Shown here: piece by piece, positions 1-64,000 of the stretch | Position numbering within the stretch: position 1 is the stretch's first letter | How the letters are laid out: every line of letters starts with the position of its first letter | Source of the DNA: Amycolatopsis solani | GTDB taxonomy: Bacteria; Actinomycetota; Actinomycetes; Mycobacteriales; Pseudonocardiaceae | Direction: 5' to 3' | DNA length: 64,000 nt | Assembly: GCF_033441515.1 (NCBI RefSeq) | Contig: NZ_JAWQJT010000002.1 | Span: forward strand, 1,364,001 to 1,428,000 | Notes under the pieces: model-generated | What the model was told of the DNA's origin: nothing | The model's database searches: none | The model's input: only the letters and a program-made list of their open reading frames with translations | Program-made: the position numbers and the translations under genes

Positions 1-1012
1 CGAAGTGGTAGGTGTAGTCCTCCATGAAGGACGTGCCGCGCTCGGCGCCGGCACCCATCGCCTTGACCGCGGCGAGCAGGGCGGAGGTCTTCCAGTCGCC
101 CTCGCCGCCGAAGCCGTAGCCGTCGGCCATCAGCCGCTGGACGGCCAGGCCGGGCAGCTGGCGCAGGCCGCCGAGGTCCTCGAAGTTCGTGGTGAACGCG
201 CCGAAGCCGCCGTCGGTGAGGAACTTCCGCAGCCCGGCCTCGATGCGGGCGGCGTACCGCAGCGACTCGTGCCGCGCTCCCCCTGCCGCCAGCTCCGGGA
301 CGACGTCGTAGTCCTCGGCGTAGCGGGCGACCAGGCCGTCCACATCGGACACGGCGTCGACGACCTCGACGAGATCGTTGACGCCGTAGGTGTTCACCGA
401 GACGCCGAACCGCAGCTCCGCCTCGACCTTGTCCCCTTCGGTGACGGCGACGTCGCGCATGTTGTCGCCGAAGCGGGCCAGCCGGAGGTTGCGCAAGTGG
501 TCGGCGCCGATCGCGGCCCGGGCCCACGCGTCGATCCGCGCGACCACGGCGGGGTCGCCGACGTGGCCGGCGACGGTCTTGCGCGGCACGCCGAGGCGCG
601 TCTGGATGAACCCGAACTCGCGGTCGCCGTGCGCGGCCTGGTTGAGGTTCATGAAGTCCATGTCGATGGTGGACCACGGCAGGGCTTCGTTGAGCTGGGT
701 GTGCAGGTGCAGCAGCGGCTTGCGCAGCGCGTCCAGGCCGGTGATCCACATCTTCGCGGGCGAGAAGGTGTGCATCCACGCGATCACCCCGACGCAGGCC
801 GGGTCGGTGTTGGCTTCCTGCAGCACGCGGCGGATCGACGCGGACTCGGTCAGCACCGGCTTGCCGACGACCTCGGCGGGCAGCCCGCCGGAAGAAGCCA
901 GCAGCTGCTGGATGCGCAGGGACTGGCCGGCGACCTGTTCGAGGGTCTCCTCGCCGTAGAGGGCCTGGCTCCCGGTGAGGAACCAGAGCTGGGGTTTCGA
1001 CGCGCGGGTCAT
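1..1012 (-). CDS. araA: L-arabinose isomerase, C-terminus cut by window edge
   Basis: Converts L-arabinose to L-ribulose in the cytoplasm, the first step of arabinose breakdown. The protein begins [22 protein letters not shown], the typical AraA opening, and continues with family blocks such as [12 protein letters not shown] and [20 protein letters not shown]. The ATG at 1012 has AGGAG seven bases upstream. About 337 residues are present of the usual 500 or so; the rest lies left of position 1. It is the last visible gene of a leftward operon, 20 bases after araD. Confidence 0.96.
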
Positions 1013-1032
1013 CGTTTTCTCCTGGAAGCGTT

Positions 1033-1710
1033 TTAGTGCTGGCCGTAGACGTTCTGGTACCGGGCGTAGAGCCGGTCGACGTCCTCGGGTGGGAGGGGTT
1101 CGGGCGTGCCGAGCTCGAAGGCCTTGTGCACGGTGCGGGCGACGTCCTCGACCATCACCGCGGCCTTGACCGCGTCGCGGGCGGTGCGGCCGACGGTGAA
1201 CGGGCCGTGGTTGCGCATCAGCACGGCCTTGGACCGGCTGGTGCGCAGCGTTTCGACGATGCCGCGGCCGATGGAGTCGTCCCCGATCAGGGCGAACGGC
1301 CCGACCGGGATCTCGCCGCCGAACTCGTCGGCGATCATCGTGAGCACGCACGGGATGGGCTCGCCGCGGGCGGCCCACGCCGTGGCGTACGTCGAGTGGG
1401 TGTGCACGACCCCGCCGATCTCCGGCATTTCCCGGTAGACGTAGGCGTGCGCGGCGGTGTCGGACGACGGCGCGAGCTCGCCGTGCACCAGCTCGCCGTA
1501 CAGGTCGGTGACCACCATCGTGTCGGCGGACAGGTCGTCGTAGGACACCCCCGACGGCTTGATGACCATCAGCTCGCGCCCGGGCACGCGGGCCGAGACG
1601 TTGCCCGCGGTCCAGATGACCAGTGCGTTGCGGGTCAGCTCGCCGTGGAGGTTCGCCACGGTCTCGCGCAGTTCCGCGACGGTGTCGAGGACTTCACCGG
1701 TCAGCGACAT
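1033..1710 (-). CDS. araD: L-ribulose-5-phosphate 4-epimerase
   Basis: Class II aldolase-fold epimerase of 225 aa that turns L-ribulose 5-phosphate into D-xylulose 5-phosphate for the pentose phosphate pathway. Visible family signatures are the GNVSARVPG loop, the metal-ligand [11 protein letters not shown] segment and the RNHGPFTVG block. The ATG at 1710 shares one base with the TGA of araB (TGATG), so translation is probably coupled. The order araB-araD-araA fits an arabinose operon. A fuculose-phosphate aldolase is less likely given the neighbours. Confidence 0.95.
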
Positions 1711-3341
1711 CAGGAGCGTCCTTTCGCGACTTCGCGGCGGCGGGCGGCGAGGCGGTGCATGACATCGTTGGCGCCGCGCCCGAAGTAGTCGTGGAGCGTC
1801 GTGTATTCGGCATAAAGCGCGTCGTAGGCGGTGACGTTCGCGGGCTCCGGCCGGTAGACCCCCCGCCGGACCGAGCCCATCACCGCGGCGGCCGCGCGGA
1901 CGTCCGGGTAGGCCCCGGCGGCGACCGCGGCGTGGATGGCCGAGCCGAGCGCGGGGCCCTGCTCGGAGCCGATGACCGACAGCGGCAGGTTCGTGACGTC
2001 GGCGTAGATCTGCATGAGCAGCGCGTTCTTCACCAGGCCGCCGGCGATGATCAGCTCGGTGACCGGCACCCCGGCCTCGCCGAAGGTCTCGACGATCTTG
2101 CGGGTGCCGAACGCGGTGGCTTCGAGCAGGGCGCGGTAGACGTGTTCGGGGCGGGTCGCGAGGGTCTGCCCGACGATGACGCCGGACAGCTCGTGGTCCA
2201 CGAGGACCGACCGGTTGCCGCTGTGCCAGTCCAACGCGACGAGCCCGTGTTCGCCGATCCCCTGCTGCGCGGCCAAGCGGGTGAGCTCGTCGTGCCCGTC
2301 CCGGGCGAAGTGCTCGGTGAACCAGCCGAAGATGTCGCCGACGCCGCTCTGCCCGGCCTCGTAGCCCCACAGCCCGGTCACGATCCCGCCGTCGACGACC
2401 CCGCACATGCCGGGGACTTCGTGCAGCTCGGCGCCGTTCATCACATGGCACGTCGAAGTGCCCATGATCGCGACCATCTGGCCCGGCTCGACGGCGTTCG
2501 CGGCGGGCGCGGTGACGTGGGCGTCAACGTTGCCAACGGCGACCGCGATGCCCTCCGGCAGCCCGGTCCACCCGGCGGCTTCGGCGCTGAGACCGCCCGC
2601 GCGGGCACCCAGCTGCCCCAGGGGGTGTTCGAGCTTGTCGGCCACGAAGGACTCGAAGCCCGGCGCCAGCTCGCGCAGGAAGTCGCGGCTCGGGTACTGG
2701 CCGTCCTGCAGGATGCCCTTGTACCCGGCCGTGCACGCGTTGCGGACGTACGCCCCGGTCAGCTGCCAGACGATCCAGTCCGCCGCCTCGACCCAGTGCC
2801 GCATGGCGCCGTACACCTCGGGCGCTTCTTCGAAGAGCTCGAGGCCTTTGGCGAACTCCCACTCCGAGGAGATCAGCCCGCCGTAGCGCGGCAGCCACTT
2901 CTCGCCGCGCGTGCGGGCCAGGTCGTTGATGCGGTCGGCCTGCGGCTGGGCCGAGTGGTGCTTCCACAGCTTGACGTAGGCGTGCGGTTCGGCCTCGAAC
3001 TCGGGCAGCTCGCACAGCGGCGTGCCGTCGGCGGTCGTCGGCACCATGGTGCACGCGGTGAAGTCGGTGCCGATGCCGATGACGTCGGCGGGGTCCGCCC
3101 CCGCCGCGGCGAGCGCGGCCGGGACGGCGTTGCGCAGCACCCCGACGTAGTCCGACGGCACCTGCAGCGCCCAGTCCGGCGGCAGTGCGCGGCCGGTGGC
3201 GGGCAGCGTGTCGTCGAGCACGCCGTGCGGGTACTCGAAGACCGCGCTGCCCAGCTCGGCACCGTCGGCCACGCGCACGACCACCGCACGTCCGGAGAGC
3301 GTGCCGAAGTCGACGCCCACGACGAGAGGGTCTGCTGACAC
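1710..3341 (-). CDS. araB: L-ribulokinase (FGGY family)
   Basis: Phosphorylates L-ribulose. The 543-aa length matches bacterial AraB. The N-terminal ATP-binding block reads VVGVDFGTLSGRAVVV, and the C-terminal half has the FGGY-type IIAGGLVKNALLMQIYADV segment. I chose the GTG at 3341 because AAAGGA lies about eight bases upstream; an ATG at 3368 in the same frame would abut the GH51 stop and has a poorer ribosome site. It follows the arabinofuranosidase gene within 25 bases and is coupled to araD by TGATG. Confidence 0.95.
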   Translation of the reverse strand: MSADPLVVGVDFGTLSGRAVVVRVADGAELGSAVFEYPHGVLDDTLPATGRALPPDWALQVPSDYVGVLRNAVPAALAAAGADPADVIGIGTDFTACTMVPTTADGTPLCELPEFEAEPHAYVKLWKHHSAQPQADRINDLARTRGEKWLPRYGGLISSEWEFAKGLELFEEAPEVYGAMRHWVEAADWIVWQLTGAYVRNACTAGYKGILQDGQYPSRDFLRELAPGFESFVADKLEHPLGQLGARAGGLSAEAAGWTGLPEGIAVAVGNVDAHVTAPAANAVEPGQMVAIMGTSTCHVMNGAELHEVPGMCGVVDGGIVTGLWGYEAGQSGVGDIFGWFTEHFARDGHDELTRLAAQQGIGEHGLVALDWHSGNRSVLVDHELSGVIVGQTLATRPEHVYRALLEATAFGTRKIVETFGEAGVPVTELIIAGGLVKNALLMQIYADVTNLPLSVIGSEQGPALGSAIHAAVAAGAYPDVRAAAAVMGSVRRGVYRPEPANVTAYDALYAEYTTLHDYFGRGANDVMHRLAARRREVAKGRS

Positions 3342-3364
3342 TTCTGGTTCCTTTCTGGGTCGGC

Positions 3365-6300
3365 TCATCGGCCGGTGATGACGAGCGTCGTCACGGAGTT
3401 GGCGGGGAGGGTGAGCTTCGACGTCGCGGCCAGGCCGGTGAGCTCCCTGGTCTGCGGCACGATGGCGGCCGGCGCGGCGAGGCTGTTGCGTCCCGCCGGG
3501 TCGCCGGTGAGGGTGGTGAGCGTCCCGGTGCCGTCGACCGCGGTGACGCCGGTGAGCGAGAGCCGGGTCGTCTGGACCTGGCCGGTGGGGTTGACGAGCT
3601 TGACCGTGAAGGTCTTCCTGCCGCCCTTGGTGGTCACGTTGACCACCTGCCGCAGCGGGCTGCCCTGGTTGAGGCGGCTGGTCACGATCTGCTTGCCGAG
3701 CGTGCTGGAGAACATCTGCTGCACCCAGTACGACGGCGAGCCGTAGCTGCTCCCGGCGTCGAAGCCGATCAGGTTGACCGGCCAGTTGGACTGGTTCTCC
3801 TGCACCAGCACCGGCGCGTACATCGAGCCGATGACGACGTCGCTGTTGCGTTCGAGCCCGGTGAGGAACGCGGCCTCGCCGATGGCGGCCGCCAGGGTTC
3901 CGGTGGGCCGGCCGTCCTGGGCGCCGTACTCGCCGACGAGGATGTCCGGGCCGGACCGGTCCGCGGTGTCGTAGCGGGTGGAGTTGTCGGTGAACCACTG
4001 CGGCGACTGGTAGTAGTGGTCGTCCGCGGCGTCCGGGCGCACGCCGGTGGACGTGCTCGACGCGGCCCCGCCCTGCAGGCCGCCGGTCGTGGCGATGACC
4101 GTCAGCTGCGGGTACTTCGCCTTGATCGCGTTGAACATGTCGGTGAAGCGCCAGGCGTAGCTGCCGGAGCCGTCGAACCAGTCCTCGTTGCCGACCTCGA
4201 CGTAGTGCAGGTCGAACGGCGCCGGGTGCCCGTCGGCGATCCGCTTCGCACCCCACGTCGTCGAGGCGTCGCCGATGGCGTACTCGATCTCGTCGAGCGC
4301 TTCCTGGACGTACTGCGGGTAGTCGGCCTGGCTGACGTGCTGGCCGTTGAGGGTGTAGCCGGCGAACAGCGCCAGCAGCGGCTGGGCGCCGATGTCCTCG
4401 GACAGCTTGAGGTAGTCGAGGATGCCGAAGCCGTCGGTGGACCAGTAGCCCCATGCGCTGTTCTGGTGGCCCGGGCGCTCCTCCGGCTTGCCGATGGTGT
4501 CCTTCCACGCGAACCGCGTGTCGAGGGTGTTGCCCTCCAGGAAGTTGCCGCCGGGGACGCGGAAGAGGCCGAGCTTCATCGCCGCGAGCTTCTGCCCGAG
4601 GTCCAGGCGGACGCCGTGGTTCTTGAAGGTGGGCGGGAACAGCGACACCTGCTGGAACCAGGCGTCCCCGGCGAGGGCCTGCTTGCCCTTGTTCACCAGG
4701 GAGACGACGATCCGGTTGTCGGTGGACGTCGTGATCGTCGACGGCGTGGTGAAGCTGAACGTCTGCTGCGCCCAGTCCGCGCCGACGGGCTGGACGTCCT
4801 TGCTCGCCAGGACCGTGCCGTCCGGCTTCTCCAGGCTGACGCGGACCGCGCCGGTCCACGTGCCCTTCGCGAAGAAGCTGCCGGTGTACTTCGTGGCCGG
4901 TTTCGCGGCGACGCCGTAGTAGCCGACGTTGGCCGCGGCCACGCGCCCGCCGGCCGGGACCACGTCGGCGTGGACCTTCAGCGACCGGTCGAGTGCGGTG
5001 TTGAGCGGGGTGGCGGTGTCGATCGCGTACGTGCCGGTTGCGCCCGCCGAGGCGAGCAGCGACCAGTACGGGACCGGTGTGTCGCCCGCGCCGCTGCCGC
5101 CCTGGTAGGCCTCCTTGAAGGTGCGGTTGCGGACCAGCTCGGCGTAGAGCCCGCCTTCGACGGAGTGGCTGATGTCTTCGAGGATCGAGCCGTAAGTGGT
5201 CGGGCGGGTGTTGGCGCGGACGACGTTGGCGTCCACGGCCAGCTGGTTGGCTCCGGCGAGGGTGCCGATCTGGGCCGCGGTGAGCGGGAAGCGGCGCAGT
5301 TCCAGTTCGTCGATCGTGCCGGTGAACCCGGCGCCGACCGTCAGTGGAGCGGCAGCGGTGCCGGACGCCGGGCACGCCGAGACGTCCAGGGTCGTGCCGG
5401 TCGGCGTGCCGCAGGTGCTGGTGACCGTCGCCGCGTCACCGTCCGCGTAGACGGTGAGCCGCTGCGACGCGCGGTCGAGCACGACGGCGGCGTGGTGCCA
5501 GTTCCCGTCGGCCAGGCCGCCACCGGTGGTGGTCACCTGGATGGTGCCGACGCGGGCGGTGAGCTTGCCTGCTGCTATGCCCAGCGCGTAGCCGTCGCCG
5601 TGGTCGACGAGGGTGCCGTCCGCGGTGGTGCGGAACCAGGCGGCCAGCGACAGCGAGCCGGTGCCGGTGTCGAACGCGGGCGAGGCGCCCAGGTCCACAG
5701 TGGACTTGCCGTCGAGCTGGACGGCCTTGCCCGCCGCTCCCGCGGTCCAGGTCGCGCCCTTCAAAACCCCGTCGGCGCCGTTCGCGGACGCATCGCGCGT
5801 GACCGTGCCGGTGCCTTCGTCGAAGTGCCACGAGCCGCTCGCGGCCAGCGCGGCGACGGCGGACGCGGTCAGCGGCGTCGGGTACGCGCGGACGTCGTCC
5901 ACTCCCCCGGCGAACCAGTCCACCGGCCCGCCCGCCCACTTGCCGCGCCCGATGACCAGGTGCCCGCCCGCGGTCCACGGCGTCGTGAACGGGACGCTCT
6001 GCTGCAGGGTTCCGTTGACGTACAGCGAAAGCGTCCCCGCGGCGCGGTTGTAGACGCCGACGACGTGCTGCCACTGGTCGGCCTGCGCGGGCAAGGTGGA
6101 CACCGCCGAGGACGACGCCGAGTCGCCGTCGGCCGCCCGGCGCGTGAAGGCGAAGCGGCCGTCGGCGGCGCGCTGGAGGTAGAAGCCGCTGATGGTCGAG
6201 CCGTCGATGCTGACCGCGGTGCGGAAGCCGGTGGCCGCGGTGGGCTTGACCCACGCGGACACCGAGAAGCTCTGCGCGGTGTCGACGACCGGCGCGGGCG

Positions 6301-7165
6301 CCTCGATGGCGGCGTCGGTGCCGTTGAAGGCGGCGCCGTGAGGGCCGACGACGCCGTCGCCCCAGGTGGTGCCGCCGGTCAGGGTCGCGGTGCGGGCGTC
6401 GAGGGAGTCGTCGGCCGCGGTGGTGCCGGTGCCCTCGTCGAGGGTCCAGTGCCCTGCGATGGCCAGGCGTGCGGCATCGGCGCCGGTCAGGGCGCTGGAG
6501 TAGGCGCGGACGTCGTCGATCGTGCCGTCGACGTAGTCCACCGGGTTGCCGCCGTACTTACCGCGGCCGATCACCAGGTGGCCGGTGCCGGCCCAGCCCG
6601 CGGGCGCGGCCACCGTCGCCTGGTGGGTGCCGTCCACGTACAACGACAGCGTCGACGCGGCCGCGTCGAACACGCCGGTGAGCTGGTACCACTGGCCCAC
6701 GACGGGGTCGAAGTTCGCCGAGGCGACAACACCGTCGGACGGCGCGTCCCCGGCGAGGCGGGTGAAGGCGAACCGGCGCGAGTCGTCGCGGAACTGGAGG
6801 AAGAAATTGCTGACCTGGTTTCCGTCGACGCTGACGAACGTCTGGAAGCCGGACGTCTTGTCGAGCTTGACCCAACTGCTGACGGAGAAGCTCTTGGTGG
6901 TGTCGAGCACGGGCGCGCCGGCGTCGGCGAAGCCACTGGCTCCGTCCGTCGTCAGGGCGCCACCCCGGATGCCGGGACCCCAGCCCGCGCCCGAGTTGAG
7001 GGTCGCGGGGTGATCCCCGGCGCTGTCGGCGGCGGTGGTGCCGCTGCCTTCGTCGAACGTCCAGTGCCCGGCCAGCGCCGAGGCCTGCTCCGCCACGCTG
7101 GCCGGAGCGGGCAGGGCGGAGAACAAGGTCACGGCCGCGAGCACGGCCAGGATGCGGGTCTTCAT
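3365..7165 (-). CDS. Secreted GH51 alpha-L-arabinofuranosidase with three LamG-like domains
   Basis: A 1266-aa exported enzyme expected to release L-arabinofuranose from arabinan or arabinogalactan. It has a signal peptide (MKTRILAVLAAVTLFSALPAPASVA), three LamG/concanavalin-like repeats (about residues 30-610, each opening with a GHW/GSW-F/L-DEGTGT motif), then a GH51 region beginning near LAVDANVVRANTRPTTYGSILEDISHS with a CBM4/9-like insert. VEVGNEDWFDGSG carries the likely acid/base Glu and ILVGEYG the likely nucleophile. ATG at 7165 overlaps the permease stop (ATGA), tying the enzyme to the importer. Being inside the arabinose operon supports the substrate. Three LamG modules on a GH51 is a large architecture. 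Confidence 0.93.
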   Translation of the reverse strand: MKTRILAVLAAVTLFSALPAPASVAEQASALAGHWTFDEGSGTTAADSAGDHPATLNSGAGWGPGIRGGALTTDGASGFADAGAPVLDTTKSFSVSSWVKLDKTSGFQTFVSVDGNQVSNFFLQFRDDSRRFAFTRLAGDAPSDGVVASANFDPVVGQWYQLTGVFDAAASTLSLYVDGTHQATVAAPAGWAGTGHLVIGRGKYGGNPVDYVDGTIDDVRAYSSALTGADAARLAIAGHWTLDEGTGTTAADDSLDARTATLTGGTTWGDGVVGPHGAAFNGTDAAIEAPAPVVDTAQSFSVSAWVKPTAATGFRTAVSIDGSTISGFYLQRAADGRFAFTRRAADGDSASSSAVSTLPAQADQWQHVVGVYNRAAGTLSLYVNGTLQQSVPFTTPWTAGGHLVIGRGKWAGGPVDWFAGGVDDVRAYPTPLTASAVAALAASGSWHFDEGTGTVTRDASANGADGVLKGATWTAGAAGKAVQLDGKSTVDLGASPAFDTGTGSLSLAAWFRTTADGTLVDHGDGYALGIAAGKLTARVGTIQVTTTGGGLADGNWHHAAVVLDRASQRLTVYADGDAATVTSTCGTPTGTTLDVSACPASGTAAAPLTVGAGFTGTIDELELRRFPLTAAQIGTLAGANQLAVDANVVRANTRPTTYGSILEDISHSVEGGLYAELVRNRTFKEAYQGGSGAGDTPVPYWSLLASAGATGTYAIDTATPLNTALDRSLKVHADVVPAGGRVAAANVGYYGVAAKPATKYTGSFFAKGTWTGAVRVSLEKPDGTVLASKDVQPVGADWAQQTFSFTTPSTITTSTDNRIVVSLVNKGKQALAGDAWFQQVSLFPPTFKNHGVRLDLGQKLAAMKLGLFRVPGGNFLEGNTLDTRFAWKDTIGKPEERPGHQNSAWGYWSTDGFGILDYLKLSEDIGAQPLLALFAGYTLNGQHVSQADYPQYVQEALDEIEYAIGDASTTWGAKRIADGHPAPFDLHYVEVGNEDWFDGSGSYAWRFTDMFNAIKAKYPQLTVIATTGGLQGGAASSTSTGVRPDAADDHYYQSPQWFTDNSTRYDTADRSGPDILVGEYGAQDGRPTGTLAAAIGEAAFLTGLERNSDVVIGSMYAPVLVQENQSNWPVNLIGFDAGSSYGSPSYWVQQMFSSTLGKQIVTSRLNQGSPLRQVVNVTTKGGRKTFTVKLVNPTGQVQTTRLSLTGVTAVDGTGTLTTLTGDPAGRNSLAAPAAIVPQTRELTGLAATSKLTLPANSVTTLVITGR

Positions 7166-8148
7166 CGACCACTCCCCCGGGTCACAAGACGTTGCAGGAC
7201 GATGAAGACGAACAGCAGGGCGCCGGTGATGATCGACGTCCACCAGGAGTTGAGGGTGCCGTCGAAGGTGATCAGCGTCTGGATGATGCCCAGCACCATG
7301 ATCCCGAGCACGGTGCCCAGCACGTAGCCGGAGCCGCCGGTGAGGATGGTGCCGCCGATGACCACCGCGGCGATCGCGGTCAGCTCGAGGCCGACGCCGT
7401 TGAGCGGGTCGCCGGAAGACTTGTACAGCACGAGAAGCAGCCCGCCGAGGGCCGAGCAGAAGCCGCTGATCGTGTACACCGCGATCTTCGTGCGGCCGGT
7501 CTTGAGGCCCATCAGCATCGCGGACTGCGCGTTGCCGCCGATCGAGTAGACCGTGCGCCCGAACCGCGTGAAAGCCAGCACGTACACCGCGATCGCGACG
7601 ACGACCAGTGCGGCGACCACGCTGATCGAGATGTGCAGTTCCCCGCCGAGCGGGATCTGCGTCTGGGCGAGCGTGGCGATCGTCGCGTTGTCGATCGAGT
7701 ACGCCTCGGTGCTGATCGTGTAGCAGAGCCCGCGGGCGAAGAACATCCCGATCAGGGTCGCGATGAACGGCTGGATCTCGAAGAAGTGGATGAGCGCGCC
7801 CATCCCGGCGCCGAGCAGCGCCCCGACCACCAGCACCACGGCGATGGCCGCGTAGGCGGACCAGCCGTGCTTCTGCATCAGGTCGCCCGAGATCACTGTG
7901 GACAGTGCGACGACCGAGCCGACGGAGAGGTCGATGCCGCCGGTGAGTATCACGAACGTCATCCCGACCGCGACGACCAGGAGGAAGGCGTTGTTGATGA
8001 ACAGGTCGAGGATGACCTGCCCGGAGCCGAACGCGTCGTAGCTGGCCGCGCCGAAGATGTACGCCCCGATGAGCAGTGCCATCGTGGCGAGGATCGGGAG
8101 GTGTCGTTGCCGGGGCCGGTAACCGCGAACGCGGTCCAGGGTGGTCAT
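7162..8148 (-). CDS. Sugar ABC transporter permease, YjfF-like
   Basis: Membrane permease of 328 aa in the BPD_transp_2 (ribose/galactofuranose) class. It shows about eight or more hydrophobic segments and the hallmark GMTFVILTGGIDLSVGSVVALS segment. It is the second of two permeases, coupled to the first at 8145-8148 by ATGA and to the GH51 gene downstream. With the YtfQ-like binding protein it probably imports a furanose sugar, here most likely L-arabinofuranose. Confidence 0.93.
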   Translation of the reverse strand: MTTLDRVRGYRPRQRHLPILATMALLIGAYIFGAASYDAFGSGQVILDLFINNAFLLVVAVGMTFVILTGGIDLSVGSVVALSTVISGDLMQKHGWSAYAAIAVVLVVGALLGAGMGALIHFFEIQPFIATLIGMFFARGLCYTISTEAYSIDNATIATLAQTQIPLGGELHISISVVAALVVVAIAVYVLAFTRFGRTVYSIGGNAQSAMLMGLKTGRTKIAVYTISGFCSALGGLLLVLYKSSGDPLNGVGLELTAIAAVVIGGTILTGGSGYVLGTVLGIMVLGIIQTLITFDGTLNSWWTSIITGALLFVFIVLQRLVTRGSGR

Positions 8149-9182
8149 GCCGTGACCTCGACCTTCTCGGGAGCGGACGTGGGCGCCGGCTGCCCGGCCG
8201 CGGGTGTCCGGCGGCGGCGCAGCTTGCGGCGGAACGCGGGCGACTGCAGTAGGCACACCGCCAGCACGACCACGGCCTTGAACAGCATGATCGCCTCGGG
8301 CGGGATGCCGAGGGCGTAGACGGTGGTGGTCAGCGTCTGGATGAGCAACGCGCCGATCACGGCGCCGCCGATGGAGAACCGGCCGCCGGTGAGCTGGGTG
8401 CCGCCGACGACGACGGCGAGGATCGCGTCGAGTTCGATGAACAGCCCGGCGTGGTTGGCGTCGGCGCTGTGCACGTTCGCGCTGATCATCAGCCCGGCGA
8501 TGCCGGCGCACAGCGCGCAGAAGACGTAGACGAGCCAGGTCAGCCGCGCCGAGCGGAGGCCGGCCAGCCGGCTGGCCTCGGGGTTGCCGCCGACGGCCTC
8601 GACGAGCAGGCCGAGGGCGGAGCGGCGGACCAGCAGCGACGCGAGCACGAACACCGCCAGCGCGATGAGGATCGCGCTGGGCAGGGTGAAGACGAACCCG
8701 CTGCCGATCCATTCGTAGGGTGCGGAGTTGATCGTGATGATCTGCCCGCCGGAGATGAGCTGCGCGATCCCGCGCCCGGCGACCATGAGGATGAGCGTGG
8801 CGATGATCGGCTGGATGCCCAGTGCGGCCACGAGCCAGCCGTTCCACACGCCGAGCACCAGCGACAACCCGAGCGCCAGCCCGACCGCGACGAGCGTCGC
8901 GCCGACGCCGTCCGGGTGGTCGGCGATCCACAGGCACGCGAGCGAGCCGCTGATCGCGACGACCGCGCCCACCGAGAGGTCGATGCCGCGGGTGGCGATG
9001 ACGAGCGTCATGCCGATCGCGATGAGGATCAGCGGGGCGCCGTTCTTGAGGATGTCGACGAGGTTCCCGTAGAGGTGACCGTCGCGCAGTTCGATCTTGA
9101 AGAACGCCGGGCTCGCGATGAGGTCGCCCACCAGCAGCGCGAGCAGCGCCACCACGGGCCAGAACAACCGGTGCTTGGTCAT
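8145..9182 (-). CDS. Sugar ABC transporter permease, YtfT-like
   Basis: First permease of the importer, 345 aa, multi-spanning, with GMTLVIATRGIDLSVGAVVAISG, the class signature. Its ATG at 9182 overlaps the ATPase stop. The C-terminal tail after the last helix is charged and Pro/Ala-rich (RRRRTPAAGQPAPTSAPEK). Pairing with the 7162-8148 permease as a heterodimer follows the E. coli YtfT-YjfF arrangement; that assignment is by analogy. Confidence 0.93.
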   Translation of the reverse strand: MTKHRLFWPVVALLALLVGDLIASPAFFKIELRDGHLYGNLVDILKNGAPLILIAIGMTLVIATRGIDLSVGAVVAISGSLACLWIADHPDGVGATLVAVGLALGLSLVLGVWNGWLVAALGIQPIIATLILMVAGRGIAQLISGGQIITINSAPYEWIGSGFVFTLPSAILIALAVFVLASLLVRRSALGLLVEAVGGNPEASRLAGLRSARLTWLVYVFCALCAGIAGLMISANVHSADANHAGLFIELDAILAVVVGGTQLTGGRFSIGGAVIGALLIQTLTTTVYALGIPPEAIMLFKAVVVLAVCLLQSPAFRRKLRRRRTPAAGQPAPTSAPEKVEVTA

Positions 9183-10693
9183 GAGACGGCTCCCTCGGCC
9201 ATCGTGGCCATGATCTCGTCGGCGGTGAGCGCCTGGTTCTCCCGCTGCGCCACCACCTTCCGGTCGCGCAGCACGACGACGCGGTGGCTCAGCCGCAGCA
9301 CCTCGTCGAGCTCGGCGGAGATGAACAGCACGGCCATGCCCTCGGCGGACAGCTGCGTGACGAGCCGCTGGATCTCGGTCTTGGCACCGATGTCGATGCC
9401 ACGGGTCGGCTCGTCGAGGATCAGCAGCCGGGGTTCGGTGATGAGCCAGCGGGCCAGCAGCACCTTCTGCTGGTTGCCGCCGGAGAGGTTGCCGACCAGC
9501 GCCTCGGGGTCGGCGGGGCGGATGTCGAGTGCCTTGATGTACTTCTCGGCGAGTTCGTCCTGGCGGCGGCGCGAGAGCGGCCGCGCCCAGCCACGGGAGG
9601 CCTGCAGCGCCAGGACGATGTTCTCCCGGACGGTCAGTTCTTCGACCAGGCCTTCGGTCTTGCGGTTCTCCGAGCAGAACGCGATCCGGTGGTCGAGGCC
9701 CGCTCGCGGGGTGCGCAGGTTCGTGGCGTCGCCGTCGATCCTGACCGACCCGCTGTCGGCGTGGTCGGCGCCGAAGAGCAGCCGGGCCAGCTCCGTGCGC
9801 CCCGAACCCAGCAGCCCGGCCAGGCCGACGACCTCGCCGGCGTGGATGTCGAGGCTGAACGGCTCGACGCCGCCCTTGCGGCCGAGGCCTTCGGCGGCCA
9901 GCAGCACCGGCGCGTCCGCGACCTCGGCCCGCGTCGGGCCGGACTCCTCGAGGGTTTCGAGGACCTGCAGTTCCTTGCCGATCATCTTGGTGACCAGGTC
10001 GACCGGCGTGATCTCCGCGGTGCGGTACTCGCCGATCAGCTTTCCGTTGCGCAGCACGGTCATCCGGTCGGCGACGGCGAAGACCTGGTCGATGAAGTGG
10101 GAGACGAACAGGATCGCCAGCCCCTGCTCGCGCAGGGACCGCACGACCTTCAGCAGCTGCTCGACCTCGCCGGTGTCCAAACTGGACGTCGGCTCGTCGA
10201 GCACCAGCACCCGCGCGTCGACGTCGAGCGCGCGGGCGATCGCGACCAGCTGCTGCACCGCGATCGAGCAGGTGCCCAGCTCGGCCGAGACGTCCACGTG
10301 GACGTCCAGCCGGGCCAGCAGTTCCTCCGCCCGCCGCCGCATCGGGCCCCACTGGATGCGGCCGAAGCGGCGGGGTTCCCGGCCGAGGCAGACGTTCTCC
10401 GCCACGGACAGGTTCGGGCAGAGGTTGACCTCCTGGTAGACCGTGCTGATGCCGGCCTGCTGGGCCTCGCCGGGGCCGCCGAACGCGACGGCGGTCCCGG
10501 CGAGCGTGATCGTGCCCGCGTCCACCCCGTAGACCCCGGTCAGCACCTTGATCAGGGTGGACTTGCCGGCGCCGTTCTCCCCCATCAGCGCGTGGACCTC
10601 GCCCGGGAACAGGCGGAAGTCGACGCCGTCGAGGGCGAGGACGCCGGGGAACTCCTTGCGGATCCCGGTCATGGTCAGGATTTCGGCGGGCAT
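9179..10693 (-). CDS. Sugar ABC transporter ATP-binding protein (two ABC domains), YtfR/AraG-like
   Basis: A 504-aa tandem ATPase energising carbohydrate uptake. The N-terminal domain has Walker A GENGAGKSTLIK and Walker B VLVLDEPTSSLD; the C-terminal domain has the degenerate Walker A GLLGSGRTELAR, signature NLSGGNQQK and Walker B LLILDEPTRGID. This is the standard layout for ribose/arabinose/galactofuranose importers. It lies 10 bases after the binding-protein gene and overlaps the first permease. Confidence 0.95.
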   Translation of the reverse strand: MPAEILTMTGIRKEFPGVLALDGVDFRLFPGEVHALMGENGAGKSTLIKVLTGVYGVDAGTITLAGTAVAFGGPGEAQQAGISTVYQEVNLCPNLSVAENVCLGREPRRFGRIQWGPMRRRAEELLARLDVHVDVSAELGTCSIAVQQLVAIARALDVDARVLVLDEPTSSLDTGEVEQLLKVVRSLREQGLAILFVSHFIDQVFAVADRMTVLRNGKLIGEYRTAEITPVDLVTKMIGKELQVLETLEESGPTRAEVADAPVLLAAEGLGRKGGVEPFSLDIHAGEVVGLAGLLGSGRTELARLLFGADHADSGSVRIDGDATNLRTPRAGLDHRIAFCSENRKTEGLVEELTVRENIVLALQASRGWARPLSRRRQDELAEKYIKALDIRPADPEALVGNLSGGNQQKVLLARWLITEPRLLILDEPTRGIDIGAKTEIQRLVTQLSAEGMAVLFISAELDEVLRLSHRVVVLRDRKVVAQRENQALTADEIMATMAEGAVS

Positions 10694-10703
10694 GGGTAAC
10701 CCC

Positions 10704-11678
10704 TCAGTACTGCCGCTGCGGCAGGGCGGCCTTGGCCGATGCCTGGTCGAACTCGGTTTCCTGGGTCTCGATGCGGGCGGGCACCTGCTCGCCGGCGGAG
10801 ACCTTCTTCACCAGGTCCATCAGCTGCGGGCCGAGCAGCGGGTTGCACTCGACGACGTGGTTGATCTTGCCGTCGGCCAGTGCCTGCAGCGCGTCCTTGA
10901 CGCCGTCGACCGAGACGATCTTGATGTCCTTGCCCGGGACCTTGCCCGCGGCTTCGATCGCCTCGATGGCGCCGAGCGCCATGTCGTCGTTGTGCGCGTA
11001 GAGGACGTCGATCTTGGGCTGGGACTTCAGGAAGGCCTCCATGACCTCCTTGCCCTTGGCGCGGGTGAATTCACCGGTCTGCGACGCGACGATCTTGTAC
11101 TTCGGGTCCGCCGCGATGACGTCCGCGAAGCCCTTCTTGCGGTCGTTGGCCGGGGCGGACCCCGTGGTGCCCTGCAGTTCGACGATGTTGACCTGGCCGG
11201 TGGCGCTGCCGAACTCCTTGGTCAGCCACTGCCCGGCCTTCTTGCCCTCGGCGATGAAGTCGGAGCCGAGGAAGGTCTTGTAGAGCGACTTGTCCGGCGA
11301 GTCGATCGCGCGGTCGGTCAGGATGACCGGGATGTTGGCGTTCTTCGCTTCCTTGAGCACGGTGTCCCAGCCGGACTCGACGACCGGCGAGAAGGCGATG
11401 ACCTTGACCTTCTGCTGGATGTAGGAGCGGATCGCGGAGATCTGGTTCTCCTGCTTCTGCTGGGCGTCGGAGAACTTCAGCTCGATGCCCGCGGTCTTGG
11501 CCGACTCCTGGATCGACTTCGTGTTCGCCGTCCGCCAGCCGCTCTCGGCGCCCACCTGGGCGAAGCCGAGCGTGATCGCCCCGCCGGAGCCACCGGAAGA
11601 GCCACCACTCCCGCAGGCGGTGAGCAGCACGAGTCCGGCCGCCGCGGCCGCCGCGGCGGCCCATCGCTTCTTCAGCAC
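10704..11678 (-). CDS. Sugar-binding lipoprotein, YtfQ-like (furanose type)
   Basis: Extracellular solute receptor, 324 aa. The N-terminus has a poly-Ala hydrophobic stretch and lipobox LLTAC, so it is predicted to be a lipoprotein. The mature part closely follows the E. coli galactofuranose receptor YtfQ as I recall it: GFAQVGAESGWR, DAQQKQENQI, NIVELQGTTGSAPANDRKKGF and VLYAHNDDMALGAIEAI. I chose the GTG at 11678 because GAGGAG sits five bases upstream. First gene of the operon, 30 bases downstream of a LacI-type operator. Confidence 0.94.
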   Translation of the reverse strand: MLKKRWAAAAAAAAGLVLLTACGSGGSSGGSGGAITLGFAQVGAESGWRTANTKSIQESAKTAGIELKFSDAQQKQENQISAIRSYIQQKVKVIAFSPVVESGWDTVLKEAKNANIPVILTDRAIDSPDKSLYKTFLGSDFIAEGKKAGQWLTKEFGSATGQVNIVELQGTTGSAPANDRKKGFADVIAADPKYKIVASQTGEFTRAKGKEVMEAFLKSQPKIDVLYAHNDDMALGAIEAIEAAGKVPGKDIKIVSVDGVKDALQALADGKINHVVECNPLLGPQLMDLVKKVSAGEQVPARIETQETEFDQASAKAALPQRQY

Positions 11679-11708
11679 GTTCACTCCTCGATCGACGGTG
11701 ATCAAATC

Positions 11709-11722
11709 TGTTAGCGTTAACA
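11709..11722. promoter_or_regulatory. LacI-type operator upstream of the arabinose operon
   Basis: TGTTAGCGTTAACA, palindromic except at its centre, 31 bases upstream of the binding-protein start. It differs at one position from the boxes at 12872 and 27370. LacI proteins typically bind such CG-centred palindromes; assignment to the adjacent LacI gene is inferred. Confidence 0.8.
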
Positions 11723-11761
11723 TTCGGAGCTGGTCTTCAGGTGCCGGGCGCGTTCGCCGTG

Positions 11762-12805
11762 CTAACGCGGCCCGGTGCTCTCGCGGACGATCAGCTCGGG
11801 CACGACGAGGGCGCGCGCGTGCCGGTCGCCCCCGTCCATCCGCTGGGTGAGCAGGCCGAACGTGCGCCGGCCGACTTCGATGAAGTCCTGGCGCACCGTG
11901 GTGAGCGGCGGCGTGAAGTACGCCGCCTCGGGCACGTCGTCGAAGCCCGCGACGCGCACGTCGCGCGGCACCGAGATGCCCGCCTCGGCGAACGCGCGCA
12001 GCAGGCCGAGTGCCATCTGGTCGTTGCCCGCGAAGACGGCGTCCAGCTTCGGTTCCGCGGCGAGGGATCGCCCCGCCTCGTAGCCCGACCGCGAACTCCA
12101 GTCGCCGCGGATCACCCGCGGGGCCGCGACCCCGTGGCGTTCCAGGGTTTCGCGCCAGCCGAGCTCGCGGTCGCGGGCCTCCAGCCAGTCCTCGGGCCCG
12201 GCGACGTGCCAGACCGTGCGGTGGCCGAGGGCGAGCAGGTGCTCGGTGGCGCGGCGGGCGCCGTCGCGCTGGTCGACGGAGATGACCGGCACGGGCGCGG
12301 TCTCCCCGCCGCCGACGGCGACGACCGGGAAGTCCGCGGGCGCGGCTTCCAGTGCACGGCCCGCACTGACGTGCGGGGCGATGACGATGATGCCTTCGAC
12401 CGCCTGGCGGCGGAGGTTTTCCACCGCGTCCGCGATCGACGACCGGCCCGGCCGGCTGACGCTGGAGATCGTGATCGCGTACCCGGCTTCGCGGGCGGCG
12501 TTCTCGATGCCGTACAGCGTGCTGGCCGGACCGTACAGATTGGACTCGAGCGCGACGACGCCGAGCGTGCCGGTCCGCCCGGTGACCAGCGCGCGGGCCG
12601 CGGAGTTGGGCCGGTAGCCCAGTTCCTCGATCGCCGCGAGCACCCGGGCCCGCGTCTCGGGGCGCACCGGGCCGGTCCCGTTGATCACCCGCGACACGGT
12701 CATGTGCGAGACCCCGGCGACGCCCGCGACGTCGGTCAGGCTCGGCTGCCGCGTCCCGGCCGCGGTCACCCGCACGGCTCCGCCGGAGCGGGGTCGTTCG
12801 GCCAC
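11762..12805 (-). CDS. LacI-family regulator of the arabinose operon (paralogue 1)
   Basis: A 347-aa repressor-type protein. The HTH is at about residues 20-45 (SLTDVAGVAGVSHMTVSRV), followed by the hinge and a periplasmic-binding-protein-like effector domain. The GTG at 12805 (VAERPRSGG) is chosen because AAGGGG lies upstream and because the paralogue at 27898-28941 then has exactly the same length; an upstream ATG at 12925 would place coding sequence across the operator at 12872. It ends 84 bases upstream of the binding-protein start and is transcribed in the same direction. The operator in its own promoter suggests autoregulation. Confidence 0.92.
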   Translation of the reverse strand: MAERPRSGGAVRVTAAGTRQPSLTDVAGVAGVSHMTVSRVINGTGPVRPETRARVLAAIEELGYRPNSAARALVTGRTGTLGVVALESNLYGPASTLYGIENAAREAGYAITISSVSRPGRSSIADAVENLRRQAVEGIIVIAPHVSAGRALEAAPADFPVVAVGGGETAPVPVISVDQRDGARRATEHLLALGHRTVWHVAGPEDWLEARDRELGWRETLERHGVAAPRVIRGDWSSRSGYEAGRSLAAEPKLDAVFAGNDQMALGLLRAFAEAGISVPRDVRVAGFDDVPEAAYFTPPLTTVRQDFIEVGRRTFGLLTQRMDGGDRHARALVVPELIVRESTGPR

Positions 12806-12870
12806 CGGCGTCCCCTTCCCGTCCGCGCCGACTGGATCTGCGTCACCCGTTCCGGTGACGGCGAGGAGTA

Positions 12871-12886
12871 GTGTTAGCGATAACAC
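12871..12886. promoter_or_regulatory. LacI-type operator in the promoter of lacI paralogue 1
   Basis: GTGTTAGCGATAACAC, a 16-base palindrome with one central mismatch, 66 bases upstream of the chosen GTG. It shares its core with the sites at 11709 and 27370. Confidence 0.78.
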
Positions 12887-13039
12887 CCTCGCGGTCAACC
12901 CTGGGTCGCGTAACGGTGTGGTCACGTGCGCCGGACTGGGCGCCGCCGCCGCTTCCGGGCTCCAGCCTGCGAAAAGCTCCGTTCGTGATTCACCAGCAGT
13001 GCGGTGACCACGGTGTTCAGGCGCATGTTCGCGCTACCG

Positions 13040-14146
13040 TCAGAGCGCGATCGTGGCCGCCACGGGCAGGTGGTCGCTCCCGGTCGCGGGCAGCGTCCAG
13101 GCCGCGACCGGCCGCACCCCGCCGACGAAGATCTGGTCGATCCGCGCCAGCGGCAGCGACGCGGGCCAGCTGAACCCGAACCCGTCCCCGGCTTCGTCCT
13201 GCGCGGTTTCGAGGCGAGCGGTGATCGGGGCCAGCGCACGGTCGTCGGCGGTCCCGTTGAAGTCGCCGACGAGCACGGTCCGGTCCGCGGATTCCGCGGC
13301 GACGGCGGCGGCGAGCCGTTCGATCGCGACGTCGCGGCCGCCGGCGGTGAACCCCGCGTCGAGCCGCACCCGCACCGACGGCAGGTGCGCGACGAAGACC
13401 GCGACCGGCCCCTTGGGAGTGTCCACAGTGGTCCGGAGAGCGCGGGTCCACGGCATGATCTCGACCGGCTGGGTGTCCCGGAGCGGGAAGCTGCTCCAGA
13501 CGCCGACGGTGCCCTGCACGCTGTGGTGCGGGTAGCGGGCGGCGAGGGCGGCTTCGTACTTGGGGATTTCGGACCGTTTCAGCTCCTCGAGCGCGATCAC
13601 CTGAGCTCCTGAGGCGGCAAGTGCTCGAGCGGTGCCGGCGGGATCGGGGTTTTCGTCGTTGACGTTGTGCGAGACGACGGTGAGGTCGCCGCCGGTGCCG
13701 CGGTGGTCGAAGAGCTTGCCGCCGAAGGAGGTGCCCCAGACGAGGGCGGGGAGGAGGAGCGCGACGAGGGCGGTGGCCGAGCGCCGGAGGACGGCGGCGG
13801 CGAGCAGGAGGAGGACGAGGGCGCCGGTCCACGGGAGGAAGGTTTCCAGGAGGCTGCCGGCGTTGCCCAGCCAGTTGGGGACCAGGCGGTGCGCGAGGAG
13901 GAGCAGGGCGGTGAGTACGGCCAAGGCGGCGATGATGCGGCCGCGGCGCCAGCTCCCGGCCCAGCGACGCGGAGTGGGTGCGGAGCCCGGGCGCCCGCCA
14001 CTCGCCCCTCGCGGCTGGGTGAGTTCGACCCCGGCATGCCCGCCGCCCTGCCCGATCGGCTGCGTGAATGCCCCCGGCTGCCCGCCGCCCCACCCCAACG
14101 GCTGCGTCGCCGCGCTTTGGTTGCCCGGCGGGACCGTTGCCGTCAT
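13040..14146 (-). CDS. Membrane protein with endonuclease/exonuclease/phosphatase domain
   Basis: A 368-aa protein of the EEP superfamily. The N-terminus is a Gly/Pro/Gln-rich cytoplasmic tail, then three hydrophobic helices (about residues 65-145), then an extracytoplasmic EEP domain. Visible catalytic-type motifs are VVSHNVNDENPD, LEELKR, GDFNGTADD and the C-terminal GSDHLPV. The substrate (DNA, phospholipid or other phosphodiester) cannot be told from sequence. ATG at 14146 overlaps the stop of the carboxypeptidase gene (ATGA), suggesting a cell-envelope role. Confidence 0.88.
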   Translation of the reverse strand: MTATVPPGNQSAATQPLGWGGGQPGAFTQPIGQGGGHAGVELTQPRGASGGRPGSAPTPRRWAGSWRRGRIIAALAVLTALLLLAHRLVPNWLGNAGSLLETFLPWTGALVLLLLAAAVLRRSATALVALLLPALVWGTSFGGKLFDHRGTGGDLTVVSHNVNDENPDPAGTARALAASGAQVIALEELKRSEIPKYEAALAARYPHHSVQGTVGVWSSFPLRDTQPVEIMPWTRALRTTVDTPKGPVAVFVAHLPSVRVRLDAGFTAGGRDVAIERLAAAVAAESADRTVLVGDFNGTADDRALAPITARLETAQDEAGDGFGFSWPASLPLARIDQIFVGGVRPVAAWTLPATGSDHLPVAATIAL

Positions 14147-15069
14147 CGGGTGGCCGCCGTCGGGAGTTCGTGCTGGATGGCCGCGATCAGGCGGCGGCTG
14201 TTCTCCAGGGCCGCGTTCAGGCCCGCCGCCGGGCTTCCGCCCGGGTTCTGGTGGAGGACCACGCCCAGGATCAGCGCGCCGCCCGGGGTCTGGGCCGCCC
14301 ACATCAGGGCGCCGCCCGCCGCCGTGGACGAGCCCGTCTTCAGGCCGATCACGCCGTCGTGGCCGAGGAGGGTGTTCGTGTTGACCACCGGGCCCGGGAC
14401 GCCGTCGACGCGCAGGCTCGGCGTGGCCACGATCGCGCGCAGCACCGGGATCTTCATCGCTTCGCGCGCCAGGCGCAGCTGGTCGGCGGCGGTGCTCGTC
14501 GTCGAATCCTCGACGCCGCTCGCACCCGTGTACGTCGTGCTCGTCATGCCGAGCGCCGCGGCCTCGCGGTTCATCTTCGCGACGAACGCCTCCTGGCTCC
14601 CCGCGTCCCACCGGGCGAGCAGCCGGGCGACGTTGTTCCCGGACGGCACCAGCATCAGCGCCAGCAGGTCCCGCTCGCTGATCCGCCGCCCGGCGCGGAC
14701 CGGGGCGGTCGACTCCTCGGCGGACGTCGATTCGGCCTCCGCCTGCTCGTCGACGGTGATCTGCGGGCCCGGCTCGCCCGCGTCGAGCGGGTGGTCCTTC
14801 AGCACCACGTAGGCGGTCATCACCTTCGTGACGCTCGCGATCGGCACCGGCGCCCGCTCCCCGCGGCTGCCGAGCGAGCCCAGCCCGAGCACCTCGGCAC
14901 TCGACTGCCCTTCCGACGGCCACGGCAGCGTCAGGTCGATCGAGGGCCGGGCGGCGCTCGCCCGGCCGGCGAGTTCCGGCGGGAAGAGCACCCAGCAGCT
15001 CACGGCGACGACGACGGCCACCGCCGCGGTGATCCCGCCGGCGACGGGTGGGATGCGGGTACGGGCCAT
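14143..15069 (-). CDS. D-alanyl-D-alanine carboxypeptidase (peptidase S11)
   Basis: Penicillin-binding protein family, trimming the terminal D-Ala of peptidoglycan stem peptides outside the membrane. It is 308 aa with an N-terminal membrane anchor (residues 10-30). All three active-site motifs are visible: SVTK at 79-82, PSGNN (SGN) and LKTGSS (KTG). The ATG at 15069 follows a strong GGAGGAAGACC ribosome site. There is no C-terminal PBP5-type beta domain, so it is a short S11 enzyme. Confidence 0.93.
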   Translation of the reverse strand: MARTRIPPVAGGITAAVAVVVAVSCWVLFPPELAGRASAARPSIDLTLPWPSEGQSSAEVLGLGSLGSRGERAPVPIASVTKVMTAYVVLKDHPLDAGEPGPQITVDEQAEAESTSAEESTAPVRAGRRISERDLLALMLVPSGNNVARLLARWDAGSQEAFVAKMNREAAALGMTSTTYTGASGVEDSTTSTAADQLRLAREAMKIPVLRAIVATPSLRVDGVPGPVVNTNTLLGHDGVIGLKTGSSTAAGGALMWAAQTPGGALILGVVLHQNPGGSPAAGLNAALENSRRLIAAIQHELPTAATR

Positions 15070-15203
15070 GGTCTTCCTCCGGGTGCCGGGGTGCGCTTCC
15101 ACGAGCGCACTCCGGTCACTCTGTCCGGGGAAGATCGCCGGTCCGTCGGGGTTGTTCGACAGGTCTGAACCAGAACTGTCACAAGCCGGTACCAAAAAGA
15201 CGC

Positions 15204-15248
15204 GGGACCGGACCGCTCCCCGCCGCGCACGGGGAGCGAGCCGGTCCC
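15204..15248 (-). terminator. Rho-independent terminator downstream of GH16 gene
   Basis: Arms of 18 bases (15204-15221 and 15231-15248) pair almost perfectly around a short loop. On the minus strand the stem is followed by TCTTTTTGG, the expected T-run. It lies 16 bases past the GH16 stop. Confidence 0.85.
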
Positions 15249-15264
15249 GCCGATCGGGGGCCGC

Positions 15265-16104
15265 TCAGCTCACGTGGACGTAGTCGACCACCAGCTGCTG
15301 CGGGAACTGCGTGCTGCCGTCGGGGTCGCCCGGCCAGTAGCCGCCGACCGCGAGGTTGAGGATCACGAAGAACGGGTGGTTGAACGCCCACGCGTTGCCG
15401 CCGACGTCGGCCGGCGTGCGGGTCTGGTAGGCGTTGCCGTCGACCGACCACACGATCTTGTCGGTCGACCAGTCCACGGCGTAGGTGTGGAAGTCGTCGG
15501 AGAAGTTCGGCCCGTTGTAGGCCGCTCCGATGCCGCCCGAACCCGAGTAGCCGGGGCCGTGGATGGTGCCGTGCACGGTGTTCGGCTCGAACCCGACGTT
15601 CTCCATCACGTCGATCTCGCCGCAGTTGGGCCAGCCGGCGCTGCCGATGTCGGTGCCGAGCATCCAGAACGCGGGCCACATGCCCTGCCCGCGCGGCAGT
15701 TTCATCCGGGCTTCGACGTGCCCGGACGACGTGGAGAACTTGCCGGAGGTGTTCAGCCGCGCCGAGGTGTACTCGCACGCGCCGTACCAGCAGTTGTTGC
15801 CGCTGTTCTCCTTCTTGGCGGTGATCACGAGGTGGCCCTGGCCGTCGAGGGCCGCGTTCGAGGTCCCGTCGGTGTACCACTGCCGTTCGTGGTTGTTGAC
15901 GTTGTCGCCGGTCTCGTGGGTCCACTTCGAGCCGTCGACCCCGCTGCCGGCGGGGCCGTCGAAGTCGTCGGTGAAGCTCGCGAGAACCGAAGCGGCCTGG
16001 CTCGGCGGGGCGGCCACCACGGCGCCGAGCGCGAGCAGGGCGGCGGGGACGGCCAGCAACCGGGCCGTCCGGCGCCACCGGGTGGGGATCCTGGTCGACG
16101 TCAT
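15265..16104 (-). CDS. Secreted GH16 endo-beta-glucanase
   Basis: A 279-aa exported glycoside hydrolase, probably an endo-1,3- or 1,3-1,4-beta-glucanase. The signal peptide has an Arg-rich start and a hydrophobic core ending near APPSQAAS. The GH16 active-site motif GEIDVMENVG is intact, with both Glu and the Asp of EIDxxE. Start ATG at 16104; GAAGAAGAGG lies upstream. It is a single gene with its own terminator and no LacI box nearby. An endo-galactanase specificity cannot be excluded. Confidence 0.93.
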   Translation of the reverse strand: MTSTRIPTRWRRTARLLAVPAALLALGAVVAAPPSQAASVLASFTDDFDGPAGSGVDGSKWTHETGDNVNNHERQWYTDGTSNAALDGQGHLVITAKKENSGNNCWYGACEYTSARLNTSGKFSTSSGHVEARMKLPRGQGMWPAFWMLGTDIGSAGWPNCGEIDVMENVGFEPNTVHGTIHGPGYSGSGGIGAAYNGPNFSDDFHTYAVDWSTDKIVWSVDGNAYQTRTPADVGGNAWAFNHPFFVILNLAVGGYWPGDPDGSTQFPQQLVVDYVHVS

Positions 16105-16299
16105 TGTCGCCTCTTCTTCTTCCGCGGGCGACGGCTGGCGGCTCACCGTCACCCTATTTGTTGTGGATCACAACAAAGTATGAACGGCGAAGTGGCGAAG
16201 AACAAGGCTAACCGGTCGGACATTTTCCGACGAGTACCCGATGGTCCGGACCACCGGGTACTTTCGGGCAACAGTGCCGGCAGCAACACAGCGTCGACG

Positions 16300-16545
16300 T
16301 CAGCGCAGGATGCAGTCGAGCCCGAGACCGAGCCCGGTCAGGACGTACTGGCAGATGTGTGACGCGTGGGCCGCGTCGGTGTCGGTGCACGCCACCGGCA
16401 CGCCGAGCAGGTCGACCGAGCAGTAGGCGTAGAACTGGTTGGCATTGCCGGGCACCGGGTCGGCCGACGCCGGGGCCGCCGCGGCGACCACCCCGGACAC
16501 CGCGAGCGCACCGGCTGCCGCCAGGGAAGCGATTCGGGTCTTCAT
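16300..16545 (-). CDS. Small secreted protein with four cysteines
   Basis: An 81-aa protein with a clear signal peptide (MKTRIASLAAAGALAVSGVVAAAAPASA), leaving about 52 mature residues with four Cys (YAYCS, VACTD, HICQY, LDCIL). The Cys are spaced to allow two disulfides. GGAAGGAG precedes the ATG. I do not recognise the family; small Cys-containing exported proteins are common in actinomycetes and have varied or unknown roles. Confidence 0.7.
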   Translation of the reverse strand: MKTRIASLAAAGALAVSGVVAAAAPASADPVPGNANQFYAYCSVDLLGVPVACTDTDAAHASHICQYVLTGLGLGLDCILR

Positions 16546-16778
16546 CGTGCTCTCCTTCCGCTTTTCCCCTGCACGTCAGGGGTTTGTGCTGATCAAGATT
16601 CCCCGCCGGGCTCCCGTTCAGCTCCCGGTCACCGGAAAGTGTCACGCGGGCGGACCGCGGATCGAACTTGTGATGAACACCAGATTGCGCGATTACGTCC
16701 GAACGTCGGTAGTTTCGAACACCTTCGATCACCTACGCTGGGCCCGCTGCCCGCCGAGGTCCCCTGGAGGCTCCCGTG

Positions 16779-18818
16779 ATGGCCGACCCGCACAAGCTCA
16801 CCCGACGCGGTTTCCTCGGTGGCGTCGCCGCCGCCGGCGCCCTCGGCGCCCTGCCGCCCGGTATGGCCGAGGCGCTCGCCGAGCCCCGCGCCACCGGCAG
16901 CCTCGCCGACGTCGAGCACGTCGTGGTCCTCATGCAGGAGAACCGTTCCTTCGACCACTACTACGGCACGATGCGCGGGGTCCGCGGCTACGGCGACCGC
17001 TCGGTGATCGTCCAGCCGAACGGCCAGGACGTCTTCCACCAGCCCGATTCCGGGCGCGGGGACGGGAAGTACCTGCTCCCGTTCCGGGTGGACACCACCA
17101 AAGTGGACGGTCAGGACCTCGGCGACCTCGGCCACGGCTGGTCCGACCAGCACCAGGCGATCGCCGGCGGCGCGAACAACGCGTGGGTCCCCGCCAAGGG
17201 CGAGATGACCATGGGCTACTTCGACCAGGGCGACATCCCGTTCCACCGCGCGCTCGCCGACGCGTTCACGGTGTGCGACCACTACTTCTGCTCGGTGCAG
17301 GGCCCGACCACGCCGAACCGGCTCTACCTGTTCACCGGCACGATCGACGCCGCCGGCCAGGCGGGCGGCCCGGCGAACTACAACCCGGCCGACTACAAGC
17401 CGGTCTTCCGCTGGACGACCTACCCGGAACGCCTGCAGCAGCAAGGGGTTTCGTGGAAGGTCTACGCCAACAAGGAGGTCGGCGACGCGGGCGGCTCGTT
17501 CGTCGGCGACTACGGTGACAACCCGCTGTGGCTCTTCCAGGCCTACCACCAGGACTACACGAGCGAACTGTCCCGGCGAGCCAGCGTCTTCAAGTCCTGG
17601 GGCCCGGATTCGGGCCAGGGCAAGAACGTCGACCACGTCCTCGCCGAGTTCAAAGCGGACTGCGCGAGCGGCTCGCTGCCGAAGGTGTCCTGGATCGTCG
17701 CGCCCTACGGCTACTGCGAGCACCCCGAAGCCCGGCCCGTCGACGGCGCCGCCTACACCCAGACCGTGCTCAACGCGTTGTGGGCCAACCCGAAGCTGTG
17801 GGAGTCCACAGTGGTCCTGATCAACTACGACGAGAACGACGGCTTCTTCGACCACGTCGCCCCGCCGATCGCGCCGTCCGGCACCACCGGCGAGTACATC
17901 GGCGGCCAGCCGATCGGCCTCGGCGCCCGCGTGCCGATGACGGTGATCTCGCCGTGGAGCCGCGGCGGGTGGGTCAGCTCCGAGGTCACCGACCACACGT
18001 CCGTGCTCCGGTTCCTGGAACGCTGGACCGGCGTGGCCGAGCCGAACATCAGCGCGTGGCGCCGCGCGATCTGCGGTGACCTCATGACCTGCTTCGACTT
18101 CGGCACGCCGGCCACGCAGATCCCGCTGCTGCCGGACACCGCCGCGCTGCGCAAGCAGGCCGACGACACGCAGAAGAAGCTGCCGAAGCCCGCCCCGCCC
18201 GCGGCCGGCAAGCAGCAGAACCCGGTGCAGGAAACGGGAACCCGGCCCGCCCGCGCGCTCCCCTACCGGCCGCTGGTCACGACGTCGCTGAGCGCCGACC
18301 GCAAGATCCTCACCACGACGTTCGCCAACCAGGGCACCGCGGCCGTGCAGCTGACGGCGTACCGCAACGACGGGCAGACCGACGGCCCGTGGCCCTACGA
18401 CGTCGCACCCGGGGCGCAGGTCAGCGACACCTGGCGGGTCCAGCTCTACGGCGGCGGCAAGTACGGCGTGGCGGTGCACGGGCCCAACCGGTTCCGCTGG
18501 GTGCTGGCCGGGGACGCGAACAGCGCCGGCGCGGGCGTCGACGTCCTCGGGAGCTACACCGCCGAGAACAAGCTGCGGCTGACCATGCGCAACGGCGGCA
18601 CGACGGCGGTCAAGCTCACGATCACCGCGAACCACTACCGCACCGACGGGCCGTGGACCTACGCCCTGGCCGCCGGGCAGACCGTGACCGACGACTGGAA
18701 CCCGGTCGCCTACGGGTCCGGCTGGTACGACCTGTCGGCCACCCTCGACGCCGACCCGAAGTTCCTGCGCCGGTTCAGCGGGCACCTCGAGACCGGAGCA
18801 CCGAGCATCACCGGCTAA
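16779..18818 (+). CDS. Tat-exported non-haemolytic phospholipase C
   Basis: A 679-aa secreted phosphoesterase of the bacterial phospholipase C family, expected to cleave phosphatidylcholine or related lipids and release phosphate-containing headgroups. The twin-arginine signal is TRRGFLGGVAAAGALG. The catalytic domain has VVLMQENRSFDHYYGTMRG and the active-site region NYDENDGFFDHVAPP. Two C-terminal DUF756-type beta repeats start near LVTTSLSADRKILTT and GSYTAENKLRLTM. A GTG directly precedes the ATG; I chose the ATG at 16779, which has better spacing from GGAGG. Confidence 0.94.
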   Translation: MADPHKLTRRGFLGGVAAAGALGALPPGMAEALAEPRATGSLADVEHVVVLMQENRSFDHYYGTMRGVRGYGDRSVIVQPNGQDVFHQPDSGRGDGKYLLPFRVDTTKVDGQDLGDLGHGWSDQHQAIAGGANNAWVPAKGEMTMGYFDQGDIPFHRALADAFTVCDHYFCSVQGPTTPNRLYLFTGTIDAAGQAGGPANYNPADYKPVFRWTTYPERLQQQGVSWKVYANKEVGDAGGSFVGDYGDNPLWLFQAYHQDYTSELSRRASVFKSWGPDSGQGKNVDHVLAEFKADCASGSLPKVSWIVAPYGYCEHPEARPVDGAAYTQTVLNALWANPKLWESTVVLINYDENDGFFDHVAPPIAPSGTTGEYIGGQPIGLGARVPMTVISPWSRGGWVSSEVTDHTSVLRFLERWTGVAEPNISAWRRAICGDLMTCFDFGTPATQIPLLPDTAALRKQADDTQKKLPKPAPPAAGKQQNPVQETGTRPARALPYRPLVTTSLSADRKILTTTFANQGTAAVQLTAYRNDGQTDGPWPYDVAPGAQVSDTWRVQLYGGGKYGVAVHGPNRFRWVLAGDANSAGAGVDVLGSYTAENKLRLTMRNGGTTAVKLTITANHYRTDGPWTYALAAGQTVTDDWNPVAYGSGWYDLSATLDADPKFLRRFSGHLETGAPSITG

Positions 18819-18937
18819 TCGTTCACATCCATGACTGCCGTTCAGTCCATTGACGGACGTCGCCGGGGTCGCCTATAAAGGGAACGTCCGGGTGTACGCC
18901 GCAACACCTCCGCTGTCCCCTTTTCCGGAGGCCATTG

Positions 18938-20395
18938 GTGTCCCCACGAAGTGCCGTTTTCCTCGGTACCGCCACCGTTTCCGCCGCCGCGGTCGCCCTC
19001 GCCCTCACCGGCGGGATGACCGCGGCGGCGGCGTCGGCGAACCTCTCCGCCACCTTCGCGCAGTCGTCGGTCTGGACCGGCGGCTACGGCGGCGGCTACA
19101 CGATCGCCAACCGCGGCGACGCGCCCGCCACCGGCTGGACGGTCGAGTTCGACCTGCCCGCCGGCTCCGCGGTGACCAGCTCGTGGAGCTCGGTGAAGAC
19201 GCAGGCCGGGCCGCACTACAAGTTCACCAACGCCGGGTTCAACGGCACGGTCGCCCCCGGCGCCACCGCGAGTTTCGGCTTCACCGTCTCGGGCGCCGGG
19301 CAGCCCGCCGGGTGCACGATCAACGGCGCCGCGTGCACCGGCGGCGGTCAGGTCACGACCACCCCGACGACGCCCACGACCACGCCACCGCCGACCACGA
19401 CCACCACGCCCCCGCCGAGCGGTGACACCGTGAACGTCTCGACGGCCGCCCAGCTGCAGGCCGCGCTGGCGAACGCGGCGCCGGGCCAGGCGATCAAGCT
19501 GGCGGCCGGCACCTACCGCGGCTCGTTCGTCACGACGAAGCCCGGCACGGCGGCGAAACCGATCACCCTTTCGGGGCCGTCGACCGCCGTCCTGATCAAC
19601 GACGGCCCGTCCGGGGACGCCCCCGACTGCCCGGCGCCCACCGCGGGCTGGGACTCGGGCTACGGCCTGTGGCTGTCCGGCGCGCCGTACTGGACCCTGA
19701 CCGGCTTCACAGTCCAGGAGTCCAAGAAGGGCATCGTCGTCGACAACTCCCCGCACACCACCATCGACGGCGTGAACGTCAACCACGTCGACGAAGAGGC
19801 GATCCACTTCCGCCGGTCGTCGGCCGACAGCGTGCTCAAGAACTCCACGATCACCTACACCGGGCTCGTCCAGCCCGGCTACGGCGAGGGCGTCTACCTC
19901 GGCTCGGCCAACTCGAACTGGGGCTGCCACGGCAATTCCGGCGGCGTCGACCGCGGCGACCGGATCCAGGTGCTGGGCAACCACATCGGCCCGTTCATCG
20001 CGGCGGAGCCCATCGACGTCAAGGAAGGCACCTTCGACGGGCTGATCCGCGGCAACACCTTCGACGGGCGCGGGATCAGCGGCGAGAACTCGGCCGACTC
20101 CTGGATCGACGTCAAGGGCATCGGCTACACGATCGAGGACAACACCGGCACGTTCTCCTCGCCCGGCACGTTCGCCAACGGCTACGAGAACCACAACACC
20201 AGCACGAGCCCGTCCTTCGACAACGGCTGCGGGAACGTCTGGCGGAACAACAAGTCCGACCTCGGCGGAGTGGGCGCCTACGCGATCAAGATCAGCTCGG
20301 TGTCGAAGTGCGCGGCCAACCCGAACGTGGTGTACGCCTCGAACACCGTGACGAACGCCAAGTCGGGCCTGACGAACATCCCGGTCACGCCGTAG
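18938..20395 (+). CDS. Secreted CBM2 plus right-handed beta-helix protein, probable polysaccharide lyase or hydrolase
   Basis: A 485-aa exported protein with a signal peptide, a CBM2-type cellulose/chitin-binding module (about residues 35-130, with the conserved SVWTGGYGGGYTIANRGDAPATGW) and a Thr/Pro linker. A parallel beta-helix domain follows, with turns such as WTLTGFTVQESKKGIVVDNSPH. The fold is typical of pectate lyases and related enzymes, but I see no decisive family motif, so the activity is open. The GTG at 18938 is six bases after GGAGG; an adjacent TTG at 18935 is too close. Confidence 0.85.
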   Translation: MSPRSAVFLGTATVSAAAVALALTGGMTAAAASANLSATFAQSSVWTGGYGGGYTIANRGDAPATGWTVEFDLPAGSAVTSSWSSVKTQAGPHYKFTNAGFNGTVAPGATASFGFTVSGAGQPAGCTINGAACTGGGQVTTTPTTPTTTPPPTTTTTPPPSGDTVNVSTAAQLQAALANAAPGQAIKLAAGTYRGSFVTTKPGTAAKPITLSGPSTAVLINDGPSGDAPDCPAPTAGWDSGYGLWLSGAPYWTLTGFTVQESKKGIVVDNSPHTTIDGVNVNHVDEEAIHFRRSSADSVLKNSTITYTGLVQPGYGEGVYLGSANSNWGCHGNSGGVDRGDRIQVLGNHIGPFIAAEPIDVKEGTFDGLIRGNTFDGRGISGENSADSWIDVKGIGYTIEDNTGTFSSPGTFANGYENHNTSTSPSFDNGCGNVWRNNKSDLGGVGAYAIKISSVSKCAANPNVVYASNTVTNAKSGLTNIPVTP

Positions 20396-20406
20396 TCCTC
20401 CCCCGG

Positions 20407-20544
20407 CTACAGGTGCATGGCCAGCCAGAGGGCCACCCACGCGGCGGCGGCGGTCAGGGCGCCCGCCGCCGCCGCGAGGAGCACCCGCTGCAGGCCGCGG
20501 GCGGGTTTCGCCGGTGTCTCGATGTGGTCCATGAAGTCGATCAT
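20407..20544 (-). CDS. Possible small single-pass membrane protein
   Basis: A 45-aa reading frame, MIDFMDHIETPAKPARG followed by a 25-residue hydrophobic helix ending ALWLAMHL. It is convergent with the beta-helix gene. No convincing ribosome site precedes either ATG (20544 or 20532), so the call rests on the acidic N-terminus plus single helix. It may not be expressed. Confidence 0.4.
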   Translation of the reverse strand: MIDFMDHIETPAKPARGLQRVLLAAAAGALTAAAAWVALWLAMHL

Positions 20545-20749
20545 GAACCACGTACGCCGATCACGACAGCCGGCGCGCCCATCCGGGCGACCCCTGCGCG
20601 GGGTACCCCGGGCGACGCACGTCACCCCGCGAACTGGAACTCCCGCCCGGCCGGCTCGTTGTACTTGGTGGCGGCGCGGGTGAGACCCCCGCCCCGAAAT
20701 CCCCCGTTCCCTCCCGGGGTTCCCCCGTGCTCCTGGGCGGGAACGGGCC

Positions 20750-21544
20750 TCACGGCACGATCGCGTCGACGTACCCGCCGTCGACGCGCACGGCGGCACC
20801 GGTCGTGGCCGAGGCGAACGGGGAACTCAAGTACACCACCAGGTGCGCGATCTCCTCGGGCTCGATCAGCCGCTGCAGCAACGACTGCGGCCGGTAGCGC
20901 TTCATGAATTCGCGCTGCGCCTCGTCCCACGGCAGGTCGTCGCCGACCAGCTCGTGCACGAAGTCTTCGACGCCGCCGGTGTGCGTCGGCCCGGCGATCA
21001 CCGCGTTGACCGTCACGCCGGTGCCCGCCGCGTGCTTGGCGAACCCGCGGGAGACGCCGAGCAACGCCGTCTTCGACACTCCATAGTGGATCATCTCGGC
21101 CGGGATCACGATCGCGGAGTCGCTGGCGATGTACTGGATCCGGCCCCAGCCGCGGCCGGTCATCCCGGGCAGGTAGGCGCGGGTGAGCCGCACCGCGGCC
21201 AGGACGTTGACCTCGAAGTAGCGGCGCCAGTCGGCGTCGGTGATGTCGAGGGGTTCCTGGGCACCGAAGATGCCGAGGTTGTTGACCAGGATGTCGGCGT
21301 CCGGCACCTCCTCGACGACCTGCGCGGCGCCCGCCTCGTCCGAGACGTCGCCCGGCGCCGGGAGGAAGGCCGCGTCCGGCAGGTCCTCCCGCAGCCGCGC
21401 GATGGCCTTGTGGACGCCCGTCTCACTCCGGCCGTTGATCGCGACGCGGGCGCCCGCGGCCGCGAGCCCCGCCGCGATCGCCGAGCCGATGCCCTGCGTG
21501 GACCCGGTCACCAGTGCCGTTTTCCCGCTCAGGTCGACCCGCAT
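20750..21544 (-). CDS. Short-chain dehydrogenase/reductase
   Basis: A 264-aa classical SDR. The NAD(P)-binding motif is TGSTQGIGSAIA, the structural NNLG motif is present, and the catalytic Tyr-Lys is in YGVSK. The usual catalytic Ser falls in the IASDSAIVIP segment. The C-terminal GAAVRVDGGYV is typical of the family. ATG at 21544 follows GAAAGGG. It is divergent from the LysE-type gene; the substrate cannot be predicted. Confidence 0.92.
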   Translation of the reverse strand: MRVDLSGKTALVTGSTQGIGSAIAAGLAAAGARVAINGRSETGVHKAIARLREDLPDAAFLPAPGDVSDEAGAAQVVEEVPDADILVNNLGIFGAQEPLDITDADWRRYFEVNVLAAVRLTRAYLPGMTGRGWGRIQYIASDSAIVIPAEMIHYGVSKTALLGVSRGFAKHAAGTGVTVNAVIAGPTHTGGVEDFVHELVGDDLPWDEAQREFMKRYRPQSLLQRLIEPEEIAHLVVYLSSPFASATTGAAVRVDGGYVDAIVP

Positions 21545-21758
21545 CGTGAAAGCCCTTTCTCCACTCCGGCGTCCCGCTCCCGGCCGATTCAAGCACAGCC
21601 GCCCGGCGCGCACCGGCTGGAAAACCGGTTGCCCGGCCCGGCCCGCGGCTACACCATCGGCGCATGACTTCCTGCCGCCCGCCGCTCCTGCCGACCGCCG
21701 CGACCACCGCGACGGCGCGGCAGCAGCGCCGTCCCCGCACGTCGAGCTCACCCCGGCC

Positions 21759-22376
21759 GTGACCGCCGCGCTGCTGGCCGGCCTGGTCGCCGGCTACGGC
21801 ATCGCGATCCCGGTCGGCGCCGTGGGCAGCTACCTGGTCGCCCTGACCGCTCGCACCTCGCTCAAGACGGGGTTCGCGGCCGCCCTCGGCGTCGCCACGG
21901 CCGACGGCGTGTACGCGTTGGTGGCCGTGCTCGGCGGCGCGGCGGTCGCGGCTCTCGTCACGCCGATCGCCGGGCCGCTGCGGCTGGTCTCGGCGGGGAT
22001 CCTCGTCGTGCTGGCGGTCCGCGGGGCCGTGCTGGCCCTGCGGTCGCACCGCGCCGACGGCGAACGGCCCGTGACCCCGGTGGCACCCGGGCGCGCTTAT
22101 GCCAGTTTCCTCGGCATCACGCTCGTCAACCCGGCGACGGTCGTCTACTTCGCCGCGCTGGTCGTCGGCGGTCACGCCGGCACCGCGGTGCCGGCCTTCG
22201 AGCAAGCGGCGTTCGTGCTGGCCGCGTTCGCCGCCTCGGCGAGCTGGCAAGCCCTCCTGGCGGGCGGCGGCGCGTTGCTCGGGCGAGTCCTCACCGGACC
22301 GCGCGGGCGGCTGGTGACGGCGCTGGCGTCGAGTGCGGTGATCACCGCGCTCGCCGTCCGACTTGTCCTGACTTGA
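21759..22376 (+). CDS. LysE-family exporter
   Basis: A protein of about 205 aa with roughly six hydrophobic helices and the family features GIAIPVGAVGSYLVALTARTSLKTGFAAALGVATADGVYA and the FLGITLVNPATVVYFAALV segment. This family exports amino acids or related metabolites. The frame is open far upstream; GTG at 21759 is chosen because it precedes the first helix and gives a normal length, but there is no strong ribosome site, so the start is uncertain. Confidence 0.85.
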   Translation: MTAALLAGLVAGYGIAIPVGAVGSYLVALTARTSLKTGFAAALGVATADGVYALVAVLGGAAVAALVTPIAGPLRLVSAGILVVLAVRGAVLALRSHRADGERPVTPVAPGRAYASFLGITLVNPATVVYFAALVVGGHAGTAVPAFEQAAFVLAAFAASASWQALLAGGGALLGRVLTGPRGRLVTALASSAVITALAVRLVLT

Positions 22377-22484
22377 GCGAAACCCGTTGCCCTGTAATGG
22401 TTTGTCCGCCTCTCCGGCGCACTTCGGGAGACGTTTCCCGCGCCGCGGCGGCGTTAGGCTCGGGCTCGACGACAGGAGGCGGTC

Positions 22485-23189
22485 ATGGACATGCCGATGA
22501 CGGCGACGTCGGGCTGGGACACCGCGGGAGCCGTCCTGATAGTGCTCTGGGCACTGGCCATGGGGGCCGCGGTCGGCGTGCTGGCGTACGCGAACCGCGG
22601 ACCGGTGCGGCCGTGGGTGTACCGCGGCTCGGCGGCGGTGATCGGCATCGGCGTGCTCGGGCAGCTCGGCCACGTCCAGGAGCACATCGCCCAGGCCGGT
22701 TACTGGCTCGGGCACCCGAACGCGCCGGCGTGGATGACGCCGTGGGGCACCGGGCTCGCGAACGGCCTGCAGCTGGTGCTGCCGGACCGGCCGACCTTCG
22801 GGATGGAGCTGCTGCACCTGACCGGCAACTTCATCTTCCTGGCCGGCCTCGCGGGCGTCATGGTGATCACGCGGCGGGCGCTGAAGACCCGCGCCCGCCG
22901 GTGGGCGAAGATGGGCGTGTGGATGCAGGGTCTGCACGGGCTCGAGCACCTCGTCCTCACGCTGTCGGTGGCGTTCGGTTCGCGCGCCATCGGGCTGTCG
23001 ACGTTCTTCGGGCTCGTCGGCCCCGGGCCGGGCCTGACGACCTACCGCGTCTGGTGGCACTTCGCCGCGAACGTCGCGGGCTCGATCATCTTCGGGCTGG
23101 CGCTGTACCACCTGTGGCGGGAACGCCGGGAAGTGCGGGCGACGTTCTTCGTGCGCCCGCTCCCCGAACTCACCCGGCAGGCGGCGTAG
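22485..23189 (+). CDS. Multi-spanning membrane protein, possibly DUF6008 family
   Basis: A 234-aa protein with about five to six hydrophobic segments and several histidines in or near helices (GHVQEHIAQA, ELLHLTGN, QGLHGLEHLVL, VWWHFAAN). The His pattern might suggest metal or haem ligands, but this is speculation. GACAGGAGG precedes the ATG. I believe it matches an actinobacterial family of unknown function; the DUF number is from memory. Its 3' end overlaps the convergent GH35 gene by 20 bases. Confidence 0.8.
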   Translation: MDMPMTATSGWDTAGAVLIVLWALAMGAAVGVLAYANRGPVRPWVYRGSAAVIGIGVLGQLGHVQEHIAQAGYWLGHPNAPAWMTPWGTGLANGLQLVLPDRPTFGMELLHLTGNFIFLAGLAGVMVITRRALKTRARRWAKMGVWMQGLHGLEHLVLTLSVAFGSRAIGLSTFFGLVGPGPGLTTYRVWWHFAANVAGSIIFGLALYHLWRERREVRATFFVRPLPELTRQAA

Positions 23190-26100
23190 CGCACGTCAGC
23201 GTCGGCACCGCCCAGTCCGCGTGGTCGTTGCCGTTGCCGTCGCCGCCGTCGGTCACCAGCAGGTCGACGACCTGCGCGCCGGTGACGTCGACGTCGATCG
23301 GCACGGCCGCCTGGCCGCCGCGGAGCACCGGCGTCGTGACGCGGGTCGTGCCGTCCACGGAGACGCTGAAGGCGACGCTGCCGCCGGTGCCGGTTTCGCC
23401 GTCGACCCCGGCCGAAGCCGTCAGCCGGGTGCACGCGCCCGCCAGGTAGAGCTGGACGTCGCTCGCCGCGTGGACGCCGAGGCCCTTCGCGTAGGACACC
23501 CCGCCGATGGTCATCGGCTTGCCGTCCCCCGCGTTCGCCTCGCCGTTGCTGGTGTCGCGCTCGACCGGGCCCCAGCCGTTCGTCGCGGTCAGGAACGGCA
23601 GCGAGCTCACCGCGACCTGGCCCGCCGGTGGCGCGGGCGGCACCGCGCCGACGATCCGTTCCCCGGTCACCGAACCCGGGCGCCCGGCCTGCCGGTACGC
23701 CACCGCGACCTTCAGTGCCGCGGTGTCCACTGTGGATGGCGGGGTCACCGTCCAGGTGAACGTCGCCGAACCGCCGCCGTCCACGCGCGCGGCCGACGGC
23801 GGCGACGCGGGACCGGCCGTCCACCCGGCGGGCACGGTCAGCGCGGGCTTGACGTCGAACGCCGCCGGCGCGCCCGCCGGGACCCGGACGGTCGCCGTCG
23901 CGGTGAAGCTCTTGCCGCCGGACGCGGTGTCCGGCGCGGTCAGCGAAACACCCGCGGTGGGCGCCGGCGGCAGCGCGTACCGCGCGGGGTCGTAGCCGGG
24001 TGAGGCGTTCGGCCGGACGGTCAGCGGCGAGCGGTGGCTGCCGTAGTTCGTCCAGGCGATCTTGCCGAGCCCGCCGGTGCTGCCGTCGAGGTTCCACACC
24101 GCGACCGCGATCGTGTTGTGCCCGTTGGGGTTCAGGACCCCGTTCGGGATCGGGAAGCTGTGCTGCGGCCCGAGGTAGTTGACGTACTGGCCGAGCTGCC
24201 AGCCGTTGACGAAGAGCAGGGCGCGGTACTGCCGACCCGGGTCGTCGGTGATCGTCAGGCCGAGCGAAGTGTCCTGGCCGCGCGGCAGATCGAGGTCGGC
24301 GGTGGTCCGGTACCACGAAACGCCGGGGGTGGGATCCGTTGCCGGCAGGGAGGCCGGGGCCCACTGCCGGTCCGGGAAGCCGGGCAGCGACCAGCCGGCG
24401 CGCTCGCCGTAGAGGCCGCCGGTGTTGAGCGGACCGCGGACCGGGTCGAGGCCGGTCTCGCCGCCGCGGACGCCCTGCAGCCGCCAGGTGACCGACGTCA
24501 GCGGCGCTCCGGTGAGCCGGGCGGCGGTGAGCCCGCGGGCGGCCTTGTTCCCGTTGGCGGCGCCGTAGTCCTCCTCGTGGCCCATGTTCACGGTCAGCAC
24601 GGAGACCTCGTTCTCGCCCGTGCGCAAGGTGCCCGCCGGGAAGGTGAACGTGTGCTGGGCGTCCGTGGAGCTGCCGAGGAAGACGCCGTTGAGCCACGCC
24701 GAGAACGCGCCGGCCGGGCCGCCGCTCTGGCTCGCCAGGGTGATCCCGGTCTGCGCGCCGGAGCCGGTGAACCGGCCGCGGTACCAGGTGTTGCCGGTGT
24801 GGAAGCCGTAGTCGTCGGCGAACAGCACCGGTTTCGTGCCGAGCGCGGTCGAGCTGTTGGTGGTCTCCTTGTCGGCCACCGGCCACGCCGAGTCGTCGAA
24901 GCCCGGCTGGCTTTCCGGCGACTCCTGCTGGTGCTTCCAGCCGGTCAAGGCGGGCAGCGTCACCGGCTGGGCGGTCGGCGCGGTGCCGGTCAGGCTGCCG
25001 CTCGGCGTCGGCTTCACCGGTACCGGGGAACCGTTCCACAGCACCGACTTCGCCGGGCCGAAGACCTCGAGCGCGCCGTCGGTCCCGGTGTCGCCGGTGA
25101 GCGCGAGGGTGCCGTTCCGCGACGTCGCCGTGCGGACCAGATCGGTGCCGCGGACCAGGACCGGCCCCGCCGCGGTGTCCTGGCGCCAGAACGTCGCCGC
25201 CGTCGCCTTGTCGGCGAGCAGCAGGAGCAGCGGCCGCGCGCCGGGTGCGGTGACGAGCACGCGGGCCAGGCCGTCGTGGGTGTAGTTCAGCCGCAGGTCG
25301 CCGCGGGCGGCGTCCCAGGTGGACGTCGCGGCGCCGCCGAGGACCCGCACCGACGGCTGCCGCGCGAACCGCAGCACGGTCTCCCCCGGCCCGCCGTGGT
25401 CGCCGTAGAGGACGGCGACGTCCCGGGCGCCGTCGGCCGCGCTCGTCATGACTTCGGACGTCGAGTACTGCAGCCGCGCGGCCCCGAGGTCGTAGCCGGC
25501 GACGAGGATCTTCGACTGGCGGCCGTTCAGCGTGATGCCGGTGCCCGGCTGCTGCGGCACGACCGGGTAGTAGTCGCCGCTGCCTTCGAGGAGGTCGACG
25601 GCGTCCACGACGACGAACGGCCCGGTGGCCTTGGCGTTCTTCTGCCCGGTGACGGCGATCTTCAGCGTGTGCGCCCCGGCGGGCAGGTTCCGGGCCTCGT
25701 AGCCGGTGACCTGGTTCTGCTTGCTCGCGGCGTAGAGGTCCACGGTGTCCACTTGGGATCCGTCGAGGAAGACGTCGGCGATGCCGTGACTCGGGTCCTT
25801 CGAGGTCACCCAGCGGATCCCGGTGCCGGTGAAGGGGATGCTGACGCTGTCGCCGGTCACCTCCGAAAAGGACTCGGTGTGCTGGTAGTCGCCGCCGGTG
25901 TAGTTCACCTCCGGCCCGACGTGGCTCCAGGTTCCGGTGTAGCCGACCTCGGTGGCGCGGTCGTCGTAGGTGTAGCCGGCGTGCGCGGCGAGGTCGAGCG
26001 CGATGCTCGTGGTGTTCGTGGCGGTCGACGTCGAATCGGTGTGCCGCAGGGTGTGGAACTGCGTTCGGGTGTCGGGGTTGATCCGCGCGGTGTCGGTGAG

Positions 26101-27264
26101 CGCGGGATCGGTGAGCGGGGCGGCGGCCAGCCCGTCGGTCTTGGTCAGCGGGGCGACGGACTGGGTGAAGTAGCCGATCAGCTTGTCTTCGTTGTACTTC
26201 GGGTCGAACTGGCGGCCTTCGGTGATCGCGGCGCCGTAGTCGTAGGAGGTGTAGTTCTGCGGGATCGCGCTCCAGCCCCACGAAGTTCCGCCGTGCAGCA
26301 TGTAGAAGCTCTGGCCGGTCGCGCCGACGGCGATGTTCTGCTTGTAGAAGACGTTCGCGAACTGGTCGTTGATCAGCTGCGCGCACTTCTCGTAGCCGGG
26401 CCCGCCCCACGGGTCGAAGGCCCCGCCCTGGAACTCGGCGGTGATGAGCGGTTTGCCGGGCACGTGGTCGTAGCTGATGTCGGGCACGCCGTTCCACCGC
26501 GTCGGGTTCGAGCAGTCGAAGCCCTGCGGGTAGGAGTCGGCGGCGTCGACGTCGAGCGCGGCCTCCCCGGCGTTGAAGGTGCCGTTGTTGTTGCCGACCA
26601 GCGGGACGGTGATCCCGTCGGCGCGGGCCTTGTCCTCGAGGTGCTTCATGTACGCGCGGCCGTCGGCGTTGCCGTTGTAGTACTCGTTTTCGACCTGGTA
26701 GGCGAGCACGCTGCCGGTGCCGTCGGTCAGCTGGTGACGCGCGATGATCCGGTCGATCTGCGTCTGCCACTCGTCGGAGTACTTCAGGTAGACCGGATCG
26801 GCGCTGCGGGTGTGGCCGGGGGTGGTCGACAGCCAGGTCGGGAAGCCACCGCCGTCGACTTCGGCGTTGATGTACGGCCCGGGCCGGGCGATGACGTAGA
26901 GCCCGGCCTGCTGCGCCATGTCCAGGAGCTTGTCGAGGTCCCGGATGCCGCTGAAGTCGTACACGCCCTGGCGCGGCGAGTGGTAGCCCCAGTCGAAGTA
27001 GAGGGACGTGGAGTTGAAGCCGGCGGCCTTCATCTTCTGGAAGATGTCGAGCCAGAGGTCCGGGCTGGGGAGGCGGTAGGAGTGGAACTCGCCGGACCAG
27101 AGGTAGGTCCGCTGCCCGTCGACGAGGAAGGAGTAGCCGTCGTAGGTGACGGAGTGGCCTTGTTTCGGCGGCCCCGCCGTAGCCGTCTCCGCCGGGACGG
27201 TCACCCCGGCGAGCGCGAAGACGAACGCGAGCAGTGCGGCGAACAACGTCCGGACGCGGCGCAT
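23170..27264 (-). CDS. Secreted GH35 beta-galactosidase with C-terminal NPCBM domain
   Basis: A 1364-aa exported glycosidase, much larger than typical GH35 enzymes of 600-900 aa. Signal peptide MRRVRTLFAALLAFVFALAGVTVPA. The catalytic barrel (about residues 35-370) contains LAYQVENEYYN with the acid/base Glu and LITAEFQGGAFDPWGG with the nucleophile Glu. Beta-galactosidase jelly-roll domains follow, then a NEW3-like Ig region (PTAGVSLTAPDTASGG...) and a terminal NPCBM-type module with GLGVHAASDVQLYL. GGAGG is six bases before the ATG. A LacI operator lies 106 bases upstream, tying it to the arabinose regulon; beta-1,3/1,6- or 1,4-galactan side chains are likely substrates. Confidence 0.93.
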   Translation of the reverse strand: MRRVRTLFAALLAFVFALAGVTVPAETATAGPPKQGHSVTYDGYSFLVDGQRTYLWSGEFHSYRLPSPDLWLDIFQKMKAAGFNSTSLYFDWGYHSPRQGVYDFSGIRDLDKLLDMAQQAGLYVIARPGPYINAEVDGGGFPTWLSTTPGHTRSADPVYLKYSDEWQTQIDRIIARHQLTDGTGSVLAYQVENEYYNGNADGRAYMKHLEDKARADGITVPLVGNNNGTFNAGEAALDVDAADSYPQGFDCSNPTRWNGVPDISYDHVPGKPLITAEFQGGAFDPWGGPGYEKCAQLINDQFANVFYKQNIAVGATGQSFYMLHGGTSWGWSAIPQNYTSYDYGAAITEGRQFDPKYNEDKLIGYFTQSVAPLTKTDGLAAAPLTDPALTDTARINPDTRTQFHTLRHTDSTSTATNTTSIALDLAAHAGYTYDDRATEVGYTGTWSHVGPEVNYTGGDYQHTESFSEVTGDSVSIPFTGTGIRWVTSKDPSHGIADVFLDGSQVDTVDLYAASKQNQVTGYEARNLPAGAHTLKIAVTGQKNAKATGPFVVVDAVDLLEGSGDYYPVVPQQPGTGITLNGRQSKILVAGYDLGAARLQYSTSEVMTSAADGARDVAVLYGDHGGPGETVLRFARQPSVRVLGGAATSTWDAARGDLRLNYTHDGLARVLVTAPGARPLLLLLADKATAATFWRQDTAAGPVLVRGTDLVRTATSRNGTLALTGDTGTDGALEVFGPAKSVLWNGSPVPVKPTPSGSLTGTAPTAQPVTLPALTGWKHQQESPESQPGFDDSAWPVADKETTNSSTALGTKPVLFADDYGFHTGNTWYRGRFTGSGAQTGITLASQSGGPAGAFSAWLNGVFLGSSTDAQHTFTFPAGTLRTGENEVSVLTVNMGHEEDYGAANGNKAARGLTAARLTGAPLTSVTWRLQGVRGGETGLDPVRGPLNTGGLYGERAGWSLPGFPDRQWAPASLPATDPTPGVSWYRTTADLDLPRGQDTSLGLTITDDPGRQYRALLFVNGWQLGQYVNYLGPQHSFPIPNGVLNPNGHNTIAVAVWNLDGSTGGLGKIAWTNYGSHRSPLTVRPNASPGYDPARYALPPAPTAGVSLTAPDTASGGKSFTATATVRVPAGAPAAFDVKPALTVPAGWTAGPASPPSAARVDGGGSATFTWTVTPPSTVDTAALKVAVAYRQAGRPGSVTGERIVGAVPPAPPAGQVAVSSLPFLTATNGWGPVERDTSNGEANAGDGKPMTIGGVSYAKGLGVHAASDVQLYLAGACTRLTASAGVDGETGTGGSVAFSVSVDGTTRVTTPVLRGGQAAVPIDVDVTGAQVVDLLVTDGGDGNGNDHADWAVPTLTCATPPAG

Positions 27265-27369
27265 GCGGGACCTCCTGGTACGGCGGGGGACCAGAATCGA
27301 ACACGATCCTTTGCCGATCACACAGAAGCGGTCAAGATACAACACCGGGATGGATCAGTGCCGAGGTAG

Positions 27370-27383
27370 TGTTAGCGCTAACA
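27370..27383. promoter_or_regulatory. LacI-type operator upstream of GH35
   Basis: TGTTAGCGCTAACA, a perfect 14-base palindrome, 106 bases upstream of the GH35 start. It is the symmetric form of the boxes at 11709 and 12872. Confidence 0.82.
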
Positions 27384-27400
27384 GTGCTCGGGGAATGTCT

Positions 27401-27890
27401 TGAATGAGTCATTCACGTCGTCGGAGGCGAGGGCTCCGGCGAAGTCGCCGGCCCCGACTCGCTTCACCGGTGGCAGGCGGGGTGGCCAGTTCGAGCGAGG
27501 TCGCGAATGAGTCATTCGCGACACCGCCTTCGGCGAGCCGCGGCTCGATGCGCGGGAGGTGGCGCCGGGGGGATCGGTGGCCCGAGCGTCGTGAATGAGT
27601 CATTCAGGTCGTCGGAGGTCCTGAATGACTCATTCAAGACGTTTCAGCGGGGGCCAGAGCTCCGGCAAGGTCGCCTGCCCGGCACGCTCCACCGCCGGCA
27701 GGCGGGGTGGGCAGCTCGAGCGAGGTCGCGAATGAGTCATTGGCGGCTTTGGAGGTCCCGAATGAGTCATTCGCGACACCGCCTCCGGCAAGCCGCCGCT
27801 CGGTGCGCGGGAGTTGGCGCCCGGGGATCGGTGGCCCGAGCGTCGTGAATGACTCATTCACGTCGTCCGACGACAGGAATGAGTCATTCA
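27401..27890. repeat. Tandemly duplicated block carrying eight GAATGA(G/C)TCATTC palindromes
   Basis: The gap between GH35 and lacI paralogue 2 holds eight copies of the 13-base palindrome GAATGASTCATTC (starts 27402, 27505, 27593, 27623, 27730 with one mismatch, 27760, 27847, 27877). Sequence from about 27424 to 27640 is repeated, diverged, at an offset of 254-255 bases. The repeat includes a short copy of the lacI 3' end: a segment near 27645 resembles the real stop region near 27898. Short open frames here that read NDSFAT or NESFAT are products of the palindrome and are not genes. Confidence 0.85.
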
Positions 27891-27897
27891 AGACGGT

Positions 27898-28941
27898 TCA
27901 GCGGGGGCCGGTGCTCTCGCGCACGATCAGCTCGGCGGGCACCAGGTGCCGGGCGCCCGCGTCGCCGCCGGCCATGCGCTCCTCCAAGAGCCCGAACGTG
28001 CGGCGGCCGACCTCGATGAAGTCCTGGCGGACCGTCGTCAGCGGCGGTGGGAAGTACGCGGCCTCGGGTACGTCGTCGAAGCCGGCGACGTGCACGTCCT
28101 CCGGCACCCGGATCCCGGCCTCGGTGAACGCGCGCAGCAGGCCCAGCGCCATCTGGTCGTTGGCCGAGAACACCGCCTTGATCCCGCGCTTGCCGGCCAG
28201 CGTCCGGCCGGCTTCGTACCCCGAACGCGGGCTCCAGTCGCCGCGCACCAGCGCCGGGACGCGCAGGCCGCGCGCCTCCAGCGTCTCGCGCCAGCCGCGC
28301 TCGCGGTCGCGGGCCTCGAGCCAGTCCTCCGGGCCGGCGAGGTGCCAGACCGTCCGGTGCCCCAGCGCGAGCAGGTGCTCGGTGGCGCGGCGGGCGCCGT
28401 CGTACTGGTCGACCGAGATCACCGGCACCGGCGCCGACTCGCCGCCGCCGACGGCCACCACCGGGATGTCCGACGGCACCGCCGCGAGGGCGCGGCCCGC
28501 CGTCACGTGCGGGGCGATCACCACGATGCCTTCGACCGCTTGCCGGCGCAGGCTTTCCACCGCGTCGCCGATGGACGTCCGGCCGGGGCGGGTGACGCTG
28601 CAGATCGCGACGCCGTAGCCGGACTCGCGCGCCGCGTTTTCGATGCCGTACAACGTGCTCGCCGGCCCGTAGAGGTTCGACTCCAGCGCGACGACGCCGA
28701 GCGTGCCGGACCGGCCGGTGACCAGCGTCCGCGCGGCGGTGTTGGGCCGGTAGCCGAGCTTCTGCACCGCGGCCAGCACCCGCTCGCGGGTCTCCGGGCG
28801 CACCGGCCCGCTCTCGTTGACCACGCGCGAAACGGTCATGTGCGAGACCCCGGCCATGCCGGCGACGTCGGCCAGGCTCGGCTGCCGCGGCCCGGGGGAC
28901 GGCGCCCTCGTCTGCTCCCCCGCCTTCGCCCGGTCCGCCAC
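27898..28941 (-). CDS. LacI-family regulator (paralogue 2)
   Basis: A 347-aa regulator, the same length as the one at 11762-12805 and clearly its paralogue: the HTH block (SLADVAGMAGVSHMTVSRV) and most of the effector domain are nearly the same (e.g. LGVVALESNLYGPASTLYGIENAARE). The GTG at 28941 is chosen by analogy and by AAGGGG upstream. It lies upstream of GH35 in the same direction, separated by the palindrome block. With nearly identical recognition helices the two proteins probably bind the same operator. No operator copy is visible in its own promoter. Confidence 0.92.
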   Translation of the reverse strand: MADRAKAGEQTRAPSPGPRQPSLADVAGMAGVSHMTVSRVVNESGPVRPETRERVLAAVQKLGYRPNTAARTLVTGRSGTLGVVALESNLYGPASTLYGIENAARESGYGVAICSVTRPGRTSIGDAVESLRRQAVEGIVVIAPHVTAGRALAAVPSDIPVVAVGGGESAPVPVISVDQYDGARRATEHLLALGHRTVWHLAGPEDWLEARDRERGWRETLEARGLRVPALVRGDWSPRSGYEAGRTLAGKRGIKAVFSANDQMALGLLRAFTEAGIRVPEDVHVAGFDDVPEAAYFPPPLTTVRQDFIEVGRRTFGLLEERMAGGDAGARHLVPAELIVRESTGPR

Positions 28942-29024
28942 CCTGGCCCCTTCCACCTCGCGCCGTGTCCCCACGTCCGAGACGGTACCGCCGAATCGGC
29001 GCGCGCCGGGCCTCCCGCGCCGGG

Positions 29025-29858
29025 TCAGGACCAGCCGAGCGGACCGGAGAGCCCCCGCACGACCGCCGTGACGCGCTGGGTCGCCGTCGCCCAGCTCGTG
29101 GCCGCGGGCTGGGCGGTGAGCACGACGACGACGTACCGCGCGCCGACCAGTCCGCTGGTGTGCAGGTTCCGGCCCGGGTCGCAGCACGACCACCCCTGCT
29201 TGACGGCCCGATCCGCCCGCACCACGGCGGGGAGGCCGAAGAACTGGTCGAAGCCGTCGGCACCGCGTTCGGTGGCGTGGCCGAGTGCGCCCAGGACGAC
29301 CTCGCGGGTGCTCGCGGGGGCTTCGTCGAGGAGGTAGCGGTAGCACCGCGCCACGTCGGCGGCGGTGACGAGGGTGCTCCCCCAGTGCAGCGGATCGGCG
29401 GGCGGGCGGGTCGAGGCCATGCCGGTTCGCGCGGCCCAGCGCGTGACGATCGAGGGCCCGCCAAGCTTCGTCCAGAGCCGGCTCGCGACCTCGTCGTCGC
29501 TGCGGGAAAGCATTTCGACGACCTCGTCGGCGGGCTCGCCGCGCTGGAGTGCTTCCAGCGCGATCAGCAGCTTGACCAGCGACGCCGACGTGTAGGCGGC
29601 GTCCGGGCGGTGGGAGACGACGTCCTTGCCGGTCTCGCGGTCGTGGACGAGCACGCTCAGCTTGCCGGGCACCAAAGCCGCGAGCGCGGCCCCGTCGGGC
29701 ACCGGCAGCGAGGGGGCCGAAGTGGCCGTCGTGGCGACGCTCGTCGAGAGCTGCGGAGGGGCGGGCAGCGGCTGAGCGCCGGGCCCCGGTGGGCGCACGG
29801 CGGCGGCCGCCACGAGCATCGCCACCACCGCGCCGGCGCACGTCCCGGCCAGCAGCAT
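29025..29858 (-). CDS. Exported class A beta-lactamase-fold serine hydrolase
   Basis: A 277-aa protein with an N-terminal hydrophobic segment, a Pro/Thr/Ala linker and a serine-hydrolase fold. The SxxK motif is in SASLVKLL and an SDD triad replaces the usual SDN in LSRSDDEVASRLW. KQGWS sits where KTG is expected. These departures make true beta-lactamase activity doubtful; many actinobacterial proteins of this type have unknown substrates. ATG at 29858 is preceded by AGGGGAAA; an ATG six codons upstream is the alternative. Confidence 0.82.
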   Translation of the reverse strand: MLLAGTCAGAVVAMLVAAAAVRPPGPGAQPLPAPPQLSTSVATTATSAPSLPVPDGAALAALVPGKLSVLVHDRETGKDVVSHRPDAAYTSASLVKLLIALEALQRGEPADEVVEMLSRSDDEVASRLWTKLGGPSIVTRWAARTGMASTRPPADPLHWGSTLVTAADVARCYRYLLDEAPASTREVVLGALGHATERGADGFDQFFGLPAVVRADRAVKQGWSCCDPGRNLHTSGLVGARYVVVVLTAQPAATSWATATQRVTAVVRGLSGPLGWS

Positions 29859-29981
29859 CGCGTTTCCCCTGTGCATACCGGTTGTTGTCCGGACCGGCCG
29901 CCGGCGTTCGTCCGATGTGTCGTGCGTCTCATCCGGACGAGCGACCGGGGACGCGCGCGGCGGTCCGCGACAACCAGTAGC

Positions 29982-30551
29982 GTGACCAGAATCGTGGAAC
30001 GGCTCGACCGGCCCGACCTCGCCGCGCGAGATCCGAAAGAGGTCTTCTCGCGGCTCTTCGACGAGTACGCCCCACCCCTGCGCGGGTACCTCGCGGGCCG
30101 GGTCGGCGTGCACGCCGCGGACGACCTCGTGGCCGAGACGTTCGTCGTCGCGCTGCGGAGGAGGGCCAGCTACGACCCGGCGCAGGCGCCGATCCGCGGC
30201 TGGCTCTACGGCATCGCCACCAACCTGCTGCGCAACCACGTGCGCCAGGAGGTGCGCGGGTTCCAGCTGAGCGCCCGTGCCGGGGCCGCCGAGCGCCCGG
30301 CCGAGAACCACGACACCGCGGTGGCCGGCCGGGTCGACGCGGCGGCCCGCCTCCGCGTGCTGGCCGGCGCCCTCGCCGCACTGTCCGAAGAGGACCGCGA
30401 CGTCCTGCTGCTCACGTCGTGGGCCGGCCTCGAACCGGCCGAAGTCGCCGAGGCGCTCGGCGTGCCCGCGAGCACGGTGCGCTCGCGGCTGCACCGCGTG
30501 CGCCACCGGCTCCAAGCCCTGCTCGTCCCCACCGAGGAGAACCAGTCATGA
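29982..30551 (+). CDS. ECF-type RNA polymerase sigma factor
   Basis: A protein of about 189 aa with sigma-70 region 2 (RLFDEYAPPLRGYLAGRVGVHAADDLVAETF, GWLYGIATNLLRNHVR) and region 4 (ALSEEDRDVLLLTSWAGL and the VPASTVRSRLHRVRHRL HTH). Its TGA overlaps the ATG of the next gene (ATGA), a common pairing of a sigma factor with a CU044_5270-type membrane protein. No ribosome site precedes the GTG at 29982, so it may be leaderless or start at 29994. Confidence 0.9.
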   Translation: MTRIVERLDRPDLAARDPKEVFSRLFDEYAPPLRGYLAGRVGVHAADDLVAETFVVALRRRASYDPAQAPIRGWLYGIATNLLRNHVRQEVRGFQLSARAGAAERPAENHDTAVAGRVDAAARLRVLAGALAALSEEDRDVLLLTSWAGLEPAEVAEALGVPASTVRSRLHRVRHRLQALLVPTEENQS

Positions 30552-31615
30552 ACGAGCTCGACGAGACCCTCGAGCTGCTCCACCGCGACGCCCGCACCGC
30601 GCCGGCCGACCTCACCGCCGCCCGCGCGAAGCTGCTGTCCGAACTGGACGCGGGCACCGTCGTCCCGTTGCGGCGCAAGCGGATCCGCCGGTTCGCCGTG
30701 CCGGTCGCGGCGGCCGTCGCGGCGCTGACCGCCGTCGTCGTGCTGCGCCCGGCCGAGCCGGCGCCACCGGAAGCGTCGCCGGTGCCGACGGCGAAGGTGC
30801 CCGACCTCAAGCTGATGTCGGCGGCGCAGGTGCTGAACCGGGCCGCGGACCTCAGCGTCGGCGCGGTCGACCAGCCGGTCGGGCCCGGGCAGTTCCGCCT
30901 CGTCGCCGAACACACGTGGGTGGGGCGCGGCGTCCAGACCTCCGACGGCGGCGGCTACACCTACCTCTGGGAGCAGGAGGTCGACCGGTGGATCCCGGCG
31001 GCCGAGCGGGACGTCTGGCAGGAGACCCGCAAGATCCTGAGCACCGGGAAGTTCCTCGGCGGCTCGGTGCCGCAGGCGCAGGCCCCCGAGCCGGAGCTCA
31101 CCAGCACCGACCAGGGCCAGTGGCGGGGCGCGTGCGGCGACTTCTTCCCGAAGGCCAAGCCGGCCAAGAAGTGCGGCGACCCGGGTGACTGGGACAGCCC
31201 GGCGTTCTACGCCGCGCTCCCGCACGACCCGGCCGCGCTGTACGCGAAACTGCAGGACCTGACGAAGGGCCGCGGCTCGACGCCGTCGGTGATGTTCCAC
31301 TTCGGCATCGAGATCCTGCGCGCCGGGCTGATGCCGGCCGAGCTGCGCGCGCAGTGGTACCGGGCGCTGGCGAAGATCCCGGGCATGACGGTGCTGGCGG
31401 CGTCGACGAACCTCGACGGCCGTTCCGGCGTCGCGCTCGGGCTCGACGACCGCCACGAGATCCGCCAGCTGATCATCGACCCGGTCACCGGCGGCTTCAT
31501 CGGCGAGCGCACGGTCGCCGGCGCGGAGCCGAACGACCCGTGGATCAAGCCGGGCACGGAGCTCGGCGCGAGCGCGATCACCACGTCCGTCGTGGGCGGT
31601 CTCGGCGAGAAGTAG
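30548..31615 (+). CDS. CU044_5270-type membrane protein, partner of the sigma factor
   Basis: A 355-aa protein: a short cytoplasmic N-terminus (MNELDETLELLHRDARTAPADL), one transmembrane helix (about residues 48-68) and a large extracellular domain. The order and overlap with an ECF sigma factor match the actinobacterial CU044_5270 family, which may act as a signal-sensing partner. No zinc anti-sigma motif (HxxxCxxC) is visible, so it is not a classical ZAS anti-sigma factor. Confidence 0.82.
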   Translation: MNELDETLELLHRDARTAPADLTAARAKLLSELDAGTVVPLRRKRIRRFAVPVAAAVAALTAVVVLRPAEPAPPEASPVPTAKVPDLKLMSAAQVLNRAADLSVGAVDQPVGPGQFRLVAEHTWVGRGVQTSDGGGYTYLWEQEVDRWIPAAERDVWQETRKILSTGKFLGGSVPQAQAPEPELTSTDQGQWRGACGDFFPKAKPAKKCGDPGDWDSPAFYAALPHDPAALYAKLQDLTKGRGSTPSVMFHFGIEILRAGLMPAELRAQWYRALAKIPGMTVLAASTNLDGRSGVALGLDDRHEIRQLIIDPVTGGFIGERTVAGAEPNDPWIKPGTELGASAITTSVVGGLGEK

Positions 31616-31637
31616 CCGGCGGCTACGGTCGGACAGC

Positions 31638-32900
31638 GTGATAGCCGTCCTGCTCGTCGCGATCCCGGTGGGGATCTGCATCGGCATCGTGGGCATCGGC
31701 GGGGTCCTGCTACCCCCGGCGCTCACCTGGCTGGCCGGCCTGGACGTCCACGCGGCGGCGGGCACGAGCAGCTGGTGCTTCCTGTTCACGGGCATCGCCG
31801 GCACGGTCGCGTATGCCCGTGACCAGGCGATGCCCTGGCGTTTCGGCGGCTGGCTCACACTGGGCGCAGCCCCGGCGGCGGCCGTGGGGGCGGTGGTGAA
31901 CGGGGAGGTCCCGGCGACGGCGCTGTGGCTGGTGCTGGCGACGCTCACCACGGGGTCGGGGGCGTTCAACCTGTGGGTACGGCCGCGCGGGACCTCCGCG
32001 GCGCGGGTGGGCGAGGTGCCTGCGGCAGACTTCGGGCGGCCTGGCTCGGGGCTGGGCTCCCCGCCCTCGGCGCCGTCGGCCGAGTCCGGGCCGCCGAGCC
32101 GAGCATCGGCGGCAGAACCCGCGCCGCCAAGCCCGCAGCCAGGTCCGACGCCACCGGCGGATCCCGAGCCGCCGCAGGCATCGGAGGCAGGACCTGGTCT
32201 GCTAACCGCAGAGCCGGGCCTGCCGCCCTCGGCGCTGTCGGCTGAGCCCGAGCCATCGGCGGCCCCGTCGGCCGAGTCCGGGCCGCCGGGTCGAGCACCA
32301 TCGGCCGAGCCCAGCCCGCCGCGCAGAGCATCGGTGGCGGAACCCGGCTCACCAAGCCCGGCGCCGCTACCCCCGGCACCGGTGGCCGAGCCCAGCCCGC
32401 CGCGCAGAGCATCGGCGGCAGAACCCGGCTCACCAAGCCCAGCTCCGTCGGCCGCACCCGAGCCATCGGCGGCCGAGTCCGCATGGCCCGGCCAAGCTCC
32501 ACCCCCACCGTCACCTCACGACCCCGGCCGGCGCCAGGGCCTTCCCCCCGCGGCAGCCGTCGCCGTCGGGGTCTTCGTCGGGTTCGGGTCCGCACTCACC
32601 GGGACCGGCGGACCCGTGCTCCTCGTTCCCGTCCTGCTCGCCCTCGGCGTGCCCGCGCTGACCACCGTCGCGGCCGGGCAGCTTGTGCAGCTTCCGCTCG
32701 TCGGGTTCGCCACGCTCGGCTACGCCGCGCACGGATCCGTCCACTTCGGACTCGGCAGTCTGCTCGGCGTCCTCTCCGCGGCCGGCGTGCTGGCCGGCGC
32801 GCGCTGGGCCCGCAAGCTCCCTGGCCGGCACCTGCACCGGGTCGCCTCGGGCGCGCTCGTCGGGTTCGGCGGCGTTCTCTTCGCGCTGCCCTTCCTCTAA
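31638..32900 (+). CDS. TauE/SafE-family exporter with a 180-residue repetitive insert
   Basis: A 420-aa membrane protein. Residues 1-118 and 302-420 are the two homologous halves of a TauE/SafE transporter (GIVGIGGVLLPPALTWL and GFGSALTGTGGPVLLVPVLLAL), whose relatives move sulfite or organosulfonates. Between them lies about 183 residues of Pro/Ala/Ser/Glu-rich sequence with phrases like SAEPGPP and PSRAPSAEP repeated. Typical family members are near 250 aa. GTG start at 31638. Its stop overlaps the convergent regulator by four bases. Confidence 0.85.
   Translation: MIAVLLVAIPVGICIGIVGIGGVLLPPALTWLAGLDVHAAAGTSSWCFLFTGIAGTVAYARDQAMPWRFGGWLTLGAAPAAAVGAVVNGEVPATALWLVLATLTTGSGAFNLWVRPRGTSAARVGEVPAADFGRPGSGLGSPPSAPSAESGPPSRASAAEPAPPSPQPGPTPPADPEPPQASEAGPGLLTAEPGLPPSALSAEPEPSAAPSAESGPPGRAPSAEPSPPRRASVAEPGSPSPAPLPPAPVAEPSPPRRASAAEPGSPSPAPSAAPEPSAAESAWPGQAPPPPSPHDPGRRQGLPPAAAVAVGVFVGFGSALTGTGGPVLLVPVLLALGVPALTTVAAGQLVQLPLVGFATLGYAAHGSVHFGLGSLLGVLSAAGVLAGARWARKLPGRHLHRVASGALVGFGGVLFALPFL
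31992..32541. repeat. Degenerate repeats encoding the Pro/Ala/Glu insert of the TauE protein
   Basis: Low-complexity repeats within the exporter gene. A segment of over 50 bases near 32303-32365 (GCCGAGCCCAGCCCGCCGCG...) recurs near 32385-32450 with few changes, and shorter relatives fill the rest. The frame is preserved throughout. Confidence 0.8.
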
Positions 32901-33553
32901 CCAGGCCCGAGGCGCACGCAGCAGAGCCCCGGCCCCGGTTCCAGCCGGGCGCGCAGGCGGCCGTCACCCACCCCGGCGAGCATGCCCTCCACCAGGCCGA
33001 GGTTCATCTCGCAGACCAGCCGCTGGTGCGTCCGGGCCAGCTGGTGGAACGGGCAGTTGCCCAGCAGCACCTGGTCGCCGTCCGCGCGTGGCTCGAAGCC
33101 GTGTTCTTCCAGCGTGCCCAGGATGTCCGGGGCGCCGGCGACGAGTTCCGCACCCCGCTCCCGGGCGCGCCGGGCCAGGATTTCGCGAGGTGAGCCGCCG
33201 GTCTCGTCGGCTTCCTCGACCGCGGTGGCGAGCAGCTGACCGGCCAGTTCGTACTGCCGCTCCGGCAGGGAGACGCTCACTTGCCGGTCGGACCTGCGGT
33301 ACAGCTTCGCCGGCCGCCCGGCGCCCGGGCCGGTGCGGCCGGTGCGGCGTTCGTGGCCGACCGCCAGCAGCCGCTCGTCCACCAGGCGGTCAAGGTGGAA
33401 CGCCACGGTCGCGCGAGGCACGCTGAGGGCGGCGGCGACGTCGTCGCGGCTGACCGGAGCCGGCTGGCGGACGACGTAGGCGTACAACCGGCGCCGGGTC
33501 GGCTCGTCGAGCGCCGCGACCGCGGCCAGCGCACCGGCCTGGGGTTCGTGCAT
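32897..33553 (-). CDS. ArsR-like winged-helix regulator with C-terminal cysteines (SufR-like)
   Basis: A 218-aa regulator. The N-terminal HTH (DDVAAALSVPRATVAFHLDRLVDERLL) is followed by a C-terminal domain with Cys in GNCPFH, VCEMN and LCCVRL. Spaced Cys in this position are reminiscent of SufR-type iron-sulfur regulators; cluster binding is inference. A TAGAAT -10-like element a few bases before the start and no ribosome site suggest a leaderless transcript. It is divergent from folE with a shared control region. Confidence 0.85.
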   Translation of the reverse strand: MHEPQAGALAAVAALDEPTRRRLYAYVVRQPAPVSRDDVAAALSVPRATVAFHLDRLVDERLLAVGHERRTGRTGPGAGRPAKLYRRSDRQVSVSLPERQYELAGQLLATAVEEADETGGSPREILARRARERGAELVAGAPDILGTLEEHGFEPRADGDQVLLGNCPFHQLARTHQRLVCEMNLGLVEGMLAGVGDGRLRARLEPGPGLCCVRLGPG

Positions 33554-33560
33554 CACCGCA

Positions 33561-33629
33561 TTCTAAAACACAAAACTGTTGACGAAAAGCCGGACGGGCT
33601 TCTAACGTCGGCTCGACTTGCTTTTAGAA
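33561..33629. promoter_or_regulatory. Divergent regulator/folE control region with inverted TTCTAAAA/TTTTAGAA boxes
   Basis: TTCTAAAA at 33561-33568 and its reverse complement TTTTAGAA at 33622-33629 flank a promoter-like TTGACG (33579) - 18 bases - TAACGT (33603) reading toward folE. The boxes are AT-rich in a very GC-rich setting, fitting operator half sites for the adjacent regulator. Confidence 0.6.
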
Positions 33630-33641
33630 GGAGGCACGCCC

Positions 33642-34250
33642 GTGAGCGTCGAACCCGTTCCGCTGCGGCACCTCGGTGTCGTCCACGACCGCGACGACGT
33701 CGATCTGCACGCGGCGGAGCGCGCGGTCGCCGACCTGCTGCGGGCGCTCGGCAAGGACCCGACGTCGGTGCACCTGGGCGACACGCCGCGCCGGGTCGCC
33801 CACGCCTACGCGGAAATGCTGCGGCCCCGCGACTTCCAGCTGACGACGTTCCCCAACGACGAGGGCTACGACGAGCTCGTGCTGGCCAAGAGCATCCCCG
33901 TGCAGTCGCTGTGCGAGCACCACATGCTGCCCTTCCGCGGCGTCGCGCACGTCGGCTACCTGCCCGGCGACCGGATCCTCGGCCTGTCGAAGCTCGCCCG
34001 CGTCGTCGAGCTGTTCGCGCGCGACCTGCAGGTGCAGGAGCGGCTGACCAAGCAGGTCGCCGACTGGCTGCAGGAGCACCTCGCGCCGAAGGGCGTCGGC
34101 GTGGTGATCGAGGCCGAGCACCTGTGCATGTCGCTGCGCGGGGTCCGGGCGACCGGCGCGCTGACCGTCACGTCGTCGCTGCACGGCCTCCTGCGCGAGG
34201 AACCCAAGACGCGCCAGGAGTTCTTCGCGCTGACCGGGGTGAGCGGCTGA
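33642..34250 (+). CDS. folE: GTP cyclohydrolase I
   Basis: Converts GTP to dihydroneopterin triphosphate, the entry to folate and other pterins. It is 202 aa, the usual length. The zinc and substrate motifs are visible: SLCEHHMLPFRGVAHVGY, LGLSKLARVVELFARDLQVQERLT and EAEHLCMSLRGV. GTG at 33642 follows AGGAGG. Placement beside a Cys-containing regulator rather than other folate genes suggests it may be a regulated second copy. Confidence 0.95.
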   Translation: MSVEPVPLRHLGVVHDRDDVDLHAAERAVADLLRALGKDPTSVHLGDTPRRVAHAYAEMLRPRDFQLTTFPNDEGYDELVLAKSIPVQSLCEHHMLPFRGVAHVGYLPGDRILGLSKLARVVELFARDLQVQERLTKQVADWLQEHLAPKGVGVVIEAEHLCMSLRGVRATGALTVTSSLHGLLREEPKTRQEFFALTGVSG

Positions 34251-34256
34251 CCCGGG

Positions 34257-34694
34257 CTAGTCCGCGCGCCGGTGCCTGCCGCCACGGGAGACACCGGCGA
34301 TCGTGCGCACCCGCCGGGCCAGGTCGCCGCGGCGGGCCTTGCGCGCGTACTCGAGCAGCGCCTCCACCTGCTCCTGCGGCAGCCACCCCTGGTCCGCGCC
34401 GGCCTCCAGGCGCAGGAGGTGGGTCACCAGCTCCCGCGAGTCCTCGTCGTTCTCGCCCGCCAGCTCCGCGAACCGGCAGGCGGCCTCAGCCTCGCCGTCG
34501 CACCAAGCCGTCATCGCCAGGAGCGTCGCCGTCGCCGTCATGATGTCGCCGCGGTGGACGCCACCCTCCGCCGCCAGGTGCTCGGCCAGCTGGAAGCTGC
34601 GCGTGCCGACGCCTCCCGCCCCTTCCCGGCGCACCGCTTGCGCGAGTGCCCGGATCTGCTGCGTTACGTAGTCCCCGCTCGACAACCCCGACAT
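34257..34694 (-). CDS. Hypothetical helical protein
   Basis: A 145-aa, mostly helical, acidic protein starting MSGLSSGDYVTQQIRAL. It has no signal peptide, membrane segment or recognisable motif; residues 40-110 look like helical-repeat sequence (ATLLAMTAWCDGEAEAACRFAELAG). GGAGGGG precedes the ATG at 34694. It is convergent with folE with six bases between stops. I do not recognise it. Confidence 0.7.
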   Translation of the reverse strand: MSGLSSGDYVTQQIRALAQAVRREGAGGVGTRSFQLAEHLAAEGGVHRGDIMTATATLLAMTAWCDGEAEAACRFAELAGENDEDSRELVTHLLRLEAGADQGWLPQEQVEALLEYARKARRGDLARRVRTIAGVSRGGRHRRAD

Positions 34695-34803
34695 GCCGTC
34701 CCCTCCACCGCGCACGCCGATCCGTGCGTCCCCCGACAGGTGTACCGCATCAGCCGCTGGATACGTCGAACGCCCCACCGGTTTCGTCCGATCGGTCCCG
34801 GAT

Positions 34804-35463
34804 TCAGCCCGGTCGTCCGGGATCGCCGCGGCGCTGGGACATGTACACCGCCGCCGACGTGCGCCGCTCGACGCCGAGTTTGTGCAGCACCGACGACACG
34901 TAGTTCTTCACCGTCTTCTCGGCCAGGAACAGCCGCTCGGCGATCTGGCGGTTGGTCAAGCCCTCCGCGACCAGGTCGAGCACCCGGCGCTCCTGCGGGC
35001 TCAGCTGCTCGTAGCGCGGGTCGGCGGTGGCGACGTTCTCCCCGCGCAGCTTGTTCATCACCGACGCGGTCAGCGTGGCGTCCAGCAGCGAGCCGCCGCC
35101 GGCGACCGTGCGGACGGCCTCGATCAGGGACCGGCCGGACACCTGCTTGAGCATGTAGCCCGCCGCGCCCGCCATGATCGCGCCGAAGAGCGCGTCGTCG
35201 TCCGAATAGGACGTCAGCATCAGGCACGCGGGCGGCGGCTCCACAGTGGACCGGATCTCGCGGCACACCTCGACGCCCTGCCCGTCCGGCAGCCGGACGT
35301 CGAGGATCGCCACGTCCGGGCGGGCCTGCGGGATCCGCACCAGCGCCTCGGCCGCGGTGGCCGCCTCGCCGACCACGTCGATGTCCGCTTCGGCCTCGAA
35401 GACGGTCTTCAGCCCGGTCCGGACCAGCTCGTGGTCGTCGAGCAGGAACACCGCGATCGTCAT
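34804..35463 (-). CDS. NarL/DevR-family response regulator
   Basis: A 219-aa two-component regulator. The receiver domain has acidic DD near residue 9, phospho-acceptor Asp in AILDVRLPDGQG and the switch Lys in GYMLKQVSG. The C-terminal LuxR-type HTH is LSPQERRVLDLVAEGLTNRQIAERLFLAEKTVKNYVSSVL, close to mycobacterial DevR/DosR as I recall it. ATG at 35463 overlaps the kinase stop (ATGA), so the kinase is its partner. Confidence 0.94.
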   Translation of the reverse strand: MTIAVFLLDDHELVRTGLKTVFEAEADIDVVGEAATAAEALVRIPQARPDVAILDVRLPDGQGVEVCREIRSTVEPPPACLMLTSYSDDDALFGAIMAGAAGYMLKQVSGRSLIEAVRTVAGGGSLLDATLTASVMNKLRGENVATADPRYEQLSPQERRVLDLVAEGLTNRQIAERLFLAEKTVKNYVSSVLHKLGVERRTSAAVYMSQRRGDPGRPG

Positions 35464-36986
35464 CGTCCACTCCCCTGCGCGCCGGCCCGTGCCGGCAGCT
35501 CGGCGGTCCATTCCAGCTGCGCGCCGCCGTCTCCGGCGGCCACCAGCACGCACGTGCCGCCCCACCGGGCCGCCCGCGCGGCCAGGTTGGCGAGCCCGCT
35601 GACCCGGTCGGACTCCGGCGGCGGGCCCGTGCCGTCGTCGCGCACGACCAGGCTCAGCCGCCGGCCCAGCCCGTCCACGGTGACGTCGACCGACGACGAC
35701 GTCGCCCCGGCGTGCCTCGCGACGTTCGTCAGCGCTTCGCGCAGCGACGCGATCAGGTCCGAGCGGACGGCGTCCGGCACCGCGGCGTCCAGCGGCCCGT
35801 CGAACCCGACGCGCGGCTCGAAACCCAGCGTGTCCCGGGCGTCCACGGCGACCCGCAGCAGCTCCGCGCGGAGGCTGCCGTGCGCCTGCGCGGGCGCCTG
35901 CAGCGAAAAGATGCTGTTGCGGATCTCGCGGATGGTGCCGTCGAGGTCCTGGGCGAACCCGGCGACGCGCGCCGCGACCGCGGGGTCGGCGATCAGCCTG
36001 CTCACGCCCTCCAGGCCCAGCCCGGTCGCGAACAGCCGCTGGATCACCAGGTCGTGCAGGTCCCTGGCGATCCGGTCGCGGTCCTCGAACACCGCCAGCT
36101 GCTGACGCGCTTCCTGCGCGCGGGAGAACTCGACGGCGAGCGCGGCGTGCCCGGCGAAGGTCTCGGCCAGCTGGACGTCGGATTCGGTGAACGGCGACTT
36201 GTCGCGGAACTTCGCGACCACCAGCACCCCGAGCGTGTCCTCGCCGACGAGCAGCGGCACCGAGATGGCCGAGTCGAGGTCCTTGATCATGGCCGGCATC
36301 GGCCCGGCGCGGTCGCGCTGCTGTTCCTGGACGCGCTCGCCGTAGTCGCGCACGACCACCGGGCGGCGGGTGGCGAACGCGACGCCGGTGGCGGTGCCTT
36401 CGGTGGGGACGGTCAGCCCGATCAGCCGGTCGGCGTCGTCCCCCGGCGGCTCGACGACGTCGAACACCAGCTGCCCCGGCCCGGCCGGCCGCGCGATCGC
36501 GCCCGCGGTCCCGCCCGCGACGATGCGGGCGCGTTCGGCGATCAGCCTGAGCGTGGCGTGCAGGTCCTGCGCCGCGAGCAGGGCACCGGTGACGTCGTAA
36601 GAGGCCTCTAGCCAGCGTTCGCGGCGGCGCATCTGGTCGACGAGCAGCGCTTTTTCGACGGCCATTCCGGTCGCCGCGGCGAGCGCGCCCAGCACTTCCC
36701 GTTCGCGCCGGGTGAAGCCGCCGCCGTCCCCGGGTTCGAGCACGAGGGTCCCGAACACCTGTGTCCCCGCGCGGATCGGCACTTCGACCGCGTTCGCGCC
36801 GGGCTCGCCGCCGTACCGGGCGACGGCGTTCTCCGGCAGCTGCGAGAGGTCGAGGCGGCCGCGCGGGGCGCCCACCAGCTCGCACGTCGTCGCGACCGCC
36901 CGTTTCAGCAGCGACGGCAGCTCGAGCTCGCCGGCGATGCCGCCGACCGCCGCGAGGATCGCCGGCATGCTGATGTCGTCTGTCAC
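35460..36986 (-). CDS. DevS-type sensor histidine kinase with two GAF domains
   Basis: A soluble kinase of about 508 aa: two GAF domains (about residues 20-165 and 185-325), HisKA_3 phosphotransfer helix with the His in RDRIARDLHDLVIQRLFATGLGLEG, then an ATPase domain with LREALTNVARHA and DDGTGPPP. The arrangement matches DevS/DosT-like redox or gas sensors, though I cannot confirm a haem ligand. GTG at 36986 is used; ATG at 36968 is an alternative. Confidence 0.92.
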   Translation of the reverse strand: MTDDISMPAILAAVGGIAGELELPSLLKRAVATTCELVGAPRGRLDLSQLPENAVARYGGEPGANAVEVPIRAGTQVFGTLVLEPGDGGGFTRREREVLGALAAATGMAVEKALLVDQMRRRERWLEASYDVTGALLAAQDLHATLRLIAERARIVAGGTAGAIARPAGPGQLVFDVVEPPGDDADRLIGLTVPTEGTATGVAFATRRPVVVRDYGERVQEQQRDRAGPMPAMIKDLDSAISVPLLVGEDTLGVLVVAKFRDKSPFTESDVQLAETFAGHAALAVEFSRAQEARQQLAVFEDRDRIARDLHDLVIQRLFATGLGLEGVSRLIADPAVAARVAGFAQDLDGTIREIRNSIFSLQAPAQAHGSLRAELLRVAVDARDTLGFEPRVGFDGPLDAAVPDAVRSDLIASLREALTNVARHAGATSSSVDVTVDGLGRRLSLVVRDDGTGPPPESDRVSGLANLAARAARWGGTCVLVAAGDGGAQLEWTAELPARAGAQGSGR

Positions 36987-37117
36987 TTCCCGTCGACCCC
37001 GCTGGCTCCGCCCGAATCCCCGGGCAACTCCCGGGCCGTCAAGGGTGCCACAAAGACTGCCCACGCCGGCCCAATCCGGTTCGTCCATCCGGTGGGTCGA
37101 TCGGCGGAGCGGGTTCG

Positions 37118-37516
37118 TTACTGGGCGTGGCAGGCGAGCCGGTGGCCGCTGATCGACTCCGCCGGGATGCGCAGGAACCGGTGGCCGGCCGGGACCGGGC
37201 AGAGGCACGCGCAGGCGATGTCGACCGCGCCGGACTCGCCGGCCCGCCCGAGCAGGCTGACGTACCAGCCGGCGCCGAGGTCGTCGGCGTATTCGTCGGC
37301 TTCGAACGCGACGACGGCGTCGCGCGCGCCCGCGTAGAGGGGGCTGTCGGCCGGGACGGCGAACACCACGGCGTCGTCGACGACCGCGAAGCGGACCGGG
37401 CGGACCGCCGGCATCGCCCGGTGGGTGAAGATCACCCGGCCCAGGCTCGCCGTCCGCAGCAGCGCGAGGCATTGCTGCCGATCGAGCAGCAGCCCGAAGC
37501 CAACGTCGTCCACCAT
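37118..37516 (-). CDS. Pyridoxamine 5'-phosphate oxidase-like flavin/F420-fold protein
   Basis: A 132-aa split-barrel protein. LRTASLGRVIFTHRAMPAVRPVRFAVVDDAVVF is the typical PNPOx-like opening. Proteins of this type are often found with DevR regulons in actinomycetes, and this one is just upstream of the DevS/DevR-like pair on the same strand. ATG at 37516 has AGGGA upstream. The cofactor (FMN, F420 or none) and substrate are unknown. Confidence 0.85.
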   Translation of the reverse strand: MVDDVGFGLLLDRQQCLALLRTASLGRVIFTHRAMPAVRPVRFAVVDDAVVFAVPADSPLYAGARDAVVAFEADEYADDLGAGWYVSLLGRAGESGAVDIACACLCPVPAGHRFLRIPAESISGHRLACHAQ

Positions 37517-37755
37517 CGCGTCCCTGTGTTCCCTGTGGAATATCCCGGCCACCAGCGTGATCTCCAGCCCCGGCGCCCCGATAGGGCCGTTCGGCCCGGG
37601 CGGGCACGCGGCGCTCCGGCGGCACACCGCGGCGGTGCGCACCAGGGCCGGAAGACCCGGGCCGCAGCGGCCGCCCGGCCGGTGCGGCGGCCACGCGCAG
37701 TGACTTAGCGTCGTGATCATCCGTGACAGCGAGTGTGGGGAAAAGGGTGAGGCCG

Positions 37756-38373
37756 ATGTCGCCGCAGTCGACCGAGGGCGCGTCCGCTCCTCCGGCGACG
37801 TTCACCCTCGACCCGGACCTCGTCCGGTCGGCGGTCCAGGGCAACCGCGCCGCGGTGGCCGGGCTGCTGCGCACCCTGCGGCCGCTGGTGTTCCGCTACT
37901 GCCTCGGCCGGCTCCGCACCTGGCAAGACGGTTCTTCCGACGCCGAGGACTGCGCGCAGGACGTGCTCCTCGCGATCGTCAACGCGCTGCCGGGCTACCG
38001 CTACGAGGCCGAGGGCTTCCTGGCGTTCGTCTTCGGCATCGCCTCGCACAAGGTGTCGGACTTCCACCGCCGCCGCGCGCGCGACCGCACGAGCCCGGTC
38101 GCCGAGCCGCCCGCCGAGCGCTGGACCGGCGGCGACCCGACGGGCGAAGAGGCCGAACGCTCGGCCGCGCTCGACTGGTCGACCGGCCTGCTCGACACGC
38201 TCCCGGCGCGCCAGCGCGAAATCCTGGTGCTGCGGATCATCCTCGGGCTGTCGGCGGAGGAAACGGCCGCCGCGGTCGGCCTCGCCAGCGCGGGCGCGGT
38301 CCGGGTGGCCCAGCACCGCGCCCTCACCACCTTGCGGCGCAACCTCCTCGGGCCGAAGCGCGCCGCCTCCTGA
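37756..38373 (+). CDS. SigD/ShbA-like ECF sigma factor
   Basis: A 205-aa sigma factor. Region 2 is DAEDCAQDVLLAIVNALPGYRYEAEGFLAFVFGIASHKVSDFHR, which resembles mycobacterial SigD and Streptomyces ShbA as I recall them; region 4 is LPARQREILVLRIILGLSAEETAAAVG. ATG at 37756 has AAAAGGGTGAGG upstream; two in-frame GTGs upstream are less well placed. Divergent from the PNPOx gene. Confidence 0.88.
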   Translation: MSPQSTEGASAPPATFTLDPDLVRSAVQGNRAAVAGLLRTLRPLVFRYCLGRLRTWQDGSSDAEDCAQDVLLAIVNALPGYRYEAEGFLAFVFGIASHKVSDFHRRRARDRTSPVAEPPAERWTGGDPTGEEAERSAALDWSTGLLDTLPARQREILVLRIILGLSAEETAAAVGLASAGAVRVAQHRALTTLRRNLLGPKRAAS

Positions 38374-38385
38374 CGCCGCTGTTCG

Positions 38386-39774
38386 TCATCGGCCCGGCTG
38401 CGCGGCGCCGCTGACGTTCTCCAGCCGGCGGCCGGTGGTGCGCGGGCCCAGGACGGCGATGTCCACCGCGACCACGACGAGCGCGCCGGCGACGATGAGG
38501 AAGAGCGTCGTCGGGCCCTGCGAGGTCAGCAGCGGGAGAAGCACGAACGGCATCGCGCCGCTGGCCAGCCGGGAGAGCGAATAGGTGCCGCTGGACGCCG
38601 TCGAGCGCAACGCCGTCGGGAAGATCTCGGCCTGGTAGATGTGGAAGGCGTTCGAGAAGAGGTTGCTGGTCGCGGTGTAGAGGAAGCCGAACACGAGGAT
38701 CAGCGCCATCGAGCCCGCGTAGCCGAACGCGATGCCGAACACCGCCATCGCCAGCACCGAACCGACGACGAGGTACTTGCGCTCGACGCGTTCCACGATC
38801 GGCAGCGACAGCGCGGAGCCGACCGGGTAGCCGAGGTAGGTCAGCGCGGCGAACAGCAGTGACTGCGAAACGGCGTACCCCTTGGCGGCGAGGACGAGCG
38901 GGACCAGCGTGCCGAAGCCGTAGTAGCCGAGGGTCTGCAGGATGTGGAAGACGACCATCATCCAGGTCCGCCGCCGCAGGGCGGGGGCGAAGAGCTCCCG
39001 CACCGGGGCGGCGGCCCGCTTGCGGGTGACGCCCCGCTTCGGCGCCGGCGTGCCGAGGGTGGTGCCACGGGCTTCGGCTTCCAGCCCGGCGACCAGGTGC
39101 TCGGCCTCTTCGGTGCGGCCGACGGAGTCCAGCCAGCGCGGCGATTCGGGCAATCCGCGGCGCAGCAGGAAGACGGCGCCCGCGCCGAGCGCGCCGATCA
39201 CGAACAGCCACCGCCAGCCGGCGACGCCGAAGACTTCGTGCTCGGTCAGGCCGCGGGCGAGGAAGCCGACGACCGGGAAGCCGCAGAAGGCGAGCGTGTA
39301 GGCCCAGGCGATGAAGCGGCCGCGCTTGCGGGCGGGCAGCAGGTCGGTGAGGTAGGTGTCGGCCAGCGGTGGCTCCGCGCCGAGGCCGATGCCCGCGAAG
39401 AACCGCGTCACCAGCAGCATCAGCGCACTGCCGCTGAACGCGCCGAGCAACGAGAAGAGCGAGTAGAGCCCGAGGTTCAGCAGGAACGCCCCGCGCCGCC
39501 CGAACCGGTCGGCGAGCCGGCCGAGGAGCAGGGCGCCGAAGAACATGCCGACGAAGGTCGAGGCGAGAAGCGGTGGCAGCGCGGCTTTGGTCAGCTCGAA
39601 CTCTTCGACGAGCACGGAGCTGAGCACGCCGGTGAGGAAGACCTCGTAGAAGTCGAAGAACAGCCCGAGCCCCACGGCGACGGTGGCCCGCCGATGGGTC
39701 CGGGTGATGGGCAGCCGGTCGAGCCGGCCCGCGATCGTGCCGGTGTCCGGCGCCGTGTCGGGGAGGTGGGCCAT
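38386..39774 (-). CDS. MFS transporter, metabolite:H+ symporter type
   Basis: A 462-aa transporter with about 12 helices. Family motifs are visible: LGLFFDFYEVFLTGVL in helix 1, GRLADRFGRRGAF in loop 2-3 and RFFAGIGLGAEPPLADTYLTDLLPARKRGRFIAW in the sugar/aromatic-acid branch style. AAAGGAG precedes the ATG. It is upstream of an IclR regulator and a CoA-transferase/HMG-CoA lyase pair, so a carboxylic acid is a sensible substrate. CCACTATGTGG (39796-39806) in its promoter region is a possible operator. Confidence 0.9.
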   Translation of the reverse strand: MAHLPDTAPDTGTIAGRLDRLPITRTHRRATVAVGLGLFFDFYEVFLTGVLSSVLVEEFELTKAALPPLLASTFVGMFFGALLLGRLADRFGRRGAFLLNLGLYSLFSLLGAFSGSALMLLVTRFFAGIGLGAEPPLADTYLTDLLPARKRGRFIAWAYTLAFCGFPVVGFLARGLTEHEVFGVAGWRWLFVIGALGAGAVFLLRRGLPESPRWLDSVGRTEEAEHLVAGLEAEARGTTLGTPAPKRGVTRKRAAAPVRELFAPALRRRTWMMVVFHILQTLGYYGFGTLVPLVLAAKGYAVSQSLLFAALTYLGYPVGSALSLPIVERVERKYLVVGSVLAMAVFGIAFGYAGSMALILVFGFLYTATSNLFSNAFHIYQAEIFPTALRSTASSGTYSLSRLASGAMPFVLLPLLTSQGPTTLFLIVAGALVVVAVDIAVLGPRTTGRRLENVSGAAQPGR

Positions 39775-39839
39775 CCGTCGTCTCCTTTGACTTCGCCACT
39801 ATGTGGTTGGCTGACTCATAATGTGACGGGTGGTGGGGC

Positions 39840-40346
39840 GGAGTCAAGGACTGACGGGATGGGGACAGGATGTGTCAGCGCGCGTCGGATCGCAGGTCGG
39901 AGCGCGGATCCGGACATGGGGGACGGCGAGGAGTTATCGGCGGCGCGGCCGGCCCGAGGCAGGGCGGGCCCGGCGGCGCGACTGGCCGAGGCGGGGAGGG
40001 CCGGGCGGCGCGGCGGGCCGGGTGGCAGGCGCCGGACGGTGCGACCAGCCCGAGGCGGGGGCGGGTTCCGGGGCCGGGCGGGGCGGGGCGGCCAGCCCGA
40101 GGCGGGGCGGGCCGACGCGACGAGGCGGGGCCGAACGGCAGAGGCAGGCAGCCGGGCGGGTTGCGGGGCCAGGCGGCGCAGCCAGAGCGGAGGCACCTGC
40201 GCGCCGGACGGCGGCGGGGCGGGGGCGGGGGCGGGGGCGGCGAGCCAACCAGCCGCAGTGGCGGGCAGGCGGGCAGCCGGTCAGCTCAGCTGGGCCACGC
40301 GCCAAGGCCGGGCAGCTCGGTCCGGCAAGGCACCCAGCCACCCCGG
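39840..40346. other. Intergenic G-rich low-complexity region
   Basis: About 500 bases between the MFS promoter and the IclR stop codon. It consists of degenerate GGCGGGCCGGGCGGCGCGG-like runs with strong purine bias on the plus strand. The open frames across it on both strands encode only Arg/Gly/Ala/Pro and look like composition artefacts. I see no gene, RNA or operator in it. Confidence 0.65.
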
Positions 40347-41147
40347 TCAGAGGGCGGCGACCTGCTCCACGCCCGGCCGGTACCCCAGCCGCTCCGAAGC
40401 CTTGCGGGCCGCCGCCGCCACCAGCGGGGCCAGCGTCGGCACGTCGGCCGCCGTCATGCGCTGGGTTGGGGCGCCGATGCCGATGGCCGCGGTGAGCTCT
40501 CCGTTCAAGCCGAACACCGGGGCGCTCAACGAGGCCGCGCCCAGGTCCCGCTCCTCGAAGCTCACCGCGTACCCCGCCGAACGGATCTGGTCGAGCTGCT
40601 CCGTCAACAGGTCGATGTCCACCACCGTGCGCGGGGTGAAGCGCGCCAGGCCGTGGCCGATCGCGTCCTTGATCGCGAGTTTGTCCCAGGCCAGGAAGAC
40701 CTTGCCCGCCGAACCCGCGTGCAGGGGCATCACCATGCCGACCACGAACAGCCGGACCACCGGATGGCGGGACTCCGCCAGGGAAATCACCGTGCGGTAC
40801 GCGCCGTCCCGGACGTACAGGCACGCCGTTTCGCCCGTTTCGTCGCGTAGTTGCTGCAGCACCGGGCGGGTCAGGCGGACCAGGTCGAGGCCGAACGTGC
40901 CCGGGGCCGCCCAGCGGACCAGGCCGAGCCCCACCCGGTACGTGTCGTCGTAGCGGTCCAGGAAACCCTCGCGCACCAGGTTGTGCACCAGCCGCTGGCA
41001 CGTGCTCGCCGGCAGCCCGGTGGACCGGGTGATCTGCTGCAGCGTGAGCTCCGGGTCGTCGATCGTGAACGACTCGAGGATCTGCTTGAACTTCCGCAGC
41101 ACCAGCACCGGCGTCGTCCCGCCGCCGCCGCGTTCTTCCTCTGCCAT
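40347..41147 (-). CDS. IclR-family transcriptional regulator
   Basis: A 266-aa regulator. The N-terminal winged helix is LTLQQITRSTGLPASTCQRLVHNLVREGFL, and the C-terminal effector domain has PLHAGSAGKVFLAW and the PVFGLNGELTAAIGIGAP end block. It is divergent from the CoA-transferase gene; TGAGTTTACAACTCA at 41228-41242 in the gap is a good operator candidate. IclR proteins often control aromatic or organic acid catabolism in response to the substrate. Confidence 0.92.
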   Translation of the reverse strand: MAEEERGGGGTTPVLVLRKFKQILESFTIDDPELTLQQITRSTGLPASTCQRLVHNLVREGFLDRYDDTYRVGLGLVRWAAPGTFGLDLVRLTRPVLQQLRDETGETACLYVRDGAYRTVISLAESRHPVVRLFVVGMVMPLHAGSAGKVFLAWDKLAIKDAIGHGLARFTPRTVVDIDLLTEQLDQIRSAGYAVSFEERDLGAASLSAPVFGLNGELTAAIGIGAPTQRMTAADVPTLAPLVAAAARKASERLGYRPGVEQVAAL

Positions 41148-41227
41148 CGCCCCGCCCCGTGCCCGTGGTGTGCCGCACAGTCTAGCGACGCTCGGCCCCG
41201 TTGACTCCGCGACACACGCCCGTATTC

Positions 41228-41242
41228 TGAGTTTACAACTCA
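41228..41242. promoter_or_regulatory. Candidate IclR operator
   Basis: TGAGTTTACAACTCA: two perfect six-base arms (TGAGTT/AACTCA) with a three-base spacer, in the divergent iclR/CoA-transferase region, 22 bases before the CoA-transferase start. Its AT content stands out locally. Confidence 0.6.
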
Positions 41243-41263
41243 CGAAGTGGTTTGGAGTCGGGC

Positions 41264-42481
41264 ATGAGTGAACAATCCGGGCCCCTCGCGGGCCTCCGGG
41301 TGGTCGAACTGGGCAACTTCATCGCCGCGCCCACCGCCGGGCGGCTGCTGGCCGACTTCGGGGCCGACGTCGTCAAGGTCGAGCGCCCCGGCACCGGCGA
41401 CGAGCTCCGGCGCTGGCGGCTGCACGGCGGCGACACCTCCCTGCTCTTCCGCACCCTCGGCCGCAACAAGCGGTCGGTGACCGTGGACCTGCGCCGCCCC
41501 GAGGGCCAGGACATCGTCCGCGCACTCGCCGCCCGCGGTGACGTCCTGCTCGAGAACTTCCGGCCCGGCACCCTCGAACGCTGGGGGCTCGGGCCCGGCG
41601 AGCTCCGCGCGCTCAACCCCCGCCTGGTCGTCGTCCGCGTCTCCGGCTACGGCCAGACCGGCCCGTACCGCGACCGGCCCGGCTTCGGCGGCGTCGCCGA
41701 GGCGATCGGCGGCCTGCGCGCGCTCACCGGCTACCCCGGTCAGGCCCCCACGCGCGTCGGCGTCAGCCTCGCCGACTCCGTCGCGGGCCTCTACGCGGTG
41801 ATCGGCGCGCTCATGGGCCTGCTCCGCCGTGAACGCGAGCCGGGCGCCCGCCCCGGCGAGGTCGTGGACGTCGCGCTCTACGAAGCCGTCTACTCCCTGA
41901 TGGAGTCGCTGCTCCCCGACTTCGACGCGCACGGCGTCGAGCGCGGCCCGGCGGGCTCCGCGCTGCCCGGCGTGGCGCCGTCCAACACCTACCGCTGCGC
42001 CGACGGCAAGTACATCGTGATCAGCGGCAACGGCGACGCGATCTTCCGCCGGCTCATGCACGCGATCGGCCGCGCGGACCTCGCCGCCGACCCGCGGCTG
42101 GCCGACAACGCCGGGCGCGTCCGCCACACCGGGCTGCTCGACGACGCGATCGGCGCGTGGGCGGCCACGCTCACCCAGGAAGCCGCCGAAGCCGCGCTGC
42201 TGGCCGCGGCCGTGCCGGGCGGCCCGATCCTCACCGCCGCCGACATCGCGAAGGACCCGCACTTCGAAGCCCGCGGCATGCACGAGCGGCACCGCGTGCC
42301 GGTCGGCGAAGGCCGCGAAGCCGAGGTCACCTTCCCCGGCATCGTGCCCGCCCTGACCGAACGGCCGGGGCGCACCCGCGCGCTCGGCCCGGATCTCGGC
42401 GCGCACACCGAAGCCGTGCTCGCCGAGCTCGGCATCACCGGCGACGCCGTCGCCGATCTTCGCGAAAAGGGCGTGATCTGA
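41264..42481 (+). CDS. Class III CoA-transferase (CaiB/BaiF family)
   Basis: A 405-aa enzyme moving CoA between carboxylic acids. It has the family opening LAGLRVVELGNFIAAPTAGRLLADFGADVVKVERPGTGD and the likely catalytic Asp in VGVSLADSVAGLYAVIGAL. Immediately followed by an HMG-CoA lyase gene, it could activate 3-hydroxy-3-methylglutarate from succinyl-CoA, as the mammalian SUGCT does with glutarate and HMG. That substrate is inferred from context only. ATG at 41264 with GGAG upstream. Confidence 0.92.
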   Translation: MSEQSGPLAGLRVVELGNFIAAPTAGRLLADFGADVVKVERPGTGDELRRWRLHGGDTSLLFRTLGRNKRSVTVDLRRPEGQDIVRALAARGDVLLENFRPGTLERWGLGPGELRALNPRLVVVRVSGYGQTGPYRDRPGFGGVAEAIGGLRALTGYPGQAPTRVGVSLADSVAGLYAVIGALMGLLRREREPGARPGEVVDVALYEAVYSLMESLLPDFDAHGVERGPAGSALPGVAPSNTYRCADGKYIVISGNGDAIFRRLMHAIGRADLAADPRLADNAGRVRHTGLLDDAIGAWAATLTQEAAEAALLAAAVPGGPILTAADIAKDPHFEARGMHERHRVPVGEGREAEVTFPGIVPALTERPGRTRALGPDLGAHTEAVLAELGITGDAVADLREKGVI

Positions 42482-42482
42482 C

Positions 42483-43385
42483 GTGACCGAAGTCCTCATC
42501 ACAGAGGTCGTGCTGCGCGACGGGCTGCAGGACGAGCCCGTCACCGTGCCGTCGCACGAAAAGATCCGGCTCGCCCGCGCCCTGGTCGACGCCGGCGTCC
42601 GCGCACTCGAAGTCGGCTCGTTCGTCTCCCCGCGCCGGGTGCCGCAGATGGCGGACACCGGCGACGTGCTGCGGGAACTGCTGCCGGACACCCCCGCTTG
42701 CCTGCACACCCTCGTGTTCACCGAACGCGGGGCGCGGCAGGCGATCGACGCCGGCGCGAAGTCGGTGCGACTGGTCGTGTCCGCCAGCGACGGGCACAGC
42801 ACCGCCAACGCCGGGGTCCCCACGGCCGCGGCGCTCGACCGGCTCGCCGGGTGCGCCGAACTGCTCACCGCGGCGGGCGTCGCGATCGAAGCGTCGGTGG
42901 CGACCGCCTTCGTCTGCCCGTTCGACGGCGACACCGACCCGGATCGGACCGCCGATGTGGCCGCGCGGCTCGGCCGGCTCGGCGCCCGTGCCGTCCACCT
43001 CGCGGACACGATCGGGGCCGCGCGGCCGGGCCGGCTGCGCGCGGTCGTCTCGGCGGTGCGAGACGAACTGCCCGACGTCCCGCTCGGGCTGCACCTGCAC
43101 AACACCTACGGCCGCGCGGCGGCCAACGCGTGGGAAGGGCTCTCGCTCGGGATCCGCCGGTTCGACGCGGCGCTGGGCGGGATCGGCGGGTGCCCGTTCG
43201 CCCCGGGCGCGTCCGGCAACGTCGCGACGGACGATCTCGTCGACTTCTTCCACGGCGAAGGAATCGCGACCGGGATCGACGTCGGGAAACTGGCCGCGGT
43301 GCGCGATCAGATCGCACTCGCGGTCGGCCACCGGCTCGGCTCGGCATTGGCCGCCATTCCGGCGGTGCCCGCGCCGCTGCGCTGA
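42483..43385 (+). CDS. Hydroxymethylglutaryl-CoA lyase family protein
   Basis: A 300-aa TIM-barrel lyase, expected to split HMG-CoA into acetoacetate and acetyl-CoA. Motifs: VVLRDGLQDEP at the N-terminus (metal and substrate site), GLHLHNTYG metal-binding histidines, and the HMGL signature GIGGCPFAPGASGNVATDDLV with the catalytic Cys. GTG at 42483 is one base past the CoA-transferase stop, so the two are co-translated. A related acyl-CoA could be the true substrate. Confidence 0.9.
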   Translation: MTEVLITEVVLRDGLQDEPVTVPSHEKIRLARALVDAGVRALEVGSFVSPRRVPQMADTGDVLRELLPDTPACLHTLVFTERGARQAIDAGAKSVRLVVSASDGHSTANAGVPTAAALDRLAGCAELLTAAGVAIEASVATAFVCPFDGDTDPDRTADVAARLGRLGARAVHLADTIGAARPGRLRAVVSAVRDELPDVPLGLHLHNTYGRAAANAWEGLSLGIRRFDAALGGIGGCPFAPGASGNVATDDLVDFFHGEGIATGIDVGKLAAVRDQIALAVGHRLGSALAAIPAVPAPLR

Positions 43386-43719
43386 TCCTCCGGTCGCACA
43401 ACGCTTTCCGGCCGAGCGCATGCGCCGGGCCTCACCTGGGGATACGGACGGCGGTTCAGTTCGGTTCAAACTTTTTTCCGTGCTTGCCCGGTGTCAAAGG
43501 CCCGTGTAACTTCCATAACGGAACGATAACCAGCCGGTTGACGGCGCGGCCACGGGCAGGTGAGCGCGCACCCACTGATGTCGGGTCAGTGGACCAGCCG
43601 GAGAAATCGTTCCTTGCCGACACATTCTTGATGAACACGAGCTTGATGGACACGAGCCTGGGCTCGTACCCGTTCAGTGTCGCGCGTTCCCGCCAGCCCG
43701 ACGCCCGGAGGATTCCCCC
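43386..43719. other. Intergenic region upstream of DUF1996 gene
   Basis: 334 bases with no supported gene. It contains an AT-richer stretch around 43469-43530 (CAAACTTTTTTCC, CATAACGGAACGATAACC), a plausible promoter zone, and a GGAGG site just before the DUF1996 start. No clear operator. Confidence 0.5.
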
Positions 43720-45147
43720 ATGTCCCGCACCCAAGGACGGCATCGCATTTCCCGCCGGACCAAGATCGCGACCGGCGGCCTCGCCCTCGCGATCGCGGTC
43801 GGCGGCATCGTCGTCGCGACGACCACCGGCAACACCGGAGAAGCCAGCGCCGACGAGGCCGATCCCGCCTTCTACATCGACATCCTGAAGGTGCAGCCGA
43901 ACCAGTTCGACCCGAGACCCGTCTACGGCGCCGCGACCGGCACGTTCACCGTCGACTGCGGCCGCAACGAAAACCAGCACTTCAACCCCGACAACTTCAT
44001 CGCGCAGCCCGGCGTCCGCAACGGCGCGCAGCACCTGCACGACTACGTCGGCAACCTCTCCACCAACGCCGACTCCACGAACAAGAGCCTCGCGAAGGCC
44101 GGCACCACCTGCCGCAACGGCGACAAGTCCGCCTACTTCTGGCCCGTCGTCCGGATCGACACCGGCGAAGAGGAGAAGAACGAGCCCGCCAAGGCGCCGG
44201 ACGGCGACCGGGCTCAGGCCGCTCAGGAGGCGAAGACCGTCCAGGTGGCCTGCCCGGACGTCGCGAGCAAGCTGCCGGACATCCCCGACCAGGCGATGGC
44301 CGAAGTGGACAGCAACCTCGACCAGCTCGACACCCAGACCGACGAGGCGAACCAGCGCGTCGCCGCGGCGCAGGGCCAGGGCGGCCAGAACCTGGTCCAG
44401 AACAGCATCGTCGGCCCGCTCAACGACCGGCGGCGGGCGATCATCGAGCGGATCCTCACCGCGATCGGCCGGTTCGCGCCGAAGCCGGGCGGCATCGGCG
44501 CCCAGCCGTGCACCACGAAGCCCGGCAAGGACACCGGATCGCCGACGCCGCCGCCGAGCAGCACCGCGGGCGGCGCGCTGCCGGGCCAGGACGGCAACAA
44601 CGAGCTGCCCGGCAACGACGGCAAGATCCTGCGGCCGCAGAAGGTCCAGCTGACGTTCCGCGGCAGCCCGGTGGGCAAGGTCGTGGCGATGCCGAAGTTC
44701 CTGCGCGTGCTCTACGGCGACGCGAAGGTCTCGACCAACGGCCCGGCCAACGCGCGCGCCAGCTGGACGTGCACCGGGTTCGAGAACCGCGTCACCGAGA
44801 AGTACCCGATCTGCCCGCAGAACAGCAAGGTCAAGCGCGTGCACACGTTCCCGAGCTGCTGGGACGGGCAGAACACCGACAGCGCCAACCACCGCACGCA
44901 CATCGTCTTCCCGGACCAGAACGGCCGGTGCGCCAAGGGGTTCAAGGCGGTCCCGCAGCTGCAGATCTCCCTGACCTACGACATCCCGCACGACATCCAG
45001 GTCAAGAAGCAGTACAAAGTGGACGCATTCCCCCAGGAGAAGCACAACCCGTTCTCCGACCACGACGACTTCGCGAACGTGATGTCGCAGCGGATCATGA
45101 ACGGGCTGGTCAACTGCGTGAACCGCGGGCGGACCTGCCGGGCGTGA
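43720..45147 (+). CDS. Secreted DUF1996 protein
   Basis: A 475-aa exported protein with an N-terminal hydrophobic segment after a basic start. Two blocks of the DUF1996 family are visible: NGAQHLHDYVGNLSTNADSTN with GDKSAYFWPVVRID, and SCWDGQNTDSANHRTHIVFPD with the DHDDF end motif. Between them (about residues 145-300) is a charged and Pro/Gly-rich insert. DUF1996 proteins are found in fungi and actinomycetes; their function is not established as far as I know. Strong terminator follows. Confidence 0.9.
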   Translation: MSRTQGRHRISRRTKIATGGLALAIAVGGIVVATTTGNTGEASADEADPAFYIDILKVQPNQFDPRPVYGAATGTFTVDCGRNENQHFNPDNFIAQPGVRNGAQHLHDYVGNLSTNADSTNKSLAKAGTTCRNGDKSAYFWPVVRIDTGEEEKNEPAKAPDGDRAQAAQEAKTVQVACPDVASKLPDIPDQAMAEVDSNLDQLDTQTDEANQRVAAAQGQGGQNLVQNSIVGPLNDRRRAIIERILTAIGRFAPKPGGIGAQPCTTKPGKDTGSPTPPPSSTAGGALPGQDGNNELPGNDGKILRPQKVQLTFRGSPVGKVVAMPKFLRVLYGDAKVSTNGPANARASWTCTGFENRVTEKYPICPQNSKVKRVHTFPSCWDGQNTDSANHRTHIVFPDQNGRCAKGFKAVPQLQISLTYDIPHDIQVKKQYKVDAFPQEKHNPFSDHDDFANVMSQRIMNGLVNCVNRGRTCRA

Positions 45148-45161
45148 CGTAGCGAGACCCG

Positions 45162-45201
45162 CGAAGGCCCCCACCGGCGACCGAGCCGGTGGGGGCCTTC
45201 G
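45162..45201 (+). terminator. Terminator after DUF1996 gene
   Basis: Perfect 17-base arms (45162-45178 and 45185-45201, CGAAGGCCCCCACCGGC) around a six-base loop. It insulates the RiPP-like locus downstream. There is little T-run, as is common in actinomycetes. Confidence 0.85.
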
Positions 45202-45356
45202 TCGTGCGCCGGTCACCCCGGGACCGTGACGAACGCATGCCCGGGTCCGTGCGGATCGCAGTCCAGAAGACGTCAGAACGCACGGCGCCGCCCGAAACTG
45301 GTTCCCGTCACCCCGCCCCGGTGGCCCCACCGGGGGACAGCCACACAGGAGGAACC

Positions 45357-45491
45357 ATGATCTCGACCTTCGAGCGCCCCTCGGCCGTCGTCGTCCACAA
45401 CCGCGCGGTCGTGCACAACCGGGCCGTCGTCCACAACCGCGCCGTGGTCCACAACCGCGCCGTCGTGCACAACCGCGCGTCCGCCAAGTAG
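45357..45491 (+). CDS. Repetitive RiPP precursor peptide, five HNR repeats
   Basis: A 44-aa peptide: a nine-residue start MISTFERPS, then AVV and five hexapeptide units VHNRAV (last VHNRAS), ending AK. An optimal AGGAGG lies five bases before the ATG. The repeats have no Cys, Ser or Thr except a Ser after the last Arg. The 18-base DNA units differ at synonymous positions (GTC/GTG, CGC/CGG), consistent with selection on the peptide. It is 73 bases upstream of a YcaO gene, which makes a modular RiPP precursor the best reading; thiovarsolin's VarA with repeated APR cores is the nearest known analogy. I know of no described family with HNR repeats. Confidence 0.82.
   Translation: MISTFERPSAVVVHNRAVVHNRAVVHNRAVVHNRAVVHNRASAK
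45393..45482 (+). repeat. Five 18-bp in-frame tandem repeats in the precursor gene
   Basis: Units of the form GTCGTCCACAACCGCGCC, five in a row, each encoding V-H-N-R-A-V in phase (last unit A-S). Variation is confined to third positions. Confidence 0.9.
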
Positions 45492-45509
45492 TCCCGGCCC
45501 AGCCGTAGA

Positions 45510-45541
45510 CGTGCCGCGGCCCCGCTCCGGGCCGCGGCACG
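45510..45541 (+). promoter_or_regulatory. Strong hairpin between precursor and YcaO genes
   Basis: A 13-base perfect stem (45510-45522, CGTGCCGCGGCCC, pairing with 45529-45541) with a six-base loop and no T-run. A hairpin in this place could stabilise or attenuate the transcript so that more precursor than enzyme is made, as is seen in many peptide natural product operons. Confidence 0.7.
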
Positions 45542-45564
45542 GCCCCGCCGACGAGGGGAACGCC

Positions 45565-47739
45565 ATGCCTTCCGACGACATCCGCCTGCAGCTGACCGGG
45601 GTCGAGCTCCACGACCTCGAACCGGAGCTGTGCCTGCTCATCACCCCGAACGGCGGCCAGTACTCGATCACCGCGCCGGTGGGCGGGTTCCGCGCCTGGC
45701 TCGGCCGCTGCGACGGCACCCGGACCCGGGCCGAACTGCTCGACGGGATGAGCCCGGACCACGCGGAAGTGCTCGACGTCCTCGAAGCGGACGGCTGCCT
45801 GCACCCGGCCACCGGCGACGACGGCGCCGAGCGCCTCGCCGCGACCACGGTGCTGGTCACCGGCGCGCCCGAGCTGACCGGTCCGCTGACGGCGGCCCTC
45901 GGCGCGAGCGGCTACGGCGCCGTCCACGCGCTCGCCGGCACCGACATCCCCGTGACACCGGCGGACACCGTCCTCGTCGCGGCCTACACCCACCCCGCCC
46001 ACCGGGAGCTCTCCGCGCTGGACGCGTTGTGCACCGGACACGGCGTGCGCTTCTTCCCGTTCCGCGTCGAACGCGGCCAGGGCATCGCCGGGCCCGCGAT
46101 CGAGCCGGACATCGGCCCCGACTTCGCGGACGTGCTGGCGCGGCGCCGCTCGGCCGCCCTCGACCCCCGCGTCCCCGACGCCTTCGCCGCCGCCGTCGCC
46201 CCGCCCGGCCCGCGGTTCCGGCCGGGCGCCGCCCGCTGGCTGGCCGCCGCCGTCGCCGTCCAGGTCGAACGCTGGATCGCCGGCGAGCCCGCCGAGACGG
46301 CGACCGGCGAGCTGGAGCTCGATCCCGTCCGGCTGACCGCGCTCCCCCGGCCCGTGCTGCCCGTGCCCGACCGGCCCCGGCCGGTGCGCGAGCGGGGCTT
46401 GCGGCCGGACCTGCTCGTCGACGACCGGACCGGCATCGTGACCGCGGTCCACGAACTGCCCGCCGCGCCGGGGATGCCCGCCCGGCTGAAGGTGTGCGCG
46501 GTGGACGTCGCGGACATGCGGCGGGTCGTCGACTGGCCGAACGACCGCCAGGCGTTCGGCACGTCGTGGCACGACTTCGAGCTCGCCCGCGAGTCCGCGA
46601 TCGGCGAGGCGGTCGAACGCTACTGCGGCAGCTGGCTGCCCCCGGACCGCGAAGTCCGCCACGGCAGCTACGAACGGCTGCGCCGCGACGGCGTCCCGGC
46701 CCTCGACCCGCGGCGGCTCAACCTCTATTCGGCCCGGCAGTACGCGACCCCGGGGTTCCCCTTCGCGCCGCTGACCACCGACGTGGAATGCGCGTGGGTG
46801 GAAGCCTTTTCGCACACGACGAAGGAGCCGGTCTGGGTGCCGGCGAGCCTCGTCTCCCAGGCACCCGAACCCACCGGGGCGCGGTTCACCGACCCGCTGA
46901 TCGCCGGGCTGGCCGGCGGCACCAGCGCGGAGCACGCCGTCACCTCCGGTCTCGAAGAGGTGCTGGAGCGCGACACCACCATGGTGTGGTGGGCCAACAC
47001 GCCACGGTTGCGCGCCCTGCCGGTGCCGCCCGAGGTCCGCGCGCTCATCGCCGACACCACCGAAACCTACGACGTGACGCTGATCCCGCTGGACAACGAG
47101 TTCGCCGTCCCGGTCGTCGCGGCCGCGGTGTTCGACCGCGCGCGGCGCTGGCTGTCGATCGGCTTCGCCACCCGGCCCGACGCGCTGGAAGCGGCGAAGA
47201 AGGCGCTCGCCGAAGGGTTCACGCTGCAGCACACCTGCCTGGCCCTCGACGACGAGCGCGAGCTGGCGGCGATGCGCGACGACCTGCCGCACCTGGGCAA
47301 CCTCAAGCCGTACCGGGCCGACCGGCGCTACCTCGACTCCTACCGCGCGGACTTCGGCGACGTCGTGGACCTGCTGTGCCAGCAGCAGGTCTACCTCGAC
47401 CCGCGCGCGGCGGCGCACGTCGCCCCGTGGGTGCGCGACCTCCCGGAGCGGAGCTGGGAAGGACTGCCCGCGCTCGGCGAGCGGACGCTCAAGAGCTACC
47501 AGGAGCGCGTCGAAGCCCGCGGGTTCGAGGTGCTCAGCGTCGACCTCACCACCCGTGACGTCGCCGCCGCCGGGTTCCACGCCGCGCACACGCTGGTGCC
47601 GGGGCTGGTGGCCAACTTCCCGGCCGGGCTGCCGTACTGGGGCGACGGCCGCGTGCGCCGCGCGGCGGTCGACCTCGGCTGGCGCGCGCACCCACTGCCC
47701 GAGGAGCGGCTGAACACCTTCCCGCTCCCCCACGCCTGA
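45565..47739 (+). CDS. YcaO-domain RiPP maturase with N-terminal RRE and degenerate E1-like region
   Basis: A 724-aa ATP-dependent peptide-modifying enzyme. Residues 1-85 look like a wHTH/RRE leader-binding region. Residues 90-210 resemble the ocin-ThiF/E1-like domain of TOMM cyclodehydratases, but where zinc-binding Cys are usual the sequence is GPAIEPDIGPDFADVLARRR with none. Residues 280-724 are YcaO: SAIGEAVERYC (344-354) and GLEEVLERD (462-470) are the ATP/Mg motifs, and the C-terminus is TFPLPHA, a PxP-type end. Its substrate is presumably the peptide at 45357. Because the repeats lack Cys/Ser/Thr, azoline formation there is not possible; thioamide, amidine or other backbone chemistry is more likely. 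No TfuA partner is present. Confidence 0.87.
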   Translation: MPSDDIRLQLTGVELHDLEPELCLLITPNGGQYSITAPVGGFRAWLGRCDGTRTRAELLDGMSPDHAEVLDVLEADGCLHPATGDDGAERLAATTVLVTGAPELTGPLTAALGASGYGAVHALAGTDIPVTPADTVLVAAYTHPAHRELSALDALCTGHGVRFFPFRVERGQGIAGPAIEPDIGPDFADVLARRRSAALDPRVPDAFAAAVAPPGPRFRPGAARWLAAAVAVQVERWIAGEPAETATGELELDPVRLTALPRPVLPVPDRPRPVRERGLRPDLLVDDRTGIVTAVHELPAAPGMPARLKVCAVDVADMRRVVDWPNDRQAFGTSWHDFELARESAIGEAVERYCGSWLPPDREVRHGSYERLRRDGVPALDPRRLNLYSARQYATPGFPFAPLTTDVECAWVEAFSHTTKEPVWVPASLVSQAPEPTGARFTDPLIAGLAGGTSAEHAVTSGLEEVLERDTTMVWWANTPRLRALPVPPEVRALIADTTETYDVTLIPLDNEFAVPVVAAAVFDRARRWLSIGFATRPDALEAAKKALAEGFTLQHTCLALDDERELAAMRDDLPHLGNLKPYRADRRYLDSYRADFGDVVDLLCQQQVYLDPRAAAHVAPWVRDLPERSWEGLPALGERTLKSYQERVEARGFEVLSVDLTTRDVAAAGFHAAHTLVPGLVANFPAGLPYWGDGRVRRAAVDLGWRAHPLPEERLNTFPLPHA

Positions 47740-47749
47740 GGACGCACCG

Positions 47750-48970
47750 ATGGCCGTCACCGCACTGCTCGGTCTGCCCCGCACCCGGGGCCGCCTCCCG
47801 CTGGTCGCCGCCCAGGGCGTGGACGCGCTGGGCACCGGGCTGTTCCTGCCCTTCGCCGTCGTCTACTTCCACGCCGCCAAGGGCCTGCCGCTGACCGCGG
47901 TCGGCGCGGCGCTTTCGCTGGCGGCGCTGCTCGCCCTGCCCGCCGGGCTCTGCGCGGGCCCGCTGGTGGACCGCTTCGGGCCGCGGCGAGTGGTCGTCGC
48001 GGCCAACCTGCTGCGGGTGCTCACGTTCACCGGGTACGTCTTCGCCGGCTCGCCGGCGGTGCTGGTCGTGCTGGCGGCGCTGACGTTCTGGGGTGAAGGC
48101 CTGTTCTGGCCCGCCTCGGGTGCGCTGGTGGCGCAGGTGGCCGACGACGGGCAGCGCGCCCGCTGGTACGCGATGGAGCGCACCCTGCGCAACGTCGGCA
48201 TCGGCCTCGGCGGGCTCGCCGGCGGGGTGCTGGTCGTGGCCGGCGGCTACACCGCGATCGTCGTGCTCAACGCCGTGAGCTTCTTCGCCGCGGCGGCACT
48301 CGTCGCGCTGTGGCGGGGCCAGGCGGCCGAAGCACCTCCTCGCGCCGCCACGGCTCGCGGGAGTTACCGGCCCGTGCTCGCCGACCGCGCGTTCCGCCGG
48401 GTGCTGGTGACCGTCTTCGTCTTCGCGTTGTGCGACCTGGCGCTGACGGTGCTGCTCAGCGCGTACGTGCTCGACGCGCTGCGGTTGCCGGCGTGGCAGC
48501 CCGGCGTGCTCTTCGCCCTCAACACGGTGCTGGTGGTGCTCGCGCAGACGGTCGTCGCCGCGCGCGTCGACCGGTTCCGCCGGGCGCGGACGCTGCAGGG
48601 CGCGGCCGTGGTGTGGGCCGCGGCGTTCCTGCTCTACGCGGCCGTGCCGCTGGCCACCGCGCTGCCCGCGTTCGCCGTGCTGGCCGTGGCGACCGCGGTC
48701 TTCACCGCGGCGGAACTGCTGCAGGCGCCGACCAGCAGCGCGCTGACCGTCGCGCTGGCCCCCGCCCACCTGCGCGGCCGCTACCTCGGGCTGGAGGAAC
48801 TGCTCTGGGGCGCGGCGCGGGTGCTGGCCCCGGTGACCTTCACCGCGTTGCTGGCGGGCGGCCCGCAGCTGCCGTGGCTGGTGCTCGCCGGGTGCTGCAT
48901 GCTGGCGGTGGTCGTCCTCGCCGGACTGAAAGCGGAACCGGCCCCAGCGCGGGAGAACGTGCATGCCTGA
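47750..48970 (+). CDS. MFS exporter of the RiPP-like locus
   Basis: A 406-aa major facilitator with about 12 helices. Loop 2-3 reads GPLVDRFGPRRVVV and the family's helix 4-5 region is FWPASGALVAQVADDGQRARWYAMERTLRNVGIGLGG. It starts 10 bases after the YcaO stop and overlaps the acetyltransferase by eight bases, so it is part of the same operon. It most likely exports the mature product. Confidence 0.9.
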   Translation: MAVTALLGLPRTRGRLPLVAAQGVDALGTGLFLPFAVVYFHAAKGLPLTAVGAALSLAALLALPAGLCAGPLVDRFGPRRVVVAANLLRVLTFTGYVFAGSPAVLVVLAALTFWGEGLFWPASGALVAQVADDGQRARWYAMERTLRNVGIGLGGLAGGVLVVAGGYTAIVVLNAVSFFAAAALVALWRGQAAEAPPRAATARGSYRPVLADRAFRRVLVTVFVFALCDLALTVLLSAYVLDALRLPAWQPGVLFALNTVLVVLAQTVVAARVDRFRRARTLQGAAVVWAAAFLLYAAVPLATALPAFAVLAVATAVFTAAELLQAPTSSALTVALAPAHLRGRYLGLEELLWGAARVLAPVTFTALLAGGPQLPWLVLAGCCMLAVVVLAGLKAEPAPARENVHA

Positions 48971-49433
48971 TTTGGCCCAGCTCGCCGAGCTCTACCACGA
49001 GGTGTACCGCGAGCCGCCCTACCGGGAAACCGAAGCGGACGCGGCCCGGTTCCGCGAAACGCTGATGGCGCACGCGAAACAGCCCGGTTTCGCGCTGGAG
49101 ACCGTCCACAGTGGAGGCGAGCTCGCCGGGTTCGCCTACGGCGTCGGCCGCGAGGCGGGCTGGTGGCCGGCCCCGGCGGCGGCCGGGCCGCCGTCGTGGC
49201 TCGCCGGCCGCCCGCTGTTCTACGTCTACGAGCTCGCCGTACGGCCGGACCACCGCGGGCGCGGGCACGGCCGGGACCTGCTCGAGCGCCTGCTGGGCGA
49301 GCGGACCGAGCCGGCCGCGGTGCTCGCCGCCTCGACCGACGCCCCGGCGCACGCGCTCTACCACCGCTGGGGCTGGACGACGGTGGCGCCGGTCAGGTCG
49401 AGTGCCGTGGAACTGCTGGCTCGGCGGCTCTGA
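48963..49433 (+). CDS. GNAT-family N-acetyltransferase
   Basis: A 156-aa acetyltransferase. The acetyl-CoA-binding segment is YELAVRPDHRGRGHGRDLLERLL, with R-G-x-G-x-G/A type loop, and the C-terminal ALYHRWGW is typical of the fold. In the operon with YcaO and the exporter it may cap a free amine of the mature peptide (N-terminus after cleavage) or give self-protection. Its 3' end overlaps the convergent MFS gene by 41 bases. Confidence 0.88.
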   Translation: MPDLAQLAELYHEVYREPPYRETEADAARFRETLMAHAKQPGFALETVHSGGELAGFAYGVGREAGWWPAPAAAGPPSWLAGRPLFYVYELAVRPDHRGRGHGRDLLERLLGERTEPAAVLAASTDAPAHALYHRWGWTTVAPVRSSAVELLARRL

Positions 49434-50616
49434 GCGCGTCCTCGGTCACCACGAACAGCCCGCCCACCACCGAGAACGCCAGCACGGCCATCACGACGAA
49501 CACCGCGTGCAGCCCGAACGCCTGCGCGAGCGCGCCGCCGGCCAGCGCGCCGAGCGACTTCGTGCCCCAGGCCACCAGCCGGTGGCTGCTGGTCAGACGG
49601 CCGAGCAGGCGGTCCGGCGTGATCCGCTGGCGCAGCGACACCATCACGACGTTCGACACCAGGATGCCGGCGCCCCCGGCGAAGAACGCGGCTCCCACCG
49701 CGTACGGGTTCGCGGTGACCGCGAGGACGCTGACGGTCAGCCCGCCGGCGAGCCACGACACCCAGAGCGCGCGGACGCGGCCGAGCCGGCGTTCCACCGT
49801 TTCGGCCAGCAGCGAGCCGACGAGACCGCCGGCCGCGGTCGTCGCCGTCAGAAGCCCGAAAGCCGGGCCGGACAGCCCCATCGCCGAGCCGGGGCCGACC
49901 GCGTACAAGACCAGCACCGCGAACGTGGCTCCGGTGGCGAAGTTGAACGTGCCGACCATCAGGGAGAAGGTCCGCAGGATCTTGTGGTGCGCGAGGAACC
50001 GCAGTCCTTCGGCGATGTCCGCGCGGAGGGTGGCGGGGGCGTCCCCGCGCGGGATCCGGTACGCGCCGCGCACCAGCAGCAGCGCCGCGACGGCCACCGC
50101 CCACAGCGCCACCGGCGTGGCGAGCGCGGCCAGCACCCCGGCGGCGACCAGGACTCCGGCCAGCGGCGGCCCGGCGAACTCGTTGGCGGTCTGCTCGACC
50201 GCGTACACCCGGCCGTTGGCGCGGGCGAGCTCGTCCCGGCCGACGACCTGCGGGACGATCGACTGCGCGGCCGTGTCGTAGAGCGTCTCGGCGGTCCCGA
50301 CGCCGAGCGCGACGACGTACAGCGCCCAGATCGATCCCCCGCCGGCCGCGGTCAGCAGCGCGACGACGGCGACCAGCCCGCCACGCAGGACGTTCGCGGC
50401 GAGCATCGTCCGGCGGCGGTCGAGCCGGTCGACGAGCGCGCCGGCGGGCAGCGCGAACAGCAGCCACGGGACGCTGAAGGCGAACGCGAGCCCCGCGACC
50501 AGCGCCGGCGACCGGGTGTAGCCGACCGCGAGCAGCGGCAGGGCGACCTTGAGGACGCCGTCGGCGAGGCTCGACAGCCCCGCCGCGGTCCACAGCCGCC
50601 AGAAGGTCCGGTCCAT
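49393..50616 (-). CDS. MFS exporter regulated by the adjacent ArsR-type protein
   Basis: A 407-aa transporter with about 12 helices and the drug-efflux style start MDRTFWRLWTAAGLSSLADGVLKVALPLLA and loop LVDRLDRRRTMLAANVLRGG. It resembles MFS_3-type exporters. It diverges from the regulator at 50692 across three CATCGATG boxes. It may supply resistance or a second export route for the neighbouring peptide product, but it is on the opposite strand and could be independent. Confidence 0.9.
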   Translation of the reverse strand: MDRTFWRLWTAAGLSSLADGVLKVALPLLAVGYTRSPALVAGLAFAFSVPWLLFALPAGALVDRLDRRRTMLAANVLRGGLVAVVALLTAAGGGSIWALYVVALGVGTAETLYDTAAQSIVPQVVGRDELARANGRVYAVEQTANEFAGPPLAGVLVAAGVLAALATPVALWAVAVAALLLVRGAYRIPRGDAPATLRADIAEGLRFLAHHKILRTFSLMVGTFNFATGATFAVLVLYAVGPGSAMGLSGPAFGLLTATTAAGGLVGSLLAETVERRLGRVRALWVSWLAGGLTVSVLAVTANPYAVGAAFFAGGAGILVSNVVMVSLRQRITPDRLLGRLTSSHRLVAWGTKSLGALAGGALAQAFGLHAVFVVMAVLAFSVVGGLFVVTEDALRAAEPAVPRHST

Positions 50617-50631
50617 GAATGGAGGATCGCA

Positions 50632-50676
50632 CATCGATGGGGTTTTCTCCATCGATGTGACGGATCCCCATCGATG
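50632..50676. promoter_or_regulatory. Three CATCGATG operator boxes
   Basis: CATCGATG occurs at 50632-50639, 50650-50657 and 50669-50676, spaced 18 and 19 bases start to start. The first two also form a larger dyad, ACATCGATGG...CCATCGATGT. This is an excellent candidate operator array for the regulator at 50692 in the divergent promoter. Confidence 0.78.
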
Positions 50677-50691
50677 GCTTACGCTGCGTCC

Positions 50692-51216
50692 ATGAACGAG
50701 CCCCGCCGCCGCCGGCCGGCGACCCCGGCGGAAGCGAAGGCCCTCGGCCACCCGCTGCGGCTGCGCATCATGCGGCTGTGCCTGGTCGACGAGCTGACCA
50801 ACAAGCAGCTGGCCGACCGCCTCGACCGCGATCCCGGCACGGTCCTGCACCACGTCCGGCAGCTGGTGGCCGCCGGGCTCCTGGAGCCGGCCCCGGTCCG
50901 CACCGGCCCGAGCGGCGCGCTGGAGAAGCCCTACCGCGCCGACAACGAGACGTGGTGGCTCGACGGTCCCCTGGCGAGCGCCGACGCCGAGACGCGGTTC
51001 GCGCCCATCGAGATCTTCCAGGAGGAGCTCGCGGCGGCGGGCCCGGATTCGGTCGCCGTGTACGAGAAGTTCCTGCTGCACCTGTCCCCCGACGAGGTCG
51101 AGGAGCTCGACCGCCGGATCCTGGCGGTGCTCGACGAGTACGTGGCGACCGACCACGAGCGGCGCGACCGGCCCGCGGTCGGCGGGATCTTCGTGCTGCA
51201 CCACCTCGAGCCCTGA
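50692..51216 (+). CDS. ArsR-like winged-helix regulator
   Basis: A 174-aa regulator. AKALGHPLRLRIMRLCLVDELTNKQLADRLDRDPGTVLHHVRQLVAAGLLEP is a typical ArsR/HTH_20 domain; the C-terminal half is acidic and helical, without metal-binding Cys. There is no ribosome site before the ATG at 50692, and a TACGCT -10-like element about 8 bases upstream suggests a leaderless transcript. It probably represses the divergent MFS gene and itself. Confidence 0.9.
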   Translation: MNEPRRRRPATPAEAKALGHPLRLRIMRLCLVDELTNKQLADRLDRDPGTVLHHVRQLVAAGLLEPAPVRTGPSGALEKPYRADNETWWLDGPLASADAETRFAPIEIFQEELAAAGPDSVAVYEKFLLHLSPDEVEELDRRILAVLDEYVATDHERRDRPAVGGIFVLHHLEP

Positions 51217-51346
51217 TTCTTCCCCTCGTCAATGAATCTTCGGGAAGCACCCTTTTCCGCATTGTCTTGACGACGGCGGAATTGTTACGGAAACCGGCCG
51301 CATTCCGATGAACGAGCGAGGACGATCCGCTCGGAGGTGGCTCCCG

Positions 51347-52600
51347 ATGGACCCGATCAGCCTGATCGTGGGCGTGCTGGTGCAAGGCCTGCTGGAAGGC
51401 GTCAAGGATTCGGCGCGCGAAGCGGTGACCGACGGCTGCCGGGCCCTGCGGGAATCGATCGCCCGCCGCTACGGCGGCCAGGTCGCACGCAGCGTCGAAC
51501 TGCTGGAGCGGCACCCGGAGTCGGCGCAGTGCCGCGAGGCCGTCGCGCGGGAGTTGCGGAACGCGGGCGCGGACCGGGATCCCCAGCTCGTCGCGCTGGC
51601 CGAGCAGCTGCGGGTGCTCGTCGAGGACCCCCGCGGCGCGGAGGACCCGGTCGAGAAGGTGCAGCGCTCGAGCGCGTTGGGCACGATCCGGCAGCTGCTC
51701 GACGGGCACATCGCCCAGGTGCTCGCGGTGCGGTCCCGGCACAGCGTCGAGGTGACCGATCTGCTGAGCGCCAACATCGGCCGCGTGCCGTCGATCGACC
51801 AGCAGGTCCGCGCCGGCGTCGCCGGGCTGCACGGCCGGATCCGGGCGGTCATCGAGCAGGTCGCCGCCCACATCGAAAACCAGCGGTACCAGGACGTCGA
51901 AACCGCGGTCCGCGAACTGCCCGCCGGGTTCGCCGAGCGCGAGTGGGCGTACCGGCTGGTGCAGACGGAGAAGCGGATGCACGTCTCGTACGAGTCGCTG
52001 CGGCTGACCGTGGAGTTCCTCAGCGCGCTCAACCAGAGCATCCTCGGCCGGATCGAGCGCGAGTCCTCGGCGCAACGGCTGTCGGACATGATGTTCGGCA
52101 ACGCGATCGTCATCTACGAGCTGACCGACTTCGTGATCGGCTACATCCGCGGCTTCGCCATCAGCGGCGACCTCGACCAGTTGCACCGCGAGGCGAAGGA
52201 CCGGGTCGACCAGACCCGCGAAGAGCAACGGGCCCTCGAGGAACGGGTGCGCGGGGAGAGCGTCCCGGCCGCGATGCGCGACCAGGTGCTCGAGGACATC
52301 CGCGCCCGCGAATCCGCGTTCCGCGAAATCGACCGCGAATGGGAAAAGTACCTCGGCGAAGTGCGGGAAATGCGCGAAAAAGCCGAAGGAACGCGCGCGA
52401 TCCTGCCCGCGCTGGAGATCTTCCGCGACAACGCCCGCATCCAGATCATGACACTGCAGCTGGTCGCGATGCTGCGGGTGCTGAAACAGAATTCGGCGTC
52501 GATCCGCAGCACGGTCGACACGCTGCAGGGCTTCCGCCTGGCCCCGCTGTCGCCGACCCGCGTGCACCGGCTGCTGGGGATGGAGACGGACCTGCCGTGA
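51347..52600 (+). CDS. Unassigned helical/coiled-coil protein with an N-terminal membrane-like helix
   Basis: A 417-aa protein. Residues 1-95 (MDPISLIVGVLVQGLLEGVKDSAREAV...RRYGG...) resemble a short N-terminal module I recall from many actinobacterial proteins with variable C-terminal domains; the identification is tentative. The remainder is highly charged and helical, with coiled-coil potential around residues 270-370 (HREAKDRVDQTREEQRALEERV). No enzymatic motif. ATG at 51347 is nine bases after GGAGG. It overlaps the following gene by GTGA. Function unknown. Confidence 0.75.
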   Translation: MDPISLIVGVLVQGLLEGVKDSAREAVTDGCRALRESIARRYGGQVARSVELLERHPESAQCREAVARELRNAGADRDPQLVALAEQLRVLVEDPRGAEDPVEKVQRSSALGTIRQLLDGHIAQVLAVRSRHSVEVTDLLSANIGRVPSIDQQVRAGVAGLHGRIRAVIEQVAAHIENQRYQDVETAVRELPAGFAEREWAYRLVQTEKRMHVSYESLRLTVEFLSALNQSILGRIERESSAQRLSDMMFGNAIVIYELTDFVIGYIRGFAISGDLDQLHREAKDRVDQTREEQRALEERVRGESVPAAMRDQVLEDIRARESAFREIDREWEKYLGEVREMREKAEGTRAILPALEIFRDNARIQIMTLQLVAMLRVLKQNSASIRSTVDTLQGFRLAPLSPTRVHRLLGMETDLP

Positions 52601-53145
52601 CCGAGGACTTCGCCGGCACCCCGCTGCCGGACCTGGAAGCGCAGCTGCGCGCCGGCGGCCTGGAGCCGGCCCGGCGGGCGGCGATCGAGGCCGAGCTGAA
52701 CCGCCGGTACGCGCAGAAGTGGCAGGCCTCGGAGCCGGAGCCCGGATCGCCACCTGCTGCCGCGACCCCACCGCACTTCCCCGGTCAGGTACCCGGCGCC
52801 GCACCGCCGCACCCGCATGGACCACCGCCCGGGCCGTGGGTCCTGCGCGAGCCGCCGCGGCACCCCCACCCGGGGCCGCCGGCCTGGGGACCGCCGATTC
52901 CCGCCACCCCCGCCAAACCCGCCGGCCTGGCCAAACCGCTCGGCTGCCTGGCCGCCTTCCTCGTCACCGTCGTGGCCGTCGTCGTCTTCGTCGTGCTCAG
53001 TGAAAGCGAGTCCGCGCCACCGCCGCGGATCGGCACCGTCTGCGTCACCCCGCGGGGGTCCTGCCCGATGCAGGAGGCCCTCCCGGTCGGCACTTCCTGC
53101 GTGTGCCGGTCCGGTTTCGACGAAGCCACCGGCGTCGTCGCCTGA
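52597..53145 (+). CDS. Pro-rich single-pass membrane protein
   Basis: A 182-aa protein. A short helical N-terminus (LPDLEAQLRAGGLEPARRAAIEAELNRRYAQKW) leads to a Pro/His/Gly-rich cytoplasmic region, one transmembrane helix (about residues 115-137) and a 45-residue extracellular tail with four Cys (TVCVTPRGSCPM, TSCVCRSGF). GTG at 52597 overlaps the previous stop, so the two are co-translated. The pair is unassigned. Confidence 0.75.
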   Translation: MTEDFAGTPLPDLEAQLRAGGLEPARRAAIEAELNRRYAQKWQASEPEPGSPPAAATPPHFPGQVPGAAPPHPHGPPPGPWVLREPPRHPHPGPPAWGPPIPATPAKPAGLAKPLGCLAAFLVTVVAVVVFVVLSESESAPPPRIGTVCVTPRGSCPMQEALPVGTSCVCRSGFDEATGVVA

Positions 53146-53152
53146 ACGCGGT

Positions 53153-53189
53153 GAAGGCCCCTGCCCGGGGGAGGTGGGCAGGGGCCTTC
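53153..53189. terminator. Bidirectional hairpin terminator
   Basis: Perfect 14-base arms (53153-53166 and 53176-53189, GAAGGCCCCTGCCC) around a nine-base loop, between the convergent genes ending at 53145 and 53203. Confidence 0.82.
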
Positions 53190-53202
53190 GCCGCTCAGTG
53201 CG

Positions 53203-53976
53203 TCAGTGGTTCACCTTGAACCACGGCTGCGCCCAGCCGAGGTAGGTCTGGCCCCACTTGCTCTTGATCTGCGCGATCGTGGTCTCGGTGTAGGTGCCCG
53301 CGCCGTTGATGTCGTTCGACAGGAACTTGCCGCCGCCGATGGAGATCATCGTGTGGCCCGCGCCGCTGCTGGAGAAGAACGCCAGGCCGCCGGCCGGGAC
53401 GTCCGTGCTGTTCGCGTGCTTGTACTGGCTCGGGATCTGCGTCCAGTGGATGTACGCGGTGTTCGAGCCGCTCGCGGTGAAGCCGTAGTTCTCCGCGTTG
53501 ATGCGGTCGCACCAGCCGTCGTAGGAGGCGATGTAGTTCGTGTGAATCCGCGACTTCGCCTTCGTGACCGCCTGGGCGCAGGTGTTCGGGTCGTTCAGGC
53601 CCGACGTCGAGCACGCGGTCGTCGGCGGCGTCGGCACGTCGGTGCAGTCCGGCGCGATCCGCCCGTCCGAGCCCGTGTAGACGTAGGTGTCGGTGATGTA
53701 CCCCGAACCCTCCACGTGGTCCCAGATGTTGCTCGTGCCGTACTTGCCGGTGACCGTCTCGCCCGTCGTCTGGCAGTCGATCGTCACGGCGGTGCCGTCC
53801 GCGATCGTGCCGGCCGAGCCCGCGGCGGTGCTCGGGGCCGAGCGCACGGTCAGCGGCGCGCCGGAGTCGGTGTGCACCGTGCCCGTCGCCGCCAGCGCCG
53901 GCGTGGCGCCCCCCAGCACGATCGCGGCGGCGGCGCCGACCACGGCGACCGTCCGCTTCCCGATCCGAATTCTCAT
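53203..53976 (-). CDS. Secreted SH3-like plus amidase/peptidase-fold protein
   Basis: A 257-aa exported protein: signal peptide MRIRIGKRTVAVVGAAAAIVLGGATPALA, an SH3b-like segment (GAPLTVRSAPSTAAGSAGTIADGTAVTIDCQTTGETVTGKYGTSNIWDHV) and a C-terminal CHAP/NlpC-like domain. Candidate catalytic residues are the Cys in YDGWCDRINAENYG and the His in SGAGHTMISIGGG. It may trim peptidoglycan, but I cannot confirm the active site. GGAGG precedes the ATG. Confidence 0.82.
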   Translation of the reverse strand: MRIRIGKRTVAVVGAAAAIVLGGATPALAATGTVHTDSGAPLTVRSAPSTAAGSAGTIADGTAVTIDCQTTGETVTGKYGTSNIWDHVEGSGYITDTYVYTGSDGRIAPDCTDVPTPPTTACSTSGLNDPNTCAQAVTKAKSRIHTNYIASYDGWCDRINAENYGFTASGSNTAYIHWTQIPSQYKHANSTDVPAGGLAFFSSSGAGHTMISIGGGKFLSNDINGAGTYTETTIAQIKSKWGQTYLGWAQPWFKVNH

Positions 53977-54082
53977 GTGTCCGTCCTCCAGTTTCCGGTG
54001 TGCCCCCACCATGGCGCCCGCCGGTACAAGGGCCGTACAAACGCGCACACCGGATCCTGGAGATGCGGCAAACAGGACGAAC

Positions 54083-55525
54083 TCAGGCCAGGTACTCGGC
54101 CGCCGCCCGCAGGCTCACGTAGGAGCCGCTGAACGTGTCGATCCGCGGGCCGCCCTCGTCCGCCGGTCCCGGCACCCCGGTCTCGACGCGGATGTAGTCC
54201 ACAGTGGACAAGGCGGCCAGCAGTTCGCGCACCCGCGGGTGCCGGTGCGCCTCCCGCGTCACCACGACGACGCTGCGGAAGTCCCGCGCCGCCGCCAGCA
54301 CCGCGCCGGCGTCGTCCGGCGTCGCGGTCATCGCCCGCGTCCCCGGCACCAGCTCGGCCAGGTGCGCGCCGAGGCCCCACGGCATCGGGCCGGCCGCGAT
54401 GGTCGGCTCGGTCTGGACGTCGACCACCAGCGGCGGCCCGGCCAGCCGCACGTCGCCCCGCACGCGCAACGCCTTGCGCGCCGCTTCGAGACCCAGCCGC
54501 CGGTCGACCGGGCCGACCGTCGCCGGGGCCGGGTCGGTGCCCAGCGCCGCCGTCCGCGAAGCCGCCTCTTCGAGCCGGTCCAGGGGCAGCTCCCCCGCCG
54601 CGACCGCCGCCACGATCGCCGCGACGCAGGCGTCCAGGTGCTCGGCTTCGAACGCCGCGCCGCCGAGGCAGAGCGCGTCCGCGCCCGCGGCCAGTGCCCG
54701 CACGGCCGAGCGGCCGAGACCGTCGTGCTTGCCGTACGCGCCCGAGACCGCGCCCATCTCCAGCGCGTCGGTGATCACCGCGCCGTCGAAGCCCAGCTCG
54801 CCGCGCAGGACGTCGGTGAGCGCGACGCGGTTGAGCGTCGCGGGCTCCTCACCCCAGGCCTTGACGACCAGGTGGCCCGTCATCACCGAGCGGACGCCGG
54901 CCCGGATCGCCGCGGCGAACGGGACCAGCTCGATAGCGCGCAGCTCTTCGACCGTGCGCGGCAGCACCGGCAGCGCCACGTGCGAGTCCTCGGTCGCCGC
55001 GCCGTGGCCCGGGAAGTGCTTCGCGCACGCCGCGACGCCGTACTTCTGCAGGCCCGTCACGTACGCCGCGACGTGCGGCGACGCCTTCGCCGGGTCGGAC
55101 CCGAACGCCCGGACGCCGATGATCGGGTCCTCGGCCGCCAGGGTCAGGTCCGCGCACGGCGCCAGGTTGAGCGTCACCCCGCAGGCCGCGAGGCGTTCGC
55201 CGAGCGCGGCGGCGACCGCCGTGGTCAGCTCCGGGTCGTCGGCCGCGCCCAGCGCGAGCGGGCCCGGCACGAACGACCCGGTGTTCACGTCGAGGCGGGT
55301 GACGTCGCCACCCTCCTCGTCGATCCCGACCACCACGCCGTCCCGCTCACCCCGAAGCTGGGCGGTGAGCGCGGCGACCTGCTCGTCGTCGACGACGTTG
55401 CGGCCGAACAGCACCACCCCGCCCAGCCCGTCGGCGACGCGTCTGCGCAGCCAGTCCGGCGCGGTGGTCCCGGCGAACCCGGGCAGGAGGACGGCCTCGG
55501 CGAGCTTTGCCGGATTCGAAGTCAA
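54083..55525 (-). CDS. GH3 beta-N-acetylglucosaminidase, DasD/NagZ-like
   Basis: A 480-aa cytoplasmic glycosidase with no signal peptide. Family motifs: GIDEEGGDVTRL, the NagZ-type KHFPGHGAATEDSH loop and the nucleophile Asp in VITDALEMGAV. It follows a sugar importer with the DasABC layout, so it probably hydrolyses imported chitobiose, as DasD does in Streptomyces. The start appears to be TTG at 55525, supported by AAGGGG eight bases upstream; this overlaps nothing and is only five bases after the permease stop. Confidence 0.92.
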   Translation of the reverse strand: MTSNPAKLAEAVLLPGFAGTTAPDWLRRRVADGLGGVVLFGRNVVDDEQVAALTAQLRGERDGVVVGIDEEGGDVTRLDVNTGSFVPGPLALGAADDPELTTAVAAALGERLAACGVTLNLAPCADLTLAAEDPIIGVRAFGSDPAKASPHVAAYVTGLQKYGVAACAKHFPGHGAATEDSHVALPVLPRTVEELRAIELVPFAAAIRAGVRSVMTGHLVVKAWGEEPATLNRVALTDVLRGELGFDGAVITDALEMGAVSGAYGKHDGLGRSAVRALAAGADALCLGGAAFEAEHLDACVAAIVAAVAAGELPLDRLEEAASRTAALGTDPAPATVGPVDRRLGLEAARKALRVRGDVRLAGPPLVVDVQTEPTIAAGPMPWGLGAHLAELVPGTRAMTATPDDAGAVLAAARDFRSVVVVTREAHRHPRVRELLAALSTVDYIRVETGVPGPADEGGPRIDTFSGSYVSLRAAAEYLA

Positions 55526-55529
55526 CGAG

Positions 55530-56360
55530 CTACCCCTTCACGGCACCGGCGGTCGCGCCGGACACCAGCTTGCGCTGCACGAGCAGGAAGAAGATCAGCG
55601 CCGGGACCGCGTAGATGACCGACGCCGCCATGACACCACCCCAGTCGGTGGCGAACGCCGTGCGGAACGACGCCAGCCACACCGGCAGCGTCTCCTTCGG
55701 CTTGTCCTGGATGAAGACCAGCGCGAACAGGTACTCGTTCCACGCGGTGATGAAGCTGAACACCGACGTGGTGACCAGTCCCGGCCCGAGCAGCGGCAGC
55801 GTGACCCGGCGGAAGGCGCCGGTCTGGCTGCAGCCGTCGATCATCGCGGCTTCTTCCAGCTCGTACGGGATCCCGTTGACGAAGCCGTAGAGCATCCACA
55901 CCGTGAACGGCAGCGTGGTGGCGAAGTAGATCAGCAGCAGCGACGGCAGCGTGTTGAGCAGCCCGGCGTCCCGCATCAGCAGGAACAGCGGGATGAACAA
56001 CGCCGACACCGGCGCCAGCTGCGCCACCATCACCAGCACCAGGAAGCCCTTGCGGCCGGTGAAGCGCAGCCGCGACAGCGGGATCGCCGCGAGCGTCCCG
56101 GCGACCAGCGCGCACAGCACCGACCCGACGGTGACGATCAGGCTGTTCATCAGGTACGTCGGGAAGTTGTCCTTGCCCAGCGCGGTGGCGAAGTTGCCGA
56201 AGGAGAACGACGTCGGGATGAGGTCGTACTTCGGCGAAAGGATCTCGCCGGGCGTCCGCAGCGACGTGACGAACATCCAGTACGTCGGGAAGACGATCGC
56301 CAGCGCGACGAGCACGCCGACCACCGAAAGCACGATCCGCTGCGACAGCGATTTCTTCAC
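55530..56360 (-). CDS. Carbohydrate ABC transporter permease (MalG type)
   Basis: A 276-aa permease of the CUT1 family with six helices and the EAA loop YELEEAAMIDGCSQTGAFRRVTLPLLGPGL. GTG at 56360 overlaps the previous stop (GTGA). It corresponds to DasC by position. Confidence 0.93.
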   Translation of the reverse strand: MKKSLSQRIVLSVVGVLVALAIVFPTYWMFVTSLRTPGEILSPKYDLIPTSFSFGNFATALGKDNFPTYLMNSLIVTVGSVLCALVAGTLAAIPLSRLRFTGRKGFLVLVMVAQLAPVSALFIPLFLLMRDAGLLNTLPSLLLIYFATTLPFTVWMLYGFVNGIPYELEEAAMIDGCSQTGAFRRVTLPLLGPGLVTTSVFSFITAWNEYLFALVFIQDKPKETLPVWLASFRTAFATDWGGVMAASVIYAVPALIFFLLVQRKLVSGATAGAVKG

Positions 56361-57343
56361 GACAGATCACCTTCCCGGGTCCGGGTGAGCAGCTGGATGT
56401 ACCGGCCCGTGATGAGCGCGAGCACGATCAGCATCAGGGTCGCGATCGCGCCCGCCGCGCCGAAGTGGTTGCCCGCGATGCCCTTGAGGTACAGCACGAC
56501 GGCGAGCGTGGTGCTCCCGCCGTCGGGGCCGCCCTCGCGGATCGCCCAGATCTGGGCGAAGGCGTTGAAGTCCCACAGCACCGACAGGAACGTCACCATG
56601 GTGGTGATCGGCCGGATGGCGGGCCAGGTGACCGCGCGGAACGTCTGCCACGCGCTGGCGCCGTCGATGCCGGCGGCCTCGTACTGCTCCCGCGAGACGC
56701 CGATGATGCCCGCGTACAGCGAGAACGTCACGAACGGCACGGCCTGCCACACGATCAGCAGCCCGATCACGGCCAGCGTGCTGGGGCCGCTGGAGAACCA
56801 CGAGAAGCCGATGAAGCCGTGGAAACCCAGCCGGTCCAGCGTCTTGTTGAGGATGCCGTACTGCTCGTCGAAGATCCACTGGAACACCGTGGTCGTGGCG
56901 ATCACCGGGGTGGCCCAGGCCAGCACCAGCGTCACCTGGACCATGATCCGCACGACCGGGCCGAGGTGGCGCATGAGCACCGCCAGCAGCAGGCCGCCGA
57001 GGATGGTCGCGGCCACGATGGCGGCGGTGAAGACCAGGGTCCGGAAGGTGACCGTCCAGAACTCCGGGTCGGACAGCGTGTTCGTGTAGTTGTCGAAGCC
57101 GATCCAGACCGTCTTGCCGGAGACGAGCTGGCCGATGTCGAGCTTGCGGAAGCTGATCGCCAGCACCTGGACCAGCGGCCAGGCGAGCAGCACGAGGATC
57201 GCCGCCAACGCGGGGAGGAGCAGCAGGTACGGGAGGACCCGGTCGCCGAACCGGCCCCGCTTGCGCCGCTTGACCCCCGCGTCGCGCGGCGATGCCGGCG
57301 GGGTCGCCCCCGCCGGCATCGTCACGTTCGCGGTCGCTGTCAT
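56357..57343 (-). CDS. Carbohydrate ABC transporter permease (MalF type)
   Basis: A 328-aa permease with six helices after a basic N-terminal tail. EAA-like loop REQYEAAGIDGASAWQTFRAVTWPAIRPI. ATG at 57343 overlaps the binding-protein stop. It corresponds to DasB by position. No ATPase gene is present; CUT1 importers of this type in actinomycetes commonly share MsiK. Confidence 0.93.
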   Translation of the reverse strand: MTATANVTMPAGATPPASPRDAGVKRRKRGRFGDRVLPYLLLLPALAAILVLLAWPLVQVLAISFRKLDIGQLVSGKTVWIGFDNYTNTLSDPEFWTVTFRTLVFTAAIVAATILGGLLLAVLMRHLGPVVRIMVQVTLVLAWATPVIATTTVFQWIFDEQYGILNKTLDRLGFHGFIGFSWFSSGPSTLAVIGLLIVWQAVPFVTFSLYAGIIGVSREQYEAAGIDGASAWQTFRAVTWPAIRPITTMVTFLSVLWDFNAFAQIWAIREGGPDGGSTTLAVVLYLKGIAGNHFGAAGAIATLMLIVLALITGRYIQLLTRTREGDLS

Positions 57344-58644
57344 CCGCCGATGAGCTTGTTCAGCGCTGCGTTGGCGTCGGCGGTCGCCTGGTCGAGCGTC
57401 TTCTTGCCGGTCAGGTACGCGGTCAGCATGTCCTTGACCGGGTTCTGGCCGGACTCCACGTCACCCCACTTCGGGCTGGCCGGCACGGCCTTGCCGTTGG
57501 TGGAGGCCTTCGCCATCACGCTGCCCAGCGGGTCCTTGTCCAGGCCGCTGAGGTCGGTCGACGTGCCCGGCACGACGCCGGCCGCGGCGAGCTGGCCCTG
57601 GTACTTCGCGCTGGAGAGCAGCTTGATGTACTCCTTGGCCGCGGCCGCGTTCTTGCTGTTGGCCGGGATGGCCAGGTTCGAGCCGCCCAGGAAGACCGGG
57701 GCGCTCTGGCCGGCGGTCTTGCTCGGGATCGCGAAGGCGCCGGTCTTGGCGGTCAGGCTCGCGTCGGTCTTCGCCGCCGTGGCCAGCTCCCACGGGAGGC
57801 CGATCATCATGGCGACCTTGCCGGCGCCGTAGACGGTCGCCTGCTGCGGCTTGGCCTCGTCCGCGTCCTTCGGCGCCTTGGTGCCGGAGGTGTCGACGAG
57901 CTTCTTGTAGAACTCGAGGCCCGCCTTGGCGCCCGCGCTGTCCAGCGTCGCCTTGTAGTTCTTGCCGTCGGCCTGCGCGATGTCACCGCCGTTGTCCCAG
58001 ATGAAGGACAGCAGCGAGTACCAGTTCTGGCCCGGCATGTAGAGGGCCTGGAAGTCGGGGTCGGAGCCGAACTTCGTCTTCAGCTTCGTGATCGCGTCGA
58101 TCCACTCGTCGTTCGAGGTCGGGGCCTTGGTGATGCCGGCCTGCTCGAACAGGTCCTTGCGGTAGATGACCTCACGGTTGGCCGCGTAGAACGGGACGCC
58201 GTAGACCTTGCCGTCGTAGGTGCCCGAGTCGGCGAGGCCCTTCAGCCACTGCGCGCCGTTGAAGCTGTCCTTGTCGGCGGTCAGGTCGGTGAGGACGCCT
58301 TCCTGCGAGGCGAACGCCGCGGTCTGGGTGTTGCCGATCTCGATCACGTCCGGCGGCGTGCCGCCGGCCAGCGCGGTGGTCAGCTTCTGCTGGATGCCGT
58401 CCCACTGCTGGATCTCGTACTTGACCTTGACGCCCGGGTGCGCGGCCTCGAACTCCTTGTTCAGCGCGTCGGTCAGCGTGGTGGGCGCGGAGCCCGTCAT
58501 CAGCCAGACCGTGACGTCGCCGGTGATCTGCGCGGGAGCACCGCTCGACGAAGCGGCCGTGTCCGAGCCGCTGGAACCCGCGCAGCCCGCGGTCGCGAGG
58601 GTGAGTGCGGCGGCGCCCGCCGCCAGCTTGAGCCAGCGTTTCAC
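57340..58644 (-). CDS. Sugar-binding lipoprotein of a DasABC-like importer
   Basis: A 434-aa extracellular receptor of the SBP_bac_1 family. Lipobox TAGCAGSS in a typical lipoprotein signal. The mature protein has VTVWLMTGSAPTTLTDALNKEFEAAHPGVKVKYE, the classic opening of CUT1 binding proteins. GTG start at 58644 with AAGGA upstream. The DasR-type site just upstream and the GH3 hexosaminidase downstream support N,N'-diacetylchitobiose or another GlcNAc sugar as the ligand. Confidence 0.93.
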   Translation of the reverse strand: MKRWLKLAAGAAALTLATAGCAGSSGSDTAASSSGAPAQITGDVTVWLMTGSAPTTLTDALNKEFEAAHPGVKVKYEIQQWDGIQQKLTTALAGGTPPDVIEIGNTQTAAFASQEGVLTDLTADKDSFNGAQWLKGLADSGTYDGKVYGVPFYAANREVIYRKDLFEQAGITKAPTSNDEWIDAITKLKTKFGSDPDFQALYMPGQNWYSLLSFIWDNGGDIAQADGKNYKATLDSAGAKAGLEFYKKLVDTSGTKAPKDADEAKPQQATVYGAGKVAMMIGLPWELATAAKTDASLTAKTGAFAIPSKTAGQSAPVFLGGSNLAIPANSKNAAAAKEYIKLLSSAKYQGQLAAAGVVPGTSTDLSGLDKDPLGSVMAKASTNGKAVPASPKWGDVESGQNPVKDMLTAYLTGKKTLDQATADANAALNKLIGG

Positions 58645-58692
58645 TCGATGCCGTCCTTTCGATACCCGGCCGCCACGGCCAGGCTCCCCAAA

Positions 58693-58704
58693 TGGTGTAG
58701 ACCA
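58693..58704. promoter_or_regulatory. DasR-type (dre) operator
   Basis: TGGTGTAGACCA matches the DasR core TGGTCTAGACCA with one change. It lies 49 bases upstream of the binding-protein start. DasR is a GntR regulator of GlcNAc/chitin genes in actinomycetes. Confidence 0.75.
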
Positions 58705-58718
58705 ATGTTGGGGTTAGA

Positions 58719-58732
58719 GTGGTACGTACCAC
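58719..58732. promoter_or_regulatory. GTGGTACGTACCAC palindrome
   Basis: A perfect 14-base palindrome next to the dre site. It shares the GTGGT...ACCAC arms of GntR-type operators and may be a second regulator site. Confidence 0.65.
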
Positions 58733-58910
58733 AGGCCCTGTCAAGGCGGTTGCCGGAACGTTGTAAACCCACCGGGGACTCTGACGGGGAGTAGCCGGAC
58801 GGTCACCGGACGGCCTACACGGGCGGCGGAAGTCGTCCGAATAGGAAGATGTCCGGGCCGTTTTTCACCGCGAGGGAGCCGGAAATCCCGGCACGCGCGT
58901 TCCGGGGCGC

Positions 58911-58946
58911 GACGAAAACCGCCCTGGGAAAGGACTCCCGGGGCGG
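58911..58946 (-). terminator. Terminator after the quiC-like gene
   Basis: Reading leftward: an 11-base stem (58936-58946 with 58919-58929, one mismatch) followed by TTTTCG. It lies 10 bases past the dehydratase stop. Confidence 0.75.
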
Positions 58947-58955
58947 CGGTCTCGA

Positions 58956-60755
58956 TCAGGCCGGCGTTTTCGCCGGTGGCACGGCGTGTCGGCGGGCGCG
59001 GTGCGCGGCCATCCGCACCGGCGCGTTGACCACGCCGAAGCCGCGGTAACCGCCGATCCGCTGGACCACCTCGAAGAACACCCGGGCGCCGGCCAGCGCC
59101 GTGTAGAAGTGCAGGAACTCGCCGTGCTCGTCACGGTCGTAGAGGACCGAGTGCGCCCGCAGCGCCGCCAGCCGCTCGGGCGGCAGGTCGAGGCGCGCGT
59201 CGAGGTCGTCGTAGTAGTTGCCGGGGATCTCCAGCAGCGGCGCGCCCGCGGCCCGCATCGCCGCGGCCGCCGCCGGCGCGTCCGCACAGGCGAACGCCAC
59301 GTGCTGCGGTTCGGGGACGGCGGGCGCCCATTCGCCGCGGCGGACCAGGGCGCTGTCCAGCGTCAACCGGACGTCCCCCGCCACGACCGCGCGGCTGCGC
59401 ACGAGGCCGAAGGGCGCCGCGAACTCGGCCACCGGCGACGGCACCAGCCCGAACACCGACCGGTAGAACAGCGCGGCCTCGTCGAAGTGGTCGAAGGGCT
59501 GGGTGAGGGCCACGTGATCGATTCCGAGGATCCCCGCGCCGCCCGCCGTTTCGCCGGTCGGGGCGAAGTCGTCGCGCCAGTCTTCGCCGCAGAGGAAGAC
59601 CTGCGTGCCGTCCGGGGCCGCGACCGACGCCAGGTCCGCCTCGCGCGGGCCGCGCACGCGCGGCAGGACCGGGGCGAGCAGCGCTTCCGCCCGGCGGGCC
59701 GAGCGGGCCGGATCGGTGCTGGCCAGCGCCACCGCCCCGACGGCGCCGTGCGCCGCACCGCCTTCGTTGACCACCACCCGGGCTTCGCCCTGCTCCCACA
59801 GCTCGACCGGCTTGGTCCGGTGGACGCCGGTGCGCGCGAATCCGAGCGAAGCCAGGATCCGCCCCGCGCCCGGGTCGGTGACGACCTCGGCGAACGCGTG
59901 GCCGGTCAGCGCCGGCGCGGCCGGCACGTCCAGGACGCCGAGGGACTCCTTGAGCGCCAGCAGCGACCGCAGCGCGTCCACCGCGGCCGGCCGCGGGTCG
60001 GCCTGGCGGAACACGTCGTTGAAGACCTCCAGCGACAGCGGCCCGCGGTAGCCCGCGGCGAGCACGTGCCCGGTGAACGCCGTGAGGTCGAAGTCGCCCT
60101 GGCCGGGGAAGAGGCGGTGGTGGCGGCTCCACGGCAGGACGTCCATCGGCAGCTTCGGCGCGTCCGCGAGCTGCAGGAAGAAGATCTTCTCGCCGGGGAT
60201 CGCGCGGATCGGCGCCGGGTCGTGGCCCTTCGAGAGGATGTGGAAGCTGTCGAGGCAGACGCCGAGCGCGGGGTGGGCGGCGCGGCGCACGATCCGCCAC
60301 GCGTGTTCGTACCCGCTGACGTGCTTTCCCCAGGCCAGAGCTTCGTAGGCGACGCGCATCCCGCGCTCGCCCGCCAGCTCGGCCAGCGCGTGCAGCTGCT
60401 CGGCGGCCAGTTCGTCGTCGTCGATCGCGGCGGGTGAGACCGAAGAGCAGACCAGTACGGTGGCGGTGCCGAGCTCGGCCATGACGTCGAACTTGCGCGC
60501 CGCGCGGCGCAGGTTGGCCGCGTGCTGCTGCGGCGGGACGGCTTCGAAGTCGCGCAACGGCTGGTAGAGGTCGATCGACAGGCCGAGATCGGCGCAGCGG
60601 CGGCGGATTTCCGCCGGGCTCGACGGGGAGACGAGCAGGTCGTTTTCGAACAGCTCGACGCCGTCGAACCCGGCCGCGGCGGCCGCGGAGAGCTTGTCTT
60701 CGAGGGTGCCGGAGAGGCAGACGGTGGCGATCGCGGTGCGCGGTTCAGGCGGCAC
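58956..60755 (-). CDS. 3-dehydroshikimate dehydratase (QuiC type) fused to a VOC/HPPD-like domain
   Basis: A 599-aa two-domain enzyme expected to turn 3-dehydroshikimate into protocatechuate. The N-terminal half is a sugar-isomerase-like TIM barrel (ATVCLSGTLEDKLSAAAAAGFDGVELFENDL; metal ligands suggested in CLDSFHILSK, PGQGDFD and LSLEVFND). The C-terminal half resembles 4-hydroxyphenylpyruvate dioxygenase (GILGIDHVALTQPFDHFDEAALFYRSVFGL, and RVFFEVVQRIGGYRGFGVVN). This fusion is known for QuiC enzymes. GTG start overlaps the shikimate dehydrogenase stop by 11 bases. Confidence 0.92.
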   Translation of the reverse strand: MPPEPRTAIATVCLSGTLEDKLSAAAAAGFDGVELFENDLLVSPSSPAEIRRRCADLGLSIDLYQPLRDFEAVPPQQHAANLRRAARKFDVMAELGTATVLVCSSVSPAAIDDDELAAEQLHALAELAGERGMRVAYEALAWGKHVSGYEHAWRIVRRAAHPALGVCLDSFHILSKGHDPAPIRAIPGEKIFFLQLADAPKLPMDVLPWSRHHRLFPGQGDFDLTAFTGHVLAAGYRGPLSLEVFNDVFRQADPRPAAVDALRSLLALKESLGVLDVPAAPALTGHAFAEVVTDPGAGRILASLGFARTGVHRTKPVELWEQGEARVVVNEGGAAHGAVGAVALASTDPARSARRAEALLAPVLPRVRGPREADLASVAAPDGTQVFLCGEDWRDDFAPTGETAGGAGILGIDHVALTQPFDHFDEAALFYRSVFGLVPSPVAEFAAPFGLVRSRAVVAGDVRLTLDSALVRRGEWAPAVPEPQHVAFACADAPAAAAAMRAAGAPLLEIPGNYYDDLDARLDLPPERLAALRAHSVLYDRDEHGEFLHFYTALAGARVFFEVVQRIGGYRGFGVVNAPVRMAAHRARRHAVPPAKTPA

Positions 60756-61593
60756 GGGCGGCCTCCCCTTCGAGGGCGTCGAAGTGACGCAGCATCCGCG
60801 CCGGGTCCGGTTCGACGCCGGTGAAGAGCCGGAACGACTCCGCGGCCTGCAGCACGACCATGCCGCCGCCGTGCAGCACGCGGCAGCCGCGGGCGCGGGC
60901 TTCGGCCAGCAGCGCGGTCTCCAGCGGCCGGTAGACGATGTCGGCCACCCACAGGTCCGGGCGCAGCAGCGCGGCCGGGACCGGCGAGCCGGGGTGCGCG
61001 GCCATCCCGGTCGGCGTGGCGTGCACCAGCCCGTCGGCGCGTTCGACCGCGCTCAGGTCACCGGTCTCCGCGCGGCCGGCGCCGAACCGGCGGCGGAGCG
61101 CCTCGACGAGCTTCGCGCTCCGGGCGGCGTCGACGTCGTGCACGGTGAGGCGCCCGGTGCCCAGCGAGAGCAGCGCGTGCGCGACCGCGGCCCCCGCTCC
61201 CCCGGCGCCGAGCAGGACGACGTCGTCCAGCCGGACGTCCGGCAGGCCGCGCGAAAGGCTGCGAGCGAAGCCGGTGGCGTCGGTGTTGTGGCCGACGGCG
61301 CGGCCCCGCTCGAAGACGACGGTGTTGACCGCGCCTAGCGCTTCGGCTTCCGGCGACAGGGCGTCGAGGTGCGCCAGGACCAGCTGCTTGGCCGGGTGGG
61401 TCACGTTGAGCCCGTCGAACCCGGCCACGCGGGCCGCTTCGAGGACGTCGGCGACCGGGCGGCGCACGACGTCGAGGTCGAGCAGGCGGTAGACGTAGCG
61501 GAGGCCGAGCTCGTCGGCCTCGCGTTCGTGCAGTGCCGGGCTGGCGGACGGCCCGATGCCCGTGCCGACGAGTCCGATCAGGTAGCTGGTCAC
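60745..61593 (-). CDS. aroE: Shikimate/quinate dehydrogenase
   Basis: A 282-aa NAD(P)-dependent dehydrogenase. GIGPSASPALHEREADELGLRYVY is the substrate-binding opening, NVTHPAKQ holds the catalytic Lys, NTDATGF the conserved Asp, and VLLGAGGAGAAVAHAL the nucleotide fold. In a cluster with a QuiC-type dehydratase and a transporter, its role is more likely oxidation of shikimate or quinate than aromatic biosynthesis. GTG at 61593 has GGAGG nine bases upstream. Confidence 0.93.
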   Translation of the reverse strand: MTSYLIGLVGTGIGPSASPALHEREADELGLRYVYRLLDLDVVRRPVADVLEAARVAGFDGLNVTHPAKQLVLAHLDALSPEAEALGAVNTVVFERGRAVGHNTDATGFARSLSRGLPDVRLDDVVLLGAGGAGAAVAHALLSLGTGRLTVHDVDAARSAKLVEALRRRFGAGRAETGDLSAVERADGLVHATPTGMAAHPGSPVPAALLRPDLWVADIVYRPLETALLAEARARGCRVLHGGGMVVLQAAESFRLFTGVEPDPARMLRHFDALEGEAARAA

Positions 61594-61615
61594 GCGCGTC
61601 GCCCTCCGGATTAAT

Positions 61616-61634
61616 GTACGAACTAGTACGTTCA
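61616..61634. promoter_or_regulatory. TetR operator, dehydrogenase side
   Basis: GTACGAACTAGTACGTTCA. Its reverse-orientation relative at 62556-62574 agrees at 14 of 19 positions (GTACG, CTAGT and GTT blocks conserved). Located between the divergent dehydrogenase and TetR genes. Confidence 0.68.
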
Positions 61635-61708
61635 CGGTAGCGCGGCGTGCGCCCCAGCGGAAGGGCTGGGCTAGAGTGGGGCCGTTGACCTGCAGGGAGA
61701 GGAGCCCG

Positions 61709-62350
61709 GTGGCCGCACCATCGTCGGAGGCCGAGCGGCAGCGCGACAAGGAACGGACGCGCGCCGACATCCTCGCGGTGGCCACGCGGGAGTTCGCGGA
61801 CAAGGGCTACACCGGCGCCCGGGTCGACGAGATCGCTGCCCGCACCAGCACGACCAAGCGGATGATCTACTACTACTTCGGCGGCAAGGAGCAGCTCTAC
61901 CTCGCCGTGCTCGAACAGGCGTACTCGACGATCCGCAAGCTGGAAGCCCAGCTCGACGTCGACCACCTGGACCCGGAAGAAGCCCTGCGGCAGCTGGCCG
62001 GCCTGACGTTCGACCACCACGAGGCCAACCCGGACTTCATCCGGCTGGTCAGCATCGAGAACATCCACCGCGCCGAGCACCTGGCGCAGTCGCGGATCCT
62101 GGCCGGCCTGGCCGACCCCGCCCTCGGCGGCATCACCCGCATCCTCGAGCGCGGCCGCGCGTCGGGCCGGTTCCGCGCGGACGCCGACCCGCTCGACATC
62201 CACATGCTGATCAGCTCGTTCTGCGTGTTCCGGCTGGCGAACCGCCACACGTTCCAGGCGATCTTCGGCCGCGACATGCTGGACGCTTCGCGGCGCGAGC
62301 ACTACCGGACCATGCTCGGCGACCTGGTGATCGACTACCTGACCGCTTGA
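61709..62350 (+). CDS. TetR-family regulator of the shikimate/quinate cluster
   Basis: A 213-aa regulator. HTH: REFADKGYTGARVDEIAARTSTTKRMIYYYFGGKEQLYLAVLE. The C-terminal ligand-binding domain resembles those of TetR proteins controlling aromatic or quinate catabolism. GTG at 61709 is preceded by GGAGAGGAG. It is divergent from the dehydrogenase and upstream of the transporter, both with a shared box. Confidence 0.9.
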   Translation: MAAPSSEAERQRDKERTRADILAVATREFADKGYTGARVDEIAARTSTTKRMIYYYFGGKEQLYLAVLEQAYSTIRKLEAQLDVDHLDPEEALRQLAGLTFDHHEANPDFIRLVSIENIHRAEHLAQSRILAGLADPALGGITRILERGRASGRFRADADPLDIHMLISSFCVFRLANRHTFQAIFGRDMLDASRREHYRTMLGDLVIDYLTA

Positions 62351-62429
62351 GCGGACCAGCCTTCAGCCATCTTGCCCCGCGGGCTCGAGCAGGGGCGGCC
62401 CGCGCACCGGGCGACGCCGCCGTGGTCGC

Positions 62430-62472
62430 GAATGACTCATTCGGGACCGCCAAGGCCGCGAATGAGTCATTC
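62430..62472. repeat. Two GAATGA(C/G)TCATTC palindromes
   Basis: Copies at 62430-62442 and 62460-62472, 30 bases apart, between tetR and the transporter. They match the eight copies at 27402-27889. Confidence 0.85.
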
Positions 62473-62555
62473 GCGACCTTCGGGGCCCCGCCGAGGCGAC
62501 GACGGACCGCACCGAACCGCCTCTTGACACCCGGGCCACGGTCTCGCACTCTCTA

Positions 62556-62574
62556 TTAACTAACTAGACCGTAC
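62556..62574. promoter_or_regulatory. TetR operator, transporter side
   Basis: TTAACTAACTAGACCGTAC; its complement aligns with the site at 61616. It is 54 bases upstream of the transporter start, in the only AT-rich part of the gap. Confidence 0.65.
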
Positions 62575-62627
62575 ATTGCTTCCGCCGACTCTGAGCAACG
62601 AAGCACGGACGTCAGGAGCTCATCCCC

Positions 62628-63947
62628 GTGACCGGATCGATGCCCCGCAAGGCGGCGCTGGCCGCCTGGATCGGCAGCGCGCTCGAGTACTACGACTTCT
62701 TCATCTACGGCACCGCCGCCGCGCTGGTGTTCAACAAGGTGTTCTTCCCCGCCTCCTCCCCCGCCACCGGCACCCTGCTGGCGCTGGCCACGTTCGGCGT
62801 CGGGTACCTCGCCCGGCCGGTCGGCGCCTTCATCCTCGGGCACGTCGGCGACCGGTTCGGCCGCAAGCGCGTCCTGGTCTTCACCCTCCTGCTGATGGGC
62901 GTGGCCACGTTCTGCGTCGGCTGCCTGCCGACCTACGCGAGCGTCGGCGTCCTGGCTCCGGTGCTGCTCGTGATCCTGCGCCTGCTGCAGGGACTTTCGG
63001 CGGCCGGCGAGCAGGCGGGCGCGAACTCGATGTCGCTCGAACACGCCCCCGAGGGGCGCCGCGCGTACTTCACCAGCTTCACCCTCAGCGGCACGCAAGC
63101 CGGGCAGATCCTGGCCACCGCGATCTTCCTCCCGGTCGCCGCGCTCCCCCAGGCGCAGCTGCTGACGTGGGGCTGGCGGGTGCCGTTCTGGTGCAGCGCG
63201 CTGGTCGTGGTCGTCGGCTTCGTGATCCGCCGCAAGCTCGACGAGACGCCGGTGTTCGAGCGCACCGAGGTCGCGAAGCTCCCGGTCGCGCTGTTGTTCC
63301 GGCACCACTGGGTGGACGTCCTGCGGGTGGTCGTCGCGGCGACGATCGCTTCGGTGAGCACGATCTTCACCGTCTACGCGCTCAGCTACGCGGTCAACAC
63401 GATCGGCCTCGCGCGCACCCCGATGCTGTGGGTGGGCGTGCTCGCCAACGTCGTCGCGCTGGCCGCGATCCCGCTGCTGGCCCGGCTCGCCGACCGCGTC
63501 GGGCGGAAGCCGGTGTTCATCGCCGGCTGCCTGGCCTGCGGGGTGCTGATCTTCCCGTACCTGTGGTCGATTTCGATCGGCTCGTACGCGCTGCTGTTCG
63601 TGCTCGGCATCGTGCTCTTCGGCGTCGCGTACTCCGGGGTCAACGGCGTCTGGCCGTCCCTCTACGGCGAGATGTTCAGCGCCCGCGTCCGCCTCTCGGG
63701 CATGGCGATCGGCACCCAGATCGGCTTCGCGGTCGCGGGCTTCGCCCCGAGCGTGGTGGCGGCGATCGGCTCGGGCAAGGAGGACTGGCTGGGCGTCGCG
63801 ATCTTCACGGCCGCGGTCTGCCTGGTCGCGGCCGGCGCCGCGGCCACGGCGCGGGAGACCTACCGGGTGCCGACCGCCCAGCTGGGCGGCAAGGAGACCA
63901 CCACGCCGTCACCGTCCACAGTGGTCGCCTCCACTGTGGACGGCTGA
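62628..63947 (+). CDS. ShiA-like shikimate/quinate transporter (MHS family)
   Basis: A 439-aa proton symporter of the metabolite:H+ family. Helix 1 reads ALAAWIGSALEYYDFFIYGTAAALVFNKVFF, closely in the ShiA/KgtP style, with GHVGDRFGRKRVLVFTLLLMG in loop 2-3. GTG at 62628 has AGGAG upstream. It completes the cluster: uptake, dehydrogenation, dehydration to protocatechuate. A 13-base hairpin lies in the last codons. Confidence 0.92.
   Translation: MTGSMPRKAALAAWIGSALEYYDFFIYGTAAALVFNKVFFPASSPATGTLLALATFGVGYLARPVGAFILGHVGDRFGRKRVLVFTLLLMGVATFCVGCLPTYASVGVLAPVLLVILRLLQGLSAAGEQAGANSMSLEHAPEGRRAYFTSFTLSGTQAGQILATAIFLPVAALPQAQLLTWGWRVPFWCSALVVVVGFVIRRKLDETPVFERTEVAKLPVALLFRHHWVDVLRVVVAATIASVSTIFTVYALSYAVNTIGLARTPMLWVGVLANVVALAAIPLLARLADRVGRKPVFIAGCLACGVLIFPYLWSISIGSYALLFVLGIVLFGVAYSGVNGVWPSLYGEMFSARVRLSGMAIGTQIGFAVAGFAPSVVAAIGSGKEDWLGVAIFTAAVCLVAAGAAATARETYRVPTAQLGGKETTTPSPSTVVASTVDG
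63912..63943 (+). terminator. Hairpin in the last codons of the transporter gene
   Basis: CCGTCCACAGTGG (63912-63924) pairs perfectly with 63931-63943 around a six-base loop, ending one base before the stop codon. It may terminate or stabilise the transcript; there is no T-run. Confidence 0.5.
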
Positions 63948-64000
63948 CGGCGCGCCCGGCTGCAGCGGCCGGCGCCCGCACCGCGGTCCAGAACTCCGCG

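What the first reader, a model, noticed from the sequence alone, without database searches (positions are those of the whole stretch)
45357..49433. Candidate new RiPP class: HNR-repeat precursor with a stand-alone YcaO, exporter and acetyltransferase
Seen: a 44-aa peptide of five VHNRAV units, a 724-aa RRE/E1-like/YcaO protein, an MFS exporter and a GNAT enzyme, co-directional, tightly spaced and insulated by a terminator at 45162. Known: YcaO proteins modify peptide backbones, forming azolines at Cys/Ser/Thr, or thioamides or amidines. Inference: with no Cys/Ser/Thr in the repeats, this YcaO must act on other positions, perhaps giving several short products per precursor as in thiovarsolins. 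No TfuA, dehydrogenase or protease is present. I know of no described class with this core.
Basis: partly seen in the sequence, partly recalled or inferred. Interest (0 to 1): 0.92.

Follow-up and report, generated by a model that had tools for sequence, protein, structure and literature searches.

The report
HNR-repeat peptide with YcaO enzyme
Some soil bacteria carry a four-gene cassette in which a tiny protein, made of the same six amino acids repeated four to six times, sits beside an enzyme of a kind that re-shapes peptide backbones, although the repeats lack the residues such enzymes normally use; several relatives have lost the peptide yet kept a version of the enzyme whose energy-binding site is altered.

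Summary
Window 45357-45491 encodes a 44-aa peptide with five VVHNRA units, followed by a fused RRE/E1-like/YcaO protein (724 aa), an MFS protein and a GNAT, co-directional. The YcaO is not stand-alone: its domain order is that of cyanobactin heterocyclases (TruD, LynD). The 95 repeat units counted in 20 loci spell VVHNR in 15 ways. The own genome has no TfuA hit.

Two further points. (1) More distant fused relatives sit beside single-core peptides with an Asn/His-rich triad (NNN, HHH, HNH, NHH, HDH) in 10 of 14 loci examined, so HNR may be the repeated form of a wider Asn/His substrate. (2) In nine same-genus genomes peptide, MFS and GNAT are all gone but a YcaO frame stays open (at least four losses). 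In three of these lineages substitutions concentrate on the conserved ATP/Mg-site residues, while pairwise dN/dS stays near 0.3.

Best reading: a multi-core RiPP, dehydrated at or near HNR, cut, N-acetylated and exported. The chemistry is inferred, not shown. I found no printed description in the library searched.

The parts
45357..45491 (+). Precursor peptide, 44 aa: short leader MISTFERPSAV, five VVHNRA units, tail SAK
   Evidence: conserved in 19 intact loci plus one decaying one, 4-6 units in the intact ones
45390..45479 (+). Repeat region: five VVHNRA hexapeptide units (residues 12-41)
   Evidence: sequence; (95 units in 20 loci, 15 distinct 15-mers for VVHNR)
45565..47739 (+). Fused RRE (about aa 7-81) / E1-like (about aa 84-273) / YcaO (about aa 280-724) protein, C-terminus FPLPHA
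47750..48970 (+). MFS protein, probable exporter, 406 aa, 10 nt after the YcaO stop
   Evidence: MFS_1 128.7 bits; present in 19 of 19 intact loci
48963..49433 (+). GNAT acetyltransferase, 156 aa, overlaps the MFS end by 8 nt
   Evidence: Acetyltransf_1 38.8 bits; present in 19 of 19 intact loci
45249..45274 (+). Conserved block upstream of the precursor (gtgcggatcgca..ccagaagacgtc), candidate promoter or operator
   Evidence: Alignment of 19 upstream regions: clear in the 15 Amycolatopsis rows, weak in the 4 Streptomyces rows; coordinates
45162..45201 (+). Strong GC hairpin between the DUF1996 gene and the cassette; no T-run
   Evidence: -48.3 kcal/mol for 45150-45215, z -6.3; not called as terminator

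Best explanation
This is a compact multi-core RiPP cassette. The short leader (MISTFERP) docks on the N-terminal RRE of the fused E1-like/YcaO enzyme. The enzyme activates backbone amides with ATP in successive VVHNRA units. Because the units hold no Cys, Ser or Thr, the attacking group is most likely a nitrogen of the HNR triad (Asn or His side chain closing a six-membered ring on the preceding carbonyl), giving loss of one water per unit. General cellular peptidases (no protease gene is conserved in the cassette) then free short peptides, the GNAT acetylates the new amino terminus, and the MFS protein exports them. Shown: the conserved four-gene unit, the coding conservation of the units, the predicted RRE/E1/YcaO fold with its ATP-site residues intact in loci that keep the peptide, and the joint absence of peptide, MFS and GNAT in orphan loci. 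Inferred: the reaction, the reacting residue, the cleavage, the acetylation target, the direction of transport and the biological role.
Against: No product, mass or expression data. Ser/Thr occur in leader and tail (MIST....SAK..RSVAK), so an ordinary azoline there is possible. Four of the 14 sister loci lack the N/H pattern (L121-L123; L060 has GHHTT, and the pattern's match in L060 is a different, chance frame); many sister cores also hold Ser or Thr. The protein search with the peptide found one hit only, a likely chimera. The GNAT and MFS could serve immunity or something else. In 3 of 4 Streptomyces loci a DUF885 gene follows the GNAT, so the cassette may be larger there. The single-sequence fold of the peptide is one helix, of little weight.
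Confidence: 0.6

Rival explanations
1. Amidine formation: after leader or unit cleavage the free amine of a unit attacks a nearby backbone carbonyl, as in streptamidine, bottromycin or klebsazolicin.
For: [quoted passage not shown] AmiD also has a Pro-rich C-terminus, as here.
Against: It needs cleavage first, and no hydrolase or protease is conserved in this cassette. The Fec, hydrolase and dehydrogenase genes of the main ami subset are not among the four genes. Five internal units would need five cleavages.
Confidence: 0.2
2. Thioamidation of each unit, thiovarsolin-like, with sulfur delivered by a protein encoded elsewhere.
For: Thiovarsolin has a repeating precursor, an MFS gene, no specific protease, and N-acetyl-APR products with a thioamide between Pro and Arg. 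A YcaO-TfuA pair can thioamidate Asn (PMC13174530, abstract and passages).
Against: TfuA (PF07812): 0 hits in the own genome and 4 of 19 cassette genomes, none at the cassette. A fused RRE/E1 plus Pro-rich tail is the cyclodehydratase pattern.
Confidence: 0.07
3. The YcaO cuts the repeat itself (ATP-dependent peptidase, as the title of the MusD entry 7u58 states), so that short peptides, otherwise unmodified, are the product.
For: MusD is among the best structural and profile matches. No protease gene is in the cassette.
Against: TruD and LynD match as well or better. The residues that make MusD a peptidase were not compared.
Confidence: 0.1
4. The HNR peptide is not a RiPP substrate but a small structural peptide (for example a hexapeptide-repeat fold).
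For: Weak Pfam hit to Hexapep (18.1 bits, cut-off 27; 14.9 bits for the Streptomyces peptide).
Against: Below cut-off; strict linkage to an RRE/YcaO protein; predicted helix, not beta-helix (single sequence).
Confidence: 0.03
5. For the orphan YcaO genes (a separate question): they are simply decaying, and the ATP site goes first because activity without its substrate is costly (disarming), not because the altered protein has a job.
For: In L014-L016 no ATG/GTG/TTG follows the RBS-like stretch at the deletion junction; L014 and L015 have in-frame starts only further upstream, and L016 has a stop there. Tree branches of several orphans are longer and omega is on the high side. L079, L014, L015, L016, L010 have further in-frame losses.
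Against: Frames stay open in 9 of 9 orphan loci. Omega is 0.35 (0.26-0.45) for L037/L079 and 0.26-0.34 for five pairs of lineage C, well under 1, though pairs with L041 may include time before the site was altered. Most other conserved sites are spared.
Confidence: 0.45

Closest known systems
Thiovarsolins (YcaO-TfuA, repeating precursor VarA)
   Same: Repeated short core, MFS gene, no dedicated protease, Arg in the core; N-acetylated products there (PMC6511847 passages)
   Different: No TfuA, heme oxygenase-like, ATP-grasp or amidinotransferase gene in the cassette; YcaO fused to RRE and E1-like domains; dedicated GNAT; different core
Streptamidine family (ami clusters)
   Same: Actinobacterial YcaO with precursors poor in Ser/Thr/Cys; His in the core (PMC8442711, parts 1-3 of 5)
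   Different: AmiB and AmiD are separate proteins; Fec-type transporters, hydrolase and dehydrogenase needed; precursor motifs A/B sharing ALV, not HNR repeats
Cyanobactin heterocyclases TruD, LynD, MusD
   Same: Domain order RRE, E1-like, YcaO, Pro-rich C-terminus; best profile and fold matches
   Different: About 20% identity; they act on Cys/Ser/Thr (recalled), which the HNR units lack; no macrocyclase here
Mobilisins (predicted, PMC4603692 section 21)
   Same: Actinobacterial fused cyclodehydratase with a nearby short peptide poor in Cys/Ser/Thr
   Different: Mobilisin clusters have a B (dehydrogenase) protein, absent here; sequences lie in supplements not held, so relation to the HNR or N/H-triad group is untested
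Single-core N/H-triad peptides beside 35-43% identical fused YcaOs (found here, unnamed)
   Same: Same enzyme architecture, N/H-rich triad, often a similar short leader, MFS next to some
   Different: One core with an FxW-like end, no repeats
Stand-alone YcaOs with NTCVAA / NCVPA repeat peptides (one in the own genome)
   Same: Repeated core next to a related YcaO, MFS near some
   Different: No RRE/E1 fusion, Cys in each unit (ordinary thiazoline possible)

Membership tests
RiPP biosynthetic cassette (general) | Short precursor gene conserved beside a modifying enzyme with a leader-binding RRE | tested here: met
   19 of 19 intact loci; RRE-like fold at 7-81 by prediction, in the stretch aligned with LynD and MccB; leader binding itself not tested
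RiPP biosynthetic cassette (general) | Precursor is modified and product isolated | not testable with these tools
   No chemistry available
Fused azoline-forming cyclodehydratase (TruD/LynD type) | RRE + E1-like + YcaO in one chain, ATP-site residues, Pro-rich C-terminus | tested here: met
   signature residues intact in the 19 loci with the peptide
Fused azoline-forming cyclodehydratase (TruD/LynD type) | Cys, Ser or Thr in the core | tested here: not met
   None in any VVHNRA unit; Ser/Thr only in leader and tail
Thiovarsolin / thioamidated RiPPs | YcaO paired with TfuA | tested here: not met
   No TfuA at the locus; own genome 0 hits; 4 of 19 cassette genomes have one elsewhere
Thiovarsolin / thioamidated RiPPs | Repeated short core with MFS and no protease | tested here: met
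   compared with PMC6511847 passages
Streptamidine family | Precursor with motif A or B, separate AmiB/AmiD, Fec genes, hydrolase (major subset) | tested here: not met
   By eye against PMC8442711 text and gene content; the motif logos lie in figures/supplement, not held
Amidine-forming YcaO | Amidine ring in product | not testable with these tools
   Needs MS/NMR
Mobilisin | B, C and D proteins with the mobilisin peptide | tested here: inconclusive

The most novel reading that the evidence does not exclude
A family of fused RRE/E1/YcaO enzymes uses Asn or His side-chain nitrogen instead of Cys/Ser/Thr as the nucleophile and so writes six-membered (dihydropyrimidinone- or imidazo-pyrimidine-like) rings into N/H-triad peptides, with HNR repeats as the multi-copy form. 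In Amycolatopsis the enzyme has also been turned, several times independently, into an ATP-dead but fold-conserved protein once peptide, exporter and GNAT were lost, perhaps kept as an immunity or binding protein.
Probability: 0.27. Interest if true: 0.92.

Novelty: new variant of a known kind. Interest (0 to 1): 0.72.

Why it matters
If YcaO enzymes can close rings with Asn or His, searches that look for Cys/Ser/Thr in the core miss a family seen here in Amycolatopsis, Streptomyces and other genomes of the phylum (one survey says that peptides poor in these residues escaped its automatic identification), and a new backbone heterocycle becomes accessible from a two-gene system. The substrate is small and its five units are identical, so one mass spectrum would settle the chemistry. 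The orphan enzymes, with altered ATP sites but conserved folds, are a natural experiment on what a RiPP synthetase does when it no longer makes a RiPP.

Tried and rejected
Streptamidine membership: rejected on gene content and text. TfuA-dependent thioamidation: unlikely. PADLOC: no hits for YcaO, MFS, GNAT. Precursor encoded elsewhere in orphan genomes: none found in the nine (E <= 0.01). DUF885 as the missing protease: present in 3 of 4 Streptomyces loci, absent from the other loci held; HExxH not found in the L068 copy. Pfam Hexapep on the peptide: below cut-off. NCBIfam on ten related short peptides: no family over cut-off; one weak hit (CefA, 15 bits against 30) for the NTCVAA peptide. 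P0001, the one protein hit of the peptide search, looks like a chimera of sense and antisense reading (by eye). The first invariant-residue list was circular, because the alignment behind it (A2) held two rows that proved to be orphans (P0011, P0012); redone without P0011, P0012 and P0014, and with 39 distant rows only. P0045, left in the reference, later proved to have an altered site itself. The seven 'signature' sites were chosen after seeing which sites changed and are named ATP/Mg ligands partly from recall (they align with TruD/LynD), so the Fisher values are descriptive. Searches saw the 120 listed of 189 proteins found. The paper search by peptide string listed 20 of 48 papers, all run-together ordinary words; the other 28 were not seen. 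The VIA comparison is a ranked, capped list; an unlisted family is not excluded. No Rfam search was made.

Full report

Conservation of the cassette. A scan of named genomes gave six loci, all with the repeat peptide upstream: five Amycolatopsis and Streptomyces sp. H27-S2. In all 80 same-genus genomes held, 26 have the YcaO at E <= 1e-100. The genus is Amycolatopsis by inference: G035 shares a contig length with the A. rifamycinica record of L004. The peptide was sought separately in the same 80: 17 matched, one of which (G033, LVHWRA) is an unrelated repeat, leaving 16. These are 15 intact loci and one decaying locus (G018, L011: three units, leader start lost, MFS reduced to a remnant). Of the other ten, nine keep the YcaO without the peptide and one (G469) has only a 43% relative. 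In the genus of G082 (Streptomyces by inference: L048 from it is 99.6% identical to a protein listed for S. scabiei) 10 of 392 genomes match at 1e-100, three of them with the cassette. A phylum sample gave 3 of 396 at 1e-60 and the family 17 of 297, own genome included in both. In the 19 distinct intact loci MFS and GNAT are both present, 19 of 19; in one an IS110-like ORF (named by eye) separates them. In 20 loci there are 95 VVHNR units with 15 different 15-mers; the counter takes perfect units only, but the printed peptides contain no imperfect one. Unit number is 5 in 14 Amycolatopsis loci, 6 in one, 4 in all four Streptomyces loci, 3 in the decaying one. A block gtgcggatcgca..agacgtc about 83-108 nt before the start codon is conserved in the 15 Amycolatopsis rows and weak in the 4 Streptomyces rows.

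Relatives point to Asn/His. Beside more distant fused YcaOs (35-43% by BLAST) I looked for precursors in 14 loci. Ten have a short peptide with an N/H-rich triad shortly before an FxW-like end: NNN (L058, L059, L061, L073, L074), HHH (L062), HNH (L063), NHH (L057, L118), HDH (L119); L058 and L059 hold the same peptide. Four do not (L121-L123; L060 has GHHTT). The same pattern hits once in 468,020 strand-bases of control sequence; it was written after seeing the peptides. Several leaders (MIVHID, MIEKIE, MIARID, MLEIFE) resemble MISTFE. A third group, stand-alone YcaOs, sits beside repeats with Cys (VNTCVAASL, APNTCVAAF, NNCVAAYVDADEF, NCVPA), one copy lying in the own genome (L071). Asn or His recurs in these cores; the HNR and NNN triads have no Cys, Ser or Thr, although several sister cores hold Ser or Thr nearby. 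This is why I prefer an Asn/His nitrogen as the nucleophile: attack of the Asn side-chain nitrogen or the His ring nitrogen on the preceding carbonyl would close a six-membered ring, the analogue of azoline formation. That is inference from chemistry, not a result.

Orphan enzymes. Nine same-genus genomes (G026, G013, G029, G490, G030, G014, G002, G471, G458) keep an open YcaO frame but have no tblastn hit of peptide, cassette MFS or GNAT within the 15-kb stretches held, and no peptide elsewhere. Scars are visible: in G026 the RBS remains and the coding part is gone, and in G013 a fragment remains. A tree of 29 rows needs at least four changes for the orphan label on starred branches. With 75 non-orphan reference rows, 69 sites are at least 97% conserved. 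Orphans of three lineages changed 15 of them, among them all seven of E348, E351, E465, E468, R469, K546, E550; per lineage 3, 7 and 7 of these seven against 2, 3 and 7 of the 62 other sites. I chose these seven after seeing the pattern, and name them ATP/Mg ligands from recall and from their alignment with TruD/LynD, so the p-values describe and do not prove. With sites defined from 39 distant rows only (57 sites), the 36 nearer reference rows show no change at the seven except P0045; six rows have one other change. L012 and L011 have no such change, and L041 only K546R. Among 53 close database relatives 18 have a changed signature (some by one conservative step, context unknown for most), among 67 more distant ones 1; these are the 120 listed of 189 found. 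Omega is 0.35 (0.26-0.45) for L037/L079 and 0.26-0.34 for five lineage C pairs, against 0.15-0.30 in ten chosen intact pairs; all 45 pairs of the nine orphans and L011 span 0.19-0.41. The ranges overlap: constraint is at most relaxed, not absent. Against a live function: in L014-L016 no ATG/GTG/TTG follows the RBS-like stretch at the junction, L014 and L015 have in-frame starts only further upstream, and L016 has a stop there; several orphans have further in-frame losses. So either a dead YcaO is kept for a binding or immunity role, or activity without substrate is selected against and the rest is decaying slowly. I cannot decide between them.

How it probably works. RRE-guided, ATP-dependent dehydration at HNR in every unit; release of short peptides by general peptidases; N-acetylation by the GNAT; export by the MFS. 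The nearest logic is thiovarsolin: repeated core, MFS, no specific protease, N-acetylated tripeptides (PMC6511847, passages); but there the change is a thioamide by YcaO-TfuA, and TfuA is absent here (own genome 0; 4 of 19 cassette genomes, the Streptomyces sp. H27-S2 genome not searched, have one elsewhere). Streptamidine (PMC8442711, parts 1-3 of 5 read) shares a substrate family without the usual residues but not genes or motifs. An amidine by a freed amine is the chief rival.

Is it in print? Searches of the held open library found no paper on this repeat or cassette: strings VHNRA, VVHNR, HNRAV, NTCVAA, HNRAVV (48 papers, 20 listed, those being unrelated words), HNR with YcaO and precursor (0), YcaO with Amycolatopsis and precursor peptide (10 listed), YcaO since 2022 (40 of 145 listed), and (8 of 9 listed; 20 of 247; 25 of 114). 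In passages of the TOMM landscape, RRE-Finder and RRE 2025 papers I saw no such class, and Amycolatopsis occurs in none of the three main texts. But the TOMM landscape paper describes the predicted mobilisins: actinobacterial fused cyclodehydratases, mainly Mobiluncus and Rhodococcus, with a nearby short peptide poor in Cys, Ser and Thr (section 21). They have a dehydrogenase, which this cassette lacks, and their sequences are in supplements not held, so a relation to the N/H-triad group is open. Subscription papers and supplements are not covered.

Noticed in passing
L071 (G000:C1:3880000-3894000), upstream of the YcaO hit at 6346-7611 of the oriented locus: A second YcaO system in the own genome: stand-alone YcaO beside a peptide with VVNTCVAASL repeats, an MFS-like gene upstream; related repeats in L076, L087, L066, L064, L065.
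   Followed up: partly
L058, L059, L061, L062, L063, L057, L118, L119, L073, L074: Unnamed single-core peptides with Asn/His-rich triads and an FxW-like end beside fused RRE/E1/YcaO proteins; no NCBIfam model matched the members tested.
   Followed up: partly
L077-L085: Orphan YcaO genes without peptide, cassette MFS or GNAT, several with changed ATP-site residues; five (L080-L082, L084, L085) lack the RRE and three of these (L080-L082) lack a clear start codon.
   Followed up: yes
L005, L068, L069: A DUF885 gene (PF05960) follows the GNAT in three of four Streptomyces loci.
   Followed up: partly
L086, L075, L072: Two related stand-alone YcaO genes in tandem (starts about 1.35-1.4 kb apart); no clear repeat peptide directly beside them.
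   Followed up: no
window 43720-45147: DUF1996 protein gene directly upstream, syntenic in one Amycolatopsis clade only; in the other clade the locus lies near a gene that reads like rlmN (by eye), so the cassette occupies two chromosomal sites.
   Followed up: partly
window 49358-51216: A second, opposite-strand MFS gene and a divergent ORF that reads like an ArsR-type regulator (by eye) follow the cassette.
   Followed up: no
L009 and L036: The YcaO open frame is longer (818 and 836 aa from stop to stop) with an in-frame insertion or duplication (in L009 around residues 92-139); the locus is otherwise intact.
   Followed up: no
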